Below are positions 1-60,080 of a stretch of 60,080 bases of DNA, in pieces; within the stretch, counting starts at the first letter, position 1; each line of letters opens with the position of its first letter. The notes under the pieces are model-generated. The model saw only the letters and a list, made by a program, of their open reading frames with translations. It was not told the origin of the DNA and did not search any database. The position numbers and the translations under genes are program-made. Source of the stretch: Hyphomicrobiales bacterium (GTDB lineage Bacteria; Pseudomonadota; Alphaproteobacteria; Rhizobiales; JAJFHB01); assembly GCA_021775615.1 (NCBI GenBank), contig JAJFHL010000043.1, positions 1 through 60,080 of the forward strand, in the 5' to 3' direction.

Positions 1-128
1 GGGCGCGTCGGATGTGCGCCGCGCGGGCGTTGCAAAGGTTTGAAAACCGGAAGGTTTCCGGCACCTTTGCGCCTGCTCGCGACGCAAATCCGTCAGCGCA
101 GAATGCGTGCCATTTATGAGTTCATGAC

Positions 129-968
129 CTAGTGCGACATCAAAAGCGGGATCGTCGCGTGTTTCAGGACATGCCGGGTGGCGCCGCCGAAAACGAATTC
201 GCGAAAGCGGGCATGACCGTAGCAACCCATGACGAGAAGGTCGCTTCCGTGCTCGCCTGCGTATGACAGGAGAGCCTCGCCGGCCGGCGTGCTGCTGAGC
301 TGCCGTTGCGCCGTGGTAGCCACGCCATGGCGCGACAGAGTAACCGCGATCTCGTCGGCTGGCGTGAAACCGTATCGCGGCGATGTGTCGTCATACTCCA
401 GACAGAACAGGCGCACCTCTTCTGCCTCGCGCAGCACAGGTAGCGCGTCAAATGCGGCCCTGGCGGCTTCGCGATGACCGTCCCAGGCGATGGTCACGAA
501 ACCGCCGATATCATCCTTTGTTCCGGCATGGGGAAGAACCAGCACCGGGCGCCCGCACTGGATGATCACTCTGGCGGGCAGGTCGGCCTGCGTCGCCCAA
601 TCGTCGTTGGGTCCGACATTGCCCACGATGACCAGATCGGTGGCTGTGGCATGTGCGGCGATCGCGTCGGCGACCGGCCGGCCGGCCGAGTTCGCGTGCC
701 GCCATTCACAGACGACGTCTTCATTTTTGGTGCGCTGTTCGAACGCGCGCGCGGTTCTGCTGGCCAGACCATCGAAAAACTCTTTCTGCGCATCGAGAAC
801 GACTGCAGACATTTCGGCCGCCACGGCCCAGTACATGTGCGGTTGCGGCATAACGTGAAGCCCGATCAGATGGGCGCCGTGCCGGCGCGCCATGGGCAGG
901 GCGACATCAAGGATGGGCTCGACGCGGTCGGGCGCCGGAATATATGTCAGGATCGTCTTGTAGGTCAT
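129..968 (-). CDS. Two-domain universal stress protein (UspA family)
   Basis: 279-residue protein with two tandem Usp folds, roughly residues 1-145 and 150-279. The second half ends in a segment (VMGCYGHARFREFVFGGAT) close to the Usp ATP-binding pattern G-2x-G-9x-G(S/T), but with Gly where Ser/Thr is usual. The first half lacks the pattern. Usp proteins are soluble cytoplasmic factors induced by starvation, redox or envelope stress; the ligand cannot be read from sequence. The start chosen is the ATG with GGAGG seven bases upstream. An in-frame ATG four codons earlier overlaps that Shine-Dalgarno sequence and is less likely. Monocistronic; 110-bp repeat elements lie behind its promoter. Confidence 0.9.
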   Translation of the reverse strand: MTYKTILTYIPAPDRVEPILDVALPMARRHGAHLIGLHVMPQPHMYWAVAAEMSAVVLDAQKEFFDGLASRTARAFEQRTKNEDVVCEWRHANSAGRPVADAIAAHATATDLVIVGNVGPNDDWATQADLPARVIIQCGRPVLVLPHAGTKDDIGGFVTIAWDGHREAARAAFDALPVLREAEEVRLFCLEYDDTSPRYGFTPADEIAVTLSRHGVATTAQRQLSSTPAGEALLSYAGEHGSDLLVMGCYGHARFREFVFGGATRHVLKHATIPLLMSH

Positions 969-1049
969 GCCGACCTCCATTCGCCGTGATGTCTTGCGAC
1001 GTTACGACGAATGGGGCCCCGGCTCGTTGACCTCGGTCAAACGGGTCTC

Positions 1050-1272
1050 GATCACGATCGGCTTAGGTGGGATCACCCAAGCTGATGAACGTGATCGACT
1101 CTATTGTTTGGAGCGGGATCGGCCGGAAAACCGGCACCCACTTTTCCTGATCCCGCTCTCGATCGCGATCGACTTAGGCAAAATTGCCTAAGTCGATGAA
1201 ACGTGATCGATTCTATTGTTTGGAGCGGGATCGGCCGGAAAACCGGCACCCACTTTTCCTGATCCCGCTCTA
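1050..1272. repeat. Two tandem copies of a ~112-bp palindromic intergenic repeat (type A)
   Basis: Copies at 1050-1160 and 1161-1272. Each has two modules. The first is an imperfect palindrome starting GATCACGATCG and built on CTTAGG/CCTAAG. The second is an inverted repeat between GAGCGGGATC and GATCCCGCTC. The same unit recurs at 24332-24444 and three times at 49262-49597. The right edge forms the TAG stop codon of the adjoining minus-strand gene. No coding capacity is credible; it is likely a MITE-like element that may also act as a transcription-terminating hairpin. Confidence 0.85.
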
Positions 1273-1809
1273 GAGCCGTTTGCGGGTCTTGATGCTGCCG
1301 TTCTTGGAGCGAACCCGCAGCTTGTAACGCTTGTGACCGGCAAAGGCGACGAAGGTGTAGACCTTGCCGGTGCAATCGTGCGCCCTGATGTTGCGATAGC
1401 CCCTCTGGCGCAGCATTCTACGGATTTCGCCACACGAGTAGCGGGCCGGGCCATAGTTGGGGGCCGGATCGTAATAGGGGTCTTGGTAATAGGGGTCATA
1501 CGTATGACCGTACCGGTTATTATAACCGCCATCGAGATAAACGCCGGGATTGTAGAACCGCTTCTTGTTGTGCCGGCGGTGTTTCTTGTTTCTCTGTTTG
1601 TATCGACGGTTGTTCTGATTGCGATAGAAATTCTTCACACTAGGCGGGTCTTTGACGAGACTGAGGTTAGGGGTCGTCGCATCTGCGATCCCCACCACCG
1701 CTGCCACGCCCTTGGCCAGGAGCGGCCCTGCCGCGACCTGTTGCGCCGAGCCAAGGCCCAACATTGATACCAGTGCGATGGCGAGCGCCATCGGCCGATA
1801 GTGTTTCAT
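1270..1809 (-). CDS. Secreted basic protein with C-terminal PepSY-like domain
   Basis: 179 residues. The N-terminus (MKHYRPMALAIALVSMLGLG) is a typical Sec signal peptide, so the product is probably periplasmic or secreted. The middle is very basic and rich in Asn/Arg/Lys/Tyr (RNQNNRRYKQRNKKHRR), followed by a Tyr/Pro/Asp-rich stretch. The last ~55 residues (from SCGEIRRMLRQRGYRNIRAH) resemble the small PepSY-like domains common in rhizobial secreted proteins, with two Cys that could pair. Start chosen by GGAGAAG upstream; the reading frame stays open well before it, but that part is antisense to the next gene. The TAG stop is supplied by the edge of a repeat. No specific function is assigned. 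Confidence 0.75.
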   Translation of the reverse strand: MKHYRPMALAIALVSMLGLGSAQQVAAGPLLAKGVAAVVGIADATTPNLSLVKDPPSVKNFYRNQNNRRYKQRNKKHRRHNKKRFYNPGVYLDGGYNNRYGHTYDPYYQDPYYDPAPNYGPARYSCGEIRRMLRQRGYRNIRAHDCTGKVYTFVAFAGHKRYKLRVRSKNGSIKTRKRL

Positions 1810-1975
1810 CTGCTTCTCCAAATACTCCCGAGCCACGTTTCCCGTGGTGGCCACCTCATGACCTGCCATCTGCCGGCTCGTCCGGTTCGTAACGGGTTGC
1901 CGCGCGCTCCGCCCCGTGCTGGTGCGCGGCCCTCGCCGTTGATATGGTGATTCACGATATGCTTTTGGAGGGGCT

Positions 1976-3100
1976 ATGGCCCGCGACCCTTTTGCCTTTT
2001 CCGACGAACTGGGACCTGCCAAGATTGTGCATCTGGCCGGCCCGCTGCAGGGGCTGCGCGCCATTGTGGTGGTTGACAATACGGCCTGCGGTCCGGCCAT
2101 CGGCGGCACCCGCATGGCGGCGGACGCGACGCTTGAGGAGTGCGCCAGACTGGCCCGTGCAATGACGCTCAAGAACGCTGCCGCCGGCCTGCCGCATGGC
2201 GGCGCAAAATCGGTGATTCTGGCTGACCCGCGCATGCCGCCGGAGCACAAGGAAAACATCGTGCGCGCCTTTGCCGATGCCATTTCCGACATCCATGACT
2301 ACATTCCCGGCCCCGACATGGGCACCGATGAGCGGTCCATGGCCTGGGTTCATGACGAGATCGGGCGTGCGGTGGGCCTGCCGGCGGAAGTCGGCGGCAT
2401 ACCGCTTGACGAGATCGGCGCGACCGGTTTCGGCGTGGCGATTGCCGCGGAAGTGGCGCAGGACTTTTGCGATGTCAAACTGGAGGGTGCCAGGGTCGCC
2501 GTTCAGGGCTTTGGTGCGGTCGGACAGCACGCCGCCCGGTTTCTCGCTGAGAAAGGCGCCATCCTGGTCGCGGCCGCGGATTCGCGCGGCACCGTTCATG
2601 AGCCGGGCGGGATTGCCGTGGAAACGCTTGTCGCCGCCAAGGCGGAAGGCCGCAGCGTGACCGACGCCGTGGATGGCGAGAAGCTCGGCCGCGACGCCAT
2701 TATCGGCGTTGAGTGCGACATCTGGATACCTGCCGCGCGGCCGGATGTGCTGACCGCCGACACGGTCGATGCGCTCAAGGCCAGGCTTGTCGTGCAGGGC
2801 GCCAACATTCCCGTCAGCAAGGATGCGGAACGGGCGCTGTATGCCCGGGGTGTCATCTCCATCACCGACTTCATTGCGAATGCGGGCGGCGTCATCTGTG
2901 CCGCGGTGGAGTATCAGGGGGGAACACGCGCCGGCGCCTTTGCCGCAATCGAAGAAAAGATCCGCGAGAATACGCGCGTCGTGCTGGAAAACTCGGCGAG
3001 CCAGGGCGTGCCGCCGTACAAAGCGGCGGGAAACCTCTCCAAGGAACGGCTGCATAACGCCATGGCACTGCGGCGCTGGACCAGACCGGCGAGCACCTAG
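1976..3100 (+). CDS. Glu/Leu/Phe/Val dehydrogenase family protein
   Basis: 374 residues. Family enzymes carry out NAD(P)-dependent reversible oxidative deamination of an amino acid in the cytoplasm. Visible motifs are the substrate-binding PHGGAKSVI with catalytic-type Lys78, GPDMGTD with Asp114, and a C-terminal Rossmann domain with GFGAVGQ. The length sits between leucine dehydrogenases (~360) and glutamate dehydrogenases (~410-450), so the substrate (Glu, Leu, Val or Phe) is not settled. A good Shine-Dalgarno (TTGGAGGGG) precedes the ATG. It is followed after 12 bp by a BT1-type transporter on the same strand, probably co-transcribed. Clear family assignment, uncertain substrate. Confidence 0.93.
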   Translation: MARDPFAFSDELGPAKIVHLAGPLQGLRAIVVVDNTACGPAIGGTRMAADATLEECARLARAMTLKNAAAGLPHGGAKSVILADPRMPPEHKENIVRAFADAISDIHDYIPGPDMGTDERSMAWVHDEIGRAVGLPAEVGGIPLDEIGATGFGVAIAAEVAQDFCDVKLEGARVAVQGFGAVGQHAARFLAEKGAILVAAADSRGTVHEPGGIAVETLVAAKAEGRSVTDAVDGEKLGRDAIIGVECDIWIPAARPDVLTADTVDALKARLVVQGANIPVSKDAERALYARGVISITDFIANAGGVICAAVEYQGGTRAGAFAAIEEKIRENTRVVLENSASQGVPPYKAAGNLSKERLHNAMALRRWTRPAST

Positions 3101-3112
3101 AATGATCCGGGC

Positions 3113-4609
3113 ATGAGCGAGACAACGACGGCGGCTGCGCCACCGCGCAGTGTTGCGGAACGCCTGCACGATGCGCTCGTCACCCCGGCCAAGGCCATGC
3201 GGCTGCGCTATCTGCCGCTTCTGATGGTCTACTTCTCCTATGGTGCGCTTGGCATTACTGGAGTTGCGCAAAGCTTCTGGGTGAAGAAGGAATTGACCCT
3301 GGAGCCCGCCGACCTTGCCGCTATCGGGGTTTGGATCACCCTGCCGTGGACCATCAAGATGGTGTTCGGCCAGCTTGTCGATTGTGTTCCGCTTTTAGGC
3401 TCTCGGCGGCGTGTCTATGTCTTCATCGGCGCCGGGTTCGTCGCATCGGGAATGCTGATGCTGGCTGGAGCCGCCGGTGGATGGCTCACCTTCGCCAGTC
3501 CGGACGCGGTCTATGTCATTGCGTCTCTGGTGACCGTTGTCGGCGTGGTGCTGCAGGATGTGGTCGCCGACGCCATGAGCACCGAGGTGGTGGACCGCGA
3601 AGAGCCCGATGGAACGCCGCGGCCGAAAAAAGCGGTGGAACGCGAGCTCGGCCTGGTCCAGGTGCTCGGGCGGCTGGCCCTGTCGCTCGGCATCTTCTCG
3701 ACCGCGGGCCTCGCCGGCTGGCTGGCGCAGGTCTACTCCTACGAGGCGGTGTTCCTCATGGGATTGACCATTCCGCTCGTCTCGGTGACCGGAGCTCTGC
3801 TTGTCCGCCTCGAGACCACCGAGCGCAAGCCGATCGACTGGCGTATTCTTGGTGGCGGATTCGTGTTCGGGATCGCGGTGGTGCTGATCGGGGTCGGCGA
3901 TGTGCCGTTCGGCCAGGAGGTCGTGTTTGTCGTTTCCATGGGCATTGTCGGGACCATGCTGGTATGGGTGACCCGCGATCTCGACCACGATACGCGAATG
4001 AAAATCGTCTACGCGGCGGTGATCATCTTCGTGTTCCGGGCGACCCCCGGCACCGGCGAGGGCTACCGCTGGTTCACCATCGACGTGCTTGGATTCGATG
4101 AAGCCTTCTACGGCACCCTGGCGCAGATCGGCGCAGGCCTCGCCATGGCCGGCATGTGGCTGTTGAGCGATGTGATCACCCGCAAACCGGTTGCCTTCAC
4201 GCTGTTGTGGCTGACCATCGTGGGCACGGTGCTGTCAACGCCGAACCTGGTTCTCGTCTACGGGCTGCATGAATGGACCGAGCAGGCCTGGGGTGTCGGG
4301 GCGCGGACCATCGCGCTGTTGGACACCACCATCGAATCTCCCTTCGCCCAACTCTCGATGATCCCGATGCTGACCCTGGTGGCGATCCATGCGCCGGAAG
4401 GCCGCCGCGCCACATGGTTTGCCCTGATGGCCTCGTTCATGAACCTCGCCCTGGTGGCGGGTCAGCTGCAGACGAAGTACTTCAATCAGGTCTTCGAAAT
4501 CACGCGCGGCAGCTACGATGCGCTCGGTCCGCTGATCGTCACGGTGATCGCAATCGGTTTCATCGCACCGATGACGGCGATCGTGCTGTTCGGACGGCGG
4601 GTGACTTAG
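3113..4609 (+). CDS. MFS transporter of the folate-biopterin (BT1) type
   Basis: 498-residue integral membrane protein with about 12 hydrophobic segments. The early motif P-W-T-I-K-x-x-F-G-Q-L-x-D (residues ~80-93) is typical of the BT1 branch of the major facilitator superfamily, which includes folate/pterin carriers of protozoa, plants and cyanobacteria; the bacterial members are mostly uncharacterised. A charged loop (VDREEPDGTPRPKKAVERE) separates segments near residue 165. It lies 12 bp after the dehydrogenase gene. Its TAG stop coincides with the first bases of a short palindromic repeat. The substrate is unknown. Confidence 0.85.
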   Translation: MSETTTAAAPPRSVAERLHDALVTPAKAMRLRYLPLLMVYFSYGALGITGVAQSFWVKKELTLEPADLAAIGVWITLPWTIKMVFGQLVDCVPLLGSRRRVYVFIGAGFVASGMLMLAGAAGGWLTFASPDAVYVIASLVTVVGVVLQDVVADAMSTEVVDREEPDGTPRPKKAVERELGLVQVLGRLALSLGIFSTAGLAGWLAQVYSYEAVFLMGLTIPLVSVTGALLVRLETTERKPIDWRILGGGFVFGIAVVLIGVGDVPFGQEVVFVVSMGIVGTMLVWVTRDLDHDTRMKIVYAAVIIFVFRATPGTGEGYRWFTIDVLGFDEAFYGTLAQIGAGLAMAGMWLLSDVITRKPVAFTLLWLTIVGTVLSTPNLVLVYGLHEWTEQAWGVGARTIALLDTTIESPFAQLSMIPMLTLVAIHAPEGRRATWFALMASFMNLALVAGQLQTKYFNQVFEITRGSYDALGPLIVTVIAIGFIAPMTAIVLFGRRVT

Positions 4610-4640
4610 AGCGCTTCACGTTCATATGGAAACGTTCTAG
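4607..4640. repeat. Short TA-flanked palindromic repeat (type B, minimal form)
   Basis: Core 4609-4637 starts GAGCGCTTCACGTTCATATG and ends GAAACGTTC, with TA on both sides, the first TA belonging to the stop codon of the BT1 transporter. It is an end-only version of the ~260-bp elements at 6841-7097 and 59475-60005. It sits between two convergent genes and could fold as a hairpin. Confidence 0.8.
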
Positions 4641-4697
4641 ATGTGAGCTTTCATCGGGTGCTGATGCACCAGCGGGAAGGGCGCGCATTTTTGTAGG

Positions 4698-6269
4698 TCA
4701 AGCGATCGACAGAGCGTCAAGGGCGGCGGCGAGGGTGTCGTCGGGGCTGCCGCCGGCGTCGACCCTGGCCCATCCGAGCTCGCCGGCGCCCCTGGAAAGC
4801 TGCATGTCGATGACATCGCCGGTGGCGTCGGACGCATCACCGCGCCGTGTGCTGACGCGTTGGTAGAGCTGGGCGTCGGGGGCGGTGAGCCAGAGGCCCT
4901 GAAACGCGGTGCCGTGGTGCCGTGCCAGCCGTTCGAGAGCAACGCGTTCGTCCTGCCGCGAAAAAACCGCGTCGATGACGACAGTGCGACCGGCCGTGAG
5001 CAAGAGGCCGGCCTTGTGCAGCAATCGCCGGTAAACACGGGCGTTCGCTTCGGGCGAATAGTGAGACGGCTCGAGACGTTCGGTCTCGGCGGCGTGAAAC
5101 ATGGCCTTGCGCTCCAGGTCGCTGCGCAGATGGACGGCGCCGGGGGCGAGCCCGAAGGAGGGGCTGAGGGATGCGGACAGGGTCGACTTGCCGGTTCCCG
5201 AAAAGCCGCCGACGGCGACCAGTCTGGGCGGGGAAGGCTCGAGATAGCCAAGGGCGCTGTCAAAGTAACGCCGGGCCCGATCATAGTCCGCTTCTGGGGC
5301 CGTCGAGCCAGGCTGGCGCCCTTTTTGGATGGCGACCATGGCGCGGATGCCGGCGCGGCAGCTCAGAAACAGGGGCATCGCGGCCAGGCCGGCAAGGTCG
5401 CGCGCGCAGTCGGTGTGATGGAGATAGCGGTTGAGCAGCAGGTTGGCCTGGCGACGCAGCCCGGCCTGATCGAGATCCATGATCAGAAACGCCAGATCGT
5501 AGAGTGTGTCGATGGTCGCAATCGCATCGTTGAACTCGATGGCGTCGAAGAGAACCGGTTTGCCGTTCAAGGCGACGATGTTGTTGAGATGCAGGTCGCC
5601 GTGACACCGGCGGATGTGGCCGTGTTGGGCGCGGGCCACCAGACATCGGCGACAGCTCTCCAGCGCCCCACGCGCCCGTTCGGCGAAGCGGTTGCAGAGA
5701 TCTTCTGGCAGGATGTCTGAGGCGTTTGCGAAGGCGGCGTTGAGTTGCGAGATGACGGTCTCAATGGCCGCAACGCCATCGGTTTGCGTTACTTCGTCGG
5801 CGGCGGCATGGAATGCCGCGACCGCCGCCGCCAGATCCCGTGTCAGGACATCGTCGAGGTCGCCGCGCCGGGCAATCGATGACAGGAGGTCTGCCTGATC
5901 GAAGCGCCGCATCCGGACCGCCCATTCGACCGGTGTTCCATCACCGCCAAGTTCCAGGGCGCCATCCGGCTGTCGGGTGACCGCCGTGACCTCGTCGTAG
6001 ATCCCGGGCGCCGTCTTCCGGTTGATCTCGTACTCGCGTCGGCACATGGCATGGCGGCGCTCGAGGGTCGAATAGTCCATATAGGGGAATTTGACGGCGC
6101 GCTTGATCTTCAACGCGAAACGGCCCGCCAGAAACACCATCGCTCCGTGGGTCTCGATGACCTCCACGGTTTCTGTCGCGCCACCATGGCTTGCCGGGTC
6201 GCGCAGGAACGCGATCACCTCGCTTTGGTCTTCGGCGGCCTGGAACGGTTTGATTTGCGGTGCGCTCAT
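4698..6269 (-). CDS. Aminoglycoside phosphotransferase-like / AAA P-loop kinase fusion
   Basis: 523 residues with two kinase modules. Residues ~1-330 are an APH/ChoK-like fold with the catalytic HGDLHLNN (Asp225) and the metal-binding FDAIEFND further on. Residues ~345-523 form a P-loop domain with Walker A GGFSGTGKS (354-362), resembling zeta-toxin/shikimate-kinase-type small-molecule kinases. This two-domain family is widespread in proteobacteria, often as an orphan; its substrate is not known to me, and antibiotic resistance should not be assumed from the name. The start is the ATG at MSAPQ, with weak GAGCGA upstream; a GTG four codons earlier is possible. It converges on the BT1 transporter. 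Confidence 0.88.
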   Translation of the reverse strand: MSAPQIKPFQAAEDQSEVIAFLRDPASHGGATETVEVIETHGAMVFLAGRFALKIKRAVKFPYMDYSTLERRHAMCRREYEINRKTAPGIYDEVTAVTRQPDGALELGGDGTPVEWAVRMRRFDQADLLSSIARRGDLDDVLTRDLAAAVAAFHAAADEVTQTDGVAAIETVISQLNAAFANASDILPEDLCNRFAERARGALESCRRCLVARAQHGHIRRCHGDLHLNNIVALNGKPVLFDAIEFNDAIATIDTLYDLAFLIMDLDQAGLRRQANLLLNRYLHHTDCARDLAGLAAMPLFLSCRAGIRAMVAIQKGRQPGSTAPEADYDRARRYFDSALGYLEPSPPRLVAVGGFSGTGKSTLSASLSPSFGLAPGAVHLRSDLERKAMFHAAETERLEPSHYSPEANARVYRRLLHKAGLLLTAGRTVVIDAVFSRQDERVALERLARHHGTAFQGLWLTAPDAQLYQRVSTRRGDASDATGDVIDMQLSRGAGELGWARVDAGGSPDDTLAAALDALSIA

Positions 6270-6393
6270 TCGCTCGGACACGTTCGATTTCGAACGCACT
6301 CTACAGCCGGCGCCTTGCAATGGATTGATCTCGATCAACGCGTGACCGCCGCCCGATGCGCATTCTGCCCGATACAAAGAAGGTATCAAAGAC

Positions 6394-6843
6394 ATGAAAC
6401 CGGTTACAACTTGGATTGTGGTTGCGGATGGTGCGCGTGCGCGCATCCTGGCCAACAGCGGTGTCGGCAAGGGTGTGACACAGGTGGACGGAGCTGACTT
6501 CAGAGTGCCGCATCCGCCGTCGTCGGAGCTGCTGTCAGACCGGCCGGGACGGTCATTCGATTCGGTCGGCGGCGGGCGACATGCGATGGCGCCGTCTTCC
6601 GATCCGCACAGACACTCCAAGAGGATGTTTCTCAAGACGCTTGCGGATTTTCTGCGCACCCACGCGGAGGCCAAGAGCTATGATCGACTGGTGGTGCTCG
6701 CGCCGCCGCAGGCGCTCGGCGATTTGCGCCGCCAATTGCCCGACAGCGTTCGTGCCCTGGTCATGGCCGAGGAGCCCCGCGATCTGACGCCCTTGCCGAA
6801 CGAGGAAATACTCAAACACCTGGATGGGATACTGGCGGTTTAG
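6394..6843 (+). CDS. Host attachment protein (baeRF-like)
   Basis: 149 residues. The N-terminus TWIVVADGARARI and the C-terminal half (KRMFLKTLADFLRTHAEAK, then RLVVLAPPQALGDLR) match the Host_attach family, distant relatives of the eRF1/Pelota central fold. The family name comes from an Agrobacterium protein needed for plant attachment; the molecular role is unclear and a ribosome-related role is also suspected. Soluble, no signal peptide. AAGGTATC upstream is only a modest ribosome site. It is divergent from the kinase fusion, and its TAG stop is the first bases of a type B repeat. Confidence 0.85.
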   Translation: MKPVTTWIVVADGARARILANSGVGKGVTQVDGADFRVPHPPSSELLSDRPGRSFDSVGGGRHAMAPSSDPHRHSKRMFLKTLADFLRTHAEAKSYDRLVVLAPPQALGDLRRQLPDSVRALVMAEEPRDLTPLPNEEILKHLDGILAV

Positions 6844-7097
6844 AGCATTTCACGTTCATATGGAATCGCTTTGACCGGATTTTCACATCTGCTGGCGAGG
6901 CACGGTTCCCGCCGTGGACTTTGCCGTCCACAAGGGGGCCGTAGCGCAGTTCAGAAGGCGCGAAATCTCGGCCTTCGGTGGGCCAAATCGGCCCTCCAGC
7001 CACGTTGCGGCGCTTGCCCGATGCACCACATCGCGCTGCGCATCGCGCCTTGCCGGACGAACCGGTTTGGCGCCATCAAACGTTTCCATGACCTAGA
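6841..7097. repeat. ~255-bp palindromic MITE-like element (type B, full)
   Basis: The left end, GAGCATTTCACGTTCATATGG after TA, is the same as the short repeat at 4609. The interior (GGCGAGGCACGGTTCCCGCC to GGTTTGGCGCCATCAAACG) is the reverse complement of the interiors of the two elements near 59.5-60.0 kb. The right end keeps GTTTCCATG but has lost the TTCACGTTC segment. Several small open frames cross it on both strands; they are by-products of the palindrome. It lies between two convergent genes. Confidence 0.85.
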
Positions 7098-7128
7098 CCA
7101 CGAAGAGAAGCTGTCCCAAGGCATCGGA

Positions 7129-9102
7129 TTACCAGCCGCCACCGCCACCGCCGCCGCCGCCACCTCCCGACGAACCGCCGCCCGAGGAACCACCGCTGCT
7201 TGAGCCGGGCGCCGTCGAGGCGCTGGAAATCGCGCCGGACAGGCTGTTGCTCAAACTGCTGGTCATTGAGTTGAGGTTGCCGTCGAAATTCGATCCCGAG
7301 TACCAATTCGGGTTGTAGGTTCGGATGCGGCCGGTGCTGGCGTCCTTGATGCCGCCAAGCGCGCCGGCGAAGGTTTCCGCCCATTTCTGCTCAACCCCGA
7401 GAGCGAGCGCATAGGGCAGGTATTTCTCGAACAGTTCAGGGGTGCGTTGCGGTGGATTGATCAGGTTCATCCGGTCCTTTTCGGCCACGCTCAAATACAT
7501 CTCGAAACCATCCAGCTGATCGAGAAGCTGGCGGCCCAGAAGGGTCGGCGCCTTCAGAAGATGGTGGAACAGGGTATTGAGCCCGGCGACGGCCAGGATG
7601 ACGAGCGCGCCGCCGACGGATGTCGCGGTCACGAACACGCCAAATCCGAAGAACCAGCCGAGAACGAACGGCAGCGAAAACAGCGAAAGGAAAATGGCGG
7701 CGATGATCGTGGTTATGGTGCCCTGGGAAATCGCCGCGCGCCAGGCGGATCGCAGTTTCCAGAGCAAGAGGCCCGTGCCGAAGGACCATCCGGTGAGCCA
7801 GACACTGATGAACCCGGCCACCACGGGTTCGGGAGAGAACAGGACCATCGCAACAAGGACGAGCCCTGATATCACCAGACCGGGGACGAAGTGACGGATG
7901 TTCCTGGCGAAATAGCTGATCTCGTAGTCTGCCACGAGCGAGGACTTGAGCGCGCTGCGGGCTTTTGAAAGTTTGCGGTGGTTGCTTTGCTTGAGGGTGA
8001 TATCGTCTTTGGAGCCCGGAAACAGCTTGGCCACCATGGCCTTCTCACCGGGCGAGAACTGCACGGTCTTGCCGGTCTTGCGCAGGGTATAGACCTTGTT
8101 GCGGCTCTGGCCGATGGTGAGGTAGCCCTTGACCGCAAGATTGACGATGGCCGCGGTGAACGCCTTGTTGTCGAAATTCATGCGCCTCACAAAGCGGGCC
8201 GCCGCCGGCGACACGCCATCGGGCGGACCATAGAGCGGGTAGATGGTGCCGCCCCTGGGGTCGCGGCCGACCTTCGACCAGACGATGCAGTAGTAGATCA
8301 GAAGAACGAAGAAGCCGGCGCCGCCGATGATCTCCACCCCCCAGTCAAGGAACGTCTTCCAGGCGCGTTCCGTTGCGGTTGGCCGGGTGACGAAACCGGG
8401 AGGCCAGGAAACCGCCACGGTCAGGCCTTCGTAGGGCTGCAATATGCGGGTGGTTTCGAACCAGACCTGGGTTGCGGAGGTTGGCGAAAATGTGAAGTCG
8501 TTTCCTGTTTCGCCAAAGCTGCCGGTATAGCCGGCATGTTCCAGCACATTCGCTCCATCGGGGAGATGAATCTTGGCGGTAACGCGATCAATCTCGAAGT
8601 TCCAGCCGTTGCCGGTGACGTTCCAGTAAAGCTCGTCGAAACTTTCGAAATGACCGAGCTGCCGGTCGGTCTTGTAGCTGATTTCGTAAACGTAGCGGCC
8701 GTTCTGCAGAAACACCTCCTTGTTGCCGATATAGAGCCGCACGCCGTTGCTCTGGTTTTCGGTGAACCAGTTTTCCTGCTGGCCGTCGCGGCGGACCGAC
8801 TGAACGTCGAAGGTGGTGGTGGTCTTCACGCCGCGTTCGGTGGTGTAGGCCGTCGGGAAGTCGCGGTAGATGCCGCGCTTTATCTTGTCGCCCTCCGCCT
8901 CCACCGTGATGGTTTCGCGCACGTCGAGCGAGCCGTCCTGCTGGATCCAGATTTCGCTGTCGAAGCTGATGATCTTTTCGAGTGCCTGGCCGGCGTTGAT
9001 CACGGCGCCGGCGATCAGCGCAAAGGCCGCGACGATGATCACCCGGGCGCATTGGACCCATGGCCGACATGCGGCCGATCGGGCACGTCTGTGTGGTTTC
9101 AT
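7129..9102 (-). CDS. DUF2207 membrane protein with Gly/Ser-rich tail
   Basis: 657 residues. A signal peptide or signal anchor (around residues 15-40) is followed by a large extracytoplasmic beta-rich domain (FDSEIWIQQDGSLDVRETIT) typical of DUF2207. A membrane segment near residue 235 and a cluster of hydrophobic helices near 390-480 come next. The tail ends in a Ser/Gly-rich run closing with GGW. DUF2207 proteins are commonly encoded next to LemA, as here (the LemA gene precedes it by 38 bp on the same strand), and are suspected to act in envelope homeostasis; no activity is established. The start is the ATG with AGGA about 9 bases upstream. The low-complexity tail is normal for the family. 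Confidence 0.88.
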   Translation of the reverse strand: MKPHRRARSAACRPWVQCARVIIVAAFALIAGAVINAGQALEKIISFDSEIWIQQDGSLDVRETITVEAEGDKIKRGIYRDFPTAYTTERGVKTTTTFDVQSVRRDGQQENWFTENQSNGVRLYIGNKEVFLQNGRYVYEISYKTDRQLGHFESFDELYWNVTGNGWNFEIDRVTAKIHLPDGANVLEHAGYTGSFGETGNDFTFSPTSATQVWFETTRILQPYEGLTVAVSWPPGFVTRPTATERAWKTFLDWGVEIIGGAGFFVLLIYYCIVWSKVGRDPRGGTIYPLYGPPDGVSPAAARFVRRMNFDNKAFTAAIVNLAVKGYLTIGQSRNKVYTLRKTGKTVQFSPGEKAMVAKLFPGSKDDITLKQSNHRKLSKARSALKSSLVADYEISYFARNIRHFVPGLVISGLVLVAMVLFSPEPVVAGFISVWLTGWSFGTGLLLWKLRSAWRAAISQGTITTIIAAIFLSLFSLPFVLGWFFGFGVFVTATSVGGALVILAVAGLNTLFHHLLKAPTLLGRQLLDQLDGFEMYLSVAEKDRMNLINPPQRTPELFEKYLPYALALGVEQKWAETFAGALGGIKDASTGRIRTYNPNWYSGSNFDGNLNSMTSSLSNSLSGAISSASTAPGSSSGGSSGGGSSGGGGGGGGGGGW

Positions 9103-9140
9103 CGGTTCAGAATCCTGGTGCAGGTTGACCACCGCACGAC

Positions 9141-9707
9141 CTAGTCGAACTTCACATCGACCGGCCGCCGGGCATCGGCGTCGGCATCGTCCAGTTCGAA
9201 AAATTCCACCTTGGCGAAGTTCATGGTGTTGGCGACCAGGTTGCTCGGAAACTGGTCGACTTTGGTGTTGTTGTCGCGCACCACGCCATTGTAATAGCGC
9301 CGCGCGTTCTGGATCTTTTCCTCGATCTTCGACAGTTCGCCCTGCAGCTCGATGAAGCTCTCGTTGGCTTTGAGATCCGGATAACTCTCCGCCAGAGCAA
9401 ACAGCGACTTTAGTGCACCGCTGAGCATGTTCTCGGCTCCGGCCTGCTGGTGCGGCGTGCCGTGGCTCTCGAATGCCTCGGCCCGGGCCCGGGTGACGTT
9501 CTCCAGCGTTTCGGCCTCGTGCTTGGTGTAGCCCTTCACCGTCTCGATCAGGTTGGGAATGAGATTGTAGCGCTCCTTCATATGCACCTCGATGCCGCTC
9601 CAGGCTTCGTTGACCCGGACACGAAGGGCGACGAGCGCGTTGTAGGTGAAGATCACATAAAGCACGACAACGGCGATCAGGCCGAGAAGGACGTAGAGGA
9701 AGGTCAT
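9141..9707 (-). CDS. lemA: LemA family protein
   Basis: 188 residues with an N-terminal transmembrane anchor (MTFLYVLLGLIAVVVLYVIF) and a long helical cytoplasmic or periplasmic domain. Hallmark segments are VNEAWSGIEVHMKERYNLIP near residue 32 and YPDLKANESFIELQGELSKI near 105. Full family length. It is first in a two-gene unit with the DUF2207 protein, a very common pairing. The start is chosen at the hydrophobic anchor; an upstream in-frame ATG would add a non-conserved 15-residue extension. Function is undefined; related proteins are linked to envelope stress. Confidence 0.92.
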   Translation of the reverse strand: MTFLYVLLGLIAVVVLYVIFTYNALVALRVRVNEAWSGIEVHMKERYNLIPNLIETVKGYTKHEAETLENVTRARAEAFESHGTPHQQAGAENMLSGALKSLFALAESYPDLKANESFIELQGELSKIEEKIQNARRYYNGVVRDNNTKVDQFPSNLVANTMNFAKVEFFELDDADADARRPVDVKFD

Positions 9708-9914
9708 GGACAGGTTCTCGTTTGAGGCGGAGTGCGGGCGCAGGACGCACAAAGACTAGTTCGATTCAGGGGTGACCGACAAGCGCCTGGCGTCATGCCT
9801 GTTGATCTGCGTCAACAACCGGCTTCCGCCACACGCCTATAAGGGACGCACGCGAGACGTTCTTTGCCAACGATCGCGGGAGCAAAAAGACACCCGGTAA
9901 ATGTGGAGGTTGAA

Positions 9915-10403
9915 ATGACATTGAAATCGCTCCTGCCTTCCCTGTGGGACAAGGAGAACTACGAACCGTTTCATTCGCTGCAGCGCGAGATCGATCGAGT
10001 GTTCAGCGACTTTTCGCGCGGTGCGCAACTGCCCCTGACAGCGCGCAACGGCAGTGGGGCCATGCGGCTCATGCCGAGCATCGATGTCAGCGAGACGGAC
10101 ACGGCCCTGGAAGTGAGCGCTGAACTGCCCGGGGTCGATGAAAAAGACATCGAAGTCACCCTGAGCGACAACGTGCTGACCATCAAGGGTGAAAAGAAAG
10201 CGGAATCCGAAAAGGAAGAAAAAAACTTCCACGTGGTCGAGCGGTCTTACGGCTCGTTCCGCAGGTCACTGACGGTGCCGTTTGATGCCGGGGCCGAAGA
10301 GATCGAAGCCAAGTTCGAGAACGGCGTTCTCAAGGTGACTTTGCCGAAACCGCCGGAAGTCGAGGCCAAGACACGAAAAATTCCAGTTCACTCGGCGGCG
10401 TAA
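9915..10403 (+). CDS. Hsp20/alpha-crystallin small heat-shock protein
   Basis: 162 residues. An ATP-independent holdase chaperone that binds unfolding proteins in the cytoplasm. The N-terminal arm (LLPSLWDKENYEPFHSLQRE) is followed by the alpha-crystallin domain from about residue 50 (SIDVSETDTALEVSAELPGV) with the strand-9-type motif FENGVLKVTLPK, and a short tail carrying the I-x-V motif (KIPVHSAA). GGAGG lies six bases before the ATG. A 9-bp inverted repeat (GCGTAAGCG/CGCTTACGC, 10398-10424) overlaps the stop codon and may terminate transcription, although no T-run follows. No ROSE-type thermosensor could be convincingly folded by eye in the leader. Confidence 0.94.
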   Translation: MTLKSLLPSLWDKENYEPFHSLQREIDRVFSDFSRGAQLPLTARNGSGAMRLMPSIDVSETDTALEVSAELPGVDEKDIEVTLSDNVLTIKGEKKAESEKEEKNFHVVERSYGSFRRSLTVPFDAGAEEIEAKFENGVLKVTLPKPPEVEAKTRKIPVHSAA

Positions 10404-10551
10404 GCGCACCCTTGCCGCTTACGCGCCGTCTGAGCCGTCGGTGGATATCCCGGTTCGTTTCAGAGAAGCCTGCACCCCTTCACCCCTCTGGGACCGGATG
10501 TCCGCCGATTGGCCTGGCCGATGAGGGAGTGTGTCTGCTCTGCCCATGAGC

Positions 10552-10959
10552 TTACCCCTCGGGCTCGGCCATGTAGTCCTCATCAGAAACCTGCTCCAGC
10601 CAGTCGGCCTGGACGCCGTCCAATTCCTCCTGCAAAGCCAGATGCACCATCGACGTGGCCGGTGCTGCGCCATGCCAGTGCTTTTCTCCCGGCGGAATCC
10701 AGATGGTGTCTCCGGCGCGGATTTCGTGCAGGGGTTCTCCCCATGTCTGAACCCGGCCGACGCCGGTCAGCACATGCAGCGTCTGGCCCAAAGGATGCGT
10801 ATGCCATGCGGTGCGGGCGCCGGGCTCAAAGCTGACGCGGGCGCCCTTGAGACGGGCGGGCTCCGGCGCGTCGGCGATCGGGTCCAGCAGCACCGACCCG
10901 GTGAAGTAATCCGGGTTGCCCCGTCGCGTCTCGCGTGTTCCTGCGCGGTGAATGTCCAT
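10552..10959 (-). CDS. Cupin-domain protein
   Basis: 135-residue single cupin domain. The metal-site motifs are WHTHPLGQTLHVLTGVG and the second box PGEKHWHGA, supplying His ligands and a Gln/Glu position. It is similar to the small cupins annotated as (R)-mandelonitrile-lyase-like or as partners of carboxymuconolactone-decarboxylase-type proteins; the reaction is unknown. AAGGAGAG precedes the ATG. It follows the SDR gene on the same strand but is separated by 85 bp, so co-transcription is possible only. Confidence 0.87.
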   Translation of the reverse strand: MDIHRAGTRETRRGNPDYFTGSVLLDPIADAPEPARLKGARVSFEPGARTAWHTHPLGQTLHVLTGVGRVQTWGEPLHEIRAGDTIWIPPGEKHWHGAAPATSMVHLALQEELDGVQADWLEQVSDEDYMAEPEG

Positions 10960-11044
10960 GGCTCTCTCCTTAACGTTGGAGGCGGCAGCCTATAGGGTCC
11001 GGGGTGATTTTGAAATCGTCGAACAGCTCTGACCCCGGGGGCGC

Positions 11045-11749
11045 TCACCACGGTATTTCCGAGCCGTCGTAAGCGAGGAACGATCCGGTTTGGCAGATTT
11101 GCGCCCGGTCTATGACCTGAAGCAGCTGCTCAGCCGAGTGGTCCGGTTGGAAGCGTTCACGGCTTCCCGAATATGGATCCGACAGCTGTGTCTGCACTGT
11201 TCCTGGATGCAGCGCCAGGCAGACGGCGAGGGGGCGCTTGCGCGCCAGCTCGATGGCGGCGGTCCGGATGAACATGTTCAGCGCGGCCTTTGATGCGCGG
11301 TAGCCGTACCAGCCGCCCAACGCATTGTCGGATATGCTCCCGACACGGGCCGACAGGCTGGCGAACGCGCCGCGCTCATCGCGCGGCAGCAATCGGTGGA
11401 AGTGCTTGAACAACAGCAGGGGACCGGTGGCATTGACGGCGAAAGCCCTCGCAATGGTTGCCGGATCGACCGCGTCGATGGTTTTCTCCGGCGACATGTC
11501 CACATCATGGAGGATGCCGGTGGCGTCGATGATGAGGTGGACGGTACCGTCCTTTGCAATGGCTTCCGCGGCTTCTCGGATCGACGGTTCAGCCTCCAGG
11601 TCGAGAGCTGGAGCCGTGTTGCGGCCCACTGCTGCTGCGACGGCGCATCTGGGGTCTTTTTCGAGGGCGCGCAGCAATGCCGACCCGATGCCGCCGCTGG
11701 CGCCGAAGACCACTGCTCTGTATCCGTCAGGGAGTGATTTCATATCCAT
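11045..11749 (-). CDS. Short-chain dehydrogenase/reductase (CsgA-like)
   Basis: 234 residues. An NAD(P)-binding Rossmann enzyme with the cofactor motif GASGGIG (residues 16-22), a NATGPLLLF helix, a catalytic Ser region (ASLSARVGSI) and the active-site Tyr-Lys pair in YGYRASKAA. The short length and missing extra C-terminal segment fit the CsgA/YwnB-like SDR branch rather than a biosynthetic ketoreductase. Substrate unknown. The first two candidate starts (M1, M3) have no strong ribosome site. Confidence 0.88.
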   Translation of the reverse strand: MDMKSLPDGYRAVVFGASGGIGSALLRALEKDPRCAVAAAVGRNTAPALDLEAEPSIREAAEAIAKDGTVHLIIDATGILHDVDMSPEKTIDAVDPATIARAFAVNATGPLLLFKHFHRLLPRDERGAFASLSARVGSISDNALGGWYGYRASKAALNMFIRTAAIELARKRPLAVCLALHPGTVQTQLSDPYSGSRERFQPDHSAEQLLQVIDRAQICQTGSFLAYDGSEIPW

Positions 11750-11899
11750 TAGGCAGAATACATCTCCGCTAAACCCGCTGAACAGAGAGATCTTCTACGA
11801 TTGATGCCTCCGGGCAGATCAGAACGCTTCCGGCGAGGCTGCGGCCGGTCAAAAGGTCGCATGGCGATCCAGAGCGGTCCGTGCCCCGTATGACCATAC

Positions 11900-12559
11900 A
11901 TGACCCAAAACGCCTCCCCGAAAGCCGACATGACCCTCCTGATCGTCGATGATGACGCCCCGTTCGTGCGGGTGCTGAGCCGGTCCATGAGCCGGCTTGG
12001 ATATGCCGTCTGGCCGGCGGAAACGGTGTCACAGGCACTATCGGCGATTGATGCGGTTGCGCCGGACTACGCCATTGTCGATCTTCATATGGATGGCGAC
12101 AGCGGTTTTGAGGTCTTCGAATATCTCAATGCGCGATCGCCGGACACGAGGGCGGTGCTGCTCAGCGGATACGCGACCCCGGCTTCCGCGGTGCGTGCAG
12201 TAAAACTCGGAGCGGTTGACTGCCTGGCCAAGCCGGTTGATGCGGACGCTTTGGTGCAGGCGTTGACGGCCGGTGAAGACAGCGCCCGTCAGTTGCCGGA
12301 AAACGTCATGGATCCGTCGGAGGTTCGCCTCCAGCACGTGCTTGCCCATTGGGAGAAAAACGACCGCAATACGATGCAGACGGCAAAGCTTCTTGGCATG
12401 CACCGGCGGACGCTGCAGCGCATCCTGAAGCGTGCGGGCATCGGCCGCGACGAGGACGATCCGCTGGAACCGCCGTCACGCTTCGCCAAGTTGCGCCGGC
12501 TCTACCAGGTGTGGTCACGGCCTGCCGGAGCGCGGCGACATCCCGGCCCGACCGCATGA
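11900..12559 (+). CDS. ActR/PrrA/RegA-type response regulator
   Basis: 219 residues. Receiver domain with the acidic pocket LLIVDDDAPF, the phospho-acceptor Asp in YAIVDLHMDGDSG and the conserved Lys in CLAKPVDAD. A short C-terminal Fis-type helix-turn-helix follows (NTMQTAKLLGMHRRTLQRIL). This is the layout of RegA/PrrA/ActR, global redox or acid-response regulators of alphaproteobacteria. It carries about 45 residues after the HTH (DEDDPLEPPSRFAKLRRLYQ...), longer than typical RegA (~180 aa). No sensor kinase gene lies nearby, so it is an orphan here. The M11 start (MTLLIVDDD) is an alternative. Confidence 0.9.
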   Translation: MTQNASPKADMTLLIVDDDAPFVRVLSRSMSRLGYAVWPAETVSQALSAIDAVAPDYAIVDLHMDGDSGFEVFEYLNARSPDTRAVLLSGYATPASAVRAVKLGAVDCLAKPVDADALVQALTAGEDSARQLPENVMDPSEVRLQHVLAHWEKNDRNTMQTAKLLGMHRRTLQRILKRAGIGRDEDDPLEPPSRFAKLRRLYQVWSRPAGARRHPGPTA

Positions 12560-12574
12560 CCCGCCGCCGGCCGT

Positions 12575-13678
12575 TCACGACACCGAATGGTGCATCTCCC
12601 ACAGGCTCGTGTCCGGGGAAATGCCAAGCCCTGGGCCAGCTGGAACTTCGATCCAGCCGTTCTTGATGCGAATGCCGTTCTCGCGGTCGTAGTTGCCGTC
12701 AATATAGGGAGCGGCGATCCACACACCTTCCGAAAGTGCGGGTTCGACGGTGGCGCCGATATGCACGCAGGCGGCGGCGATGATGTCGCCGCCCCAACTG
12801 TCGTCGCAGGTCATCGGTCGTCGTGCAGCATGGCAGATTTCGCGGATGGTGCGCATCCGGCTCAAGCCTCCGGCCCGCGTCACCTTCATTCCGAAGCCGT
12901 CGGCGACACCGTCATGGATCGACCGCATGATGATGTTGAGATCGACGGCGTTCTCGTCGAGATAGATCGGATGGCGGACCTGTGACTTGATCGACCTGAC
13001 CTCGTCATAGGTGGCGCACGGCTGCTCGAGGACGAATGTGTGCTCCGCGCAGGCTCGCGACAGGTGGATTGCGTCGCCTGTGGTCAAAGAGCGATTGGCG
13101 TCGAGCGCGATACGGAGATTCGGATTCGCGACCTCGAAGACCTTGCGGACAACCTCGATGTCCTGCGCGATGTCGCGGCCGCCGACCTTGAGCTGCACGC
13201 GAACGAAACCTTCGTCCTGCTTCTGTCGGACCATGCGGACGACCTCCTCGGGCTTGCCGACGTTGATCGCGTAGTAACTGGGCACATGCTCGCGCACCGT
13301 GCCGCCAAGCAGGTCGCACACCCTGCGGCCATAGACCTTGCCGGCGATGTCCCACAGGGCGATGTCAATGGCCGCCTTTGCGTAGGCGTGACCGGCCAGG
13401 GTGCGGTCCATGCCTCTGGCGATCGATTCGATGGCCAGGGGATCAAAGCCGATCAGATGCGGCGCGATCTCGCACAGAGCGGCGCGCGCACCTTCGGGGT
13501 GGGACGGCGCATATGCCTGGCCAAGGGGGCATGTCTCGCCAAACCCCGAGACGCCGGTGTCGGTGATCACCTCGACAATGGTGGTGTCCAGTTCGGTGAC
13601 CTCGGAATGGGACATCCTGTAGGGCGGCCCGGCGACCGGCAGATCGTGCCGGTAGATGCGTATCTCGGCGATCCGCAT
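12575..13678 (-). CDS. Mandelate racemase/enolase superfamily enzyme, possibly hydroxyproline-related
   Basis: 367 residues. Enolase-superfamily barrel with the KxK-type base in VQLKVGG, metal ligands in LDANRS, FVLEQP and LDENAV, and the second base Lys in GFGMKVTRAGG. From memory the sequence resembles the enzymes acting on proline betaines or hydroxyprolines (4-hydroxyproline betaine 2-epimerase; cis-3-hydroxyproline dehydratase), e.g. start MRIAEIRIYRHDLPV and CDDSWGGDI. This is a recollection, not an alignment. AGGAGA lies before the ATG. It follows the acyl-CoA dehydrogenase gene on the same strand with a 28-bp gap, probably one operon. Confidence 0.88.
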   Translation of the reverse strand: MRIAEIRIYRHDLPVAGPPYRMSHSEVTELDTTIVEVITDTGVSGFGETCPLGQAYAPSHPEGARAALCEIAPHLIGFDPLAIESIARGMDRTLAGHAYAKAAIDIALWDIAGKVYGRRVCDLLGGTVREHVPSYYAINVGKPEEVVRMVRQKQDEGFVRVQLKVGGRDIAQDIEVVRKVFEVANPNLRIALDANRSLTTGDAIHLSRACAEHTFVLEQPCATYDEVRSIKSQVRHPIYLDENAVDLNIIMRSIHDGVADGFGMKVTRAGGLSRMRTIREICHAARRPMTCDDSWGGDIIAAACVHIGATVEPALSEGVWIAAPYIDGNYDRENGIRIKNGWIEVPAGPGLGISPDTSLWEMHHSVS

Positions 13679-13706
13679 GGATGCGTCTCCTGGAATGAAT
13701 GCGGCG

Positions 13707-14864
13707 TCAGCTGTATTGCACGGCAACGCGGCCGGCCTTTTCGCGCGCAATGATGAGCTTCATGATCTGTGCGGTGCCATCGCCGATCTCCAGGCCCATG
13801 ACATCGCGCAGCCGCTGCTGATGCGCCAGGTCCCGGGTCCAGCCGTAGTGCCCGAACGTGAGGAGGCACTGATGGATGGCGTCGAACGACGACTTCGGCG
13901 CATAGAATTTCGCCATCGCCGCTTCCATGGTGTGTGGCTGGCCTGCGTCGCGCAGGGCAAGGGTCAGGTAGCAGAGCTGGCGTGCCGCGGTCACGGTGGT
14001 TTCCGCCTCTGCCAGCGGGAAACTGACACCCTGGTACTGCGCCAGGGGTGCGCCGAAGGCTTCGCGCTCTTTCGCGTAGTCCCAGGTTTCATCCAGGGAC
14101 GCCTGCGCCGCGGCAACGCATTGCAGGCCGATCAGAGCACGTGAATAGTCGAAACCCTGCATGACCTGGGCGAACCCACGGTTCTCCTCGCCCATCAGGC
14201 AGTCGGCGGGAAGCTTGACGTTGTCACAGAAGACGGAGCCACGTCCGACCGTCTTGCTGCCGACATCGTCGAACCGGGTGGTGGAGATGCCGGGCTCCGA
14301 CATGGGCACGAAAAAAGCCGAGACGCCGGCGGCTCCGGCGTCCTTCTCACCGGTGCGGGCGAAGAGCACGATGGCATCTGCCTGATCGGCAAGAGAGGTT
14401 GACGTCTTCTCCCCGTTGAGCACATATCCATTGCCGGTTTTCTCGGCCGAAAACTGAAGGTTGGCGGCGTCCGAGCCGCCACCCGGCTCGGTCAGGCTGA
14501 GACCCAGGAGCGCCTCTCCGGAGGTGACCTTGCCGACCCATTCGCGGGCGATGTGGTCGGCCGCGTGGCGGGCCACGATGCCGCCGACGAGTGAGCCCAG
14601 GAGCTGGACATAGGTCATGTTGAAATCGCCGTAGGCGAGTTCTTCCATGATGATGCCGGTGGTCACTCCCGACGCACCGACCCCGCCCAACTCCTCCGGC
14701 ATGTCCGGTGCGATGAAGCCGAGTGCGCCCATTTCCCTGATGAGATCGCGGTCGAGCCGGTCGACGCCATCGCGCTCCATATAGCCGGGTTTGAGCTTTT
14801 CGCCGGCAAAGCGACGTGCGGTTTCCTGGATCGCTTTTTGTTCGTCGCTTAAAACGGCCAGCAT
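13707..14864 (-). CDS. Acyl-CoA dehydrogenase, AliB (cyclohexanecarboxyl-CoA dehydrogenase)-like
   Basis: 385 residues, full-length FAD-dependent acyl-CoA dehydrogenase. Visible motifs are LTEPGGGSDAANL (family signature 1), NGEKTSTS, the arginine-containing REAFGAPLAQYQG, and the C-terminal IGDGTAQIMK. In most family members the last motif reads E-G-T with a catalytic Glu; here it is D-G-T. The overall sequence matches my memory of AliB-type cyclohexanecarboxyl-CoA dehydrogenases. Likely roles are alpha,beta-dehydrogenation of a cyclic or branched acyl-CoA. First gene of a pair with the enolase-superfamily enzyme. Confidence 0.88.
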   Translation of the reverse strand: MLAVLSDEQKAIQETARRFAGEKLKPGYMERDGVDRLDRDLIREMGALGFIAPDMPEELGGVGASGVTTGIIMEELAYGDFNMTYVQLLGSLVGGIVARHAADHIAREWVGKVTSGEALLGLSLTEPGGGSDAANLQFSAEKTGNGYVLNGEKTSTSLADQADAIVLFARTGEKDAGAAGVSAFFVPMSEPGISTTRFDDVGSKTVGRGSVFCDNVKLPADCLMGEENRGFAQVMQGFDYSRALIGLQCVAAAQASLDETWDYAKEREAFGAPLAQYQGVSFPLAEAETTVTAARQLCYLTLALRDAGQPHTMEAAMAKFYAPKSSFDAIHQCLLTFGHYGWTRDLAHQQRLRDVMGLEIGDGTAQIMKLIIAREKAGRVAVQYS

Positions 14865-15017
14865 GCGAAGCCTCCATTATTGGTTTTGCGGATTAAACGG
14901 CGGAGGCGCTGCGCGGTCAATTCATCTTCACGACTGTGTAACCTGCTCTGGCGCCCGCGCATCAGCACAAATACATTCACCGTCAGTGTTCGGATCAAGA
15001 TCAGCGGAGATCACATA

Positions 15018-15839
15018 ATGTGCGAGCTGTTTGCCATGTCGTCGCGGAAGCGCTCGTCGGTCAATTATTCGCTCGACGAGTTCGCCAGGCATGGCGGCCT
15101 CACCTATCGCAACCGGTCGGGCTGGGGCATCGCCTATTTTCATGACCGCGAGGCGTTTCTGGTCAAGGAGGCCGAACCCGCCCATGACAGTCCGTGGGTG
15201 AAGTTCATTGCCGAACAACAGCTCGAAAGCCGGTTCGTCATTGCCCATGTGCGCCTCGCCACCGTCGGCGAGCCCAAGCTGCAGAACACCCATCCGTTCC
15301 GGCGAGCTCTTGGCGGCCGGGTGCATGTGTTCGCCCATAACGGCACGCTGCATGGCCTGCATGATGAATTCGGCGATGCGCACCTGATGGAGGAACCGGT
15401 CGGCGACACGGATTCCGAGCTCGCGTTTTGTCTCTTGATGGAGCGCATGGCGGCGATCTGGCACAACAAGGATCGCGCACCGGAGATCGATGCGCGGCTC
15501 GATGTGTTCGCGCGCTTCGCCTCCGACATGCGGGGGCATGGCTCTTCGAACTTTCTCTACTCAGACGGCGACGCGCTGTTCGTCCATGCCGACAAGCGGG
15601 TCTACGAAGAGGGCGAGGGCTATAGCGAGCCGCGGCCTCCGGGCCTCTCGATGCGCAATTGCGTCGCCTGCCAGAGCGGGCCTGAATTCGTCTGCGAAGG
15701 GCTCACGGTGGGCATGAGCGATCAGCGCACGACGCTGTTTGCCTCGGTGCCGCTCGACGAAGTGGGCTGGGAGCCACTGCCGGAAGGCACGGCAATTGTG
15801 GTGTCAGACGGTGAAGAAGTGGCGCGGGTCGGCACTTAG
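15018..15839 (+). CDS. Class II glutamine amidotransferase (YafJ-like)
   Basis: 273 residues. The start is fixed by chemistry: MCELFAMSS places the nucleophilic Cys at position 2 (free N-terminus after Met removal), and GGAGATCAC stands before this ATG. Other active-site elements are the Arg in AHVRLATVG, FAHNGTLHG and the Asp in PVGDTDSELAF. There is no synthase domain, so it is the stand-alone YafJ/EgtC-like type. EgtC hydrolyses gamma-glutamyl bonds in ergothioneine synthesis, but no egt genes are near. Substrate unknown. Confidence 0.9.
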   Translation: MCELFAMSSRKRSSVNYSLDEFARHGGLTYRNRSGWGIAYFHDREAFLVKEAEPAHDSPWVKFIAEQQLESRFVIAHVRLATVGEPKLQNTHPFRRALGGRVHVFAHNGTLHGLHDEFGDAHLMEEPVGDTDSELAFCLLMERMAAIWHNKDRAPEIDARLDVFARFASDMRGHGSSNFLYSDGDALFVHADKRVYEEGEGYSEPRPPGLSMRNCVACQSGPEFVCEGLTVGMSDQRTTLFASVPLDEVGWEPLPEGTAIVVSDGEEVARVGT

Positions 15840-15888
15840 AGATGGTGCCGTCGCCAGCCCGCTCCCCCGGCGGGTCTCACATAAACCT

Positions 15889-16326
15889 CTAATTCTCAAG
15901 CCAGATGGTTACCGGGCCGTCATTGGTCAGGGTCACCTGCATGTCGGCGCCGAATTCTCCGGTTTCGACGGGCACCCCGTGGTCGCGCAGGAAGTCACAG
16001 AACTTGAGATAAAGCGCATTGCCCTCGTCCGGCGGGGCGGCCGGAGAGAATCCCGGCCGGTTGCCGCGCGAGGTGTCGGCAGCGAGGGTGAACTGGCTGA
16101 CCACCAGGCACGCGCCGCCGATGTCGAGAATGGACTTGTTCATTTTGCCGGCCTCGTCGGAAAAGATCCGCAGGTTGACGACCTTTTTGGCGAGTGCCGC
16201 CGCCTTGTCTTCGGCGTCGTCGCGCATGGCGCAGACCAGGACCATCAAGCCGCGGCCGACCTCGCCGACGGTCTCGCCGGCGATGTCGACGCGCGCCTCC
16301 GACACCCTTTGAAGCAAACATCGCAT
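15889..16326 (-). CDS. dtd: D-aminoacyl-tRNA deacylase
   Basis: 145 residues, full length for Dtd. It hydrolyses D-amino acids (and Gly mischarged on tRNA-Ala) from tRNA in the cytoplasm, a proofreading step. Signature segments are [15 protein letters not shown] at the N-terminus, [17 protein letters not shown] with the catalytic-face Ser-Gln, and the C-terminal [10 protein letters not shown] with the cross-subunit cis Gly-Pro. The ORF converges on the amidotransferase gene and is divergent from the EamA carrier. Confident assignment. Confidence 0.95.
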
Positions 16327-16484
16327 AAGCCGTTCTCCCCACTTGCGAACTATGCCAAGATCGATCGGTCCCGCCCCGATGCCGAATTCCGATCGCTACC
16401 GCGAAACCTTACCCCTCAATCTGGAGAAGTACACTGAAACAGCTTTGGTCTGCGCAGTCGGCGAGCTCTCGCGGGATCATCTAC

Positions 16485-17345
16485 ATGATCGCGTCGACGG
16501 TGGCCTTTGCGGGGATGCATGCGTTGATCCGCTATGTTTCAGACGACGTGCACCCGTTTCAGATTGCCTTCTTCCGGAGCTTTTTCGGGCTCGTGGTTTT
16601 TGCGCCGTGGATCGTGCGTTCGGGCCTTGGTGTGTTCGCGACGCAGCGCCTGCCGCTGCATGTCCTGCGGTCGGCGATGAATGTGGTGGCAATGTTCATG
16701 TTCTTCACCTCGCTTTCGCTGAGCCCGCTCGCCCGGGTCACCGCGCTGGGCTTCACGGCGCCGATCTTCGCCGCGCTGATGAGCGTGATCCTGCTCAAGG
16801 AGCGGTTCCGTTTCAGGCGCTGGGCGGCACTGATCTGCGGGTTTGCCGGGACGCTGGTCATTCTGCGACCGGGTGTTCTGGTGATCGATCTGGGGTCCGT
16901 TCTGGTTCTGGGGTCGGCACTGATCTGGGGGCTGACGCTGATCGTCATCAAGATGCTGGGGCGAACCGAATCCAGCGTCACGATCACCGCCTACATGAAC
17001 CTGCTTCTGACGGTCTTCGCGTTCGTGCCGACGCTGTTCGTGTGGACCACGCCATCGCTCGAGGTTTGGTTCTGGCTTCTGGTGATCGGGATCTCGGGCA
17101 CCCTGGCGCAGGTGGCGATTGCCGAAGCACTGCGGCAGGCCGATGCCAGCACCGTCATGCCGTTCGACTTTCTGAAGCTGATCTGGGCGGCGTTTCTCGG
17201 CTATTTCATGTTTGCCGAAACGGTCGATGCGTTCACCTGGGCGGGTGCGGCCATCGTTGTCGGATCAACGATCTACCTCGCCTATCGCGAAGCACAGGTG
17301 GCGCGTGAACCGATCCTGGATCAGTCAAACGGCAGTCCGACATAG
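16485..17345 (+). CDS. EamA/DMT family transporter
   Basis: 286 residues from the first ATG, with about ten hydrophobic segments in two EamA repeats (first repeat from FAGMHALIRY, second from GSALIWGLTLIVIK). Drug/metabolite transporter superfamily, usually efflux of a small metabolite. The ATG has no Shine-Dalgarno; a CTG 51 bases upstream (16434) sits behind GGAGAAG and would add a short hydrophilic N-terminus, so translation may start there. The 3' end overlaps the convergent pobA by 25 bp. Substrate unknown; proximity to aromatic catabolism does not prove a link. Confidence 0.85.
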   Translation: MIASTVAFAGMHALIRYVSDDVHPFQIAFFRSFFGLVVFAPWIVRSGLGVFATQRLPLHVLRSAMNVVAMFMFFTSLSLSPLARVTALGFTAPIFAALMSVILLKERFRFRRWAALICGFAGTLVILRPGVLVIDLGSVLVLGSALIWGLTLIVIKMLGRTESSVTITAYMNLLLTVFAFVPTLFVWTTPSLEVWFWLLVIGISGTLAQVAIAEALRQADASTVMPFDFLKLIWAAFLGYFMFAETVDAFTWAGAAIVVGSTIYLAYREAQVAREPILDQSNGSPT

Positions 17346-18493
17346 TTTTCCGCCAGCGCGAGCGATGCGGCGCGCGAGTTTGTCACATAGTCGATCTCGG
17401 AAATCTGCAGGCGCCGCTCATAAGGGGTGCTGTCGGGGAAGGTGTGCAGCATGGATGTCATCCACCAGGAAAAGCGCTGAGCGTTCCAGATGCGCCTGAG
17501 GCAGGTCTCCGAATAGGCGTCGAGCAGGTCCGTCCTGCTCGATTTGTAATATGCAACCAGGGCGCGGTAGAGAATTCTGACGTCGGCGGCGGCGAGATTG
17601 AGGCCCTTGGCGCCGGTCGGCGGCACGATATGGGCGGCGTCGCCGGCAAGGAACAGATTGCCGTGACGCAGCGGTTCGGCGACGAAACTGCGCAGGGGCG
17701 CAAGGCTCTTTTCGATGGAGGGCGCCTCCACGAGATCGGCCGCGACCCGCTCGCCGCCGCGCAGCCGAAGTTCCTCGTAGATCCGCTCATCCGGCCAGTC
17801 GTCCGGATTTTCATCGGCGTTGCACTGGATATAGAGGCGGCTCAGCGTCGGCGAGCGCATGGAAAAGAGCGCATAACCGCGTTCCGAATGGGCGTAAATG
17901 AGCTCGTCGGAGACCGGCGGGTTTTCCACCAGTATGCCAAGCCAGCCGAACGGATAGACGCGCTCGAACGAACTGATCTGATCCTGTGGGATGGAGGCGC
18001 GGGAGACCCCGTGGTACCCGTCGCATCCGGCGATGAAGTCGCATTGCACCTCGAGGGGTTCGCCGTCTTTCGTGTAGGTGATGCGAGGGCTGTCCGATTC
18101 ATAGTCGTGGATCGCCACGTCTTCGGCCTCGAAGACCAGATTGGCTCCGGCCTCCGCGCGCGCCTTGTTCAGGTCGCGGACGATCTGGGTCTGGCCCCAG
18201 ATGGTCAGATCCTTGCCGGTGAGATCGACGAAGTCGATATAGCGGTACTTGCCGTCGAAAGCGATTTCGATGCCGCCATGGAGCAGCTTCTGCTTTTCCA
18301 TGCGGTCGGCGACCTGGGCTTCGTGCAGAAGCTCCACCGTTCCGCCTTCCAGCACGCCGGCGCGGATGCGGGCCTCACAGTATTCCCGTGACTGTTTCTC
18401 CAGAATGACGGACTCGATGCCGTTGATGTGTAAAAGCTGCGACAGCAGCAGGCCAGCCGGGCCGGCGCCGATGATTCCAACTTGCGTGCGCAT
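17321..18493 (-). CDS. pobA: 4-hydroxybenzoate 3-monooxygenase
   Basis: 390 residues, close to the 394 of the Pseudomonas enzyme. NAD(P)H- and FAD-dependent; converts 4-hydroxybenzoate to protocatechuate. GAGPAG at residues 9-14 binds FAD, RIRAG (Arg42, Arg44) matches the conserved arginines of PobA, and LAGDAAHIVPPTGAKGLN is the second FAD site. The start ATG has GAGG upstream. It reads away from pcaHG, which use its product. No pobR-type activator is adjacent. The 118-bp gap to pcaH must hold both promoters. Confidence 0.95.
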   Translation of the reverse strand: MRTQVGIIGAGPAGLLLSQLLHINGIESVILEKQSREYCEARIRAGVLEGGTVELLHEAQVADRMEKQKLLHGGIEIAFDGKYRYIDFVDLTGKDLTIWGQTQIVRDLNKARAEAGANLVFEAEDVAIHDYESDSPRITYTKDGEPLEVQCDFIAGCDGYHGVSRASIPQDQISSFERVYPFGWLGILVENPPVSDELIYAHSERGYALFSMRSPTLSRLYIQCNADENPDDWPDERIYEELRLRGGERVAADLVEAPSIEKSLAPLRSFVAEPLRHGNLFLAGDAAHIVPPTGAKGLNLAAADVRILYRALVAYYKSSRTDLLDAYSETCLRRIWNAQRFSWWMTSMLHTFPDSTPYERRLQISEIDYVTNSRAASLALAENYVGLPFD

Positions 18494-18610
18494 GGTGCCT
18501 CGATCTGCGATCCTTGGTATACAGTCCTTCATTATTACGACACAGAGCAGTGGCTTTGAACCGGCAACAGATTTATTTTCCGTCTATCTGAGCTTCAGGA
18601 ACTATAGGGC

Positions 18611-19318
18611 ATGAGTACCGAATTGAGTTTCAACCGGCGTGACTGGGGGACCCAACCTCCCTATCTCCATGCCGAATACAAGTCGACAGCGCGGCGCGGG
18701 CCGACCAGGCCGCTGGTGCCGATTGTGTCGTCGCTTTCGGAGGTGACGGGCCCGGTCTATGGCCATGAAAGCGTCGGCGAACTGGACAGCGACCTGACGA
18801 AAAACGGTGCCAAGGACGGCGAGCCACTGGGCGAGCGGATCATTGTGACCGGGCGGGTTCTCGATGAAGACGGCCGGCCGGTGCCGAACACGCTGATTGA
18901 AATCTGGCAGGCCAATGCGGCCGGCCGCTACATTCATGTGGTCGATCAGCACGATGCGCCGATCGATCCGAATTTCTTCGGCGGCGGGCGTTGTCTGACA
19001 GATGCCGACGGGGCCTATCGGTTCTACACCGTGCGGCCCGGAGCCTATCCCTGGGGCAACCACTTCAATGCGTGGCGGCCGAACCATATCCACCTCTCCC
19101 TGTTCGGCCCGGCATTCGCAACCCGGCTTGTCACCCAGATGTATTTCCCCGGCGACCCGCTGCTCGATCTCGACCCGATCTATCAGGGCACGCCGGAGGC
19201 GGCGCGCGGCAGCCTGGTCGCGAGGTTCGATATCGAGACCACGGAACCCGAGTTCGCCCTGGGCTATGTGTTCGACATCGTGCTGCGCGGGCGCGGCGCG
19301 ACGCCGATGGAAGGGTGA
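18611..19318 (+). CDS. pcaH: Protocatechuate 3,4-dioxygenase, beta subunit
   Basis: 235 residues. Intradiol ring cleavage of protocatechuate to 3-carboxy-cis,cis-muconate. The beta subunit holds the Fe(III) site: Tyr in AAGRYIHVVD, Tyr in GAYPWGNHFNAW, and the two His of RPNHIHLSLFG are the expected Tyr2/His2 ligands. First gene of the pca operon; pcaG begins 5 bp after its stop. The N-terminal part (NRRDWGTQPPYLHAEYKST) is also as in PcaH. Confidence 0.96.
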   Translation: MSTELSFNRRDWGTQPPYLHAEYKSTARRGPTRPLVPIVSSLSEVTGPVYGHESVGELDSDLTKNGAKDGEPLGERIIVTGRVLDEDGRPVPNTLIEIWQANAAGRYIHVVDQHDAPIDPNFFGGGRCLTDADGAYRFYTVRPGAYPWGNHFNAWRPNHIHLSLFGPAFATRLVTQMYFPGDPLLDLDPIYQGTPEAARGSLVARFDIETTEPEFALGYVFDIVLRGRGATPMEG

Positions 19319-19323
19319 GCGCC

Positions 19324-19914
19324 ATGGCACTGAAGCAAACTCCTTCGCAGACGGTCGGCCCCTATTTCGCCTATGGATTGACGCCGGAACAATATGGCTA
19401 TCCATTGAAAAGCATTGCGGGCGCTGAGATGCGCGGGCCCGACACGGAGGGCGAGGCGGTGCGCATCGAGGGGCAGGTGCTGGACGGCGAGGGAGCGTGC
19501 GTCAACGATGCGATGATCGAGCTGTGGCAGGCCGACGCCCACGGGCGTTACGCGCATCCGGCAGATCCGCGCAGCTCCAATGCCGGTTTTGCCGGGTTCG
19601 GGCGCTGCGGAACCGGCACCGACCCGGAGAACCGGTTCGTCTTTGAAACCGTCAAGCCCGGCGCCATTGCCGATGGCCATGCGCCGCATATCAATGTGAT
19701 TGTCTTCATGCGCGGGCTGCTGACGCATGCCTATACGCGGATCTACTTCGCCGACGAGGCGGAAAGAAATGCCGCCGATCCAGTGTTGTCCGCCGTACCC
19801 GCCGAACGCCGCGACACACTGATCGCCGCGCGGACAGAAGACAGCGGACAGGCGGTGTACCGCTTCGACATCCACATGCAGGGCGAAAACGAAACGGTGT
19901 TCTTCGATGTCTGA
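19324..19914 (+). CDS. pcaG: Protocatechuate 3,4-dioxygenase, alpha subunit
   Basis: 196 residues, the non-iron partner of PcaH. Conserved segments are TPSQTVGPYFAYGLTPEQY at the N-terminus, the degenerate equivalent of the iron site (HGRYAHPADP; APHINVIVFMRG) and LTHAYTRIYFADE. The start ATG sits five bases after the pcaH stop, preceded by GGAAGGGTGAGC. The 3' end overlaps pcaI by 8 bp, so translation is probably coupled along the operon. Confidence 0.95.
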   Translation: MALKQTPSQTVGPYFAYGLTPEQYGYPLKSIAGAEMRGPDTEGEAVRIEGQVLDGEGACVNDAMIELWQADAHGRYAHPADPRSSNAGFAGFGRCGTGTDPENRFVFETVKPGAIADGHAPHINVIVFMRGLLTHAYTRIYFADEAERNAADPVLSAVPAERRDTLIAARTEDSGQAVYRFDIHMQGENETVFFDV

Positions 19915-20752
19915 AGTGGTCACCCTGGATCAGGCCGTCGAGGCTGCGCTGCGCGACGGCGATATGGTCGCCATGGAAGGCTTCACCCATCTCATTCCGC
20001 ATGCGGCGGGCCATGAAGTCATCCGTCAGGGGCGCAAGGGTCTGACGCTGGTGCGCATGACGCCGGACATCGTCTACGACCAGCTGATCGGGGCCGGATG
20101 TGCGGCGAAGGTGGTGTTTTCATGGGGCGGCAATCCCGGGGTGGGCTCGCTGCACCGGTTTCGCGACGCGGTGCAGCAGGGCTGGCCGGGCCCGTTGGAG
20201 ATCGAAGAACACAGTCACGCGGCCATGGCGAATGCCTATGATGCGGGTGCCGCCGGACTGCCCTTCGCCGTCTTCCGCGGCTATCGCGGGGCGGAGCTGG
20301 CCAAGGTAAACCCGGCCATCAAATCGATCACCTGCCCCTATACCGGCGAAGAACTGGCCTGCGTGCCGGCGATTGCGGCGGATGTCGCGATCGTGCACGC
20401 CCAGAAGGCGAACCGCGACGGCGACATACTGTTCGAGGGCATTGTCGGCGTTCAGAAAGAGGCGGTTCTTGGAGCCAAGCGCTCGGTTGTGACCGTCGAG
20501 GAAGTGGTCGACAGCTTCGAGGGCGTTGGCCCCAACGCGGTGATCCTGCCCCATTGGACGGTCGACTACGTGGTCGCGGTGCCTGGCGGAGCGCACCCGT
20601 CTTATGCGCATGGGTACTACGCCCGCGACAATGCGTTCTACAAGATGTGGGACGAGGTTTCGCGCGACCGCGACAGCTTTCAGGCCTGGATCAAACAGTA
20701 TGTGCTCGAGGGCGGGCCACAGGACTTTGCCAGACATGCCGTGGCGGCATAA
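19907..20752 (+). CDS. pcaI: 3-oxoadipate CoA-transferase, subunit A (family I CoA-transferase alpha)
   Basis: 281 residues. Family I CoA-transferase alpha subunit (GFTHLIPHAAGHEVIRQG near residue 25; FSWGGNPGVGS near 71). In this operon it should transfer CoA from succinyl-CoA to 3-oxoadipate together with the next gene. It is about 50 residues longer than the classical Pseudomonas PcaI (~230) and looks closer to the glutaconate/IpdA-like branch, with C-terminal segment DEVSRDRDSFQAWIKQYVLE. The role rests on operon position. It starts inside the pcaG 3' end. Confidence 0.85.
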   Translation: MSEVVTLDQAVEAALRDGDMVAMEGFTHLIPHAAGHEVIRQGRKGLTLVRMTPDIVYDQLIGAGCAAKVVFSWGGNPGVGSLHRFRDAVQQGWPGPLEIEEHSHAAMANAYDAGAAGLPFAVFRGYRGAELAKVNPAIKSITCPYTGEELACVPAIAADVAIVHAQKANRDGDILFEGIVGVQKEAVLGAKRSVVTVEEVVDSFEGVGPNAVILPHWTVDYVVAVPGGAHPSYAHGYYARDNAFYKMWDEVSRDRDSFQAWIKQYVLEGGPQDFARHAVAA

Positions 20753-20764
20753 GGACCGGGAGCG

Positions 20765-21556
20765 ATGGTGGATTATACTCCAGCGGAAATGATGAGCGTG
20801 ACCGCGTCGCGGGCGGTCAGGAAAGACGATGTCTGTTTTGTCGGTATCGGCCTGCCGTCGGAAGCGTGCAATCTGGCGCGACTCACCCATGCGCCGGACC
20901 TGACATTGATCTATGAATCCGGCACCCTGGCGACGAAACCAACTGTACTGCCGTTGTCAATCGGCGACGGCGAGCTGTGCGAAACAGCGCTGACCACCGT
21001 CTCGGTGCCCGAGATGTTCCGCTACTGGCTGCAGGGCGGGCGCATCACGGTTGGATTTCTCGGCGCCGCCCAGCTTGACCGTTTCGGCAACATCAACACC
21101 ACGGTCGTTGGCGACTATGCCAATCCGAAAGTGCGCCTGCCCGGTGGTGGCGGCGCGCCGGAGATTGCAACCTCCTGCGGGGAGATCTTCATCGTCATGC
21201 GCCAGTCGCGGCGCGGTTTCGTCGACAAGATCGATTTTGTCACCTCGCTCGGACATGGCGCAGGTCCCGGCGACCGCGCCCGCCTCGGGGTCACCACCAA
21301 GGGCCCGACCCGTCTCATGACGGACCTGTGCGTGATGGAGCCGGATCCCGAAACCATGGAATTCACGGTGACGTCGATCCATCCGGGCGTCAGCCGGGCT
21401 GAGATCGAAGAAAACACCGGCTGGACCGTGCGCTATGCAAGCGATGTTACGGAAACCCCGGAACCCACACGAACTGAACTGGACGCCCTGCGCGACCTGA
21501 AAGCACGGACCGAGCGCGCTCATCGTGTGCCCGGCAAAGGAGAAGCCGCCGAATGA
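20765..21556 (+). CDS. pcaJ: 3-oxoadipate CoA-transferase, subunit B (family I CoA-transferase beta)
   Basis: 263 residues. The beta subunit carries the catalytic Glu, here in LIYESGTLA (residues ~50-58). [20 protein letters not shown] and GGGGAPEIA are typical of the long, glutaconate/IpdB-like branch, matching the long alpha subunit. It lies 12 bp after pcaI with GGACCGGGAGCG before the ATG, and its end overlaps pcaF by 4 bp (ATGA). The substrate is inferred from the operon. Confidence 0.85.
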
Positions 21557-22758
21557 AAGATGCCTATATTTGCGATTACGTGCGCACCCCCATCGGCCGC
21601 TTCGGCGGTGCGCTGGCGCCGGTGCGGGCGGACGATCTCGCGGCGGTTCCGCTCAGGGTCCTGCAGGAACGGAACCCGGAGGTTCAGTGGGCCGAGGTGG
21701 ACGATGTCTACTTCGGCTGCGCCAACCAGGCCGGCGAAGACAACCGCAACGTGGCGCGCATGGCCTCGCTGCTGGCGGGCCTGCCCGAAGATGTGCCCGG
21801 CGCCACCGTCAACCGCCTCTGCGGGTCGGGGCTCGAGGCGCTCTTGTCGGCGGCCCGCGCCATCAAGTCGGACGAAGCCGATTTGATGGTGGTTGGCGGG
21901 GTGGAGAGCATGTCGCGGGCGCCCTTCGTCATGGCCAAGGCGGAGACCGCGTTCTCGCGGACAATGGACGTGCACGACACCACCCTGGGATGGCGCTTCG
22001 TCAATCCGCTCATGAAGGCGCAGTACGGCATCGACTCGATGCCGGAGACGGCTGAGAACGTGGCCGAGGACTTCCAGATCACCCGGGCCGATCAGGACGC
22101 CTTCGCGGTGCGCAGCCAGGAGCGCGCGGTTGCGGCGCAGGCGAACGGCCGTCTCGCCAAGGAGCTCACGCCGGTCACCATCGCGCAACGGCGCGGCGAT
22201 CCGATCGTCGTCGAGGTGGACGAGCATCCCCGCGCCGGCACGACCATCGACAAGCTGGCCAGGCTGCCGACCCCGTTTCGCGATGGCGGATCGGTGACTG
22301 CCGGAAACGCGTCCGGCGTCAACGATGGCGCGGCGGCCCTGATCGTGGCTTCCGAAGAGGCCTGTAAACGCCATGGGCTCACTCCCCTGGCCCGCGTCCT
22401 CGGCGGCGCCACCGCAGGCGTCGCGCCGCGCATCATGGGCTTCGGTCCGGCGCCGGCGACGCGAAAGCTGTGCGGTCGGCTGGGGATGGCGCCCGCCGAT
22501 TTCGATGTGGTGGAGCTGAACGAGGCCTTCGCGGCTCAGGCCCTGGCCTGCCTGCGCGACATGGGGATTGCCGATGACGCCGAGCACGTGAACCCCAATG
22601 GCGGAGCCATTGCGCTTGGCCATCCGCTCGGCATGTCGGGCGCGCGTCTCGCCGGATCGGCAATCATGGAGCTCAAAGAGCGGGGTGCGAAAAGGGCGCT
22701 GGCCACCATGTGCATCGGTGTCGGGCAGGGCATTGCCGTTGCCCTGGAGGCTGTGTGA
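21553..22758 (+). CDS. pcaF: 3-oxoadipyl-CoA thiolase
   Basis: 401 residues, full length. It cleaves 3-oxoadipyl-CoA with CoA to acetyl-CoA and succinyl-CoA. The nucleophile Cys90 lies in VNRLCGSG. The remaining catalytic pieces are [18 protein letters not shown] (His) and the C-terminal Cys in MCIGVGQG. It overlaps pcaJ by ATGA and its stop overlaps the GTG start of pcaB. Operon position separates it from generic acetyl-CoA acetyltransferases. Confidence 0.95.
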
Positions 22759-24077
22759 CCGGCTCGCAGATCTATGGAGCACTGCTCGGCGATACGGAAA
22801 TCGCCGACCTTGTTTCGGACCGCGCGCATATCCGTGCCATGCTGGACGTGGAGGCCGCATTGGCCCGCGCCCAGGCGGACAGCGGGATCATCCCTGCGGC
22901 TGCCGCCGGGGTGATTGATCGCGCAGCGCAATCTCTGGAGATTGAGCCGAAAGAGCTGGACGGGCCGACATACCAGATCGGAGTGCCGGTGGTCGGGCTT
23001 GTTGCACGGCTGCGCGCGGCGGCCGGAGACGATGCGGCGGACTATGTGCATTGGGGCGCGACAAGCCAGGACATCATGGACACCGCGCTGGTACTGAACA
23101 TGCGCGCGGTTCTTTTGGTCCTGGAGCAGCGCATGGGCGCGCTGGCCATGCGGCTCGCGGTTTTGGCCCGGGAGCATGGTGCAACGCTTATGGCCGGGCG
23201 GACCCGGACGCAGCAGGCGGTGCCAACGACCTTCGGGGCCAAGGTGGCCGGGTGGATCGCGCCGTTGTTGCGCCAGCTTGAGCGGCTCGATGAGGTGCGG
23301 GGCCGGCTGCTTGTCGTTCAATTGGGCGGGGCGGCCGGAACCCTTGCGCCCTTCGCCGACAAGGGAGCGGTTCTGAGCGCCGCCTTCGCCGCCCAGCTTC
23401 AACTTGGGCAATCCGCCATGCCGTGGCACAGCCAGCGGGACACGATCGCGGAGCTTGGCGCGTGGCTCGCCACGATCACGTCGATCCTCGGCAAGATGGG
23501 GCAGGATCTCGCATTGCTGGCGCAGTCCGAAGTTGCTGAAGTCCGCTTTGCCGGCGGCGCCTCCTCAACCATGCCGCAAAAGGCCAATCCGGTGCTGGCC
23601 GAGGTTCTGGTGGCGCTGGCCCGCCACGGGACCGGGCTCTCAGGGACCCTGCAACACGCGGTGGTTCATGCGCATGAACGCGACGGTGCCGCATGGACAG
23701 CCGAATGGCTGGCCCTGCCGCCGTTGGCGGAGGCCGCCGGCGCCGCCTTGCGCCACGGATTGACGATTGCCGAGACCGTCGAGGTGGATCCTGTCCGTAT
23801 GCGGGCCAGTCTTGACATGGCCTCAGGCACGGTCATGGCCGAAGCGGCATCCTTCGCGCTGGCCGGGCACATGCCGCGGGCCGAGGCGAAGGCGCTTGTG
23901 ACGCGTGGTTGCGAGGCCTGTGCGGCAAGTGGACAGACGCTGATCGAATGGCTGCGTGACGCCGTGGATGTGGATGTTGACTGGGAGGTGGTCGGCGATC
24001 CGGCAAACTGGCTCGGAACGGCCGAGGAGACGGTTGAACGCGTCTGCGCCCGGGTGGATCAGTTGGCGGGCTCGTAG
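22755..24077 (+). CDS. pcaB: 3-carboxy-cis,cis-muconate cycloisomerase
   Basis: 440 residues, fumarase/aspartase superfamily. It converts 3-carboxy-cis,cis-muconate (the PcaHG product) to 4-carboxymuconolactone. The superfamily signature is [14 protein letters not shown] (residues ~265-278), with [13 protein letters not shown] earlier. The GTG start, overlapping the pcaF stop as GTGTGA, is preferred because GGAGG stands 4 bases upstream; an in-frame ATG 15 codons earlier lies inside pcaF. The next pathway steps (pcaC decarboxylase, pcaD hydrolase) are not in the window. Its 3' end overlaps the small convergent gene by 19 bp. Confidence 0.94.
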
Positions 24078-24301
24078 GTCTTTTTGAAGATCTCGTTCTT
24101 GCAGGGGTACTTCTCGCCTTCGACACCGGTAATGATCCAGTCGCCGGACCTGGCGATCATGTCGCCTTCCAGTGTCCGGACAATGCCGATGGGCTCGGCG
24201 TTCGGTTGTTCCGGAGGCTGTTCCTCAACGCCATCGACATCGCGGCCGGGAAACCACTGCTCGGCGTCGATTACGACGGGTCTCTTCTGGAACTTACCCA
24301 T
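24059..24301 (-). CDS. Small phage-type conserved protein (GDWIITG family)
   Basis: 80 residues. The pattern MGKFQKRPVVIDAEQW... then RSGDWIITGVEGEKYPC and ending FKKTYEPAN is recurrent in small proteins of bacteriophages and proteobacteria; no biochemical role is known to me. The ATG at MGKFQ is preferred (GAGG six bases upstream) over one four codons earlier. It overlaps the end of pcaB and is followed upstream by a type A repeat. It may be a domesticated prophage remnant, but no other phage gene is near. Confidence 0.75.
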   Translation of the reverse strand: MGKFQKRPVVIDAEQWFPGRDVDGVEEQPPEQPNAEPIGIVRTLEGDMIARSGDWIITGVEGEKYPCKNEIFKKTYEPAN

Positions 24302-24331
24302 ATTGGTCCTCATTCATACACGGCAGTCTTA

Positions 24332-24444
24332 GATCGCGATCGACTTGGCTGGACTCACCTAAGTCGGTGAAACGCGATCGATTCCAACATTTGGAGCGGG
24401 ATCGGACGGAAAACCGGTGTCCACTTTTCCTGATCCCGCTTTTA
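24332..24444. repeat. Single type A palindromic repeat (~112 bp)
   Basis: Same unit as at 1050-1272 and 49262-49597. It begins GATCGCGATCGACTTGG after a TA and ends CCTGATCCCGCT. It lies upstream of the small conserved gene and could bring a hairpin or promoter boundary. Mutations in the first module (TTGGCTGG for TTAGGTGG) mark it as a diverged copy. Confidence 0.8.
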
Positions 24445-24760
24445 TGGTGACTGTCGCGGGTCGGCTCCTTTCGGTGCGGATTTTAATTCCCTGAGACGCA
24501 ATCGCCAAGTGCTTCGACGTAACTTGCCCGGCCGCATCAGATCCACCGTGTGGGGTCCGGGTAAGTTTGCAGTATTTTTGCTATCAAGGTCTCTTCCGAG
24601 AAAACATACTTCCATCTATCCACACCGAGTATTCCAGGACATCCAGCAATATATGGTGGAACAAGGATTAATCCGGCGCGAATTGCCAGGCTTTACAAGC
24701 GGCAGGACACTTTAATTTTGGGATTTATTTGTATTTTTCAAGCCGATTATCACGGCGATG
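24445..24760. other. A+T-richer intergenic stretch without a supported gene
   Basis: About 315 bases between the repeat and the 3' end of the methyltransferase gene. Base composition drops well below the surroundings (for example TTATTTGTATTTTTC near 24724). An open frame of 68 codons crosses it, but it has no ribosome site or recognisable sequence and I do not call it. A weak GCCG/CGGC hairpin near 24741-24755 could be the end of the minus-strand transcript. The composition change marks the left edge of the unusual 24.8-38.7 kb region. Confidence 0.5.
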
Positions 24761-25567
24761 TTATTTTTTTTGAAGCAAGACTATGGAAAGTCCCGCATGG
24801 GTATAGGCGTCGGGGTTCTTACACCACGCGTCCCATTCCTCGTGAAGTGCTTTGAAGTCGAGGTCGACGGTTTCTGATTCCTCAACGAACTGGATCACTT
24901 CGCCATAAATTCTGCGAAATCTTTCCAGGTTGCCCGGCGTGGTCGAGGGAATAACAACTTCCCAGGCGCCGCCGAGATTCCACGTCGGATAGTCGCCGAC
25001 ATTGCCCGCAAGCGTGCGAACGAAATCGCGGTTCAGACTGCGGTCGAGTTGCGATTTGATGAAGGCATCGAAAAATTCCATGAACCGGGGGCATTCGGGG
25101 TAGTAGTAGCGCCACACATCACGGGAATCCACAATCAGCAGGTGACCGCCGGGATTGAGCGATTCCGCGATGCTGGTCAGCACGTGCTCGGGATCCGGCA
25201 AGTGCTGGAACACCAAGCGGGCGAGGATGAAATCATACTTCCCCTCCACCGCATGCGCGTCGCCAACGCCGAAGCTGATCTTCTCGCTGCCCTGTTCCTT
25301 TCGGGCAATCTGGATGAACTCGTCGGAAATGTCGTAGCCAGTAAACTGCTTGTCCGGGAACCGTTCCGCCAGTTTGCCGAGGTAGTACCCGTTGCCGCAA
25401 CCGATATCGAGAACGCTCTGCGCGGCGTGCCAGGCGGGCGACTGATAGTAAAACGGCCATTCAAGGTCGAGGCAGAAATCGACCTGCAGGCGCTGCATCA
25501 GATCCCAGCGTTCAACTTCGCTGTTCTCGTGATTGCCAAAGTCAGACAGTTCGTGCTTGGGAACCAT
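24761..25567 (-). CDS. SAM-dependent class I methyltransferase
   Basis: 268 residues. SAM-binding motif I is VLDIGCGNG (residues 52-60), followed by FTGYDISDEFIQIARKE (acidic loop Asp), and LARLVFQHLPDPEHVL then LNPGGHLLIVDSRD, the layout of Methyltransf_25/11 enzymes. The C-terminal 100 residues (from FMEFFDAFIKSQLDRS) form a helical cap that may select substrate. It lies 38 bp after the TIR-like gene on the same strand, probably one transcript. It could tailor the peptide or a small signal molecule; substrate unknown. Confidence 0.85.
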   Translation of the reverse strand: MVPKHELSDFGNHENSEVERWDLMQRLQVDFCLDLEWPFYYQSPAWHAAQSVLDIGCGNGYYLGKLAERFPDKQFTGYDISDEFIQIARKEQGSEKISFGVGDAHAVEGKYDFILARLVFQHLPDPEHVLTSIAESLNPGGHLLIVDSRDVWRYYYPECPRFMEFFDAFIKSQLDRSLNRDFVRTLAGNVGDYPTWNLGGAWEVVIPSTTPGNLERFRRIYGEVIQFVEESETVDLDFKALHEEWDAWCKNPDAYTHAGLSIVLLQKK

Positions 25568-25605
25568 AGTACGTTAAAACCTGAATATATTGGAGCGTGG
25601 AAGCG

Positions 25606-26823
25606 TTAGTTCTGCGGCCGCAGCGGATTGTTGGGATGGTCATGTGGCCAGAACCGCTCGACAAAGCTGATGATGAAGTAGGTGGTGTGCGCTTTGTCCG
25701 TATCCCCGACCGTATGCTTGGCAACCAGACACGGCATGTAGACCTTGCCGCGAATGTTGACGTTCGGGTGGTTATCCTCCATGCGCAGGGGCACTTCGGC
25801 GCTGGTCATGGTCGATCCGAAAATGAGATTCTCGCTGAGCCGGGCCTGATCCACGTTAAAGGCGCTCAGATTTTCGTCCGACACAAACGGCTCGATCGAA
25901 TCCATCAGCATCTGATAGGTCACCTTATTGGGACCCTGCGAGGGAAACTGTGTGTTCTGGTTGATGCAGAAGATGTTCTTGAATTCATCATTTGCGTCGC
26001 GGACAATAGGTTGTTCGGTATCCACCATGTCTGTTGCATGATACCTGAACCGTTCAGCGCGCTTTTTCCATTTGATCTGAATAACACTGGTTGGGAGCAT
26101 AACATCCCAACCCTTAATGAAGCCTTCCGGCCGGCGCCGTTCGGTCAGTTCCGACATGTCGCGCGGCACGTTGATGGCTTCGTTCTCGATTTCCTGCAGG
26201 CACTGTCCGAGCAGCGTAATGAAATACTGGTCGGTCACATCGATGGCGGTCGCCAGCTTTTCCGGAATGCCGGGCGTAAACCAGTTGAACTGCGATGCGA
26301 CTTCGGTCGCCACTTTCTTCAGATTGTCGTCCGCTGGCGGCAGGGCATGGATGGCGAAGTTGTCGAGATAGATCGGCTTGTGCTGGAAGAACTGGTTGCG
26401 CAGACCGTCGCCCTCGGCCATGTCGCTGTCGCGGTAGAACAGGATTGCGACCGGATTGTAGAACAGGCGGATCGCGATCTCGAAAATCACGTTGATGTTG
26501 CGCTCGCCCAGGATGGCGACGACGATGTTGGCCTTGGTGATCTTCTCCAGCGCCCGTTCTGAAATGCCGCCGGCGCGGATGTTGCAGATTTCGACATTGT
26601 AACCGATCGGGTCGGAACGGCCGGGCGACATCACCGTGATCTTGCTTTCGATGATGTGCTTGATTCGGTGATAGTCCAGCTGGAAGAGGTGCTCGCGCTC
26701 GGGGTCGTTCGATCCGAAAGAGGTCAGGACCGTGATCGACGCCTTGATCGGCTCTTCCTCGGGCACCGCTTCGGCGCCCAGGGAAGGGGTCATTGGCACG
26801 ACATTGTCAGCTGTATTGGACAT
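25606..26823 (-). CDS. TIR-like/nucleoside deoxyribosyltransferase-like protein with C-terminal domain of unknown function
   Basis: 405 residues. After a ~25-residue flexible start, residues ~28-135 form an alpha/beta unit with I-T-V-L-T-S-F-G-S and ITKANIVVAILGERNINVIF, then Glu115 and AIRLFYNPVAILFYRD. This is the layout of TIR-like and NDT/SLOG-type nucleotide-handling domains, where the Glu after N-V-x-F is usually catalytic. Residues ~150-405 are not recognised and end in a conserved-looking FIISFVERFWPHDHPNN. GGAGAAAC stands before the chosen ATG. It is divergent from the ABC exporter. It could be a nucleotide sensor or NAD-active effector; the assignment rests on visual fold recognition. 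Confidence 0.6.
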   Translation of the reverse strand: MSNTADNVVPMTPSLGAEAVPEEEPIKASITVLTSFGSNDPEREHLFQLDYHRIKHIIESKITVMSPGRSDPIGYNVEICNIRAGGISERALEKITKANIVVAILGERNINVIFEIAIRLFYNPVAILFYRDSDMAEGDGLRNQFFQHKPIYLDNFAIHALPPADDNLKKVATEVASQFNWFTPGIPEKLATAIDVTDQYFITLLGQCLQEIENEAINVPRDMSELTERRRPEGFIKGWDVMLPTSVIQIKWKKRAERFRYHATDMVDTEQPIVRDANDEFKNIFCINQNTQFPSQGPNKVTYQMLMDSIEPFVSDENLSAFNVDQARLSENLIFGSTMTSAEVPLRMEDNHPNVNIRGKVYMPCLVAKHTVGDTDKAHTTYFIISFVERFWPHDHPNNPLRPQN

Positions 26824-27151
26824 TGTTTCTCCGACCAATTCCTTGACTGAAGCTTGACTACCCGATCCCTTTATACAATTCCACCGCGGCTTGTATACGT
26901 CAAGGTTCGAGTAGGGTTATTCCGTACCGGCAATTCAAACATTTTTGGTTTGTCCGGCGCATCCCGGCACCGCCGCGACTGACATGGGTAATCCTCTCGA
27001 AACTTCCAGTGCGCTAGATCACACCCGGTGACGGGAGATGGTTCTTGTCACGCCACCCCGATATAGGTTTACATAGCCGCCGGCTTCAAGATCGTGTGCT
27101 TATGCGGACATCCGAAAAATGCGATCGCGAGCTTCGGATGAAGGAGAGTTG
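26824..27151. promoter_or_regulatory. Divergent control region between the TIR-like gene and the ABC exporter operon
   Basis: 328 bases with no gene. It must carry promoters for both directions. Visible items are a direct repeat CTTGACT-GAAG-CTTGACT (26842-26859), an inverted repeat CAAAC-7 bp-GTTTG (26936-26952), and a weak candidate -35 TTGTCA (27045-27050) ahead of the ABC gene with no good -10. None is strong enough to assign to a factor. The central location suggests shared control of both arms. Confidence 0.4.
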
Positions 27152-29752
27152 ATGACGAGCGAACCCGACCTCGTGCCTGATACGCTCAAGGAGCGACTGC
27201 GCATATTCCATCCCGATTACCGGGGCCTGATGCTCGGACTTGTGGCCATCGGCGCGATCGTGGCCGGCCTGATGTTCCTCAGCCTGGAGCTGATCAAGGC
27301 GATCGTGCAGAGCTTTTCGTCGTCGGGTGGTCAAATTCCCCTGCCAAAGCAGGAGCCGTTTCATTTCATCCTGCGCACGTTGTCCGATCCTGGATGGTTC
27401 GGTACGGGGGGCAGGCTGGTTGTCGCGGTGCTGGTGGCCTACGCCGCCGTCGAACTGATCAACGCGGTCATGCGTTTCGTCACCATCAAGGTTGAGGCGC
27501 GGCTCGAAATCCGCTCACAAAACGATATCGAGCAGACCTTGCTCGCCAATCTGCTGCGCAAGGACGACAAGTTTTTCCTGACCCATTCGGCGGCCGAGAT
27601 CGCCAACCGCCTGAATGTCGATACGCGCGACATCATTCAGCGCCGGAAGACCGTGATTTCGCTGCTGTCGACCGTCATGCATGCCAGCGCCATTTTGTTC
27701 TCCCTGGCCAGTGCCGACTGGATCTATGCGGTTGTCGCCCTGCTGTTCAGCTCGATCGGCGTCATCGTCATGCACTTCATGCTGGGTGAGATGGAGTACC
27801 TGCGCCGCGAGCAGTTCGAGAGCGACGACAACATCAAGGCGACGTTTGAGGACTATCTGGGCGCGGCACCTGAAATTCAGGTCGGCAATCTCTACGACAA
27901 GGTGCTGCGCCGGGTGAAGTCGGTGCAGGATCGCAGGTTCGCGGCCTTCATGCGGACCACCGTGCTGAACGGCCGGCTGGCGTCGATCTACGCGGTCAAC
28001 CAGCTGGTTGCATTCCTCGCCATACTCGGCGCAATCGCCTGGACCCTGTTCTCAGGCGACGGCGCAACCGTCAACGGTCTGGTGGCGGCGGTGATCGCCG
28101 CCGTGCCACGGCTCTATGGCAATATTTCCGATCTGGCCCGGATCTTCATGGAACTGCGACTGTCCAAGGTCTCGGTCCGGCGGCTCGAGGAATATGGAAC
28201 CCCCGGTCCGGGCCCGAAAGCGGCGCCCAAGGCATTGCCGCCGCCAGGCGGGCCGGCCCCAATCACCATCGACAAGGTCAAGTATGCCTATACGCCGGGC
28301 CAGTTGCGCGGTGGTCCGGACGGCATTTCGCTGACCATCAAGCCAAACACGATGAATGTGATCGTCGGGCCGGCGGGATCGGGAAAATCGACCTTAGCCC
28401 AACTCATCATGGGGCGTATGGAGCTCGCATCCGGCAGCATATCCATGGGTGAACAGCAACTGAGCGGGCTCGGCCCCAGTGACCGGTCGGGCATCTTCAG
28501 CTACATGCCCCAATCGCTGATCGTCGTGGACGGCACCCTGGAGGAGAACATCCGCTTTGGCATTCCCACCGCCCGGCAGTCCGCCGACGAGCAGCTCGAT
28601 GGGGCGGCCATGTCGTGGGTCGACCGCACGACGGTGAGCATCCTGGCGCGCGAGCGGGCGCTTGAAATGATGCCGGTAGACGGGGACCTTGAGCCGTACA
28701 ATGCGGGCATCGCCGAAATGCGCGCGGCGCTGCGCGCCCGTGTCGAACGCGAGGCCAACATTCCTGTCATGCCGTTCGATCCGAGTTCGGTGGTGCCGCG
28801 TCTCACGGTTCTGGAGAACCTGACCACGAGTGCCGCGGACATGGGGCTCCTGTTCCGCTCGACCCGCAGCCGCGAGCACGAGACAGCTCTCAACCGGCTG
28901 TCGGAAATGCCGGAAAGCGCGCCGATCATCGATTTCGCCCGCAGCGTCTTCGCCCAGACCAGCCAGATGCTGCAACGCTGCCCGGCCTATGACGCCTACA
29001 GCGGTCTGGCGCCGTTTCCGATCACGCCGATGGTGTGGGACTTCCGCACCCAGCTTCTCAGGCGCGGACCGCTCGACAAGCCGGATCCCAAGACACGGAT
29101 GGACCTGCTGTTCGCCGGACTGACGGCGGCGCCGCCGGAAGCGGACGGCACGGCAACGGAAATGCTCATCCAGTTCCTCGGCAAGTCCGCCGGCAGCCCG
29201 TTCGCAGATGCGGTTTCGAAAATGTTCGGGCAGGCGCTGACACCGCTCAGCGCCGACCAGCTCAACCGCAACATGAGCTGGCGCGACAACCTGCTGTTCG
29301 GCGTGGCACGGATCACCAACTCCAAGGCCGCCGCGGAAGTCAACCGCGTGATTCTGGAGGAGGTCGCCGGCAAGCCGGTGGACCTGCCGATGCTGCGCTC
29401 GGGCCTGCGCTACCATGTCGGGCGTCAGGGCAAGCGCCTGTCGGGCGGTCAGCGTCAGCTGGTCTGCCTGTGCCGGACGTTCCTGCAAGGCCACCCGGTC
29501 ATCATTGTCGACGAGCCGACTGCCGCGCTCGACCCGAAGAACCGCGCGGCCGTCAATACACTGCTCCGCGAGGCCGCCGGCGAGCGCACGATCATTGCAA
29601 TCACGCATGATGTGGAACTGGCGAAGCTGGCCGACAACATCATCATGATGAAGGACGGTCGCCTGTGGGCATCCGACACGTTCGATGCACTGGTGCAAAA
29701 GGTCCCAGAGTTCCGGCAGATGATCAATATGAGGGAAGAGGCTGGGATATGA
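27152..29752 (+). CDS. ABC exporter (fused membrane and ATPase domains) with large NBD insertion
   Basis: 866 residues. Residues ~25-340 are an exporter-type membrane domain with about six hydrophobic segments. The nucleotide-binding domain has Walker A GPAGSGKS (406-413), Q-loop Gln454, signature LSGGQ (763-767), Walker B VIIVDE (783-788) and switch His819. Q-loop to signature is ~309 residues, against roughly 60 in normal exporters. The ~250-residue insertion contains segments echoing the host helical domain (TLEENIRFG, LTVLENLTT, SWRDNLLFG). No C39 peptidase domain is present. The ATG with GGAGAGTTG is chosen. First gene of a four-gene unit; its stop overlaps the CNB start (ATGA). Likely exports the peptide product. 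Confidence 0.85.
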   Translation: MTSEPDLVPDTLKERLRIFHPDYRGLMLGLVAIGAIVAGLMFLSLELIKAIVQSFSSSGGQIPLPKQEPFHFILRTLSDPGWFGTGGRLVVAVLVAYAAVELINAVMRFVTIKVEARLEIRSQNDIEQTLLANLLRKDDKFFLTHSAAEIANRLNVDTRDIIQRRKTVISLLSTVMHASAILFSLASADWIYAVVALLFSSIGVIVMHFMLGEMEYLRREQFESDDNIKATFEDYLGAAPEIQVGNLYDKVLRRVKSVQDRRFAAFMRTTVLNGRLASIYAVNQLVAFLAILGAIAWTLFSGDGATVNGLVAAVIAAVPRLYGNISDLARIFMELRLSKVSVRRLEEYGTPGPGPKAAPKALPPPGGPAPITIDKVKYAYTPGQLRGGPDGISLTIKPNTMNVIVGPAGSGKSTLAQLIMGRMELASGSISMGEQQLSGLGPSDRSGIFSYMPQSLIVVDGTLEENIRFGIPTARQSADEQLDGAAMSWVDRTTVSILARERALEMMPVDGDLEPYNAGIAEMRAALRARVEREANIPVMPFDPSSVVPRLTVLENLTTSAADMGLLFRSTRSREHETALNRLSEMPESAPIIDFARSVFAQTSQMLQRCPAYDAYSGLAPFPITPMVWDFRTQLLRRGPLDKPDPKTRMDLLFAGLTAAPPEADGTATEMLIQFLGKSAGSPFADAVSKMFGQALTPLSADQLNRNMSWRDNLLFGVARITNSKAAAEVNRVILEEVAGKPVDLPMLRSGLRYHVGRQGKRLSGGQRQLVCLCRTFLQGHPVIIVDEPTAALDPKNRAAVNTLLREAAGERTIIAITHDVELAKLADNIIMMKDGRLWASDTFDALVQKVPEFRQMINMREEAGI

Positions 29753-30174
29753 CCCTCGAGACACGCATCAGAACCTTGCACAATTGTGCGTTTTTCAGTG
29801 TCGTGCCCGAGCCGGACCTCGTGGTGCTGGCGGAGGCCATGCACGAGGAAATGTTTGGCGATGGCGAGCTGGTTTTCGAATATGGCGACCGGGCGGACCG
29901 GGTCTATGTGGTCTCGGAGGGCGAGCTGATGGCGGTCGTGCCCGGCAAGGAAGGCACAGCCAGGCAGATCGGACCGGGCGACCTTGTCGGAGAGTACGGT
30001 CTGTTCGAACACGGCGCGCGGTCGGCGACGGTAACCTGCCAGAGCGCGGTCACCATGCTGTCGATGGATTATCCGCGGTTTCGCGAGTTCCTTGTGACAT
30101 TTCCAGAGGCGACACTATCTATACTGGGCAGGACGGTCAGACGCCTGCTGGTTCTGGAAACCAAGTCACGGTGA
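29749..30174 (+). CDS. Stand-alone cyclic-nucleotide-binding protein
   Basis: 141 residues, one CNB (CAP_ED) domain and nothing else. The phosphate-binding cassette is intact: GPGDLVGEYGLFEHGARSAT, with Glu82 (ribose contact) and Arg91 (phosphate contact). No HTH or catalytic domain follows, so it probably acts by binding another protein. The start overlaps the ABC exporter stop by ATGA, suggesting it regulates that ATPase. A predicted nucleotide cyclase is encoded two genes downstream in the same unit, an obvious source of ligand. Confidence 0.88.
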   Translation: MTLETRIRTLHNCAFFSVVPEPDLVVLAEAMHEEMFGDGELVFEYGDRADRVYVVSEGELMAVVPGKEGTARQIGPGDLVGEYGLFEHGARSATVTCQSAVTMLSMDYPRFREFLVTFPEATLSILGRTVRRLLVLETKSR

Positions 30175-30178
30175 CAGT

Positions 30179-30862
30179 ATGACAAGTGCGGACGTGCAAC
30201 ACGAGCAGCCCCTGCTGGCGCAGGAAGTGATCGAAACGGTGTCCCGTGAGGGCTATTTCCGAGGACCGTCAAAGACCACCATCGATGAATTTCGCAGCAT
30301 TGCGGCGGCGTTCGGAGACGTCTTTTACGAGGCCGACGTGCGTATGGGCGGAGAGCGTCCGCGCAACTACCAACTGCCGTCGCAAATCGATTTTCACACC
30401 GATCACGTGTCGGCGGAGGTTGCCGCCTGGTATTGCCTCGAACGTGAAAGCGACGGGGGGGCGATGCAGTTCATCGACCTTGCCCCGATTGCCGAAGACC
30501 TGAGCCGGGACGAGCTTGCCGATCTGGCGCGGGTGCGGGTGCCCGACAATGCGGTGTGGTCCGAGGGCGGTGACATTGCGCTGTGCACGGTGGAGGGCGA
30601 CCAGGTGTCGTTTCACTATGTTCCATGGCTTGATCTGAAAGTGCCGGACGACGCGGCGCGGCGGGCACTCGACAGGTTCGAAGCCGGAGTGCGCCGGGCC
30701 AAGGCCGCGGACATCATCGAAATGGACCTGACGCCGGGTGAGCTCGTCTTCGTCGACAACCGCCGCATCATGCACGGGCGCGCGGCGATCCCCGCCGACA
30801 GCAGGCGTCATCTCAAGCGCCTGTGGATCCGCTCCGACAGATCCGGCGATAAAGTGGTGTAA
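30179..30862 (+). CDS. Small TauD/clavaminate-synthase-like Fe(II)/2-oxoglutarate oxygenase
   Basis: 227 residues. The facial triad is visible as DFHTDH (His73, Asp75) and RRIMHGR (His199), with Arg215 or Arg218 in HLKRLWIR as the 2-oxoglutarate anchor. This is a TauD/TfdA-type fold but shorter than TauD (~280). Such enzymes hydroxylate or desaturate small molecules or peptides. It lies four bases after the CNB gene and ten before the cyclase gene, so is in one transcript. A tailoring role on the peptide is possible; substrate unknown. Confidence 0.85.
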   Translation: MTSADVQHEQPLLAQEVIETVSREGYFRGPSKTTIDEFRSIAAAFGDVFYEADVRMGGERPRNYQLPSQIDFHTDHVSAEVAAWYCLERESDGGAMQFIDLAPIAEDLSRDELADLARVRVPDNAVWSEGGDIALCTVEGDQVSFHYVPWLDLKVPDDAARRALDRFEAGVRRAKAADIIEMDLTPGELVFVDNRRIMHGRAAIPADSRRHLKRLWIRSDRSGDKVV

Positions 30863-30872
30863 GATCCCGCGG

Positions 30873-32726
30873 ATGGATCACGAAGAACTCCGCGAAGCGA
30901 TCAGGCAGGTCAAGGACCTGGAGGCGCGCGGCGCCTATTTTCGCGCCGCGGATGCGGCTGACCGCGCTCTTGCGGCGATCGATGACGATGCCGACGAAGA
31001 GGCCCGGCACCAGCTCCACTACCTGCATGTACGCATCGTGGCGCGCAGCGGCGCCACCCAGCAGGCGCGCAAGCTTTACGAGGAGTACGGTATCGGCGCG
31101 CGCACCGACGACCTCGATGCGCGAACGCTCGACGCCCGCATTCTCAAGGACAAGGCGCTCAAGTCAAAGGAGCCGAAGCGGCAGGGCCGCCTGAACGAGG
31201 CGGCGCAAAAGTATCATCAGGTGTTCGACCAGTTGCCGGACAGCTATCCCGCCGTCAATGCCGCGACCCTGTACTTCCTGGCGGGCCGGCAGGCAGAAGC
31301 GGAGGCGCTGGCGCGGGCGACGCTGGAAAATTGCGCATCGGAGAAGCCGCAAGGAGACTGGGGTGTCTACTTCCACGCGGCGACGGTGGCCGAGGCGTCG
31401 CTGCTGCTTGGCGACCTGGCGGTCGCCGAACAGCATATCCGCCGGGCGGGCGAGATCGAAGCGGTTGACTACGCGACCCGCACGACAACCCGCAAACAGC
31501 TGAAACTGATCTGCGAGACCAAGCGGATCGACAAGGGCGTCCTTGATGCGATTCGGGTTCCCGGTGTTCTCTACTTTGCCGGGCACATCATTGGAGCGCC
31601 GGGCAGGGGAGGCCGCTTTCCCGCCGAGCAGGAAGCGCAAGTCCAGGACGAAATTGAGCGCTATCTCGAAGACCGCGACATCGGCGTGGCCTTTGGTTCG
31701 CTGGCGGCCGGCGCCGATATCATGGTCGCGGAAGCCTGCATCCGCCGTGGAATAGACGTCCACGCGGTTCTGCCCTTCAACAAGGCCGACTTTTTTGCGC
31801 AATCGGTTCAGATGTCACAGGGTGGCTGGCGTGAGCGCTTTGAGGAGTGTTTTGCATGGTGCGAGGCCAATGAGGCCACAGGCAGCGGCTCGATCCAGTA
31901 TGCGACGGACGGCTCGTTCCTGGGCGACGAGAGCCTGTTCATGTATGCCGCGCGGTTCGCCATGGGACTTGCCATGCTGCGGGCGCGCAACCTCGATACG
32001 GATCTGCGGATGCTGGCAATTTACGATGGCAATGGCGGAACCGGCATCGGCACCGACGGAAGCATCGATGTGTGGGCCGACGCGGGACTGCCGTGCGATG
32101 TGATCGACGTTACGCAGATGGAGGCGCCGAGGGTGACCATCGGCGGGCCGCAGGATACGCCCGTGGCGCGCCCGGCGCTGCAGCTTCCCGAACGGCAGCC
32201 GCGCGCCATTCTGTTCGGAGACGTGGTGGGGTTTTCCAGCCTGGACGAGGAGATGGTGCCGCTGTTCCACGACTGCTTCATGTCGCGCGTGTCCGGCGTG
32301 CTCGACGACTACAAGGAACATGTGCTGTACCGCAACAGCTGGGGCGACGCGGTCTATGTGGTGCTCGACAACGCCCTGAACGCGGCGAGCTGCGGCCTTT
32401 CGATCCAGAAGGTCGTGCGCAAGCACGATTTCCGTGCCGACGGTTTGAACACGGACCTGGCGCTGCGTCTCGGCGGACATTTCGGGCCGGTCTTCTGCGG
32501 CAAGGATTACATCCGCAAGGAGACCACGTATTTCGGCTCGCACGTGACCAAGGCGGCGCGCATCGAGCCGGTGACCCCGCCCGGTGAACTTTACGTTACC
32601 GAAGCCATGGCGGCGGCGCTCGCATTGTCGGAAAACGATACGATCGACTGTGATTATGTGGGGCCGGTTCCGCTGGCGAAAAACTATGGCGAGCTGCGTA
32701 TGTACGTCCTGAGGGAACGGGCGTAA
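30873..32726 (+). CDS. TPR / SLOG-like / class III nucleotide cyclase fusion
   Basis: 617 residues in three parts. Residues ~1-215 are alpha-helical TPR-like (TRAFs-binding type). Residues ~228-410 look SLOG/LOG-like (VAFGSLAAGADIMVAEACIR, then VLPFNKADF). Residues ~443-617 form a class III cyclase domain. The metal Asps are present (Asp450 in LFGDVVGFSS, Asp492 in SWGDAV) and the transition-state Arg563. The positions that normally bind purine and stabilise the transition state are changed: Asn488 for Lys, Thr552 for Asp, Thr559 for Asn. It therefore may make an unusual nucleotide or be weak. No membrane segment. Last gene of the ABC-CNB-oxygenase unit. Confidence 0.8.
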   Translation: MDHEELREAIRQVKDLEARGAYFRAADAADRALAAIDDDADEEARHQLHYLHVRIVARSGATQQARKLYEEYGIGARTDDLDARTLDARILKDKALKSKEPKRQGRLNEAAQKYHQVFDQLPDSYPAVNAATLYFLAGRQAEAEALARATLENCASEKPQGDWGVYFHAATVAEASLLLGDLAVAEQHIRRAGEIEAVDYATRTTTRKQLKLICETKRIDKGVLDAIRVPGVLYFAGHIIGAPGRGGRFPAEQEAQVQDEIERYLEDRDIGVAFGSLAAGADIMVAEACIRRGIDVHAVLPFNKADFFAQSVQMSQGGWRERFEECFAWCEANEATGSGSIQYATDGSFLGDESLFMYAARFAMGLAMLRARNLDTDLRMLAIYDGNGGTGIGTDGSIDVWADAGLPCDVIDVTQMEAPRVTIGGPQDTPVARPALQLPERQPRAILFGDVVGFSSLDEEMVPLFHDCFMSRVSGVLDDYKEHVLYRNSWGDAVYVVLDNALNAASCGLSIQKVVRKHDFRADGLNTDLALRLGGHFGPVFCGKDYIRKETTYFGSHVTKAARIEPVTPPGELYVTEAMAAALALSENDTIDCDYVGPVPLAKNYGELRMYVLRERA

Positions 32727-33018
32727 GCAGGTAATTACCAGTGTAACTTCATGCCCGTTAAGAGTGTATTCTCGTGATAAAATCCATAAAAATCAATAGG
32801 TTGTAAGGCTGTAATGGTGGCCGAAACCGGCGAATTCGCCGGCGGCTGGTCGGGCTGTCATGGAATTTTCGTTTGTGTACGGCGCTATGAAATGTATTCT
32901 GGCTATTGTGGATTGGCGCCGGGGCCCCTATGTTTCACCCCGAGTCAACTTGTTGTGACTTGTGATAGCGCAGTTTTAAGTTCCAGTGCCGGGTCGATGT
33001 AGATGCGAGCTGTAATCG
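32727..33018. other. Intergenic leader ahead of the radical SAM gene
   Basis: 292 bases without a supported gene, A+T-richer than neighbours (GATAAAATCCATAAAAATC near 32776). It probably contains the promoter of the maturase-precursor operon. I could not pick a convincing -35/-10 pair or a terminator for the upstream cyclase gene. The ribosome site before the rSAM start is weak. Confidence 0.4.
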
Positions 33019-34161
33019 ATGTCTAAAGCGTATGAAGATTTCTTCCAGCAGATCAACTACGTGACCTTGAAGCTGACCCCCGGGTGCAACCTGAAATGCA
33101 CCTATTGTAACGTTGAGGCGATTACCCCCAAGACGCCCAAGATGGGCATCGAGCGGTTTCGCCAGATCGCCGACCTTCTCGTCGTGAATTCGAAGAGCCC
33201 GTTTGTGGGTCTCGAGTTTCATGGTGGCGAGCCCATGCTGCTGCCTGACGAGTGGTATGAGGAAGCTGTGGGCTATGCCCGCAAGCTGGCGAACGACAAT
33301 AACAAGATCATCGAGTTTCCGCTTGTCACGAATGGCACCATGCTGAGTGAGAAGCGGCTTGAGAAACTGTTGTCTCTCGGCATCCGCATCTGTCTGAGCT
33401 GTGACGGCCCGCCGCATATCAATGACGAATTGCGTGGTGGTGGCGAGCGTGTCGAGCGTACCTTCAAGATGCTTCGTGACAAGCGCGTTCCGTTTAGTGT
33501 GATCACCGTTGTGGGGACGCACAACTGGAACCGCATAAAAGAAGTGATGGACTGGTTCGGCGAGGTTGGTGTCTACGACTACACCATCAACTTCGTGCAG
33601 CCTCAGGGCCGCGGCATGGATGCCGAACTGTTGTCGGGAGAACAGATGTTCACCACCATGCGCGATATCTTCGAGCATATGGAGAGCACCGACATCGACG
33701 TCCACGAGGCGGAAGTCATTGGCCGTGTCCAGAAGTTCGTGCGCGGCCGCGACAACCCCCCGCGCCCGGCGTGTCACGAGTTTCACTGCCAGGCCGGCAA
33801 GAACTATGTCGCCATCGACATGTTCGGCTCGGTGCATGCCTGCGGCACGGACCTGGCGCACCACAAGATCGGCCATGTCGATCTGCCGTTCAATCGCAAG
33901 CACTACGACAATGTTCTGGAAAAGCTCCACGACAAGGGCGACTGGGTGCTGCGATGCTTCGATTGCGATGCAGCCAAGATCTGCAATCACAGCTGCCCGA
34001 CGTCGGACGCGAATTCGGATATGTTCAAGGAATACGATTGCCTGTCTACAAAACTCCTGTGGCAGTATTTCTGCGAGAACCCAACCCGAGTGCAAAAGCT
34101 GCATGAACGCCTGTTGCGGAAGCGCTATGAAATGGCGCGTCAGGCACCAGCAGCCGAATAA
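33019..34161 (+). CDS. Radical SAM/SPASM peptide maturase
   Basis: 380 residues. The [4Fe-4S] SAM cluster motif is C23-x3-C27-x2-C30 (PGCNLKCTYC), then GGEP at 69-72. The SPASM-type C-terminal region has Cys at 252, 257, 275, 313, 316, 322, 326 and 341, enough for auxiliary clusters. This layout is typical of RiPP maturases that form C-C or C-S crosslinks. A precursor gene begins 107 bp downstream with another beyond it, so they are its likely substrates. W-x-N repeats in those peptides match the aromatic-x-x motifs crosslinked by cyclophane-forming enzymes. No RRE domain is fused. Exact chemistry is inferred. Confidence 0.92.
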   Translation: MSKAYEDFFQQINYVTLKLTPGCNLKCTYCNVEAITPKTPKMGIERFRQIADLLVVNSKSPFVGLEFHGGEPMLLPDEWYEEAVGYARKLANDNNKIIEFPLVTNGTMLSEKRLEKLLSLGIRICLSCDGPPHINDELRGGGERVERTFKMLRDKRVPFSVITVVGTHNWNRIKEVMDWFGEVGVYDYTINFVQPQGRGMDAELLSGEQMFTTMRDIFEHMESTDIDVHEAEVIGRVQKFVRGRDNPPRPACHEFHCQAGKNYVAIDMFGSVHACGTDLAHHKIGHVDLPFNRKHYDNVLEKLHDKGDWVLRCFDCDAAKICNHSCPTSDANSDMFKEYDCLSTKLLWQYFCENPTRVQKLHERLLRKRYEMARQAPAAE

Positions 34162-34268
34162 GAACAATGCGCGGCTCTTTAGAGTGAAGGGCCGCGCACC
34201 ATGAAACTGAGAGCCGGGGAACGGAACGCGTAAATTGCCAAAGTCCTACAACAGGAAGGGAGAAACTA

Positions 34269-34628
34269 ATGGCGATCCTGAGAAGTGTTGACGGTAAGTT
34301 CTACGAAGTGCCAGACAAGGATCTGGACAAGTTCGAAATCCCCGCCGATCAGTTGAGAGACAAGCTCGGTGATATGGGGCAGGCCGGCGGCCCAGGGGCC
34401 GGTGGTCCCGGTGGTGGCAATGCCGGTCCCGGTGGCCCGGGCGGTGGCGGCGGCTCACAGGTTGTGATCCAGATCCACGGCGGCGGAACCCAGGTGGGTG
34501 GCGGCGGCGGCGGCGGCTCTCCGGCTCCTTCCGGTGAAGGCGACGATGACAGCGTGCAGCCCTATTGGGGCTGGTGGCGCAACTGCTGGCAGAACTGCTG
34601 GCGGAACTGCTGGCGCAACTGCTACTGA
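34269..34628 (+). CDS. RiPP precursor peptide 1 (W-x-N-C repeat core)
   Basis: 119 residues. The leader, residues 1-35, starts MAILRSVDGKFYEVPDKDLD. A Gly/Pro-rich linker surrounds the conserved block SQVVIQIHGG (63-72). A short acidic stretch (EGDDDS) leads to the core, 99-119: Y-W-G-W then four W-x-N-C units (W103-C106, W107-C110, W111-C114, W115-C118) and terminal Tyr119. The second unit is W-Q-N-C, the others W-R-N-C. AAGGGAGA precedes the ATG. It lies between the rSAM gene and a strong terminator. The Gly/Cys/Trp composition and shared leader with two paralogues mark it as a modified peptide, not a structural Gly-rich protein. Confidence 0.93.
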   Translation: MAILRSVDGKFYEVPDKDLDKFEIPADQLRDKLGDMGQAGGPGAGGPGGGNAGPGGPGGGGGSQVVIQIHGGGTQVGGGGGGGSPAPSGEGDDDSVQPYWGWWRNCWQNCWRNCWRNCY

Positions 34629-34638
34629 TTGATAATCA

Positions 34639-34666
34639 GGCGCCGCGAAAATCGCGGCGCCTTTTT
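34639..34666 (+). terminator. Intrinsic terminator after precursor 1
   Basis: Perfect stem GGCGCCGCG/CGCGGCGCC with a short A-rich loop, followed by TTTTTC. It lies 11 bases after the precursor stop. It should end the rSAM-precursor transcript, at least partly, raising precursor message relative to downstream genes. Confidence 0.9.
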
Positions 34667-34947
34667 CCTGTCCGAAGCCAGTGTGCGTGAAGGCTTCCGG
34701 GGCCGGTCTTTGTGAGGCCGGCAGGCTTGGAACCGGGTCGACCGGCAGCGGCAGACGATCAGGCCGGGGTCCGGTACCGCAACCAGTTCTGTGGCCAAAA
34801 AAAGATCCCTGAAATCGATAACATTAACTCACCAAAGTGTGACCCGGATCATACGCAGAACCGTCTTGGGTGAATATCTTACGTGATGAGAGACAGGAAC
34901 GGATGCACGCGTTGCCATTGTAACATGATCTAGAAAAGGAGGATGTA
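34667..34947. other. Intergenic spacer ahead of precursor 2
   Basis: About 280 bases without an open frame worth calling. A promoter for precursor 2 and the MNIO operon is expected after the terminator, but no clear -35/-10 pair stands out. AAAAGGAGG at 34934-34942 is a near-perfect Shine-Dalgarno for precursor 2, much stronger than those of most genes in the window. Confidence 0.5.
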
Positions 34948-35277
34948 ATGGCGATCCTTAGAAGTGTTGACGGTAAGTTTTTCGAAGTTCCCGACAAAGA
35001 CCTGGCGAAGTTCGAGATTCCCGCCGATCAATTGCGTGAAAAGCTGGGTGACGCGGCTGAAGCCGGTCCCGGCGGCTCTGGTGGTCCGGCTGGTCCGGGC
35101 GGTCCGGGCGGCGGCGGAGCCGGTTCCCAGGTCGTGATCCAGATCCACGGTGGCGGAGCCGAAGCCGGCCCCGGTGCTGGCGCACCCAAAGGCGGTGACG
35201 AAGCCGAGCCCTACTGGGGCTGGTGGAGGAACTGCTGGCAGAACTGCTGGCGTAACTGCTGGCGCAACTGCTACTAA
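34948..35277 (+). CDS. RiPP precursor peptide 2 (W-x-N-C repeat core)
   Basis: 109 residues. Same design as precursor 1: leader MAILRSVDGKFFEVPDKDLA, Gly-rich linker, SQVVIQIHGG at 60-69, acidic spacer (GGDEAE), core 89-109 with four W-x-N-C units (second is W-Q-N-C) and terminal Tyr. The core is identical to that of precursor 1 while linkers differ in length and sequence, which argues for selection on leader, the VVIQIH block and core. Translated from a near-consensus ribosome site. It lies 54 bp upstream of the MNIO gene, with a hairpin between. Confidence 0.93.
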   Translation: MAILRSVDGKFFEVPDKDLAKFEIPADQLREKLGDAAEAGPGGSGGPAGPGGPGGGGAGSQVVIQIHGGGAEAGPGAGAPKGGDEAEPYWGWWRNCWQNCWRNCWRNCY

Positions 35278-35293
35278 ATCGCACGGAACGTAA

Positions 35294-35312
35294 TCACCGC
35301 CCCACGCGGTGA
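35294..35312 (+). promoter_or_regulatory. Hairpin between precursor 2 and the MNIO gene
   Basis: Inverted repeat TCACCGC-CCCAC-GCGGTGA without a following T-run. It could act as a processing or attenuation site that keeps precursor message more abundant than the enzyme message. Inferred from position only. Confidence 0.5.
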
Positions 35313-35331
35313 ACTATATGAGGTGATCTAA

Positions 35332-36549
35332 GTGCCTGGTAATGCAGCATACGGTTGTGGCATCGCCTACCGGAACTTCTTTCATTCCGCGTTGTTGAAA
35401 AACACGGACAAGATCGATTTTCTGGAGATCCCAACCGAAGATTACATCGTGCGCGCCCGTCGGATCATGACTGATCCGACGGGGTCGGTCTTGCGGGAGG
35501 CGATGGACGCCTTCCCAAGCGTCGCACATGGCATCTCTCTTTCGATCGGCTCCGTTGAACCGATCGACGAGGGAATTCTCACAGAAACCCGCAAATTTCT
35601 CGACGAATACGACTTCGATGAATGGAGCGACCATCTGACCTATCACCGGATGAAGGACCAGGATCTGACGATCTTCGTCTCGATTCCGTGGGATGAGGTT
35701 GCCGCGCGCTGGGTTGCGAGCCAATACAACCTCGCCCGGGAAATCATCAAACAGCCGTTCGGACTGGAACTGGTTGCCTACGGGTTCCCGGTCGCCGGAT
35801 CCGAGCTTTCGGAGGCCCAGTTCGCCAACAAGGTGGCTGAGTATACCGATTGCTGGTTCCTGCTTGACGTGTGCAACGTCTTCATCAACGCGGAGAACCA
35901 TGGCGGCGATCCCTATCAGTACATTCTCGATCTGCCGACCGACCGCATACAGCATATTCACATGGCCGGTGGACACTACATGGACGGCGAATGGGCGGAC
36001 AGCCACAGCCAGCCGGTGCCCAAGGAAGTGTTCGAACTGCTTGATTTCGCGCTTGAGCACACCGCCGCGCGCGCCGTCATTCTCGAACGCGATGCACCGC
36101 CGCGCGAATTCGGCCCGATCCTGGACGACGTGCTCCAGGCCAAGGAGATCTTCCTGAAGCACCGGCCCGAGAAGCCGGCGCCGAACCTGGAAGAGCTCGT
36201 CAAGCTGGCGCCCGAAGTGCAGACCGTGGTCGAGCCGCTGAGCCTCAACAGCCCGCCGGCGGAACTCAAGAACCTGCAAAACTACCAGCGCGCGCTGGTG
36301 GATTGCGCCTTCGAAATGGCCGTCGGCAAGCACGACGGCCAAACCGCCGAGCAGATTATCAACTCGTTCGATCTGACGGATGAGTGGAAGGCGCGGTGGC
36401 GCGAAATGAACTGGAAATCCATGCTCAAACTGAAAGACAAACTCGCCTTTATCATGGAGGACGACAAGGTATCGGCCCGCTACTACCAGATGGCAGAAAT
36501 GCACCACTGGGCCAGTATACTTGGACGCGATGCTGTGATAGGCAGGTAG
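35332..36549 (+). CDS. DUF692/MNIO-type multinuclear iron oxidase with C-terminal extension
   Basis: 405 residues. Residues ~8-270 match the DUF692 (MNIO) TIM-barrel: HGISLSIGSVEPID (His66), WSDHLTY (Asp100, His101), LLDVCNVFINAENH (Asp179, Asn182, His190), IHIHMAGGH (His208, His210, His215), DSHSQPVPKEV (Asp223, His225) and LERDAP (Glu252). Known members (MbnB, TglH and relatives) use Fe(II/III) to rework Cys residues of precursor peptides, usually with a partner protein. No partner gene is visible, but ~110 extra C-terminal residues (from about 295) could replace it. GTG start behind GAGGTG. Candidate enzyme for the four core Cys. Confidence 0.88.
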   Translation: MPGNAAYGCGIAYRNFFHSALLKNTDKIDFLEIPTEDYIVRARRIMTDPTGSVLREAMDAFPSVAHGISLSIGSVEPIDEGILTETRKFLDEYDFDEWSDHLTYHRMKDQDLTIFVSIPWDEVAARWVASQYNLAREIIKQPFGLELVAYGFPVAGSELSEAQFANKVAEYTDCWFLLDVCNVFINAENHGGDPYQYILDLPTDRIQHIHMAGGHYMDGEWADSHSQPVPKEVFELLDFALEHTAARAVILERDAPPREFGPILDDVLQAKEIFLKHRPEKPAPNLEELVKLAPEVQTVVEPLSLNSPPAELKNLQNYQRALVDCAFEMAVGKHDGQTAEQIINSFDLTDEWKARWREMNWKSMLKLKDKLAFIMEDDKVSARYYQMAEMHHWASILGRDAVIGR

Positions 36550-36550
36550 T

Positions 36551-37246
36551 ATGGATGCTGATGATCGTATATCGGACCTGACCAAGACTCTCGAAGAATC
36601 TCTTGATCAGGGAAAAGACGCGGTGAGGTCGATTTTGACCTCACTGCTTCAAACCGCAGCCGACGCGATGGATGCGACGGAATCGTCGCTGTTCCGCCCC
36701 GACGAGAACGATCATCTCTATTTCTATGCTTCGACCAATGCCGACCTCATGGCCAATCCGGAGATAAAACCGATCCCGATTGGCGGCAGCATTGCGGGCT
36801 TTGTCTATATCACCGGGCAAACGATTGCGCGCGAGGACGCCGGTGAAGCCAAGGATCATTTCGGCGAAATCGACAGGGCCATGAAGTACAAGACGCGCGA
36901 GTACATGGCGGCGCCGGTCGTCAGCGGCGACACGGTGCTTGGCGTGATATCGGTGGTCAACAGGCGTGAATCTTCCGAGCTCGGAAAATTCACCGAAGGC
37001 GAGATCCTGCTGGCCGAACGGTTTGGCCGGGCCTGCGGTATCGTGCTCAACCATGTGGACCGGGTCGAGCGTCAGACCGAGGCGACCAAGACCGCGCTTC
37101 TGTCTGGATCTGGCATTGACTCCGAAGCAGCCGCCATTCGCGCCCGTATCGATATGGCGCTGGGGGACATGTCCGATACCGACCTGGAACTGATCCGCGA
37201 CCTGAGCGAGCGCCTTGCCGGCGCATCTCCCGAAGACGAATACTGA
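36551..37246 (+). CDS. GAF-domain protein
   Basis: 231 residues. An N-terminal helix (~1-25) leads into a GAF domain (~25-170): AADAMDATESSLFRPDEN, IPIGGSIAGFVYITGQTI and APVVSGDTVLGVISVVNRR are typical. A helical tail includes RIDMALGDMSDTDLELIRDL. No output domain is fused. GAF domains bind small ligands such as cyclic nucleotides or redox cofactors, so with the cyclase and CNB genes nearby a signalling role in peptide production is plausible. It starts one base after the MNIO stop, so is translationally linked. Confidence 0.85.
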   Translation: MDADDRISDLTKTLEESLDQGKDAVRSILTSLLQTAADAMDATESSLFRPDENDHLYFYASTNADLMANPEIKPIPIGGSIAGFVYITGQTIAREDAGEAKDHFGEIDRAMKYKTREYMAAPVVSGDTVLGVISVVNRRESSELGKFTEGEILLAERFGRACGIVLNHVDRVERQTEATKTALLSGSGIDSEAAAIRARIDMALGDMSDTDLELIRDLSERLAGASPEDEY

Positions 37247-37275
37247 AACCTGCATTGCCCGGAGATCCATCAAAC

Positions 37276-38034
37276 GTGAGCGCCCTGTTTGACATCGATA
37301 AACTTCAACACGCCCTCGAGGTCGGCGATGGGGCCGGTGTGCGTGTGGCGGTGTTGGACTCCGGTGTCGATGAAACCCTGCCCGATTTCCAGCAAGATGT
37401 GACGTCCTATGAAATCCAGATGGCGGGCGGCCAGATGGAATGCGTCGAAACCACCGGGACCGATGAACTCGGCCACGGTACGGCGTGCGCGTGGATCATC
37501 AGATCCCTCGCGCCGAAGGCCGAGCTTCACAGCATCAAGATACTCGGCGGCGAAGCGCGCGGGACGAGTGCGGAACTGGCCCAGGGCATGCGATGGTCGA
37601 TCGACAACGGCATGAACGTGGTGAATATTTCCGCCGGTGTGCGCGGGCCCAGAAGCAAGGAATTGCTCAGCGCGGAAGCCGACCGGGCTTTGTTCGAAGG
37701 GGTTACGTTCGTTGCCGCCGCCCATAATCACGGGCTCGCCGCGTACCCGGCAAACCTCTCTTCGGTTCTGACCGTGACGTATGACAATTTCGAAGATACC
37801 CGCAGGTTCAGATACCGCACCAAGGAACAGGTCGAGTTGGAGGCGCACGGCATTTATGTCGAAACCCCCAAACCCGGTGGCGGCACCCGCTCATACACCG
37901 GCACCAGCTTCGCCTGTCCGCATGTGACAGGATTCGTGGCGCAGCTGTTGTCGGTCTATCCCGACCTGCAGCCGTTCGAAGTGCGGTCCCTGCTGTATCA
38001 TCTCGGCAGGCAGGCATCGGGCGAAGCGGACTGA
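37276..38034 (+). CDS. Cytoplasmic subtilisin-like (S8) serine protease
   Basis: 252 residues, a minimal S8 domain with no signal peptide or propeptide. The triad is Asp28 (VAVLDSGVD), His67 (GHGTACAW) and Ser211 (YTGTSFACPHVTG); Asn151 (AAHNHG) forms the oxyanion hole. The GTG start with GGAG eleven bases upstream is preferred over a TTG seven codons earlier lacking a ribosome site. Located between the GAF gene and precursor 3, it is the best candidate for removing the leader from modified precursors before export, since the ABC exporter lacks a peptidase domain. Confidence 0.9.
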   Translation: MSALFDIDKLQHALEVGDGAGVRVAVLDSGVDETLPDFQQDVTSYEIQMAGGQMECVETTGTDELGHGTACAWIIRSLAPKAELHSIKILGGEARGTSAELAQGMRWSIDNGMNVVNISAGVRGPRSKELLSAEADRALFEGVTFVAAAHNHGLAAYPANLSSVLTVTYDNFEDTRRFRYRTKEQVELEAHGIYVETPKPGGGTRSYTGTSFACPHVTGFVAQLLSVYPDLQPFEVRSLLYHLGRQASGEAD

Positions 38035-38140
38035 CGCGCGGCGGCCGTCAGTTCATCAGTATACTGATCGACGAATGCCCATGGTGGCGTTTTTCCTTCG
38101 CCATCACCCGCCCGGGATCGTCCCTGCAAATACTATTTTA

Positions 38141-38169
38141 TTGTTCCCTTGAAAATATATTGCTAGATT
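38141..38169 (+). promoter_or_regulatory. Candidate promoter of precursor 3
   Basis: TTGTTC, 17 bases, TAGATT in the most A+T-rich part of the gap (TTTTATTGTTCCC ... AAAATATATTGC), about 95 bases before the precursor 3 start. The match to sigma-70 consensus is moderate, so this is tentative. Separation from the protease gene by ~230 bp supports an own promoter. Confidence 0.35.
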
Positions 38170-38262
38170 TTGCTGCAGGTCTTTCACCAGCTTTTTGCCT
38201 GGAGGGGCATGGAACGAACCGTATATGAGCCATTGTTGCTTTAGTCAGAAAGGGAGAATGTA

Positions 38263-38598
38263 ATGGCGATCCTGAGAAGTGTTGATGGGAAGTTCTACGA
38301 AGTTCCAGACAAGGATCTCGAAAAGCTCGAGATCCCGGCCGACCAATTGAGAGAGAAACTGGGCGATCAGGCCCAGGCGGAGCCGGGCCCGGGCGGCCCC
38401 GGCGCGGGGCCTGGCGGTCCTGGTGGGGGCGGCGGTGGCGGAAGCCAGGTCGTCATCCAGATCCACGGTGGCGCCGGAGGTACCGGTCCGGGCGGCGGCC
38501 GCGGCGCAGATGACGGCGACGAAGTGCAGCCCTATTGGGGATGGTGGCGGAACTGCTGGCGCAATTGCTGGCGGAACTGCTGGCGCAACTGCTACTGA
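38263..38598 (+). CDS. RiPP precursor peptide 3 (W-R-N-C repeat core)
   Basis: 111 residues. Leader MAILRSVDGKFYEVPDKDLE, Gly/Pro-rich linker, SQVVIQIHGG at 61-70, acidic spacer (GADDGDE), core 91-111. Unlike the other two copies, all four units are W-R-N-C, giving one more positive charge in the core. AAGGGAGAATGT precedes the ATG. It is the last gene of the locus, apparently with its own promoter and a strong terminator, and may be expressed under different conditions. Confidence 0.93.
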   Translation: MAILRSVDGKFYEVPDKDLEKLEIPADQLREKLGDQAQAEPGPGGPGAGPGGPGGGGGGGSQVVIQIHGGAGGTGPGGGRGADDGDEVQPYWGWWRNCWRNCWRNCWRNCY

Positions 38599-38658
38599 CC
38601 GCGACGGCCCGGGCGGCCTAGGCCGCCTGGACACCACAGCAAACCAAGGTTCGACAAA

Positions 38659-38685
38659 GGCAGGCGGCAGCGCCTGCCTTTTTCT
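38659..38685 (+). terminator. Intrinsic terminator after precursor 3
   Basis: Stem GGCAGGCG/CGCCTGCC with GCAG loop followed by TTTTTCTTT. It marks the right end of the peptide locus, before the convergent crtI. Confidence 0.9.
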
Positions 38686-38730
38686 TTGCATGTCGTCGTG
38701 CCCATAGGGCGCTGTCGTGATCAGGCATGG

Positions 38731-40254
38731 TCATGATTGTTCGATATGCGCCGGCTCGGGCACCAGCTTCTCGACCGCTTTGGCGGAACATAGTACGCCG
38801 GGCATGCCGGCGCCCGGATGCGTGCCGGCGCCGGTCAGATAGAGGCCGTCGACACCTTCGGCCAGGTTGTGGAAGCGAAACCAGGCCGATTGCGTGAAGT
38901 AGGGCGCGATCGAGAATCCGGCCCCGGCATGGGACAGATAGTCGTGCTTGAAATCCTCGGGGGTCATGTAGAACTCTGCGGTGATGCATTCGTCGATCCC
39001 GGGCAGGAGGGTTTCGCTCAGGGCCTTCACGATACGGTCGCGCAATTTCGGTCCCTCCACCTCCCAGTCGACGTCGCCCTGCAGGTTGGGCACCGGAGCC
39101 AGCGCGTAGAACGCATCGCACCCTTCCGGCGCGAAGCCCGGGTCGGTTGCAGTGGGCCGGTGGACATAGAGCGAGAAGTCATCGCACAGGATCTTGCGCT
39201 TGAAGATGTCGCGCAGCAGTTCCTTGTAACGCTTGCCCATCCAAATGGTGTGGTGGGCGACGTCCGGATACTGCTTCTTGCTGCCGAAATAGAGAACGAA
39301 CAGGCCCATGGACAGCCTGGCGTACCTGTGTTTGAGCCGGGCCGACAGCGACTGGTCGCGCTTGTCCACCAGTTTGCCGTAAAGATGCATGGGGTCGACA
39401 TTCGAAACCACAATGTCGCCGTGGATGGTTTCGCCGCTCTCGAGCCGGAGTCCACGCGCCTTGCCGTTCTCGACGATCAGGGTATCGACCGTGGTGTCGA
39501 GACGCACTTCGATCCCGGTTTCGGCCATGAGTTTTCCCAACGCAGCGACGATTGCGCCGGTTCCGCCGATCGGGAAGTGAATGCCCCATTTGTGTTCCAG
39601 ATAGTGAATCAGGCCATAGATGCTGGTCGTGTCGAAGGGGCTGCCGCCGACGAGCAGCGGTTGTATGGTAAAGGCCTGACGCAGTTTCGGACTGTGGAAG
39701 TGTTTGGCGATCAGCTGCCACACGGTGCGGTCGGCGCGCAGCCGCAAGAGGCGCGGCGCCTGTTTGAGCATGGTGATCAGGCTGTGGAACGGCTGGTCGG
39801 CCAGTTCGGTGAACCCGGCGTCGAAGAGCTTGCGGGAATGTACCAGCAGGTCCTCGTAACCCTGGACGTCGCGTTCGTCGAAACGAGCAATTTCGCGGCG
39901 GGTTTCCTCCGGCGTGCCGCCGTAGTCGAAGGTGTCTCCGTCCGGGAACTGGAACCGGTACCACGGTGTCAGCGGCACCAGGGTGAGATAATCCTTCAGG
40001 TCGCGGCCGAACAGTTCGAAAAGTTCCTCAAACAGGAATGGCGCGGTGACGACAGTGGGCCCGGCATCGAAACGGAACCCGTCGCGCTCGAACACGCGCG
40101 CCCGGCCGCCCAGCTGGTCGCAGCGTTCCAGCAGGGTTACGCGATAGCCCTTTGCCCGCAACCTCAGCGCGGCAGCAATACCGCCCAGCCCGGCGCCCAC
40201 CACAAGCGCCCGGGAGGCGTCAGGGCGGGCATTTGTGTCGGTGTTCGAGGTCAT
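38731..40254 (-). CDS. crtI: Phytoene desaturase
   Basis: 507 residues, full length. FAD-dependent desaturation of phytoene to lycopene at the membrane. Dinucleotide-binding motif VVGAGLGGIAAALRLRAKGY near the N-terminus, the FDAGPTVVTAPFLFEELF segment, and the C-terminal GLYLTGAGTHPGAGMPGVL signature of CrtI-type desaturases. Divergent from crtE. The convergent neighbour is the peptide locus, separated by a terminator. The number of desaturation steps is inferred from crtY/crtZ/crtW, which need lycopene upstream. Confidence 0.95.
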   Translation of the reverse strand: MTSNTDTNARPDASRALVVGAGLGGIAAALRLRAKGYRVTLLERCDQLGGRARVFERDGFRFDAGPTVVTAPFLFEELFELFGRDLKDYLTLVPLTPWYRFQFPDGDTFDYGGTPEETRREIARFDERDVQGYEDLLVHSRKLFDAGFTELADQPFHSLITMLKQAPRLLRLRADRTVWQLIAKHFHSPKLRQAFTIQPLLVGGSPFDTTSIYGLIHYLEHKWGIHFPIGGTGAIVAALGKLMAETGIEVRLDTTVDTLIVENGKARGLRLESGETIHGDIVVSNVDPMHLYGKLVDKRDQSLSARLKHRYARLSMGLFVLYFGSKKQYPDVAHHTIWMGKRYKELLRDIFKRKILCDDFSLYVHRPTATDPGFAPEGCDAFYALAPVPNLQGDVDWEVEGPKLRDRIVKALSETLLPGIDECITAEFYMTPEDFKHDYLSHAGAGFSIAPYFTQSAWFRFHNLAEGVDGLYLTGAGTHPGAGMPGVLCSAKAVEKLVPEPAHIEQS

Positions 40255-40597
40255 AAATCGGCCTTGTATAGCGGGGTATTTTGAGCTGTCGCGAGTGCAT
40301 CCGGGACAATGGCGATGCGCGGGCTACACCCTATACCGCGTTTTCTGTTTGTCTTGTACGATCGCTTGCATTCATGCATGTTTGCGTTGGGACGGGCGTG
40401 GAAAATGCCCGGGGCACCAAAGGTGACACTTAGTCGTTAGTAACCTTGCGCGCCGCCTGTTAGCATGGTGATTTAGGTTCCCGCGGGTGTAGGAAGTCTC
40501 GGTGAATCTACGTGGTGGGATCCGCACCGGTTCACTGGGCTGGGTTACGTGAGAAGTGTGGCGTTATGAGTGTTTCAGATCTGTCAGCGAGGTGGGC
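40255..40597. other. Divergent control region between crtI and crtE
   Basis: About 340 bases. It must hold the promoters of both carotenoid arms. I looked for the TGT-12-ACA operator of PpsR/CrtJ regulators and did not find one. No other regulator site or riboswitch is evident. Confidence 0.4.
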
Positions 40598-41548
40598 GTG
40601 AGACAAATAGCCGAACGGCTGGAAGATTCAACCGCGCGACCGGCCAAAGGGGGCACGCCGGACGAGTTCATAGATGTTTTTCTGGGCCGGATCGAGGACC
40701 GCCTTGGCGAATTCGCGCCGTCTGAATCGCGGCTTCCTGAACGTCTCAGCAAGTCGGTCCGGTACAGTCTTCTGTCACCTGGAAAACGCACCCGGGCCCT
40801 GCTGACGTTGCTGACAACACATTACTGGGATGCGGACCCGGAGCACGCGATTGTTCCTGCCTGCGCCATCGAGATGGTGCACGCGGCATCGCTTGCGCTG
40901 GATGACCTGCCGGTCATGGATGATGCGAGTTTGCGCCGGGGCCGGCCGACCAGCCATCGGATCTTCGGCGACGACACGGTCATTCTATCCGCGGTGGCGC
41001 TGATGAACGATGCGTTCGGCCATGTGGCGCGTTGTGACGCCCTGCCGGAGCGCAGCCGCCTCGACATTGTCGACTATCTGTCTTGTGCGATCGGGTTGGA
41101 CGGTCTGGTGGCGGGCCAGGAAATGGACCTGCATACGGCAACGCAAGCCTCGCTTCCGGAGGAAGTCGAGTTGATCCATGCCCGCAAGACCGGGGCTCTG
41201 TTCGCCGCATGTACCAAGATCGGCGCCAGGGTCGCGGGGCTCACCGACAGCCGGCTTGACGATATGGACGAGTTCGGGATGTGTCTCGGGCTTGCCTTCC
41301 AGACCTACGACGATCTGGCCGACGTGCATTCCGACGAGGAAACCGCGGGTAAGGACGTCAACAACGACGGCAACAAACCGACACTGGTTTCGATTCTTGG
41401 TCCTGAGGAGGCGGAGCGGGTGGCGGACCGGCACATCGAGCGCGCGCTTGGCATGTTCAATCCCGGCCACAATGAAGGCGCGCCGCTCGTCGCCTTTGTT
41501 CACTATCTTACCGACGCTTTGAAAAAGCGGATCGACGTAAAGCGATAG
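40598..41548 (+). CDS. crtE: Geranylgeranyl diphosphate synthase (polyprenyl synthetase)
   Basis: 316 residues from the GTG behind GCGAGG; a GTG 14 codons earlier is an alternative with a poorer site. It supplies GGPP for phytoene synthase. First Asp-rich motif LDDLPVMDDASLRRGRPTSH (Asp102, 103, 108), second FQTYDDLADVHSD, and Lys/Arg at SLLSPGKRTRALL. Product chain length is not certain from sequence but the carotenoid operon points to C20. It heads the unit crtE-ABC-ABC-crtZ-crtW, with one base before the ATPase gene. Confidence 0.92.
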   Translation: MRQIAERLEDSTARPAKGGTPDEFIDVFLGRIEDRLGEFAPSESRLPERLSKSVRYSLLSPGKRTRALLTLLTTHYWDADPEHAIVPACAIEMVHAASLALDDLPVMDDASLRRGRPTSHRIFGDDTVILSAVALMNDAFGHVARCDALPERSRLDIVDYLSCAIGLDGLVAGQEMDLHTATQASLPEEVELIHARKTGALFAACTKIGARVAGLTDSRLDDMDEFGMCLGLAFQTYDDLADVHSDEETAGKDVNNDGNKPTLVSILGPEEAERVADRHIERALGMFNPGHNEGAPLVAFVHYLTDALKKRIDVKR

Positions 41549-41549
41549 C

Positions 41550-42563
41550 ATGTCCAGTGCACGCCGTTCGCAAGAGCAGCCGCCGGCCGGGGGCGGGCCG
41601 CCTCACGCGGGCCCCGCGGAGCGCCCGGCCGAAGCCATGCTGCAGATCCGAGATGTCAGCTTCTCCTATCCGGACCGCGATGTTCTGAAAAGCGTGTCCC
41701 TGTCCGTTCATTCCGGCGAGATCCTGGTTCTGCTTGGCCCCAACGGCGCCGGCAAGTCGACACTGGCAAAGACCATTTCCGGGCAGGTCCGGCCGTCCAG
41801 CGGAACGGTGAGGATTGCGGGCAAGGATCCCGCGAGCGATCCCGATGCCCGCCGAGCCGCCGGTTTCGTGCCGCAGAGCATAGCGATTTTCGACAAGCTG
41901 ACGGTGCGCGAGAACCTTTGCGTGTTCGGCGAAGTCATGGGTGCGGAACATGGCAAGCTGGGAGAGCTGGCGGACCGGACGCTCGAACAGATTGGCCTTG
42001 GCGGGCGGCAGAATGACCGGGTTACGGTTCTGTCCGGCGGCATGCGGCGGCTGGTGAACATTGGCGCCGCGATGATGCACGGCCCCGAGCTCCTGGTGCT
42101 CGACGAACCCACGGTCGGGGTCGACAACCGTACCAGGGACCATTTGAGGGAGGTCATGCGGTCGTTGCGCGACCAGGGCCTGGCCGTGCTTCTGACCACA
42201 CATGACATGGAAGAGGCCGAAGCCCTTGCCGACCGGATTTCGATCATTGTCGGCGGCAAGATCATGGCGGAGGGCCCGCCGCATGAGATTGTCGAAGCCG
42301 CCTTCGGATCGAAACAGGAAGTGCGCGTTGCCCTCGATGCCGGGCAACTGACCGCCAAGCAGTTAGACGCACACTGCAGACGGCTTGACATTTTCGGCCT
42401 CAAGGGCTCGCAGGACAATACCGTCTGGGAAGGCCTGCTTAGCGATGACGACGGTCAGCTGTCCAAGCTTACCCTGGCCGTGCCGGCCTCGAGCAAGGGA
42501 GTGGTCGAGGTCAGGATCAGGCAACCCGGACTGCGCACTCTTTTGGAATGGTATGTGAAATGA
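41550..42563 (+). CDS. ABC transporter ATP-binding protein in the carotenoid operon
   Basis: 337 residues. Walker A LLGPNGAGKSTLAKTI, Q-loop FVPQSIAIFDKLTVRENL, signature LSGGMRR, Walker B LLVLDEPTVGVD, switch His in LTTHDMEEAEALA. DrrA/CcmA-like subfamily, common in export of lipids, drugs or polysaccharides. A Pro/Gly-rich N-terminal extension of ~28 residues precedes the domain; an ATG at MLQIRDV is an alternative start. C-terminal ~90 residues are accessory. It overlaps the permease gene by ATGA and the pair lies inside the crt operon, suggesting a role in placing carotenoids or a partner lipid. Confidence 0.9.
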   Translation: MSSARRSQEQPPAGGGPPHAGPAERPAEAMLQIRDVSFSYPDRDVLKSVSLSVHSGEILVLLGPNGAGKSTLAKTISGQVRPSSGTVRIAGKDPASDPDARRAAGFVPQSIAIFDKLTVRENLCVFGEVMGAEHGKLGELADRTLEQIGLGGRQNDRVTVLSGGMRRLVNIGAAMMHGPELLVLDEPTVGVDNRTRDHLREVMRSLRDQGLAVLLTTHDMEEAEALADRISIIVGGKIMAEGPPHEIVEAAFGSKQEVRVALDAGQLTAKQLDAHCRRLDIFGLKGSQDNTVWEGLLSDDDGQLSKLTLAVPASSKGVVEVRIRQPGLRTLLEWYVK

Positions 42564-43795
42564 CCGGCATGCGGTTCGCGCTCTTCAAGGTCATGGTGCT
42601 CAGCCTGCTGCGCGACCGCGGCGCGCTGGCGATGGGGTTCATCCTGCCGGCGGTCGTGTTCGTCATCTATGCGGTGATCTTTTCGGGCGCCGCCGGCGGC
42701 GACCTGACGGTCCGGCTCGCGGTGGGGGACGAGCGCAAATCCGAGTTGTCGACGCGGTTTCTCGACAAGCTGGCCGAGGAAGACGGCATCGTTTTCATTC
42801 AGGATGCCGCCATGACGGCCACCGGGGTCGAGAGCTTCGTCACCAGCGGCAGCGCCGATGTCGGCCTTATCATCCGCAGCAACGAAACCGCCCTCGACGA
42901 CGTTGAAAGCGGTCAGGTGGCGCCTATCCTTGTCGTCACCGACCCTTCCAGGGAAATTTCCGTTTCGGTATTGCAGGGCGCGCTGCAGAGTGCCTATTTC
43001 GCCACCTTCCCGGACGCCGTGTTGCGCAGCACGGCCAGGATACTCGACGACCGCTTCATGGATTTCGACCAGCGCCAGGTGATTGCGCTCGAGCGCGGCC
43101 TTGCGGCGATGCGCGAAGGCGCGGGCGACGCCGAACCCATCGACCTGGGACTGAACAGTTTCTACGAGCGCAGCGATATTGTCGGCGATGCGGAAGTGCC
43201 GACAAGCATCACCTACTATGCCGGTGCGGTGGCCATTCTGTTTCTGCTGTTTTCCGCCGCCAATGGCGCAATGACCCTGCTGGAGGAAAAGGAAAGCGGC
43301 GTGTTTGCCCGGCTGGCGTCAGGGCCGGGCGGCAGCGGCGTGATCCTTGACGGCAAGTTTGCGTTTCTCGTTCTGCAAGGGTTTGGTCAGGTGCTGGTGA
43401 TCTATCTGGTGGCCTGGCTCGGATTCGGGGTCGACCTGCCCGGAAATCTCTTCATGTGGGCGCTGACCACCCTGGCTGCCGCGGTCTCGACCGCCGGCAT
43501 AGCCCTGCTGTTCGTCGCCCTGTGCCGGACCAAACAGCAGGCGCAGGTGCTTGGCAACATCCTTATTCTGGTGATATCGGCACTCGGCGGCAGCATGGTG
43601 CCGCGCTTTTTGATGCCGCCATATGTGCAGGATATCGGATGGGTGACGCCGAACACCTGGGTGCTCGAGGCCTATGCGTCGATTTTCTGGCGCGGCGGCG
43701 GCTTGCAGGATATTGCCTTGCCGCTGTTCGCTCTGGCGGCCTCGGGCGCAATTGGCCTATTGTCCGCGCGGTTTGCCGTTCAACGCATGGTATAG
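42560..43795 (+). CDS. ABC-2 type permease partner
   Basis: 411 residues. YhgE/DrrB-like ABC-2 topology: an N-terminal membrane segment (MGFILPAVVFVIYAVIF), a ~190-residue extracytoplasmic domain (VRLAVGDERKSELSTRFLDK onward), then five C-terminal hydrophobic segments with the EEKESGVFARLASGP coupling loop. The start overlaps the ATPase stop (ATGA). Substrate unknown. About 27 bp separate it from crtZ. Confidence 0.88.
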   Translation: MTGMRFALFKVMVLSLLRDRGALAMGFILPAVVFVIYAVIFSGAAGGDLTVRLAVGDERKSELSTRFLDKLAEEDGIVFIQDAAMTATGVESFVTSGSADVGLIIRSNETALDDVESGQVAPILVVTDPSREISVSVLQGALQSAYFATFPDAVLRSTARILDDRFMDFDQRQVIALERGLAAMREGAGDAEPIDLGLNSFYERSDIVGDAEVPTSITYYAGAVAILFLLFSAANGAMTLLEEKESGVFARLASGPGGSGVILDGKFAFLVLQGFGQVLVIYLVAWLGFGVDLPGNLFMWALTTLAAAVSTAGIALLFVALCRTKQQAQVLGNILILVISALGGSMVPRFLMPPYVQDIGWVTPNTWVLEAYASIFWRGGGLQDIALPLFALAASGAIGLLSARFAVQRMV

Positions 43796-43822
43796 TGATT
43801 TGGGAGCGGCGAGGAGCGCAGC

Positions 43823-44353
43823 ATGTCTGACACGGTCCTGACCAGCATCGTCTGCATCGTCACGGTGGGGCTGATGGAATACGTGGCCTGGGTGTTTCAC
43901 AAATACCTGATGCACGGCCCTTTGTGGTTTCTGCACAAGTCGCATCACCGGCCGCGCAACGGCTGGTTCGAACTCAACGACACATTCGGGCTGTTCTTCA
44001 GCGCGATTTCGATTGTCCTGATCTATTTCGGCCTGCGCGGGCATCCGATCCTGCTCGGCGCCGGGCTCGGCATGGTCGCCTATGGCGCCATCTATTTTCT
44101 GGTGCACGATGTCCTTGTGCACCGGCGGGTGCGTCATGTGTTCGTGCCCCGCAGCGGATATCTGCGCAGGATCTACCAGGCGCACCGCCTGCATCATGCG
44201 CTGGAAACCAAGGAGGGCGCGGTGTCGTTCGGCTTCGTTTTCGCTCCACCGCCGGAGAAGCTGAAGGTGGAACTGGGCGCAAACGTAGCGGCCAGGGCGT
44301 TGGAAGGCGACAATGTGCATCACCGGGGAGCAGGAGATGAGGCCGTGCAATGA
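43823..44353 (+). CDS. crtZ: Beta-carotene hydroxylase
   Basis: 176 residues. A non-heme di-iron membrane enzyme that adds 3/3'-hydroxyls to beta-ionone rings. The His boxes are visible: FHKYLMHGPLWFLHKSHH, HDVLVHRRVRHVF and HRLHHAL. About four hydrophobic segments. GGAGCGGCGAGGAG precedes the start, and the end overlaps crtW (ATGA). Full CrtZ length. Confidence 0.94.
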   Translation: MSDTVLTSIVCIVTVGLMEYVAWVFHKYLMHGPLWFLHKSHHRPRNGWFELNDTFGLFFSAISIVLIYFGLRGHPILLGAGLGMVAYGAIYFLVHDVLVHRRVRHVFVPRSGYLRRIYQAHRLHHALETKEGAVSFGFVFAPPPEKLKVELGANVAARALEGDNVHHRGAGDEAVQ

Positions 44354-45063
44354 CGGCTGAAGCCCGCCAGACAGTCATTGGTGTGGGGCTCGCATGCATG
44401 GTTGTTGCGGCCTGGATGTGTCTGCATGCCTATGCGGTGTTTTTCTTCCGTCCCAGCGTCGAGGCGCTGCCGGTCGCGGCAGGGATGGTGATATCGCTGT
44501 GCTGGCTCAATGTCGGCCTTTTCATTGTTGCCCATGACTGCATGCACGGATCGCTCGCGCCGGGCCGCCCCGGCGTCAACCGCGCGGCTGGCACAATCTG
44601 CGTCGCGCTCTATGCGGCGTTTTCCTACAGCCGGCTTTTTGAAAAGCACCACGAGCATCACCGCCACTCCGGTACCGAGAAAGACCCTGACTTCGATCAC
44701 AAGCACCCGCGCAGTTTCGTTCCCTGGTATCTCGGATTTTTCAGAGAGTACTTCTCGCTGCGCGAGTTTGCGATCCTTACCGCGATCCTGATCTTCTATA
44801 TCTGGGGACTGGGGGCGACGATCGCGAATGTGCTGGGGTTCTGGGCACTGCCGGCAATTGCGTCGTCCTTGCAGCTCTTTTTTTTCGGTACGTTTCTGCC
44901 GCACCGGCACACCGGGCAGCCCTTCGCCGACAAGCATCGCGCCCGCAGCAACGAGTATTCCTGGCTGGCGTCGCTGCTGACCTGCTTTCACTTCGGCTAC
45001 CATCATGAGCACCATGCGCACCCGCACGTGCCATGGTGGCGTTTGCCGCAGATGAGAAGCTGA
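44350..45063 (+). CDS. crtW: Beta-carotene ketolase
   Basis: 237 residues. A membrane di-iron enzyme that adds 4/4'-keto groups. His boxes: VAHDCMHG, EKHHEHHRHSG and FHFGYHHEHHAHPH followed by PWWRLP; FFFGTFLPHRH is also diagnostic of CrtW. With crtZ, crtY, crtI, crtB and crtE in the same window, astaxanthin or related ketocarotenoids are predicted. A short inverted repeat (CGCCGC/GCGGCG, 45074-45093) after the stop may end the operon. Confidence 0.94.
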   Translation: MTAEARQTVIGVGLACMVVAAWMCLHAYAVFFFRPSVEALPVAAGMVISLCWLNVGLFIVAHDCMHGSLAPGRPGVNRAAGTICVALYAAFSYSRLFEKHHEHHRHSGTEKDPDFDHKHPRSFVPWYLGFFREYFSLREFAILTAILIFYIWGLGATIANVLGFWALPAIASSLQLFFFGTFLPHRHTGQPFADKHRARSNEYSWLASLLTCFHFGYHHEHHAHPHVPWWRLPQMRS

Positions 45064-45097
45064 AAGGCTCTAACGCCGCGGTTCGCAGCGGCGAATT

Positions 45098-46240
45098 CTA
45101 TCTGATTTGCTGAAACTCGTCGAAGACCACGCCGTTCGCCCTGGCGAGGAAAATCGGCGCCGTATTATCGGAATTTGACAGGTAAACGGATTTACGGACG
45201 CTGTTATAGGCGATCTGTTTCGGCGGCCGCTCGACGATGGTTCGCCAATCCGTTCCAGCATCCCCAACCAGGCTGGCGAGAAACTGCATTCCTTCATAGG
45301 TCGATTGCCCAAGCGCGTTCAGCATGGGTGCGCGATCCTGATGCAGGTTGTGGTATTTTTCCCTGAACCGGGCGTTTTCCGGCGTTCTCAGAGCGGCAAA
45401 GTATGACGAGGAAGCAAACAGTCTGTCGAGATTGCGTGCGCCGCTTGCCAGGAGGCCGTTCTCCTCAATCGCGCAGGACAGGCGGACCATCTTCTTGTGC
45501 AGATCCAGCGCGCCGAAATGCCGGTTGAACTCGACCGCGTCCTGGCCAACGAGGGACACCAGCACACCGTCCGCGCCGGACTGTCCAAGACGATCCACCT
45601 CTTCGCCGAGCTTGCCTGAGTTGAACGGCAGATACTGCTCGTAAACGAGTTCCGTGCCCTGCGCCGCGATCTTGGCTTTTGCATAATCGTGAGATGTGCG
45701 GGGCCACACATAGTCGTTCCCGATAAGCGCCCATTTCTTCAAGTGGAATTGCCTTTGCAGATGATCGATGGCCGGTCCCAGCTGCTTTTGCGGCGTGTCG
45801 CCGATCGCGAATACGCCCTCGGACCGTTCTCCTCCTTCATAAAGCGGGGTGTAGATGTAGGGAATCTGCCCGCGAACGACCCGGGTGAGGCGCTGGCGGA
45901 CAGCGCTTATGTGCATGCCGACGATCGCATCGATGGATCCGGTGTCTAACAGCGATTGAACGACGGTCTCCACGGGGGATTCCGCTTCGACCGCGGAATC
46001 GACGATCATGATCTGAATGGGCCTGCCGGCAATTCCCGACAGGCGGTTGAGTTCCTGAACCGCGGCCTGCGCACTGGCAATACAGGAGGGCGCCCACAAC
46101 CCGGCTGATCCGCACATGGGAATGAGCAGCGCCACCTGGAAGGCTCGTTCGCGGCTGGACCCAAGGTCATCGTGATCGAGAATTTCAGCGCTGTTTGGCC
46201 AAAAAGGCTGGCCTGTGGAAACCCCGAATTCTGACCGCAT
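45098..46240 (-). CDS. AmiC-like ligand-binding regulator (type 1 periplasmic-binding fold)
   Basis: 380 residues. The Leu/Ile/Val-binding-protein fold (VALLIPMCGSAGLWAPSCIA; NDYVWPRTSHDYAKAK; DGVLVSLVGQDAVEFNRHF) without signal peptide or lipobox, so a cytoplasmic sensor like AmiC rather than a transport component. AmiC-type proteins sense amides, and AmiC homologues regulate Rhodococcus nitrile hydratase genes. Here it sits beside the nitrile hydratase/amidase island and divergent from a MarR gene, with a palindrome between them. Inferred role: sensing nitrile or amide and controlling the island. Confidence 0.82.
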   Translation of the reverse strand: MRSEFGVSTGQPFWPNSAEILDHDDLGSSRERAFQVALLIPMCGSAGLWAPSCIASAQAAVQELNRLSGIAGRPIQIMIVDSAVEAESPVETVVQSLLDTGSIDAIVGMHISAVRQRLTRVVRGQIPYIYTPLYEGGERSEGVFAIGDTPQKQLGPAIDHLQRQFHLKKWALIGNDYVWPRTSHDYAKAKIAAQGTELVYEQYLPFNSGKLGEEVDRLGQSGADGVLVSLVGQDAVEFNRHFGALDLHKKMVRLSCAIEENGLLASGARNLDRLFASSSYFAALRTPENARFREKYHNLHQDRAPMLNALGQSTYEGMQFLASLVGDAGTDWRTIVERPPKQIAYNSVRKSVYLSNSDNTAPIFLARANGVVFDEFQQIR

Positions 46241-46257
46241 TACGATATCTTTCGTTG

Positions 46258-46270
46258 TACTATCATAGTA
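46258..46270. promoter_or_regulatory. Palindromic operator candidate between the AmiC-like and MarR genes
   Basis: TACTATCATAGTA is a perfect 6+1+6 palindrome in the 61-bp gap between two divergent genes. Its length and position fit a MarR-family dimer site that would control both genes. It is 18 bp from the AmiC-like start and about 32 bp from the MarR start. Confidence 0.6.
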
Positions 46271-46301
46271 TGCGAATTGAGAATTCTATCCAAGTCAATC
46301 G

Positions 46302-46760
46302 ATGCTTGCGGCGCAACAAAGCCCAGACGGTGACATGACCACTCAAAAAACACCGGTGAGTTCATATCTATCCTACTCCCTTGCTGCGGCGCATCGAAAG
46401 CTGCACATCGATTTGAACAGGGAGCTCAAGAAACTCGGGGTTCAGGTTGAAACGTGGCGGGTGCTGCAATCGCTACAGTCGGCCGAAGGGCACACGATGA
46501 GTGAGCTGGCCGAGATCGTATTGATGAACCCGCCAACCCTGACCAAGCTCGTCGACCGCATGGTGGCCGATGGCCTTGTGCAGCGTCAGCTGGCGCATGA
46601 AGACCAGCGCCGGGTTCAACTGGCGTTGACCGATTTGGGGGCAAAACTGTCGGAAGAAATCATGCATCATGTCAATGCGCAAAATGACCAGATCATCGAG
46701 ACGATCGGTGAGGAAAAGGCCTTGCTGCTGCGCGAAGCCCTGGAGTCACTGAGCACGTAG
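46302..46760 (+). CDS. MarR family transcriptional regulator
   Basis: 152 residues. Winged-helix core: TWRVLQSLQSAEGHTMSELA, LMNPPTLTKLVDRMVADGL (recognition helix), HEDQRRVQLALTDLGAKL (wing Asp/Arg). Helical dimer ends on both sides. Two starts are possible (M1 or M12); neither has a strong ribosome site. Divergent from the AmiC-like gene; the shared palindrome suggests autoregulation. Probably controls the nitrile hydratase/amidase island; effector unknown. A bidirectional terminator follows. Confidence 0.9.
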   Translation: MLAAQQSPDGDMTTQKTPVSSYLSYSLAAAHRKLHIDLNRELKKLGVQVETWRVLQSLQSAEGHTMSELAEIVLMNPPTLTKLVDRMVADGLVQRQLAHEDQRRVQLALTDLGAKLSEEIMHHVNAQNDQIIETIGEEKALLLREALESLST

Positions 46761-46807
46761 GCGGTAACGCCGCGGCGGGGCTGTTTTGATATGTCCATCG
46801 CATAGCA

Positions 46808-46833
46808 AAAGAGCGGGCTGTAGCCCGCTCTTT
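46808..46833. terminator. Bidirectional intrinsic terminator
   Basis: Perfect stem AAAGAGCGGGCT/AGCCCGCTCTTT with a 2-base centre, flanked by T-rich sequence on the plus side (TTTGTTTGG) and A-rich sequence on the other (CAAAAG). It lies between the convergent MarR and HupE-like genes. Confidence 0.85.
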
Positions 46834-46855
46834 GTTTGGTGTATCGCTCCAAGCG

Positions 46856-47509
46856 TCAGGCGGCCCAGCCCAAGGCGCTGAGCACAAGGCCTTCGGCATT
46901 TTCCAGCGTCAGGAAAACACCCACACCGGCGACCACGGCGCCGGCAAGACGGGCTTCGATCGCCACCGGTTCGGCCGCCTTCAAGACTGTCTTGACGACA
47001 AAGCCGGCGGCCAGCGCCATGCCATATTGGAGAAGGCCGAGGCCGATCAGGTAACCGGCCAGGACGGCGCCACCGACACCTGCCTCCTGTGCGGCGATGG
47101 CATCGCCGAATGCCGAGCCGTGAAACAGGCCGAACAGGGCGAAGAGGACGACCGCGGGGAGGAGCCCAAGTGCCCGGCCGGACAGGACAACGGCGCCGAC
47201 CGCCAGAAGGGACAGCCCGATGACAGTTTCCTTCATCGGCAGGCCAATGCCGAAGCTCATCATCAGGCAGCCGGCCAGCATGGCGGCGATATAGGCCGCG
47301 GGCGCAAGCCGGTCATATCCGGTGTAGAGTGCGGCGATGCCGACGGCGAGAACGAAAAACAGATGGTCAAACCCCAGCAGCGGGTGACCGATGCCGGACA
47401 AGAGCCCATGGGTGAAGGTTTCCATCGGCATGCCGCCGAGAGGATGGTGGGCGAAAGCCGGTGATGCGCTTGCCGCCAGCACTGCCGCGGCTATGAGATG
47501 TTTTTTCAT
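46856..47509 (-). CDS. HupE/UreJ family metal permease
   Basis: 217 residues. Signal-like first segment (MKKHLIAAAVLAASASPAFA) then AHHPLGGMP, and about six hydrophobic segments. Family hallmark HPLLGFDHLFFVLAVG with the His-Asp-His metal site, and LFALFGLFHGSAFG. HupE/UreJ proteins take up or handle Ni or Co. As the last gene of a cobalt-type nitrile hydratase operon, a Co2+ supply role is likely. Follows the accessory gene by 17 bp. Confidence 0.9.
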   Translation of the reverse strand: MKKHLIAAAVLAASASPAFAHHPLGGMPMETFTHGLLSGIGHPLLGFDHLFFVLAVGIAALYTGYDRLAPAAYIAAMLAGCLMMSFGIGLPMKETVIGLSLLAVGAVVLSGRALGLLPAVVLFALFGLFHGSAFGDAIAAQEAGVGGAVLAGYLIGLGLLQYGMALAAGFVVKTVLKAAEPVAIEARLAGAVVAGVGVFLTLENAEGLVLSALGWAA

Positions 47510-47526
47510 GTTTCTTCCCCTGTTTT

Positions 47527-47925
47527 TCAGTGTTGATGCTCGGCCCCGCCGGCGCCCTTGACCAGGACCGGCGCCTCGCCAAATCCCCGGTGATGGTCGG
47601 CGGCGCGCCAGTCTTCCTTCGCCGCGGCCAGGGTGTCCATGCTGGTCACCCGTTTCACGGTTACCAGTTTCTCAAGCGCACTCAGCCAATGCTGATAATA
47701 GGTGTCGCCCAGGTCGGGATCGCCCTTTGCCTGCGCGGATTTGATTTCCTCCGACAGCGTGTCGCACCATTCGGACCATTCGAACAGGCCCTGTTTGTGA
47801 AGATCGACGGTGATGGCAAAGGCCTTTGCCTCCCATGGGGCGGAGAACACGGGACCCCCCTCGTCATGGGGCAGGTGCGGGGTTTTCTTGAGGTCGGAGC
47901 CCCTGATCGGTGGCTTATCGGTCAT
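47527..47925 (-). CDS. Nitrile hydratase accessory protein (metallochaperone/activator)
   Basis: 132 residues. Resembles the N-terminal half of NHase beta subunits: PVFSAPWEAKAFAITVDLHK, FEWSEWCDTLSEEI and YYQHWLSALEKLV are typical of the P14K-type activators needed to load and oxidise the cobalt site of the alpha subunit. The His-rich end (GGAEHQH) may bind metal. The ATG overlaps the stop of the preceding beta-C gene (ATGA), so the longer upstream frame is not used. Confidence 0.88.
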   Translation of the reverse strand: MTDKPPIRGSDLKKTPHLPHDEGGPVFSAPWEAKAFAITVDLHKQGLFEWSEWCDTLSEEIKSAQAKGDPDLGDTYYQHWLSALEKLVTVKRVTSMDTLAAAKEDWRAADHHRGFGEAPVLVKGAGGAEHQH

Positions 47926-48275
47926 GATGATGCCCGCATGTAGTCGTCGAACATATCGATGTAGAGAAACATGTTGTCGGCATAGTCTTCGCCCCACAGT
48001 TCCTGGAACGAGAATTTCACCGAGTAGACATGCTGCGGCGTCTCTCCCTTGCCGTGGGCACTCGTGTCGGGGAAGGCGAAAACACCGTGGTCCCGTTCAA
48101 CGGTGCCTTTCTTGCCCCGGACATAGCGGGGCAGGCGGGTATGGGTTACAGGGTTGATGTTTCTGATCTCCACCGCATCTCCGATACCGAAATTCGGTGC
48201 CACGTCCTCGTCGATCCGGCACGATGCGCCCGTGGCGACCAGGCCTGGAACAATTTCCTTTGTGAGTGTCGGCAT
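47922..48275 (-). CDS. Nitrile hydratase beta subunit, C-terminal half as a separate gene
   Basis: 117 residues, equivalent to the C-terminal domain of a normal (~220 aa) beta subunit: FGIGDAVEIRNINPVTHTRL, PRYVRGKKGTVERDHGVF, FPDTSAHGKGETPQHVYSV, ELWGED and the final YIDMFDDYM. Its ATG overlaps the stop of the N-half gene as TGATG, so the two pieces are translationally coupled. Three-subunit relatives with this split are known (thiocyanate hydrolase and toyocamycin nitrile hydratase). Confidence 0.9.
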   Translation of the reverse strand: MPTLTKEIVPGLVATGASCRIDEDVAPNFGIGDAVEIRNINPVTHTRLPRYVRGKKGTVERDHGVFAFPDTSAHGKGETPQHVYSVKFSFQELWGEDYADNMFLYIDMFDDYMRASS

Positions 48276-48586
48276 CAGGCGTCCTCCATCGCGATGTGCT
48301 TCTTGCGTTCATCAAGTTCTTCCTGGGTGATGACGCCTTTTTCGGTGAGAAGGGTTTCAAGCGATGACAGCCAGTGCTCGTAGTAGCTGGTGTCCAGATA
48401 GTGGGCAGGATCCATGCGTTCGATGGCGTGGCGGAATTCGTCCACATTATAGTGGCCGCCGGCAAAGCACGAGATGAACATGCCGAACATCCGTTTTTCC
48501 CAGTCGTCGTGGAATACGGGTTCATTCTGTTCCGGGTTGATCGGCCCGATCCCGTCCATGCCGCCCAGATCATGTATGCCGTTCAT
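48275..48586 (-). CDS. Nitrile hydratase beta subunit, N-terminal half as a separate gene
   Basis: 103 residues. The start MNGIHDLGGMDGIGPI is diagnostic of NHase beta, and SYYEHWLSSLETLLTEKGVI matches the end of the N-terminal helical domain. It ends with KKHIAMEDA and a TGA that overlaps the next ATG. GGAGGAAAACC stands before the ATG. Both halves have intact starts and stops, so this looks like a real split rather than a sequencing frameshift, though that is not excluded. Confidence 0.9.
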   Translation of the reverse strand: MNGIHDLGGMDGIGPINPEQNEPVFHDDWEKRMFGMFISCFAGGHYNVDEFRHAIERMDPAHYLDTSYYEHWLSSLETLLTEKGVITQEELDERKKHIAMEDA

Positions 48587-48632
48587 TGGTTTTCCTCCTG
48601 TCGGATGCAGGGTGTGATGTGAAGGTATGCGA

Positions 48633-49241
48633 TTACGGTGCGCTGACCAGACCGGTGCCGATCATGGAGTCGCGCGTGACGATATCGGCGAGCTGTTCCT
48701 CGCTCATGTCGTCGGTGCCGTCGGGTCTTTTGGGGAGAACCAGATAGCGCAGTTCGGCATTGCTGTCCCAGACCCGGATTTCCGTGTCTTCCGGCAATGC
48801 AACGCCAAACTCGTCGAGAACGCCGCGCGGGTCTTTCACCACTTTTGCCCGGTAGGGGGCCGCCTTGTACCAGACCGGCGGCAGGCCGAGGGTCGGCCAG
48901 GGATAACAGGAGCACAGGGTGCACACGACGATGTTGTGAACATCGTCGGTGTTCTCGACGACCAGCATGTCCTCGCCCTGAACGCCGGAGAACCCCAATT
49001 CGGCGATGGCGTCGGTGGCGTTCTCCAGAAGCCGTGACTTGTAGTCGGCATCGGTCCAGGCTTTTGCCACAACTCTAGCGCCGTTGCGCGGACCGATCTT
49101 GGTTTCGTAGGTCTCAACGACAAGATCGATGGCCTCGGCGTCGATCAGCTCCTTTTCCAGGAGAATGGACTCCAGAGCTTTGACACGCAGCTCCGTATCC
49201 GACAGGGGCTTGTTGTGTGGATGATCGTGATCGTGCGCCAT
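48633..49241 (-). CDS. Nitrile hydratase alpha subunit, cobalt type
   Basis: 202 residues. Metal-site motif [11 protein letters not shown]: Cys107-Thr-Leu-Cys110-Ser-Cys112. Thr108 marks the cobalt-type (iron enzymes have Ser). The Cys residues are expected to be oxidised to sulfinic/sulfenic acid. Reaction: nitrile plus water to amide, or a related hydration if it is a three-subunit homologue. The N-terminus is His-rich ([12 protein letters not shown]). AAGGAGAGG precedes the ATG. First gene of alpha, beta-N, beta-C, accessory, HupE-like. Confidence 0.95.
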
Positions 49242-49261
49242 AAACCTCTCCTTTGAAGTTG

Positions 49262-49597
49262 GATCACGATCAACTTAGGTGGACTCACCCAAGTTGATAA
49301 AACGTGATCGATTCCAGCATTTTAGAGCGGGATCGGACGGAAAACCGTTGTCCACTTTTCCTGATCCTGCTTAGATCACGATCGACTTAGGTGGTCCCAC
49401 CTAAGTCGATGAAACGTGATCGCTCCTTACATTTTAGAGCTGGATCGGACGGAAAACCGGTATCCACTTTTCCTGATCCCGCTTAGATCACGATCGACTT
49501 AGGTGGTCCCACCTAAGTCGATGAAACGTGATCGCTCCTTACATTTTAGAGCGGGATCGGACGGAAAACCGGTATCCACATTTCCTGATCCCGCTCT
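49262..49597. repeat. Three exact-period tandem copies of the type A repeat (3 x 112 bp)
   Basis: Copies at 49262-49373, 49374-49485 and 49486-49597, each 112 bases. Copies 2 and 3 are nearly identical while copy 1 is more diverged (CCTGCTTA, CAACTTAGG). The array fills the gap between the amidase and the nitrile hydratase alpha gene. Its right edge forms the amidase TAG stop in the same way as at 1270. It may terminate the amidase transcript or act as an mRNA hairpin between the two genes. Confidence 0.9.
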
Positions 49598-51110
49598 AGA
49601 TTTTCTTCCAGTCGGCCGAGGATGCGAAGGCATCTGCAACCTGATAAATCGTCAGCTCGTCATAGTGCCTGCCGATCAGCATAGCACTCGTGGGCAAACC
49701 GTCATTCATGCCGCAGGGCACTGCCATCGCGGGATGCCCGGTTGTGTCGAAGGGGGCGGTGTTCGCGAGCATTTCGAAGGCGCGCTGAAGATAGAGCCCG
49801 AGCGGCGCATCCGCCTCGGGCAGGGGCGTCGCCTTCATCGGCGTCGTCGGCATCAGCAACAAATCATACTCGCCAAGCGCCGCGTCATATGCCGCGGTCA
49901 GCCGGCGGGCGAGATTTTGCGCCTTGGCGTAGAAATGGCCGCGATAGTGGCGGATGAAATACTCGCCGACGAACATGGAGATCTTGAGGGAGTCGGAGAG
50001 TTCATCGGCTCTGTCGCGCCAGTTTGCGTGAGCGTCAAGCAGGCTGGTTGTGTAGAGCCCCTTCCAGTTCATGCCCATGGCGTTGCCGTGCATCATCTGC
50101 CATTGCAGGCCTTCCAGGGCGATTGGCGTCCATATGGCGGCCCCGGCCAAATGCATGGGTATGGATACATCGCTTACTTTCGCGCCGAGCTTTGCGAGGC
50201 GATCGGCAGCGGCTTTGACGCTGGCATCGACATCGGCTTCGCTGTTCGCATGCCCGAAGCCTTCCGAGACGACACCGATCTTGAGGCCATCGGCTCCCTT
50301 GCCGAGCGCCTTGGTGTAGTCATCGGTTTTGACGCTGTATTGCCGTGGGTCGAGGCCGTCCGCTCCGGCCAGAACTTCAAGCAAAAGAGCGTTGTCCGCG
50401 ACAGTGCCGGTGATCGGCCCCAGATGATCGATGGTGCTCTCGATCGGCATGGCCCCGGTATAGGGGACGAGGCCGTGGGTCGGTTTCATGCCATAGGTGC
50501 CACTGAAGGACGACGGCAGGCGGATGGAACCACCCTGGTCGCCGCCTATCGCCATGTCGACCTCGCCGAGTGCCGCGAGAACGGCGCTGCCGGACGAAGA
50601 GCCGCCGGCCGAGTATCCCATCTTGTGAGGGTTGTGCACCGGGCCCGTCGCGTTGGTGTGGCTGCCGCCGGAGAGGCAGAAATACTCGCAGTGCGCCTTG
50701 CCCTTGATCGTCGCGCCTTCATCCAGCATGCGGGTGACGACCGTTGCGTCGATGTCCGGTGTGTAGCCCTCAAGCGTCGATGCGCCGTTCATCATGGGAA
50801 CGCCGGCGACGCAGACGTTGTCCTTCACGGCCACTGTCTTGCCGGCGAGCTTGCCCTTGCCGCTGCCCTTGATTTCAGATTTCACGTACCAGGCATTGTG
50901 CGGGTTGTCCTCCGGCAGGGGACGATGGCCCGGTGTGCGCGGATACTTCACCTCGGGCTTTTCGTCCGGCAGCGACTCGATCAGATCATAGGCCGGGAAA
51001 TTGCCCTCCATGGCGGCGAGGAATTCGGCCACCCTCTCGGAACTCATCGACATGCCGAGGTCGGCGACGATGTCTTCCATTTGAGCCTGTGTCGGTCTTT
51101 TCACAGTCAT
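49596..51110 (-). CDS. Amidase (amidase-signature family), nitrile-pathway type
   Basis: 504 residues. The Ser-cisSer-Lys triad is readable: Lys96 in TVAVKDNV, cis-Ser171 in AGGSSSGSAVL and nucleophile Ser195 in GGDQGGSIRLPSSFSG, the same numbering region as the Rhodococcus NHase-linked amidases (~515 aa). It converts the amide from nitrile hydratase to acid plus ammonia. It lies upstream of the nitrile hydratase genes on the same strand, separated by the repeat array. The C-terminal half (LLLMPTTPMKATPLPE) is complete. Confident of family; preferred amide unknown. Confidence 0.93.
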   Translation of the reverse strand: MTVKRPTQAQMEDIVADLGMSMSSERVAEFLAAMEGNFPAYDLIESLPDEKPEVKYPRTPGHRPLPEDNPHNAWYVKSEIKGSGKGKLAGKTVAVKDNVCVAGVPMMNGASTLEGYTPDIDATVVTRMLDEGATIKGKAHCEYFCLSGGSHTNATGPVHNPHKMGYSAGGSSSGSAVLAALGEVDMAIGGDQGGSIRLPSSFSGTYGMKPTHGLVPYTGAMPIESTIDHLGPITGTVADNALLLEVLAGADGLDPRQYSVKTDDYTKALGKGADGLKIGVVSEGFGHANSEADVDASVKAAADRLAKLGAKVSDVSIPMHLAGAAIWTPIALEGLQWQMMHGNAMGMNWKGLYTTSLLDAHANWRDRADELSDSLKISMFVGEYFIRHYRGHFYAKAQNLARRLTAAYDAALGEYDLLLMPTTPMKATPLPEADAPLGLYLQRAFEMLANTAPFDTTGHPAMAVPCGMNDGLPTSAMLIGRHYDELTIYQVADAFASSADWKKI

Positions 51111-51124
51111 GATTGAATTTCCCC

Positions 51125-51150
51125 TGTCCGACTTGTCAATTGTCCGACTT
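51125..51150. promoter_or_regulatory. Direct repeat upstream of the amidase start
   Basis: TGTCCGACTT occurs twice (51125-51134 and 51141-51150), spaced 16 bases start to start, 15-40 bases before the amidase ATG. Could be a regulator site or part of the leader; weak evidence. The rest of 51111-51378 has no supported gene. Confidence 0.35.
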
Positions 51151-51378
51151 TTCGATGTTCATTGTTTGACCGCGGCGACAATGAAGGTGGCGGCAGCACG
51201 GTGTTCGTCGAAGACACCGTTCCGAGTCTGCAGTCAGGGCAAAATGGGACAGGAGGGACTGAGCCTTGTCCGGCCTCACCCGCCGGCAACAAGGTAAGTT
51301 TAAGCGAAAAAAACTTTCCAATTCAAGTTATTTTCGCTTTTGAGATGATTTGCAGCCCGGCGGCGAACCGCGGCTGGT

Positions 51379-52317
51379 TCAGGCTTCCAGCCCGGGCTTG
51401 GTCCAAAGCCCGTCGCGCGCCGGCGGTGTCGTGGTGCGGCCGAGAGAGCGCGCATGCGCGGCATCGGCCAGCGCCAGCGCAAGACTGGTCAGTTTGCGCG
51501 GTTTGGGGACAATGACGCGGCTGTCCCATGCGTGGGCGCCGCGGCCGCGCACATTGGTGCCGATTTCACGGTAGATGCGCAGTGCTGCCGCGATGGCCCA
51601 GGCCGACCGGAAGGGCAGGGCTGCAAGGCCGTAGCGGGCGGAGGCGTAGTAGCCGTCGGCCTCGTCGAGGAGGCGGGCGACCACCCGCGACACCGCCTCT
51701 CGGTGTTCGGGGTCGGCAAGCGCGCCCTCGGACACGCCCTCGGCCGCCAGCCAGTCAGCGGGCAGATAGCAGCGGCCGTTGCCGGCATCTTCCATGACGT
51801 CGCGCGATATATTGGTGAGCTGAAACGCAATCCCCAGGTCACAGGCCCGGTTCAGCGTTGGCGTGTCCGTTGCCCCCATGACAATGGCCATCATGACGCC
51901 AACCACTCCGGCGACGTGATAGGAGTAGAGCACCGTGTCCTCGAGCGACCGGTAGGCGTGGTCCCGGGCATCCATGGCGAAGCCGTCGAGGAGATCAAGG
52001 GGATAGCGCAGGTCCATATCGTGCTTTGAAACCACCCGGCCGAGGGCAATGAACACCGGTTCGTCGGCTTTGCCGCTGACCGCGGCAATGGTTTTGGTCT
52101 TGAGATCGGCCAGGCGCTCGTCAATCGAGGAGGTGTCGATGGATTGCGAGGCGAAGCCCAACTCCTGGCCGTCGATGACGTCATCGCAATGACGGCACCA
52201 GGCATAGAGCATATAGGCGTCGTCGCGGACCCTGGGGGAGAACAGGCGCGCGGCGCCGGCGAAACTCTTGGAGCCCTTTTCGATCAGCTCGCGGCTGTGG
52301 CGTACAATCTCATCCAT
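51379..52317 (-). CDS. crtB: Phytoene synthase
   Basis: 312 residues. Head-to-head condensation of two GGPP to phytoene. Both Asp motifs are visible: YAWCRHCDDVIDG and QLTNISRDVMEDAGNGRCYL. N-terminus MDEIVRHSRELIEKGSKSFA is typical; the much longer upstream frame is antisense-type noise over crtY. It follows crtY on the same strand with a 19-bp gap. Together they form the second carotenoid block, 10 kb from crtE/I/Z/W. Confidence 0.95.
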   Translation of the reverse strand: MDEIVRHSRELIEKGSKSFAGAARLFSPRVRDDAYMLYAWCRHCDDVIDGQELGFASQSIDTSSIDERLADLKTKTIAAVSGKADEPVFIALGRVVSKHDMDLRYPLDLLDGFAMDARDHAYRSLEDTVLYSYHVAGVVGVMMAIVMGATDTPTLNRACDLGIAFQLTNISRDVMEDAGNGRCYLPADWLAAEGVSEGALADPEHREAVSRVVARLLDEADGYYASARYGLAALPFRSAWAIAAALRIYREIGTNVRGRGAHAWDSRVIVPKPRKLTSLALALADAAHARSLGRTTTPPARDGLWTKPGLEA

Positions 52318-52336
52318 GGTGAGTGATTTATAGGAT

Positions 52337-53548
52337 TCAGACGGCGGAGTCTTGCTCTGCGGCGGCCTGTGGGGTGTGCTGCCGGGCAAAGGTCCATGCG
52401 CTATCGGCGCGCAAACAGGGCAGGGCCTTCGAGATGCGCACCGGTGGCTTGCCGACGAGGATCCGCACCTGGTCCCGCAAGGTGGACTGACCGGCATAGA
52501 AGCGCTGAATGAGCGGCTGAGGCAGCCGGTAGAAGCGCTGCAGCACCGTGATGCGCTCGCGCGGCGAGGCCGCCATGAACAGCATCCTGTTGAGCAGACG
52601 GTAAAACGCACGGGCATTCCAGTGCCTGACCGAATGGTCCTTGATCAGGGCCGCTGTCCGTGCGGTCTCGAACGAGGGCTGCTCCGCCAGCAGGTCGGCG
52701 AGACGGACGGCGTCCGGCAGGGAATAGCCCGTCACCGGGTGGAACAGGGCGGCGCGCAGGCCGGTGCGCGGGATCGAGGCATAGACTGGATTCCAGAACC
52801 GCTCCATATGTCCGGCAAGCACGATCGGCAGGATGCCGTGCTCGCGGCGCTCGATGTCGGCGATGGTCCAGCCGCGCGACGCGGCATACTCCGCGATCCG
52901 GGCTTCGATCGCCGCCTCGTCGAACGACGTCGTGTCGTTGTAATAGGTGTCCTCGATCAGGATCCGGTCGTGGGAGAGCGGCAGAGTGTAGACGAACCGG
53001 TAGCCGTCCAACTGATCGACGGTGGCGTCCATGATGATGGGATTTTCCTGTCCGTGCGACTGTTCGAGCCGCACTTCGAGGCCGAGGAAGGTCTGATAGC
53101 CAAGCGCTAGATCGTCGGATTGCGCAAGACCGCGGCCATCGATGACACAGTCCGCCCGCAGTTCTTCGCCTGCCATGGTGAACACGTTCTTTTCGTTGAT
53201 CGTGGTGACGCGGGCATTGAGCCGCACGGCGCTGCCCAGCCGTTCCATGGCGTTGTCATGCAGGCTCTGCGACGTGAGCGAGTTGTATCCGACATCGAGG
53301 GTGCGTGTGAACTCGGGAAAGCGCACTTCCTGGCGCTCCCAGGCGTATTTCACGAAAGGCTTGATCCACCGCGTCTGTGCCGGCGTCAGGTCGGTGGAGT
53401 GGAACGACCAAGTATGCTCGGCGCCAAGGCGTGGTCCGCGCTCGAGGACGCAGAGGCGCAGGTCCGGGTGGCGCTCGGCAATGCGGCACGCAGCGAACGT
53501 GTTGGCCAGCCCGCCGCCGACGAAAATGATATCGAAGCTCTCGCTCAT
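52337..53548 (-). CDS. crtY: Lycopene beta-cyclase
   Basis: 403 residues. A CrtY-type flavoprotein that cyclises lycopene to beta-carotene. N-terminal dinucleotide fold FDIIFVGGGLANTFAACRIA, the LERGPRLGAEHTWSFH segment, VIDGRGL, and FHPVTGYSLPDAVRLAD near residue 290 are all typical. The ATG at MSESFD is used (upstream extension is not conserved). Followed by crtB. It feeds crtZ and crtW in the other block. Confidence 0.95.
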   Translation of the reverse strand: MSESFDIIFVGGGLANTFAACRIAERHPDLRLCVLERGPRLGAEHTWSFHSTDLTPAQTRWIKPFVKYAWERQEVRFPEFTRTLDVGYNSLTSQSLHDNAMERLGSAVRLNARVTTINEKNVFTMAGEELRADCVIDGRGLAQSDDLALGYQTFLGLEVRLEQSHGQENPIIMDATVDQLDGYRFVYTLPLSHDRILIEDTYYNDTTSFDEAAIEARIAEYAASRGWTIADIERREHGILPIVLAGHMERFWNPVYASIPRTGLRAALFHPVTGYSLPDAVRLADLLAEQPSFETARTAALIKDHSVRHWNARAFYRLLNRMLFMAASPRERITVLQRFYRLPQPLIQRFYAGQSTLRDQVRILVGKPPVRISKALPCLRADSAWTFARQHTPQAAAEQDSAV

Positions 53549-53652
53549 ACCCGCATCTTCTAGCACTGCTTTGCATTTGACTGAACGTGCAAGTGTCGCA
53601 TGGTCAACGGGCATGGTATTGCAGATCAAGGGGCGAGGCGAAGGGGTATGCG

Positions 53653-54576
53653 GTGAACAGATACGACAGGGACGAGGTTGCCGGCGGCGTACCGGGGGGG
53701 CAGGACCGCCGGGTGAACAAGCCGGTGACCGGGATTCTCCTTATGCTGGCGGGCTCGACCTTTATCACCTTCAACGATGCGGCCACCAAGTTCGTCGTCA
53801 CCGATCATGCGGTGAGCCAGGCGCTGTTCATACGCTCGGTGTTCTCTCTGGCGGCGATTGTCTTCCTGGTGCACCGGGAGGGCGGCTGGAAGGCGGCGCG
53901 CTGGAACTCGCTTTCGGCGCAGCTCATCTGCGGCGTTCCGCTGGTTGCCTCGGTGTTCCTCTTCATCTGGTCGCTGTCGTTCATTCCGATCGCCATCGCG
54001 ACGATTATCTTCTACCTGTCGCCTCTGTTCGTCACCGCGCTGGCGCCGCTGCTCGGCGAGCGGGTCGGCTGGCGGCGCTGGGGGGCGGTCCTTCTGGGGT
54101 TCGCCGGCGCGGTGCTGGTGATCGAGCCGACCGGCGGCGGCTTCACATGGATGTATCTGGTGCCGGTTCTGGCGGCGCTGACGCTGGCGATGCGCGATCT
54201 GGCGGCACGCCGCATCGTGGCCGGCGAAACGTCCTTGTCCATCCTGATCTTCTCGACCTTCGCCCTGATGGTAACGACCCTGCCGCCGGCGATCGCGCAG
54301 TGGACGCCGTTCAGCGCATTGGACTATGGTTTGCTCGCCTTTTCCGGTCTGTGCTTCGGCGTATCGCTGTTCCTTCTGACCGAAGCCTTCCGCTATGCCG
54401 ATGCCAGCCTGGTGTCGCCGGTGAAGTATTCCGGCGTGGTGGTGGCCGCGGCCCTTGGCTATGCGATATGGGGGGATGTTCCCAGTCTCTCGGCGCTGTT
54501 CGGCGCGGCGCTGATCATAGCAAGTGTGCTGGTGATCATGCGCCGTGAGCAGGCCGGCTCGGCCGGGGATGCCTGA
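53653..54576 (+). CDS. EamA/DMT family transporter
   Basis: 307 residues from a GTG, with a second GTG 20 codons on (VNKPVTG) also possible; neither has a strong ribosome site. Ten hydrophobic segments in two EamA repeats, e.g. LLMLAGSTFITFNDAATKFV and GLCFGVSLFLLTEAFRYADA. Likely efflux of a small metabolite; substrate unknown. Divergent from crtY. Related in design to the EamA protein at 16.5 kb but not a close duplicate. Confidence 0.85.
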   Translation: MNRYDRDEVAGGVPGGQDRRVNKPVTGILLMLAGSTFITFNDAATKFVVTDHAVSQALFIRSVFSLAAIVFLVHREGGWKAARWNSLSAQLICGVPLVASVFLFIWSLSFIPIAIATIIFYLSPLFVTALAPLLGERVGWRRWGAVLLGFAGAVLVIEPTGGGFTWMYLVPVLAALTLAMRDLAARRIVAGETSLSILIFSTFALMVTTLPPAIAQWTPFSALDYGLLAFSGLCFGVSLFLLTEAFRYADASLVSPVKYSGVVVAAALGYAIWGDVPSLSALFGAALIIASVLVIMRREQAGSAGDA

Positions 54577-54606
54577 CCTGCGGTGCTGATTGCGCCACCA
54601 TGGAAG

Positions 54607-55458
54607 CTACTGTTCCGCCTGCTTGAGTTTTACGACCGGCCACAGGCTGCATTTGCGCGTCGCACAATCGCGGAACGCCTCGATGGTCATGTCACCGCAC
54701 AGGCCGTCGATCTTACCGGAGTAGAACTTGAACGACTGCAGCCTGGTCTGCCACTTGCGCACCATGTCGCGGGTGGCCACGGCGCAGGTGCTGCGCCAGC
54801 TCGACATGGCGCTTTCCTCGTCTCCGGCATAGAGATAGGCCTCGCCCAGGCTGTGATGAAACCGGCCGTCCCTGCGGTTCAGCGCAACGGCCTTCTTGAA
54901 GTCGGCCACGGCCTTTTCGAGCCGGTCGGCGGCGAGATGGATGTGCCCGCGGCTGTGATAGGCGCCGGCGAATGTGGGTTTCAGCTTGATGGCGTGGTTG
55001 AGATCGGCCATCGCACGGTCGACGTCTCCAAGGTCTTTGTACACCACGCCCCTGTTGGCATAGGCGACGACGTTCCTCGGGTTGATCTCCAGGGCCCTGT
55101 TGTAGTCGGCGATGGCGGCATCATGGTCTGCGGCGGCGTGATGGACATTGCCCCGCGAGACATAGGCGATGGCAAGTTTCGGATTGAGCTGAAGGGCCTT
55201 GCCAAGATCCGCCAGCGCCTTCTGGGAGTCCCCAACCGCATGGTAGCCGACGCCCCTGAAAAGATGCGCCACGGCTAGGTTCTTGGCATTCAAAGTCTCG
55301 CCACGGGCCGTTCCGGCGGCAATGATCTTCGTGCAGCCGCGCACCGCGACCTTGCCGCGGCCGTTCTCGCAATCGCTCATGTCGTCGGCCCGGCCGGGCC
55401 CGGAGAACTGCGCGAACAGCAAGATCGTCGCCAGGACTGTTGCAAGAGTTCGATGCAT
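54607..55458 (-). CDS. Periplasmic TPR protein
   Basis: 283 residues. Signal peptide MHRTLATVLATILLFAQFSG; mature part starts with a Cys-containing segment (DCENGRGKVAVRGCTKIIAA). Four to five TPR units follow (FRGVGYHAVGDSQKALADLG; SRGNVHHAAADHDAAIADYN; NRGVVYKDLGDVDRAMADLN; SRGHIHLAADRLEKAVADFK). The last ~50 residues (FKFYSGKIDGLCGDMTIEAF) look like a short peptidoglycan-binding-type module with Cys. GGAAG stands before the ATG. Role unknown, probably scaffolding in the envelope. Confidence 0.85.
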   Translation of the reverse strand: MHRTLATVLATILLFAQFSGPGRADDMSDCENGRGKVAVRGCTKIIAAGTARGETLNAKNLAVAHLFRGVGYHAVGDSQKALADLGKALQLNPKLAIAYVSRGNVHHAAADHDAAIADYNRALEINPRNVVAYANRGVVYKDLGDVDRAMADLNHAIKLKPTFAGAYHSRGHIHLAADRLEKAVADFKKAVALNRRDGRFHHSLGEAYLYAGDEESAMSSWRSTCAVATRDMVRKWQTRLQSFKFYSGKIDGLCGDMTIEAFRDCATRKCSLWPVVKLKQAEQ

Positions 55459-55514
55459 GGCTTCCGTTTCGAGTGACGCCGTCCCACTGCCGAGACGACC
55501 ACAGACCGGCAAAC

Positions 55515-55583
55515 TAGATCGTTTCACGTTCATATGGAATCGCTTTGGCGCCATTAAACATTTCCATATGAACGTGAAGCGCT
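55515..55583. repeat. End-only type B palindrome
   Basis: Left GATCGTTTCACGTTCATATGG and right CCATATGAACGTGAAGCGC arms are joined at a central GGCGCC, i.e. a full type B element with the ~190-base interior deleted. It lies in the leader between the TPR gene and the phosphate transporter gene. A strong long hairpin is expected. Confidence 0.85.
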
Positions 55584-55717
55584 TTGGCAAACAGCGCGCC
55601 AGATCGCGGCCCGGGTTGATCTGGATCATGACGGTTTGATGACAGTTCTGTGACAGTGCGTATCGCCGGGAGGGAGCCCCGTTTCGTGTGCTCGCAAGGG
55701 AGGGATGTGGTGCTGTC

Positions 55718-57280
55718 ATGTTACGGATAAGCAGAATTGAGGAAGCGGCGCAGGTCAACCGGGATGAGCTGTTCAGGTTCGGTGCGGCGCTCCTGTTCAT
55801 TGTCGGCATCATGCTGTTCACCATTGTGCGCACCGATGGAGGCACAGATGGCGTTCTGCTGGTCATCGCCGCCATGATCGGCGGCTACATGGCGATGAAC
55901 ATCGGGGCAAATGATGTCGCCAACAATGTTGGACCGGCGGTCGGCTCGCACGCCATAACCCTGGTTGGGGCAATTGCAATTGCCGCCCTGTTCGAGGCCA
56001 GCGGGGCGCTGATTGCGGGCGGAGACGTGGTTGGGACCATCAAGAAGGGCATTATTGATCCCGATCTGATCGCGAACCGCGACACCTTCATCTGGTTGAT
56101 GATTGCGGCACTGCTCGCGGCCGCCCTGTGGCTTAACCTTGCAACAGCGCTGGGCGCGCCGGTTTCGACCACGCACGCGATTGTCGGCGGTGTTCTGGGA
56201 GCCGGCATTGCGGCCGGCGGCTGGGGTATCGCCGATTGGGCGCAGGTCGGCAAGATTGTCGCGAGCTGGGTGATCTCGCCGCTGCTTGGCGGTCTGATCG
56301 CCGCCGGCTTCCTCTACCTGATCAAGCGGACCGTCACCTACCGGGACGATGTCATGACTTCGGCGAAGCGCGTCGTGCCGCTGCTGGTTGCCGTCATGGC
56401 CTGGGCGTTCGGAACCTATCTCATGCTCAAGGGCATGAAGCATATCTGGCAGGTCTCGTTCATCACCGCTTCTGTCGTCGGGCTGGGAGTGGGCGGCGTC
56501 ATTTATCTGATCGTTCGTCCCTATGCTCTCAGATTGTCGAACCGGCTTGCCAATCATAAAGAGAGCGTCAACGAGCTCTTCACAATCCCTCTGATCTTTG
56601 CCGCCGCTCTCCTGAGCTTTGCCCATGGCGCCAACGACGTCGCCAATGCGGTCGGCCCTCTGGCCGGCATCAATGAGGCGATCGTCGGCGGCGGGGTTGT
56701 GACCAAGACGGCGATCCCGGCCTGGGTGCTCCTGGTCGGCGCGATCGGCATTGCTCTGGGGCTGGCGCTCTATGGCCCGAAGCTGATCCGCACGGTCGGA
56801 TCGGAGATCACCGAACTGGACAAGATGCGCGCCTTCTGCATCGCCATGGCGGCGGCGATTACGGTGATCGTCGCCTCGCAACTTGGCCTGCCGGTGAGTT
56901 CCACCCACATCGCGGTCGGCGGCGTGTTCGGCGTCGGTTTCCTGCGCGAGTACCTCAAGGTGAACTATGCGCGAATGGTGGAAGAGATCCGCGCGCATCA
57001 CAGCGAAGACAGTCCTGAAGCGGTCGAGGCGTTTCTGGACCGCTTCGAGGCGGCAAACGTAACCGCGAAGGGCGACATGCTGCGCCAGCTCAAGCAGCAG
57101 AACGGCGAAAAGCTCCTGTTCAAGGGGGAGCGCAAGGGACTGGGCCGGATCCACCGGCTCGAACTGGTCAAGCGCTCGCTCCTGCTGCGGATCGTGGCGG
57201 CGTGGCTGATCACGGTGCCGGTGGCCGGCATCCTTGCCGCCATGTTCTTTTTCATGATCAGGGGGATCATGTTGCCGTGA
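55718..57280 (+). CDS. pit: PiT-family inorganic phosphate transporter
   Basis: 520 residues. Two PiT signature repeats: MAMNIGANDVANNVGPAVGS (residues ~58-77) and FAHGANDVANAVGPLAGI, with paired PVSTTHAIVGG and PVSSTHIAVGG. About ten to eleven hydrophobic segments. Low-affinity, ion-coupled phosphate (metal-phosphate) uptake. The ATG is chosen; AGGGAGGG lies 13 bases upstream, rather far. Its stop overlaps the GTG of the Usp gene, giving a three-gene unit with the Na/Pi-type carrier. Confidence 0.93.
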   Translation: MLRISRIEEAAQVNRDELFRFGAALLFIVGIMLFTIVRTDGGTDGVLLVIAAMIGGYMAMNIGANDVANNVGPAVGSHAITLVGAIAIAALFEASGALIAGGDVVGTIKKGIIDPDLIANRDTFIWLMIAALLAAALWLNLATALGAPVSTTHAIVGGVLGAGIAAGGWGIADWAQVGKIVASWVISPLLGGLIAAGFLYLIKRTVTYRDDVMTSAKRVVPLLVAVMAWAFGTYLMLKGMKHIWQVSFITASVVGLGVGGVIYLIVRPYALRLSNRLANHKESVNELFTIPLIFAAALLSFAHGANDVANAVGPLAGINEAIVGGGVVTKTAIPAWVLLVGAIGIALGLALYGPKLIRTVGSEITELDKMRAFCIAMAAAITVIVASQLGLPVSSTHIAVGGVFGVGFLREYLKVNYARMVEEIRAHHSEDSPEAVEAFLDRFEAANVTAKGDMLRQLKQQNGEKLLFKGERKGLGRIHRLELVKRSLLLRIVAAWLITVPVAGILAAMFFFMIRGIMLP

Positions 57281-57765
57281 CCGAGCCCGCGCCACATATG
57301 GATGGGCCGGTCGTCGCGGCCGTGGATTTTTCCGAAGACTCCAGGTTGGCCCTGGAGTGGGCGGCGCGGCAGGCCGGGCTTGAGGGCGCGCCGCTGATGA
57401 TTCTGCATGTTGTGCACGACCCTGCGGCAAGTCCGGGTTTCTATCACAAACCGGACGAAAAGTGGCTGCGCCCGATGGTCGACATTGCCGAAGACATGAT
57501 GGAGCGCTTCCTGGCCACGGCAAAAGCGGATCATCCGCACCTGCCCGCTCTGGCATCGGCGCAGGTCAAGCTGGTCTCCGGGCTGCCCGCCGGCCGCATC
57601 GTTGAAGTTGCCGGTGAGGCCGATGCACGTCTTGTCGTGGTGGGCAGCCGCGGCCGAACAGGGCTCAGTTCGATCCTGTTGGGTTCCGTGGCGGAACGGG
57701 TCGTGCAGATCTGCAAGGTTCCGGTGGTCGTCGTGAAGGCGCCGGAACACGAGGTTTCCGGATGA
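57277..57765 (+). CDS. Single-domain universal stress protein (ATP-binding type)
   Basis: 162 residues. Complete Usp domain with the ATP-binding pattern VVGSRGRTGLSSILLGSVAE, unlike the Usp protein at the left end. GTG start overlapping the pit stop by 3 bases, behind GGGGGATC; an ATG seven codons later is an alternative. Ends with ATGA overlap into the Na/Pi-type carrier gene. Position between two phosphate carriers suggests coupling of ATP state or stress to phosphate uptake. Confidence 0.92.
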   Translation: MTEPAPHMDGPVVAAVDFSEDSRLALEWAARQAGLEGAPLMILHVVHDPAASPGFYHKPDEKWLRPMVDIAEDMMERFLATAKADHPHLPALASAQVKLVSGLPAGRIVEVAGEADARLVVVGSRGRTGLSSILLGSVAERVVQICKVPVVVVKAPEHEVSG

Positions 57766-59477
57766 ACGGCGAGCTTGACGGGTTTGCACTGTCGACCGGC
57801 CTGGTGGGGGGCCTTGCCCTGTTCCTGTTCGGTATGGACATCATGACACGGGCCCTGAAAAGGGTGGCCGGCGATCACATGAAAACCATGCTGGCAAGGA
57901 TGACCGGCAACAGACTGGTGGGTGTGGTGACGGGAGCCTCGGTGACGGCGATCATCCAGTCGTCTTCGATCACGACGGTGTTGCTCGTCGGCTTCATCTC
58001 TGCGGGGCTGATGTCCACGTCCCAGAGCGTCGCCGTCATCCTGGGCGCAAACATCGGCACCACGGTCACAGCCCAGGTGCTGGCCTTCAAGGTGACCAAG
58101 ATTGCCCTGCCGCTGCTTGCCGTTGGATTCTTCGTCTCGCTGGTGGCCGGACGGGAGGAATGGCGCCAATACGGCCGGATCGTGCTCGGCCTCGGCCTCG
58201 TCTTCTTCGGCATGAGTATCATGAGCGATGCCATGCGGCCGCTGCGCAGCTTCCAACCGTTTCTCGACTTCATGCAGACGCTTGATCATCCGGCACTGGC
58301 GGCCCTGGTCGGAGCGGGGTTCACCGCGCTTGTTCAGTCGTCGTCGGCGACCACCGGCATCCTGATCGTCATGGCCGGGCAGGGGTTGATCGGACTTGAA
58401 GCCGCAATCGCGCTGGCGCTGGGGGCCAATATAGGCACCTGTGTGACCGCGGCACTGGCGTCCATCGGCAAGCCGCGCGAAGCGGTCCGCACCGCCCTCG
58501 TGCACATCCTGTTCAATGTGGTGGGCGTGGTGATCTGGATCGGGCTGGTGAGCCAGCTTGCCGATCTGGCGCGGCTCATCTCTCCAATGCATCCCGAGTT
58601 GGGCGGGCTTAACAGGACGGCGGCTGAAATCCCGCGCCAGATCGCCAACATTCACACCGTTTTCAATGTCGCGAACGCCGCCCTGTTCATCGGATTCACA
58701 TCGCAGATCACACGGCTGGTCGAATGGCTCGTTCCGGACCGGCCTCTGGCGGAGGCGGATCATTCAGCTCCGCGGTTCATCGACGATCAGCTGATTGGAA
58801 CGCCGGTCATTGCGCTCGATGCCGTAAGGCACGAAATCGTGCGGCTTGGCGGGCTGGTGCGCGACATGCTCGACGCGGTGATTCCGGCCGCCACTTCGGG
58901 TTCGCGCCTTGATCTTGACCGTTTGAAGGATATGGACCGGCCGATCGACGCGCTGCACCGCCACATTGTCGGCTATCTGCGCAATGTCAGTCTCGGCAAT
59001 CTCTCCGCGGAGCAGTCCGACCTGCTGATGGCCCTGATCAAGATCGCAAATGATCTGGAGAACATCGGCGATCGGGTTGCCACGGGCCTGGTCACCTCGT
59101 CGAAAAAACGCCTGGACGACGGTGTCATTATCAGCGAGCCGACCGCCCGCGCCATTGCCGATCTCCACCGCAAGGTATTGGAGGCGCTGGACGAGGCCAT
59201 CGGTGCCCTCGACACCGAAGACCACTCGCGCGCCGTCGCGGTTCGCGCGATGAAGCAGGACCTGGCCGAGAGGGTCGAGAACATCACCCGCCACGAGATT
59301 GCCCGGTTGCAGGCGGATGAGCCCAGGCGCCTGATGACCTATGCCCGCGAGATCGAACTGATCGAACTGCTCGACGACATTTTCAAGACAGTCCGGCGCA
59401 TTGCGCGCACCCAGATCGCGATGTTTGATCCGGCACTCGCCGGCGGGCAGTCCGGTGTGGAGGAGCCCGCCGCCTAG
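57762..59477 (+). CDS. Na/Pi cotransporter family protein with PhoU-like domain
   Basis: 571 residues. N-terminal membrane domain with the duplicated Q-S-S-S motifs IIQSSSITTVL and LVQSSSATTGIL and ILGANIGTTVTAQ / LGANIGTCVTAAL. C-terminal ~210 residues (from VIALDAVRHEIVRLGGLVRD) form a helical PhoU-like domain with RHIVGYLRNVSLGNL and KIANDLENIGDRV. NptA/YjbB-type proteins move phosphate, often outward, helping Pi homeostasis. Third gene of pit-usp-Na/Pi. The TAG stop is the first bases of a MITE-like repeat. Confidence 0.92.
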   Translation: MNGELDGFALSTGLVGGLALFLFGMDIMTRALKRVAGDHMKTMLARMTGNRLVGVVTGASVTAIIQSSSITTVLLVGFISAGLMSTSQSVAVILGANIGTTVTAQVLAFKVTKIALPLLAVGFFVSLVAGREEWRQYGRIVLGLGLVFFGMSIMSDAMRPLRSFQPFLDFMQTLDHPALAALVGAGFTALVQSSSATTGILIVMAGQGLIGLEAAIALALGANIGTCVTAALASIGKPREAVRTALVHILFNVVGVVIWIGLVSQLADLARLISPMHPELGGLNRTAAEIPRQIANIHTVFNVANAALFIGFTSQITRLVEWLVPDRPLAEADHSAPRFIDDQLIGTPVIALDAVRHEIVRLGGLVRDMLDAVIPAATSGSRLDLDRLKDMDRPIDALHRHIVGYLRNVSLGNLSAEQSDLLMALIKIANDLENIGDRVATGLVTSSKKRLDDGVIISEPTARAIADLHRKVLEALDEAIGALDTEDHSRAVAVRAMKQDLAERVENITRHEIARLQADEPRRLMTYAREIELIELLDDIFKTVRRIARTQIAMFDPALAGGQSGVEEPAA

Positions 59478-59739
59478 ACCCTTTCCTCTTTTTACGGAAA
59501 CGCTTGATGGCGCCAAATTGGTTCGCTCGGCAAGGCGCGGTGCGCCGTTCGATGCGGTGCATCGGGCAAGCGCCGCAACGCCGCCGACGGGCCGATATGG
59601 CCCACCGAAGGCCGACTTTTCACGCCCTCTGAGCTGCGTTATGGCCCGCTTGTGGTCGGTGAGGCCACGGCGCGGACCGTGCCTTGGCAGAAGACGTGAA
59701 AAACCGGTCAAGCGATTCCGTAAAAAGAGGAAAGGGTCT
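59475..59739. repeat. 261-bp TA-flanked MITE-like element with alternative terminal repeats
   Basis: Body 59477-59737. Terminal inverted repeats GACCCTTTCCTCTTTTTACG and CGTAAAAAGAGGAAAGGGTC are perfect over 23 bases and continue with one mismatch to ~31. The interior is close to that of the neighbouring element and of 6841-7097. Flanked by TA on both sides; the left TA is part of the Na/Pi carrier stop codon and the right TA is shared with the next element. Confidence 0.88.
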
Positions 59740-60005
59740 AGATCGTTTCACGTTCACACGGAAACGTTTGATGGCGCCAAATCGGTTCGTCCGGTAAGGC
59801 GCGGTGCGCAGCGCGATGTGGTGCATCGCGCAAGCGCCGCAACGTGGCCGGAGGACCGATTTGGCCCACCGAAGGCCGGGATTTCGCGCCTTCTGGACTG
59901 CGTTACGGCCACCTTGTGGACGGCAAGTCCACGGCGGGAACCGTGCCTCGCCAGTAGACGCGAAGTCCCGGTCAAAGCGATTCCGTGTGAACGTGAAGCG
60001 ATCTA
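59738..60005. repeat. 264-bp TA-flanked MITE-like element (type B, full)
   Basis: Body 59740-60003. Ends GATCGTTTCACGTTCACACG and CGTGTGAACGTGAAGCGATC form ~30-base inverted repeats with few mismatches. Abuts the previous element, sharing one TA. Open frames on both strands arise from the palindrome and are not called. The remaining bases to 60080 show no supported feature. Confidence 0.88.
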
Positions 60006-60080
60006 GAGCGCGGCAGAAAGAAATTGAGAGGGCTTGAGACTACAACCTTCCCGGAAACGAACCGGCAGCACCTAAGCGCT

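Follow-up and report, generated by a model that had tools for sequence, protein, structure and literature searches.

Among the systems closest to the locus described here, the radical SAM (rSAM) enzyme PapB is a thioether former, and both PapB and QhpD link Cys to Asp or Glu. Cys-Thr links, as reported for CteB, also fall within the ranthipeptide class. Triceptides are three-residue cyclophane RiPPs, in which a C-C bond ties an aromatic ring to the beta carbon of the residue two places on. XncB and OscB are reported to join Trp to the Asn two residues on, producing i/i+2 cyclophanes (PMC11002830). In the qhp system, QhpE reportedly trims an rSAM-modified peptide that is then exported by an ABC transporter (PMC7876137). 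The MNIO (DUF692) products oxazolin (made by HvfB) and bufferin (made by BufB) are reported as 5-thiooxazoles, a modification of -4 Da per Cys, and the precursors of captophorins and bufferins have been sorted into Lys-Cys, Cys-Lys and DUF2282 categories (PMC13097082). A Cys-Tyr motif could be modified once by FonBC, and for some MNIOs the reported targets are Asp, Asn and Phe.

The locus analyzed here lies in a window of 60,080 nucleotides (the whole stretch of DNA examined; contig JAJFHL010000043.1, positions 1 to 60,080) from the 6.26 Mb genome of a Hyphomicrobiales bacterium (GCA_021775615.1, labelled G000). It contains a precursor family (leader, Gly-rich spacer and W-x-N-[C/H] core) that is kept with a SPASM rSAM, a divergent and extended MNIO, and a short subtilase, and is, to judge from these genes, very likely a RiPP gene cluster. 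Since W-x-N-C precursors adjoin two enzymes of kinds that rebuild such residues, the product of this bacterium is probably a peptide of a new kind, bearing rings and perhaps binding metal.

Gene layout and precursor peptides

The features of the locus are as follows, with the basis of each assignment in brackets.

24761..25567, minus strand: methyltransferase-domain protein, adjoining the block in the sister species too (Pfam)
25606..26838, minus strand: 410 aa protein, divergent from the exporter gene, without Pfam or NCBIfam match
27119..29752, plus strand: ABC exporter-type protein, 877 aa (ORF, Pfam)
29749..30174, plus strand: cyclic-nucleotide-binding (cNMP) domain protein, 141 aa from ATG 29749 (ORF, Pfam)
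30179..30862, plus strand: TauD-type dioxygenase, 227 aa (ORF, Pfam)
30873..32726, plus strand: TPR-S and nucleotide-cyclase protein, start taken as ATG 30873 (ORF, Pfam)
33019..34161, plus strand: SPASM rSAM enzyme, 380 aa (ORF, Pfam, NCBIfam)
34269..34628, plus strand: precursor A, 119 aa (ORF)
34638..34662, plus strand: terminator-like hairpin of 11 pairs directly 3' of precursor A (hairpin scan)
34948..35277, plus strand: precursor B, 109 aa, plan as A, four units (ORF)
35332..36549, plus strand: MNIO (DUF692) enzyme, GTG start, 405 aa (ORF, Pfam, NCBIfam)
36551..37246, plus strand: GAF-domain protein, 231 aa, 1 base after the MNIO gene (ORF, Pfam)
37255..38034, plus strand: short subtilase (S8) with Asp/His/Ser motifs (ORF, Pfam, NCBIfam)
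38263..38598, plus strand: precursor C, 111 aa, four W-R-N-C units (ORF)
38656..38681, plus strand: terminator-like hairpin of 11 pairs 3' of precursor C (hairpin scan)

The rSAM gene, precursors A and B, and the MNIO, GAF, S8 and precursor C genes follow one another in the same direction with gaps of 107, 319, 54, 1, 8 and 228 bases. A first-pass annotation of the DNA letters had described the precursors and the two modifying enzymes; it said nothing of the subtilase, the ABC exporter, the signalling genes or the extension of the MNIO.

That annotation recognized three paralogous peptides of 109-119 aa, and the ORFs (119, 109 and 111 aa) do share a common leader, followed by a linker rich in Gly and by four W-x-N-C units as the core. 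In precursor A the leader spans residues 1-35, the linker contains SQVVIQI, and the core reads PYWGW-WRNC-WQNC-WRNC-WRNC-Y. The four units hold in all three peptides, but the single unit order given in that annotation does not, since the second unit is W-Q-N-C in precursors A and B while precursor C has W-R-N-C in 4/4 units.

A sister species of the same genus (G001) carries this block too, and its four precursors have 3, 3, 4 and 5 units. Together the seven precursors contain 27 units, every one of which retains Trp and Asn; the last position of the unit holds Cys in 24 and His in three, and the His units make up 3 of the 15 in the sister species. Replacing Cys by His takes two substitutions in the codon (TGC to CAC), which fits a ligand position. 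Over the 35-codon leader, 20 of the 21 pairs of precursors differ, by 11-20 silent versus 2-5 replacement codons, and the remaining pair is identical; the sequences thus indicate that both leader and core are under selection. From PYWGW onward the seven precursors contain no Asp or Glu, and Thr is also absent from the core. The peptides belong to none of the Lys-Cys, Cys-Lys and DUF2282 precursor types (the core is N-C-W/Y without Lys, and there was no Pfam match at E<=0.1), no signal peptide is apparent by eye, and the precursor family and its leader had no match in the libraries searched.

The radical SAM enzyme and the predicted cross-link

The SPASM rSAM gene that had been placed beside the precursors stands, as its product matches Pfam Radical_SAM at 76.3 bits (cut-off 29.5) and carries, by eye, cysteines that follow the SPASM spacing rule (C257-x12-G270-x4-C275, C313-x2-C316-x5-C322-x3-C326 and C341). 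Its family matches begin at residues 12-18, so that an N-terminal recognition domain would hardly fit, and it has no Pfam match to a B12 domain. PapB is the best NCBIfam model (113.8 bits, cut-off 340) and DynA scores 81.7; the cyclophane-former models AmcB (77 of 425), YhhB (64.6 of 445) and GrrM/OscB (63 of 310 bits) are all under cut-off, as is QhpD (cut-off 453), and the XncB family was not recognised among the best 25 of 73 models. Relatives occur in 96 plasmid records, all at <60% identity; the 20 of these that were listed are 24-27% identical, and nine of them (25-26%) are annotated as QHNDH maturation enzymes.

The PapB and QHNDH affinities, together with a QhpE-like subtilase, favor a ranthipeptide-like alternative in which the rSAM makes Cys-to-Asn thioethers within C-W-x-N and the MNIO does something else. 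All of these scores are nevertheless under cut-off and the repeat core lacks Asp and Glu; moreover, Cys stands three residues before Asn in only 17 of the 27 units, whereas Trp stands two before it in every one, and Asn is kept beside the His units. We consider such thioethers unlikely. The earlier proposal that W-x-N is the unit most likely to be cross-linked is supported by its presence in all units and by the XncB and OscB precedent, but a simple reading of it has to contend with an rSAM that is nearest to PapB.

The MNIO and the fate of cysteine

The DUF692/MNIO-like gene was likewise correctly assigned at the outset: residues 9-273 match Pfam MbnB_TglH_ChrH (PF05114) at 205.9 bits (cut-off 25), and a C-terminal extension (~277-405) has no Pfam or NCBIfam match over cut-off. 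The nearest NCBIfam models, both under cut-off, are HvfB (179.3 of 360 bits) and BufB (161.3 of 310). At E<=1e-30 an MNIO was found in 10 of 240 genomes; the nine besides G000 have homologues that are 28-34% identical, none of which extends past residue 304. When aligned with five of these nine (L039, L040, L041 and L043 were left out), the enzyme retains 14 of the 19 His/Asp/Glu columns that all five homologues share, including H66, H101, E146, D179, H190, H210, D223, H225, E252 and D254, the last of which maps, by our own mapping, to the proposed base FonB-Asp249. It deviates at 12 of 31 invariant polar columns, five of the 19 His/Asp/Glu columns among them. For example, one invariant His column is Gly214 (with His at 215), and near conserved acids E-N is changed to E-L and N-N to C-N. 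These departures at invariant columns suggest that its reaction may differ.

This genome contains one MNIO, and the PME1 partner, marked by DUF2063 (PF09836), was found in none of four genomes searched, including G000 (96.65% complete) and G001 (61%); the control search found it in 1 of 14 named genomes. The MNIO extension aligned to four HvfC-like proteins with an hhalign probability of 0.1%, and when modelled alone (pLDDT 64.4) gave no usable fold match (Foldseek best E 0.7, VIA best Z 4.8); the full MNIO model, at pLDDT 37.9, was unusable.

An enzyme this divergent, in a genome where its usual partner was not found and acting beside units in which Cys is replaceable by His, could instead alter Trp, Asn or Tyr, much as other MNIOs act on Asp, Asn or Phe; the rSAM would still make cyclophanes, and Cys and His would serve as free metal ligands. 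Against this, the models nearest to the enzyme belong to families whose products are reported as 5-thiooxazoles (PMC13097082), and we regard an MNIO acting away from Cys as improbable. Cys oxidation by the MNIO, as first suggested, is plausible, but its extension to each unit is not general, given the His carried by three sister-species units.

Putative leader removal, export and signalling genes

The best NCBIfam model for the subtilase, whose real start is perhaps GTG 37276, is QhpE (120.8 of 165 bits, under cut-off), and it is likely the leader protease. In Miltoncostaea, S8 and GAF genes are adjacent to each other and lie close to a cyclase/kinase gene. The ABC protein, likely the exporter of the product, has a nucleotide-binding domain match split over two separate stretches, and C39 peptidase is absent from its Pfam matches. 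The TPR-S/nucleotide-cyclase protein is likely a regulator, and the TauD-type dioxygenase is a possible further tailoring enzyme. The Pfam and NCBIfam query for the cNMP-binding protein began at 29743 rather than at ATG 29749. The 410 aa protein has two paralogues elsewhere in the genome and was found in G000 and G001 among four genomes searched. No metal-handling gene was seen among the Pfam matches of the block, nor any dehydrogenase subunits in it, and the PHROGs and PADLOC matches were all of a generic kind (rSAM, ABC, subtilase and cyclase). Overall, hairpins were no more frequent than in shuffles, and promoter and terminator counts showed no excess over them.

The several signalling-type genes of the block, the hairpins behind precursors A and C, and the Miltoncostaea arrangement could also point to an intracellular signalling or stress peptide that acts as a metal store or sensor under the control of the cyclase, GAF and TPR-S proteins, a reading compatible with the modifications discussed above. 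The ABC exporter-type gene upstream of the rSAM and precursor genes, which overlaps the cNMP-binding gene, argues against this insofar as it serves the peptide, and retention in the cell appears quite improbable.

Distribution

All nine matches to a WxNCWxNC DNA pattern in the genome fall in the three precursor genes, and a backward control gave 0; the repeat in three genes is not chance. Four of 297 genomes of the order match, and in the two of 295 besides G000 and G001 the match falls in the wrong reading frame of a long, unrelated gene. The sister species keeps its precursors with both rSAM and MNIO.

A precursor search of 61 relatives found 2 genomes, and an S8 search (E<=1e-25) of 101 relatives found G000 and G001. 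In 385 genomes of the class, a leader HMM gave four matches at E<=0.01; only the one in G000 was convincing, and the other three were partial (E 0.003-0.009); G001 was not among the matches and was presumably not drawn in that sample. The rSAM (E<=1e-30) was found in G000 only among 398 genomes of the phylum. A genome contig collection yielded a single contig, that of G001, a weak negative because the scan used two peptide patterns only. Plasmids gave no match to the precursor but 458 records for S8 (best among matches listed, 39%), and none of 105 viral candidates for the precursor was confirmed. No further convincing W-x-N-C precursor was found among the genomes sampled. In open-licence PubMed Central, papers matching W-x-N-C strings were unrelated by title and none concerned the cluster's signalling terms. 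As far as these searches reach, the core and the combination are new, while the kinds of component are known.

The W-x-N motif alone is not diagnostic, because other bacteria have secreted-looking proteins with W-x-N-G repeats. W-x-N-x repeats matched in 38 of 398 genomes, and eight of ten fetched regions encode W-N-N-G-type repeats in secreted-looking proteins of ~130-165 aa (one interrupted by masked bases), which we take to resemble sulphur-globule proteins; the G727 and G561 regions had no such repeat ORF. A CxxxCxxC scan of ORFs around the fetched repeats found one rSAM-like ORF ~7 kb from a repeat gene (L196), and the rest looked spurious. Viral contigs contain 117 stretches with W-x-N-[CHYR] three times, 28 of them inside an ORF of at least 40 aa; 20 stretches in such ORFs have only C/H at both spacer places, and the two with DNA inspected (L184, L190) are near-perfect tandem repeats.

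Between the two species the rSAM (88%) and MNIO (86%) are more conserved than any other non-precursor protein that was compared. Joint conservation of the genes is weak evidence, because the cluster is known in only two genomes and its flanks are conserved as well. Although those same two facts would suit unmodified Cys-rich (metallothionein-like) or structural peptides with the enzymes as accidental neighbours, the one-direction gene run and the high conservation of both enzymes make this very improbable.

A proposed pathway

The reading we prefer, with a probability of roughly 0.45 as assessed from sequence, combines Trp-Asn cyclophanes, Cys oxidation by the MNIO, leader removal by the subtilase and ABC export. 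The rSAM would take a hydrogen from the Asn beta carbon and bond that carbon to the Trp two residues before, giving one three-residue cyclophane per unit; three to five such rings would follow one another with a single residue between them. The MNIO would oxidise Cys, most likely to 5-thiooxazoles, with its own C-terminal extension replacing the DUF2063 partner. Leader cleavage by the QhpE-like subtilase would then take place in the cytosol, with the ABC protein exporting the product, and the cyclase, cNMP-binding, GAF and TPR-S proteins would control the system. The Cys and His positions between the rings might form a metal (copper?) binding face.

Only tentatively do we suggest a hybrid RiPP class in which Trp-Asn cyclophanes alternate with Cys thiooxazole or His, a rod-like product with a row of metal ligands between rigid rings, made in part by a self-sufficient MNIO with an in-chain partner. 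If so, a single product would bring together rSAM cyclophanes and MNIO metal-binding peptides, both of them young fields; the natural series of cores (3 to 5 units with Cys/His swaps) would allow each enzyme's needs to be tested; and there would be an MNIO that may act without the separate partner protein used by others.

Comparison with known systems

PapB and QhpD ranthipeptides differ from this system in that the core here has no Asp/Glu acceptor and the rSAM scores 113.8 against the PapB cut-off of 340. Maturation of the QHNDH gamma subunit (QhpC, QhpD, QhpE, QhpF) is similar in that an rSAM, a subtilase and an ABC transporter are reported to serve one leader-bearing peptide (PMC7876137), but dehydrogenase subunits were not seen in the block, the core lacks Asp and Glu, and the models are under cut-off. 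In biphenomycin-like peptides and aminopyruvatides an MNIO and an rSAM are also described as working on one precursor; their rSAM is B12-dependent and their motifs are others, whereas here a SPASM enzyme without a B12 match accompanies W-x-N-C.

Captophorins and bufferins (HvfB, BufB, FonB) resemble this system in the MNIO, which is nearest the HvfB and BufB models, and in precursors with Cys-bearing repeats. They differ in that here the genome has no DUF2063 match and the MNIO has an extension instead, an rSAM is present, the core has no Lys-Cys or Cys-Lys motif, and no signal peptide is apparent by eye. From the triceptides (XncB, OscB/GrrM, YhhB) the locus differs in an rSAM far under the listed cyclophane-former models, in the Cys or His that serves as spacer, in its additional MNIO gene and in an unmatched leader. 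As in triceptides, however, a SPASM rSAM adjoins a precursor with aromatic-x-Asn units, their conserved aromatic-x-x motif recurs as W-x-N in 27/27 units, and Asn at its third place has reported precedent (PMC11002830).

Organization of the locus

C330, one of the 392 contigs in a genome of 6.26 Mb and 96.65% completeness, makes up the window, and the features named in the first-pass annotation, which had proposed three precursors with W-x-N-C repeats plus radical SAM and MNIO enzymes at 33019-38685, were all present where it had placed them. The region is arranged as follows:

27119-29752, + strand: ABC exporter-type protein
29749-30174, + strand: cNMP-binding protein
30179-30862, + strand: TauD-type dioxygenase
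30873-32726, + strand: TPR-S/cyclase protein
33019-34161, + strand: SPASM radical SAM enzyme (rSAM)
between the rSAM and MNIO genes, + strand: precursor A, then precursor B
35332-36549, + strand: MNIO (DUF692) enzyme
3′ of MNIO, + strand: GAF protein, subtilase and precursor C, in that order

The four upstream genes (ABC to TPR-S/cyclase) overlap their neighbors or are spaced by 4-10 bases, and a gap of 292 bases separates this group from the rSAM gene. Precursors A and C are each followed by an 11-pair hairpin, and the scan listed none between precursor B and the MNIO gene; hairpins in the region are about as numerous as in shuffled sequences (13 vs. 12.6), so placement alone was used. Upstream of the RiPP cluster, a TPR-S domain and a nucleotide cyclase are joined in one protein, and it is possible that a cyclic nucleotide controls peptide production through it.

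Precursor peptides and their core

Over the 35 codons of the leader, the seven precursors of two species (the window and G001, a sister species of the same genus) differ by 11-20 silent and 2-5 replacement changes in 20 of 21 pairs. The three window precursors had no match in Pfam or NCBIfam at E≤0.1, and precursor A had none in PHROGs at E≤1. Although the Gly-rich linker varies in length, all seven precursors (34948-35277 and six others) retain the motif SQVVIQI within it unchanged, and this motif may serve as an additional site for recognition or cleavage.

Together the precursors carry 27 core units (4, 4 and 4 in the window; 3, 3, 4 and 5 in G001), with Trp at position 1 and Asn at position 3 throughout, Arg (24), Gln (2) or Asn (1) at position 2, and Cys (24) or His (3, every one in G001) at position 4, although these counts, from non-independent paralogs of two sister genomes, describe constraint rather than test it. 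The unit is defined by Trp and Asn, while position 4 tolerates Cys or His; a Cys-to-His change takes two base changes, and the one-step alternatives are absent. From these patterns, Trp and Asn can be read as a ring-forming pair and Cys or His as a ligand position. Arg is encoded by AGG, CGC, CGG and CGT and Asn by AAC or AAT, so these units are no recently expanded DNA repeat, in contrast to the two look-alikes from viral contigs whose sequence was inspected. Repeats of W-N-N-G also occur in secreted-looking proteins of several genomes from other classes of the same phylum (L193-L199, L201), which we take to be possibly sulfur-globule proteins.

Predicted modifications

The SPASM cysteines are present in the rSAM enzyme, and a short stretch precedes its rSAM match. 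Its top NCBIfam model, among the best 25 of 73, is PapB (113.8 bits), which favors thioether formation, followed by sulfatase maturase (100.9), DynA (81.7), QhpD (79.6) and AmcB (77); all five scores are far under cut-off, so the sequence leaves cyclophane versus thioether unsettled. A PDB search matched nine distinct rSAM sequences (top, 54 bits). Thioether formation would need a Cys close to every Asn, but Cys lies three residues N-terminal of only 17 of the 27, whereas Trp lies two residues before all 27. Trp-Asn links to the beta carbon are made from C6 by XncB and from C7 by OscB, according to PMC11002830. W-x-N cyclophanes are the probable product here.

The MNIO enzyme is nearest to the HvfB (179.3 of 360 bits) and BufB (161.3 of 310) models. 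Compared with five of nine homologs, it retains 19 of 31 invariant polar columns and 14 of 19 invariant His/Asp/Glu columns, altering 5; two Asn adjoining conserved acids are also altered. Residues from about 277 to 405 matched no Pfam or NCBIfam family over cut-off, and no homolog of the nine aligned beyond residue 304. Partners are usual and many lack the Pfam signature, as PMC12452194 reports, so this extension may, as a fair guess, be such a partner in diverged form, joined to the MNIO in one chain. Among G000 (the window's genome), G001 and two further genomes of the family (G002, G003), PF09836 (DUF2063) had no match; PF05114 had one in G000 and one in G001. MNIO oxidation of Cys appears rather likely, and conversion to 5-thiooxazole specifically is a tentative proposal.

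Predicted processing and export

The subtilase is short, has no signal peptide apparent by eye, carries D, H and S motifs beginning at residues 33, 73 and 216 of the ORF, and scores 120.8 of 165 bits against the QhpE model. In the qhp system, QhpE cuts the leader off an rSAM-modified peptide before ABC export, as outlined in PMC7876137; by analogy of order, the window protein would remove the leader of the modified precursor before export, and its role in leader cleavage is likely. Pfam ABC_tran matches two stretches of the exporter (best, 401-498) and NCBIfam exporter models match around 720-870, so that its nucleotide-binding domain looks split; the G001 counterpart is likewise 877 aa.

Conservation and related loci

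In G001 the block genes are in identical order, with four precursors, one more than in the window. Identities (tblastn) are 88% for rSAM, 86% for MNIO, 83% for the subtilase and the 25606-26838 protein, 82% for a methyltransferase, 81% for cNMP, 79% for cyclase, 68% for GAF, 65% for TauD and 63% for ABC. The flanks are common to both genomes as well, with polyprenyl-synthase and amine-oxidase-type genes at one end and genes interpreted as thiolase and lyase at the other, so plain inheritance within the genus appears to account for the region. In the same family, neither the precursor nor the MNIO had a match in G002 (71% complete) or G003 (99%).

The 410 aa protein (25606-26838, − strand) has no family match and two paralogs in the same genome (L054 1381-2544, L055 368-1528), one of which lies in the same ORF, C-terminal of an apparent trypsin-type protease domain (by eye), presumably an arrangement as in conflict or signaling systems. 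The best plasmid relative listed for the subtilase (39% identity), from Miltoncostaea oceani, adjoins a GAF-protein gene, as in the window; nearby are a protein in which the motif ETEAHA recurs, a cNMP-like stretch, and a kinase gene whose start resembles a cyclase. This locus (L207 2051-2608 and 9950-11343) is perhaps another peptide system with an S8-GAF pair.

Comparison with known systems

The locus is almost certainly a RiPP cluster. A single account, with Trp-Asn cyclophanes, oxidized Cys, QhpE-like leader removal, ABC export and possible metal binding, is given a probability of about 0.45; its boldest form is unlikely, and metal binding by the product is an even bet. All such likelihoods are estimates by judgement rather than computed values. 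The product would be a modified RiPP, placed in neither triceptides nor captophorins pending chemistry. No description of a W-x-N-C core, or of an MNIO paired with a SPASM rSAM, was found in the open-licence literature searched. The combination of MNIO and rSAM in one cluster is already known from biphenomycin-like peptides and aminopyruvatides, whose rSAM is a B12-rSAM, whereas that of the window is a SPASM rSAM.
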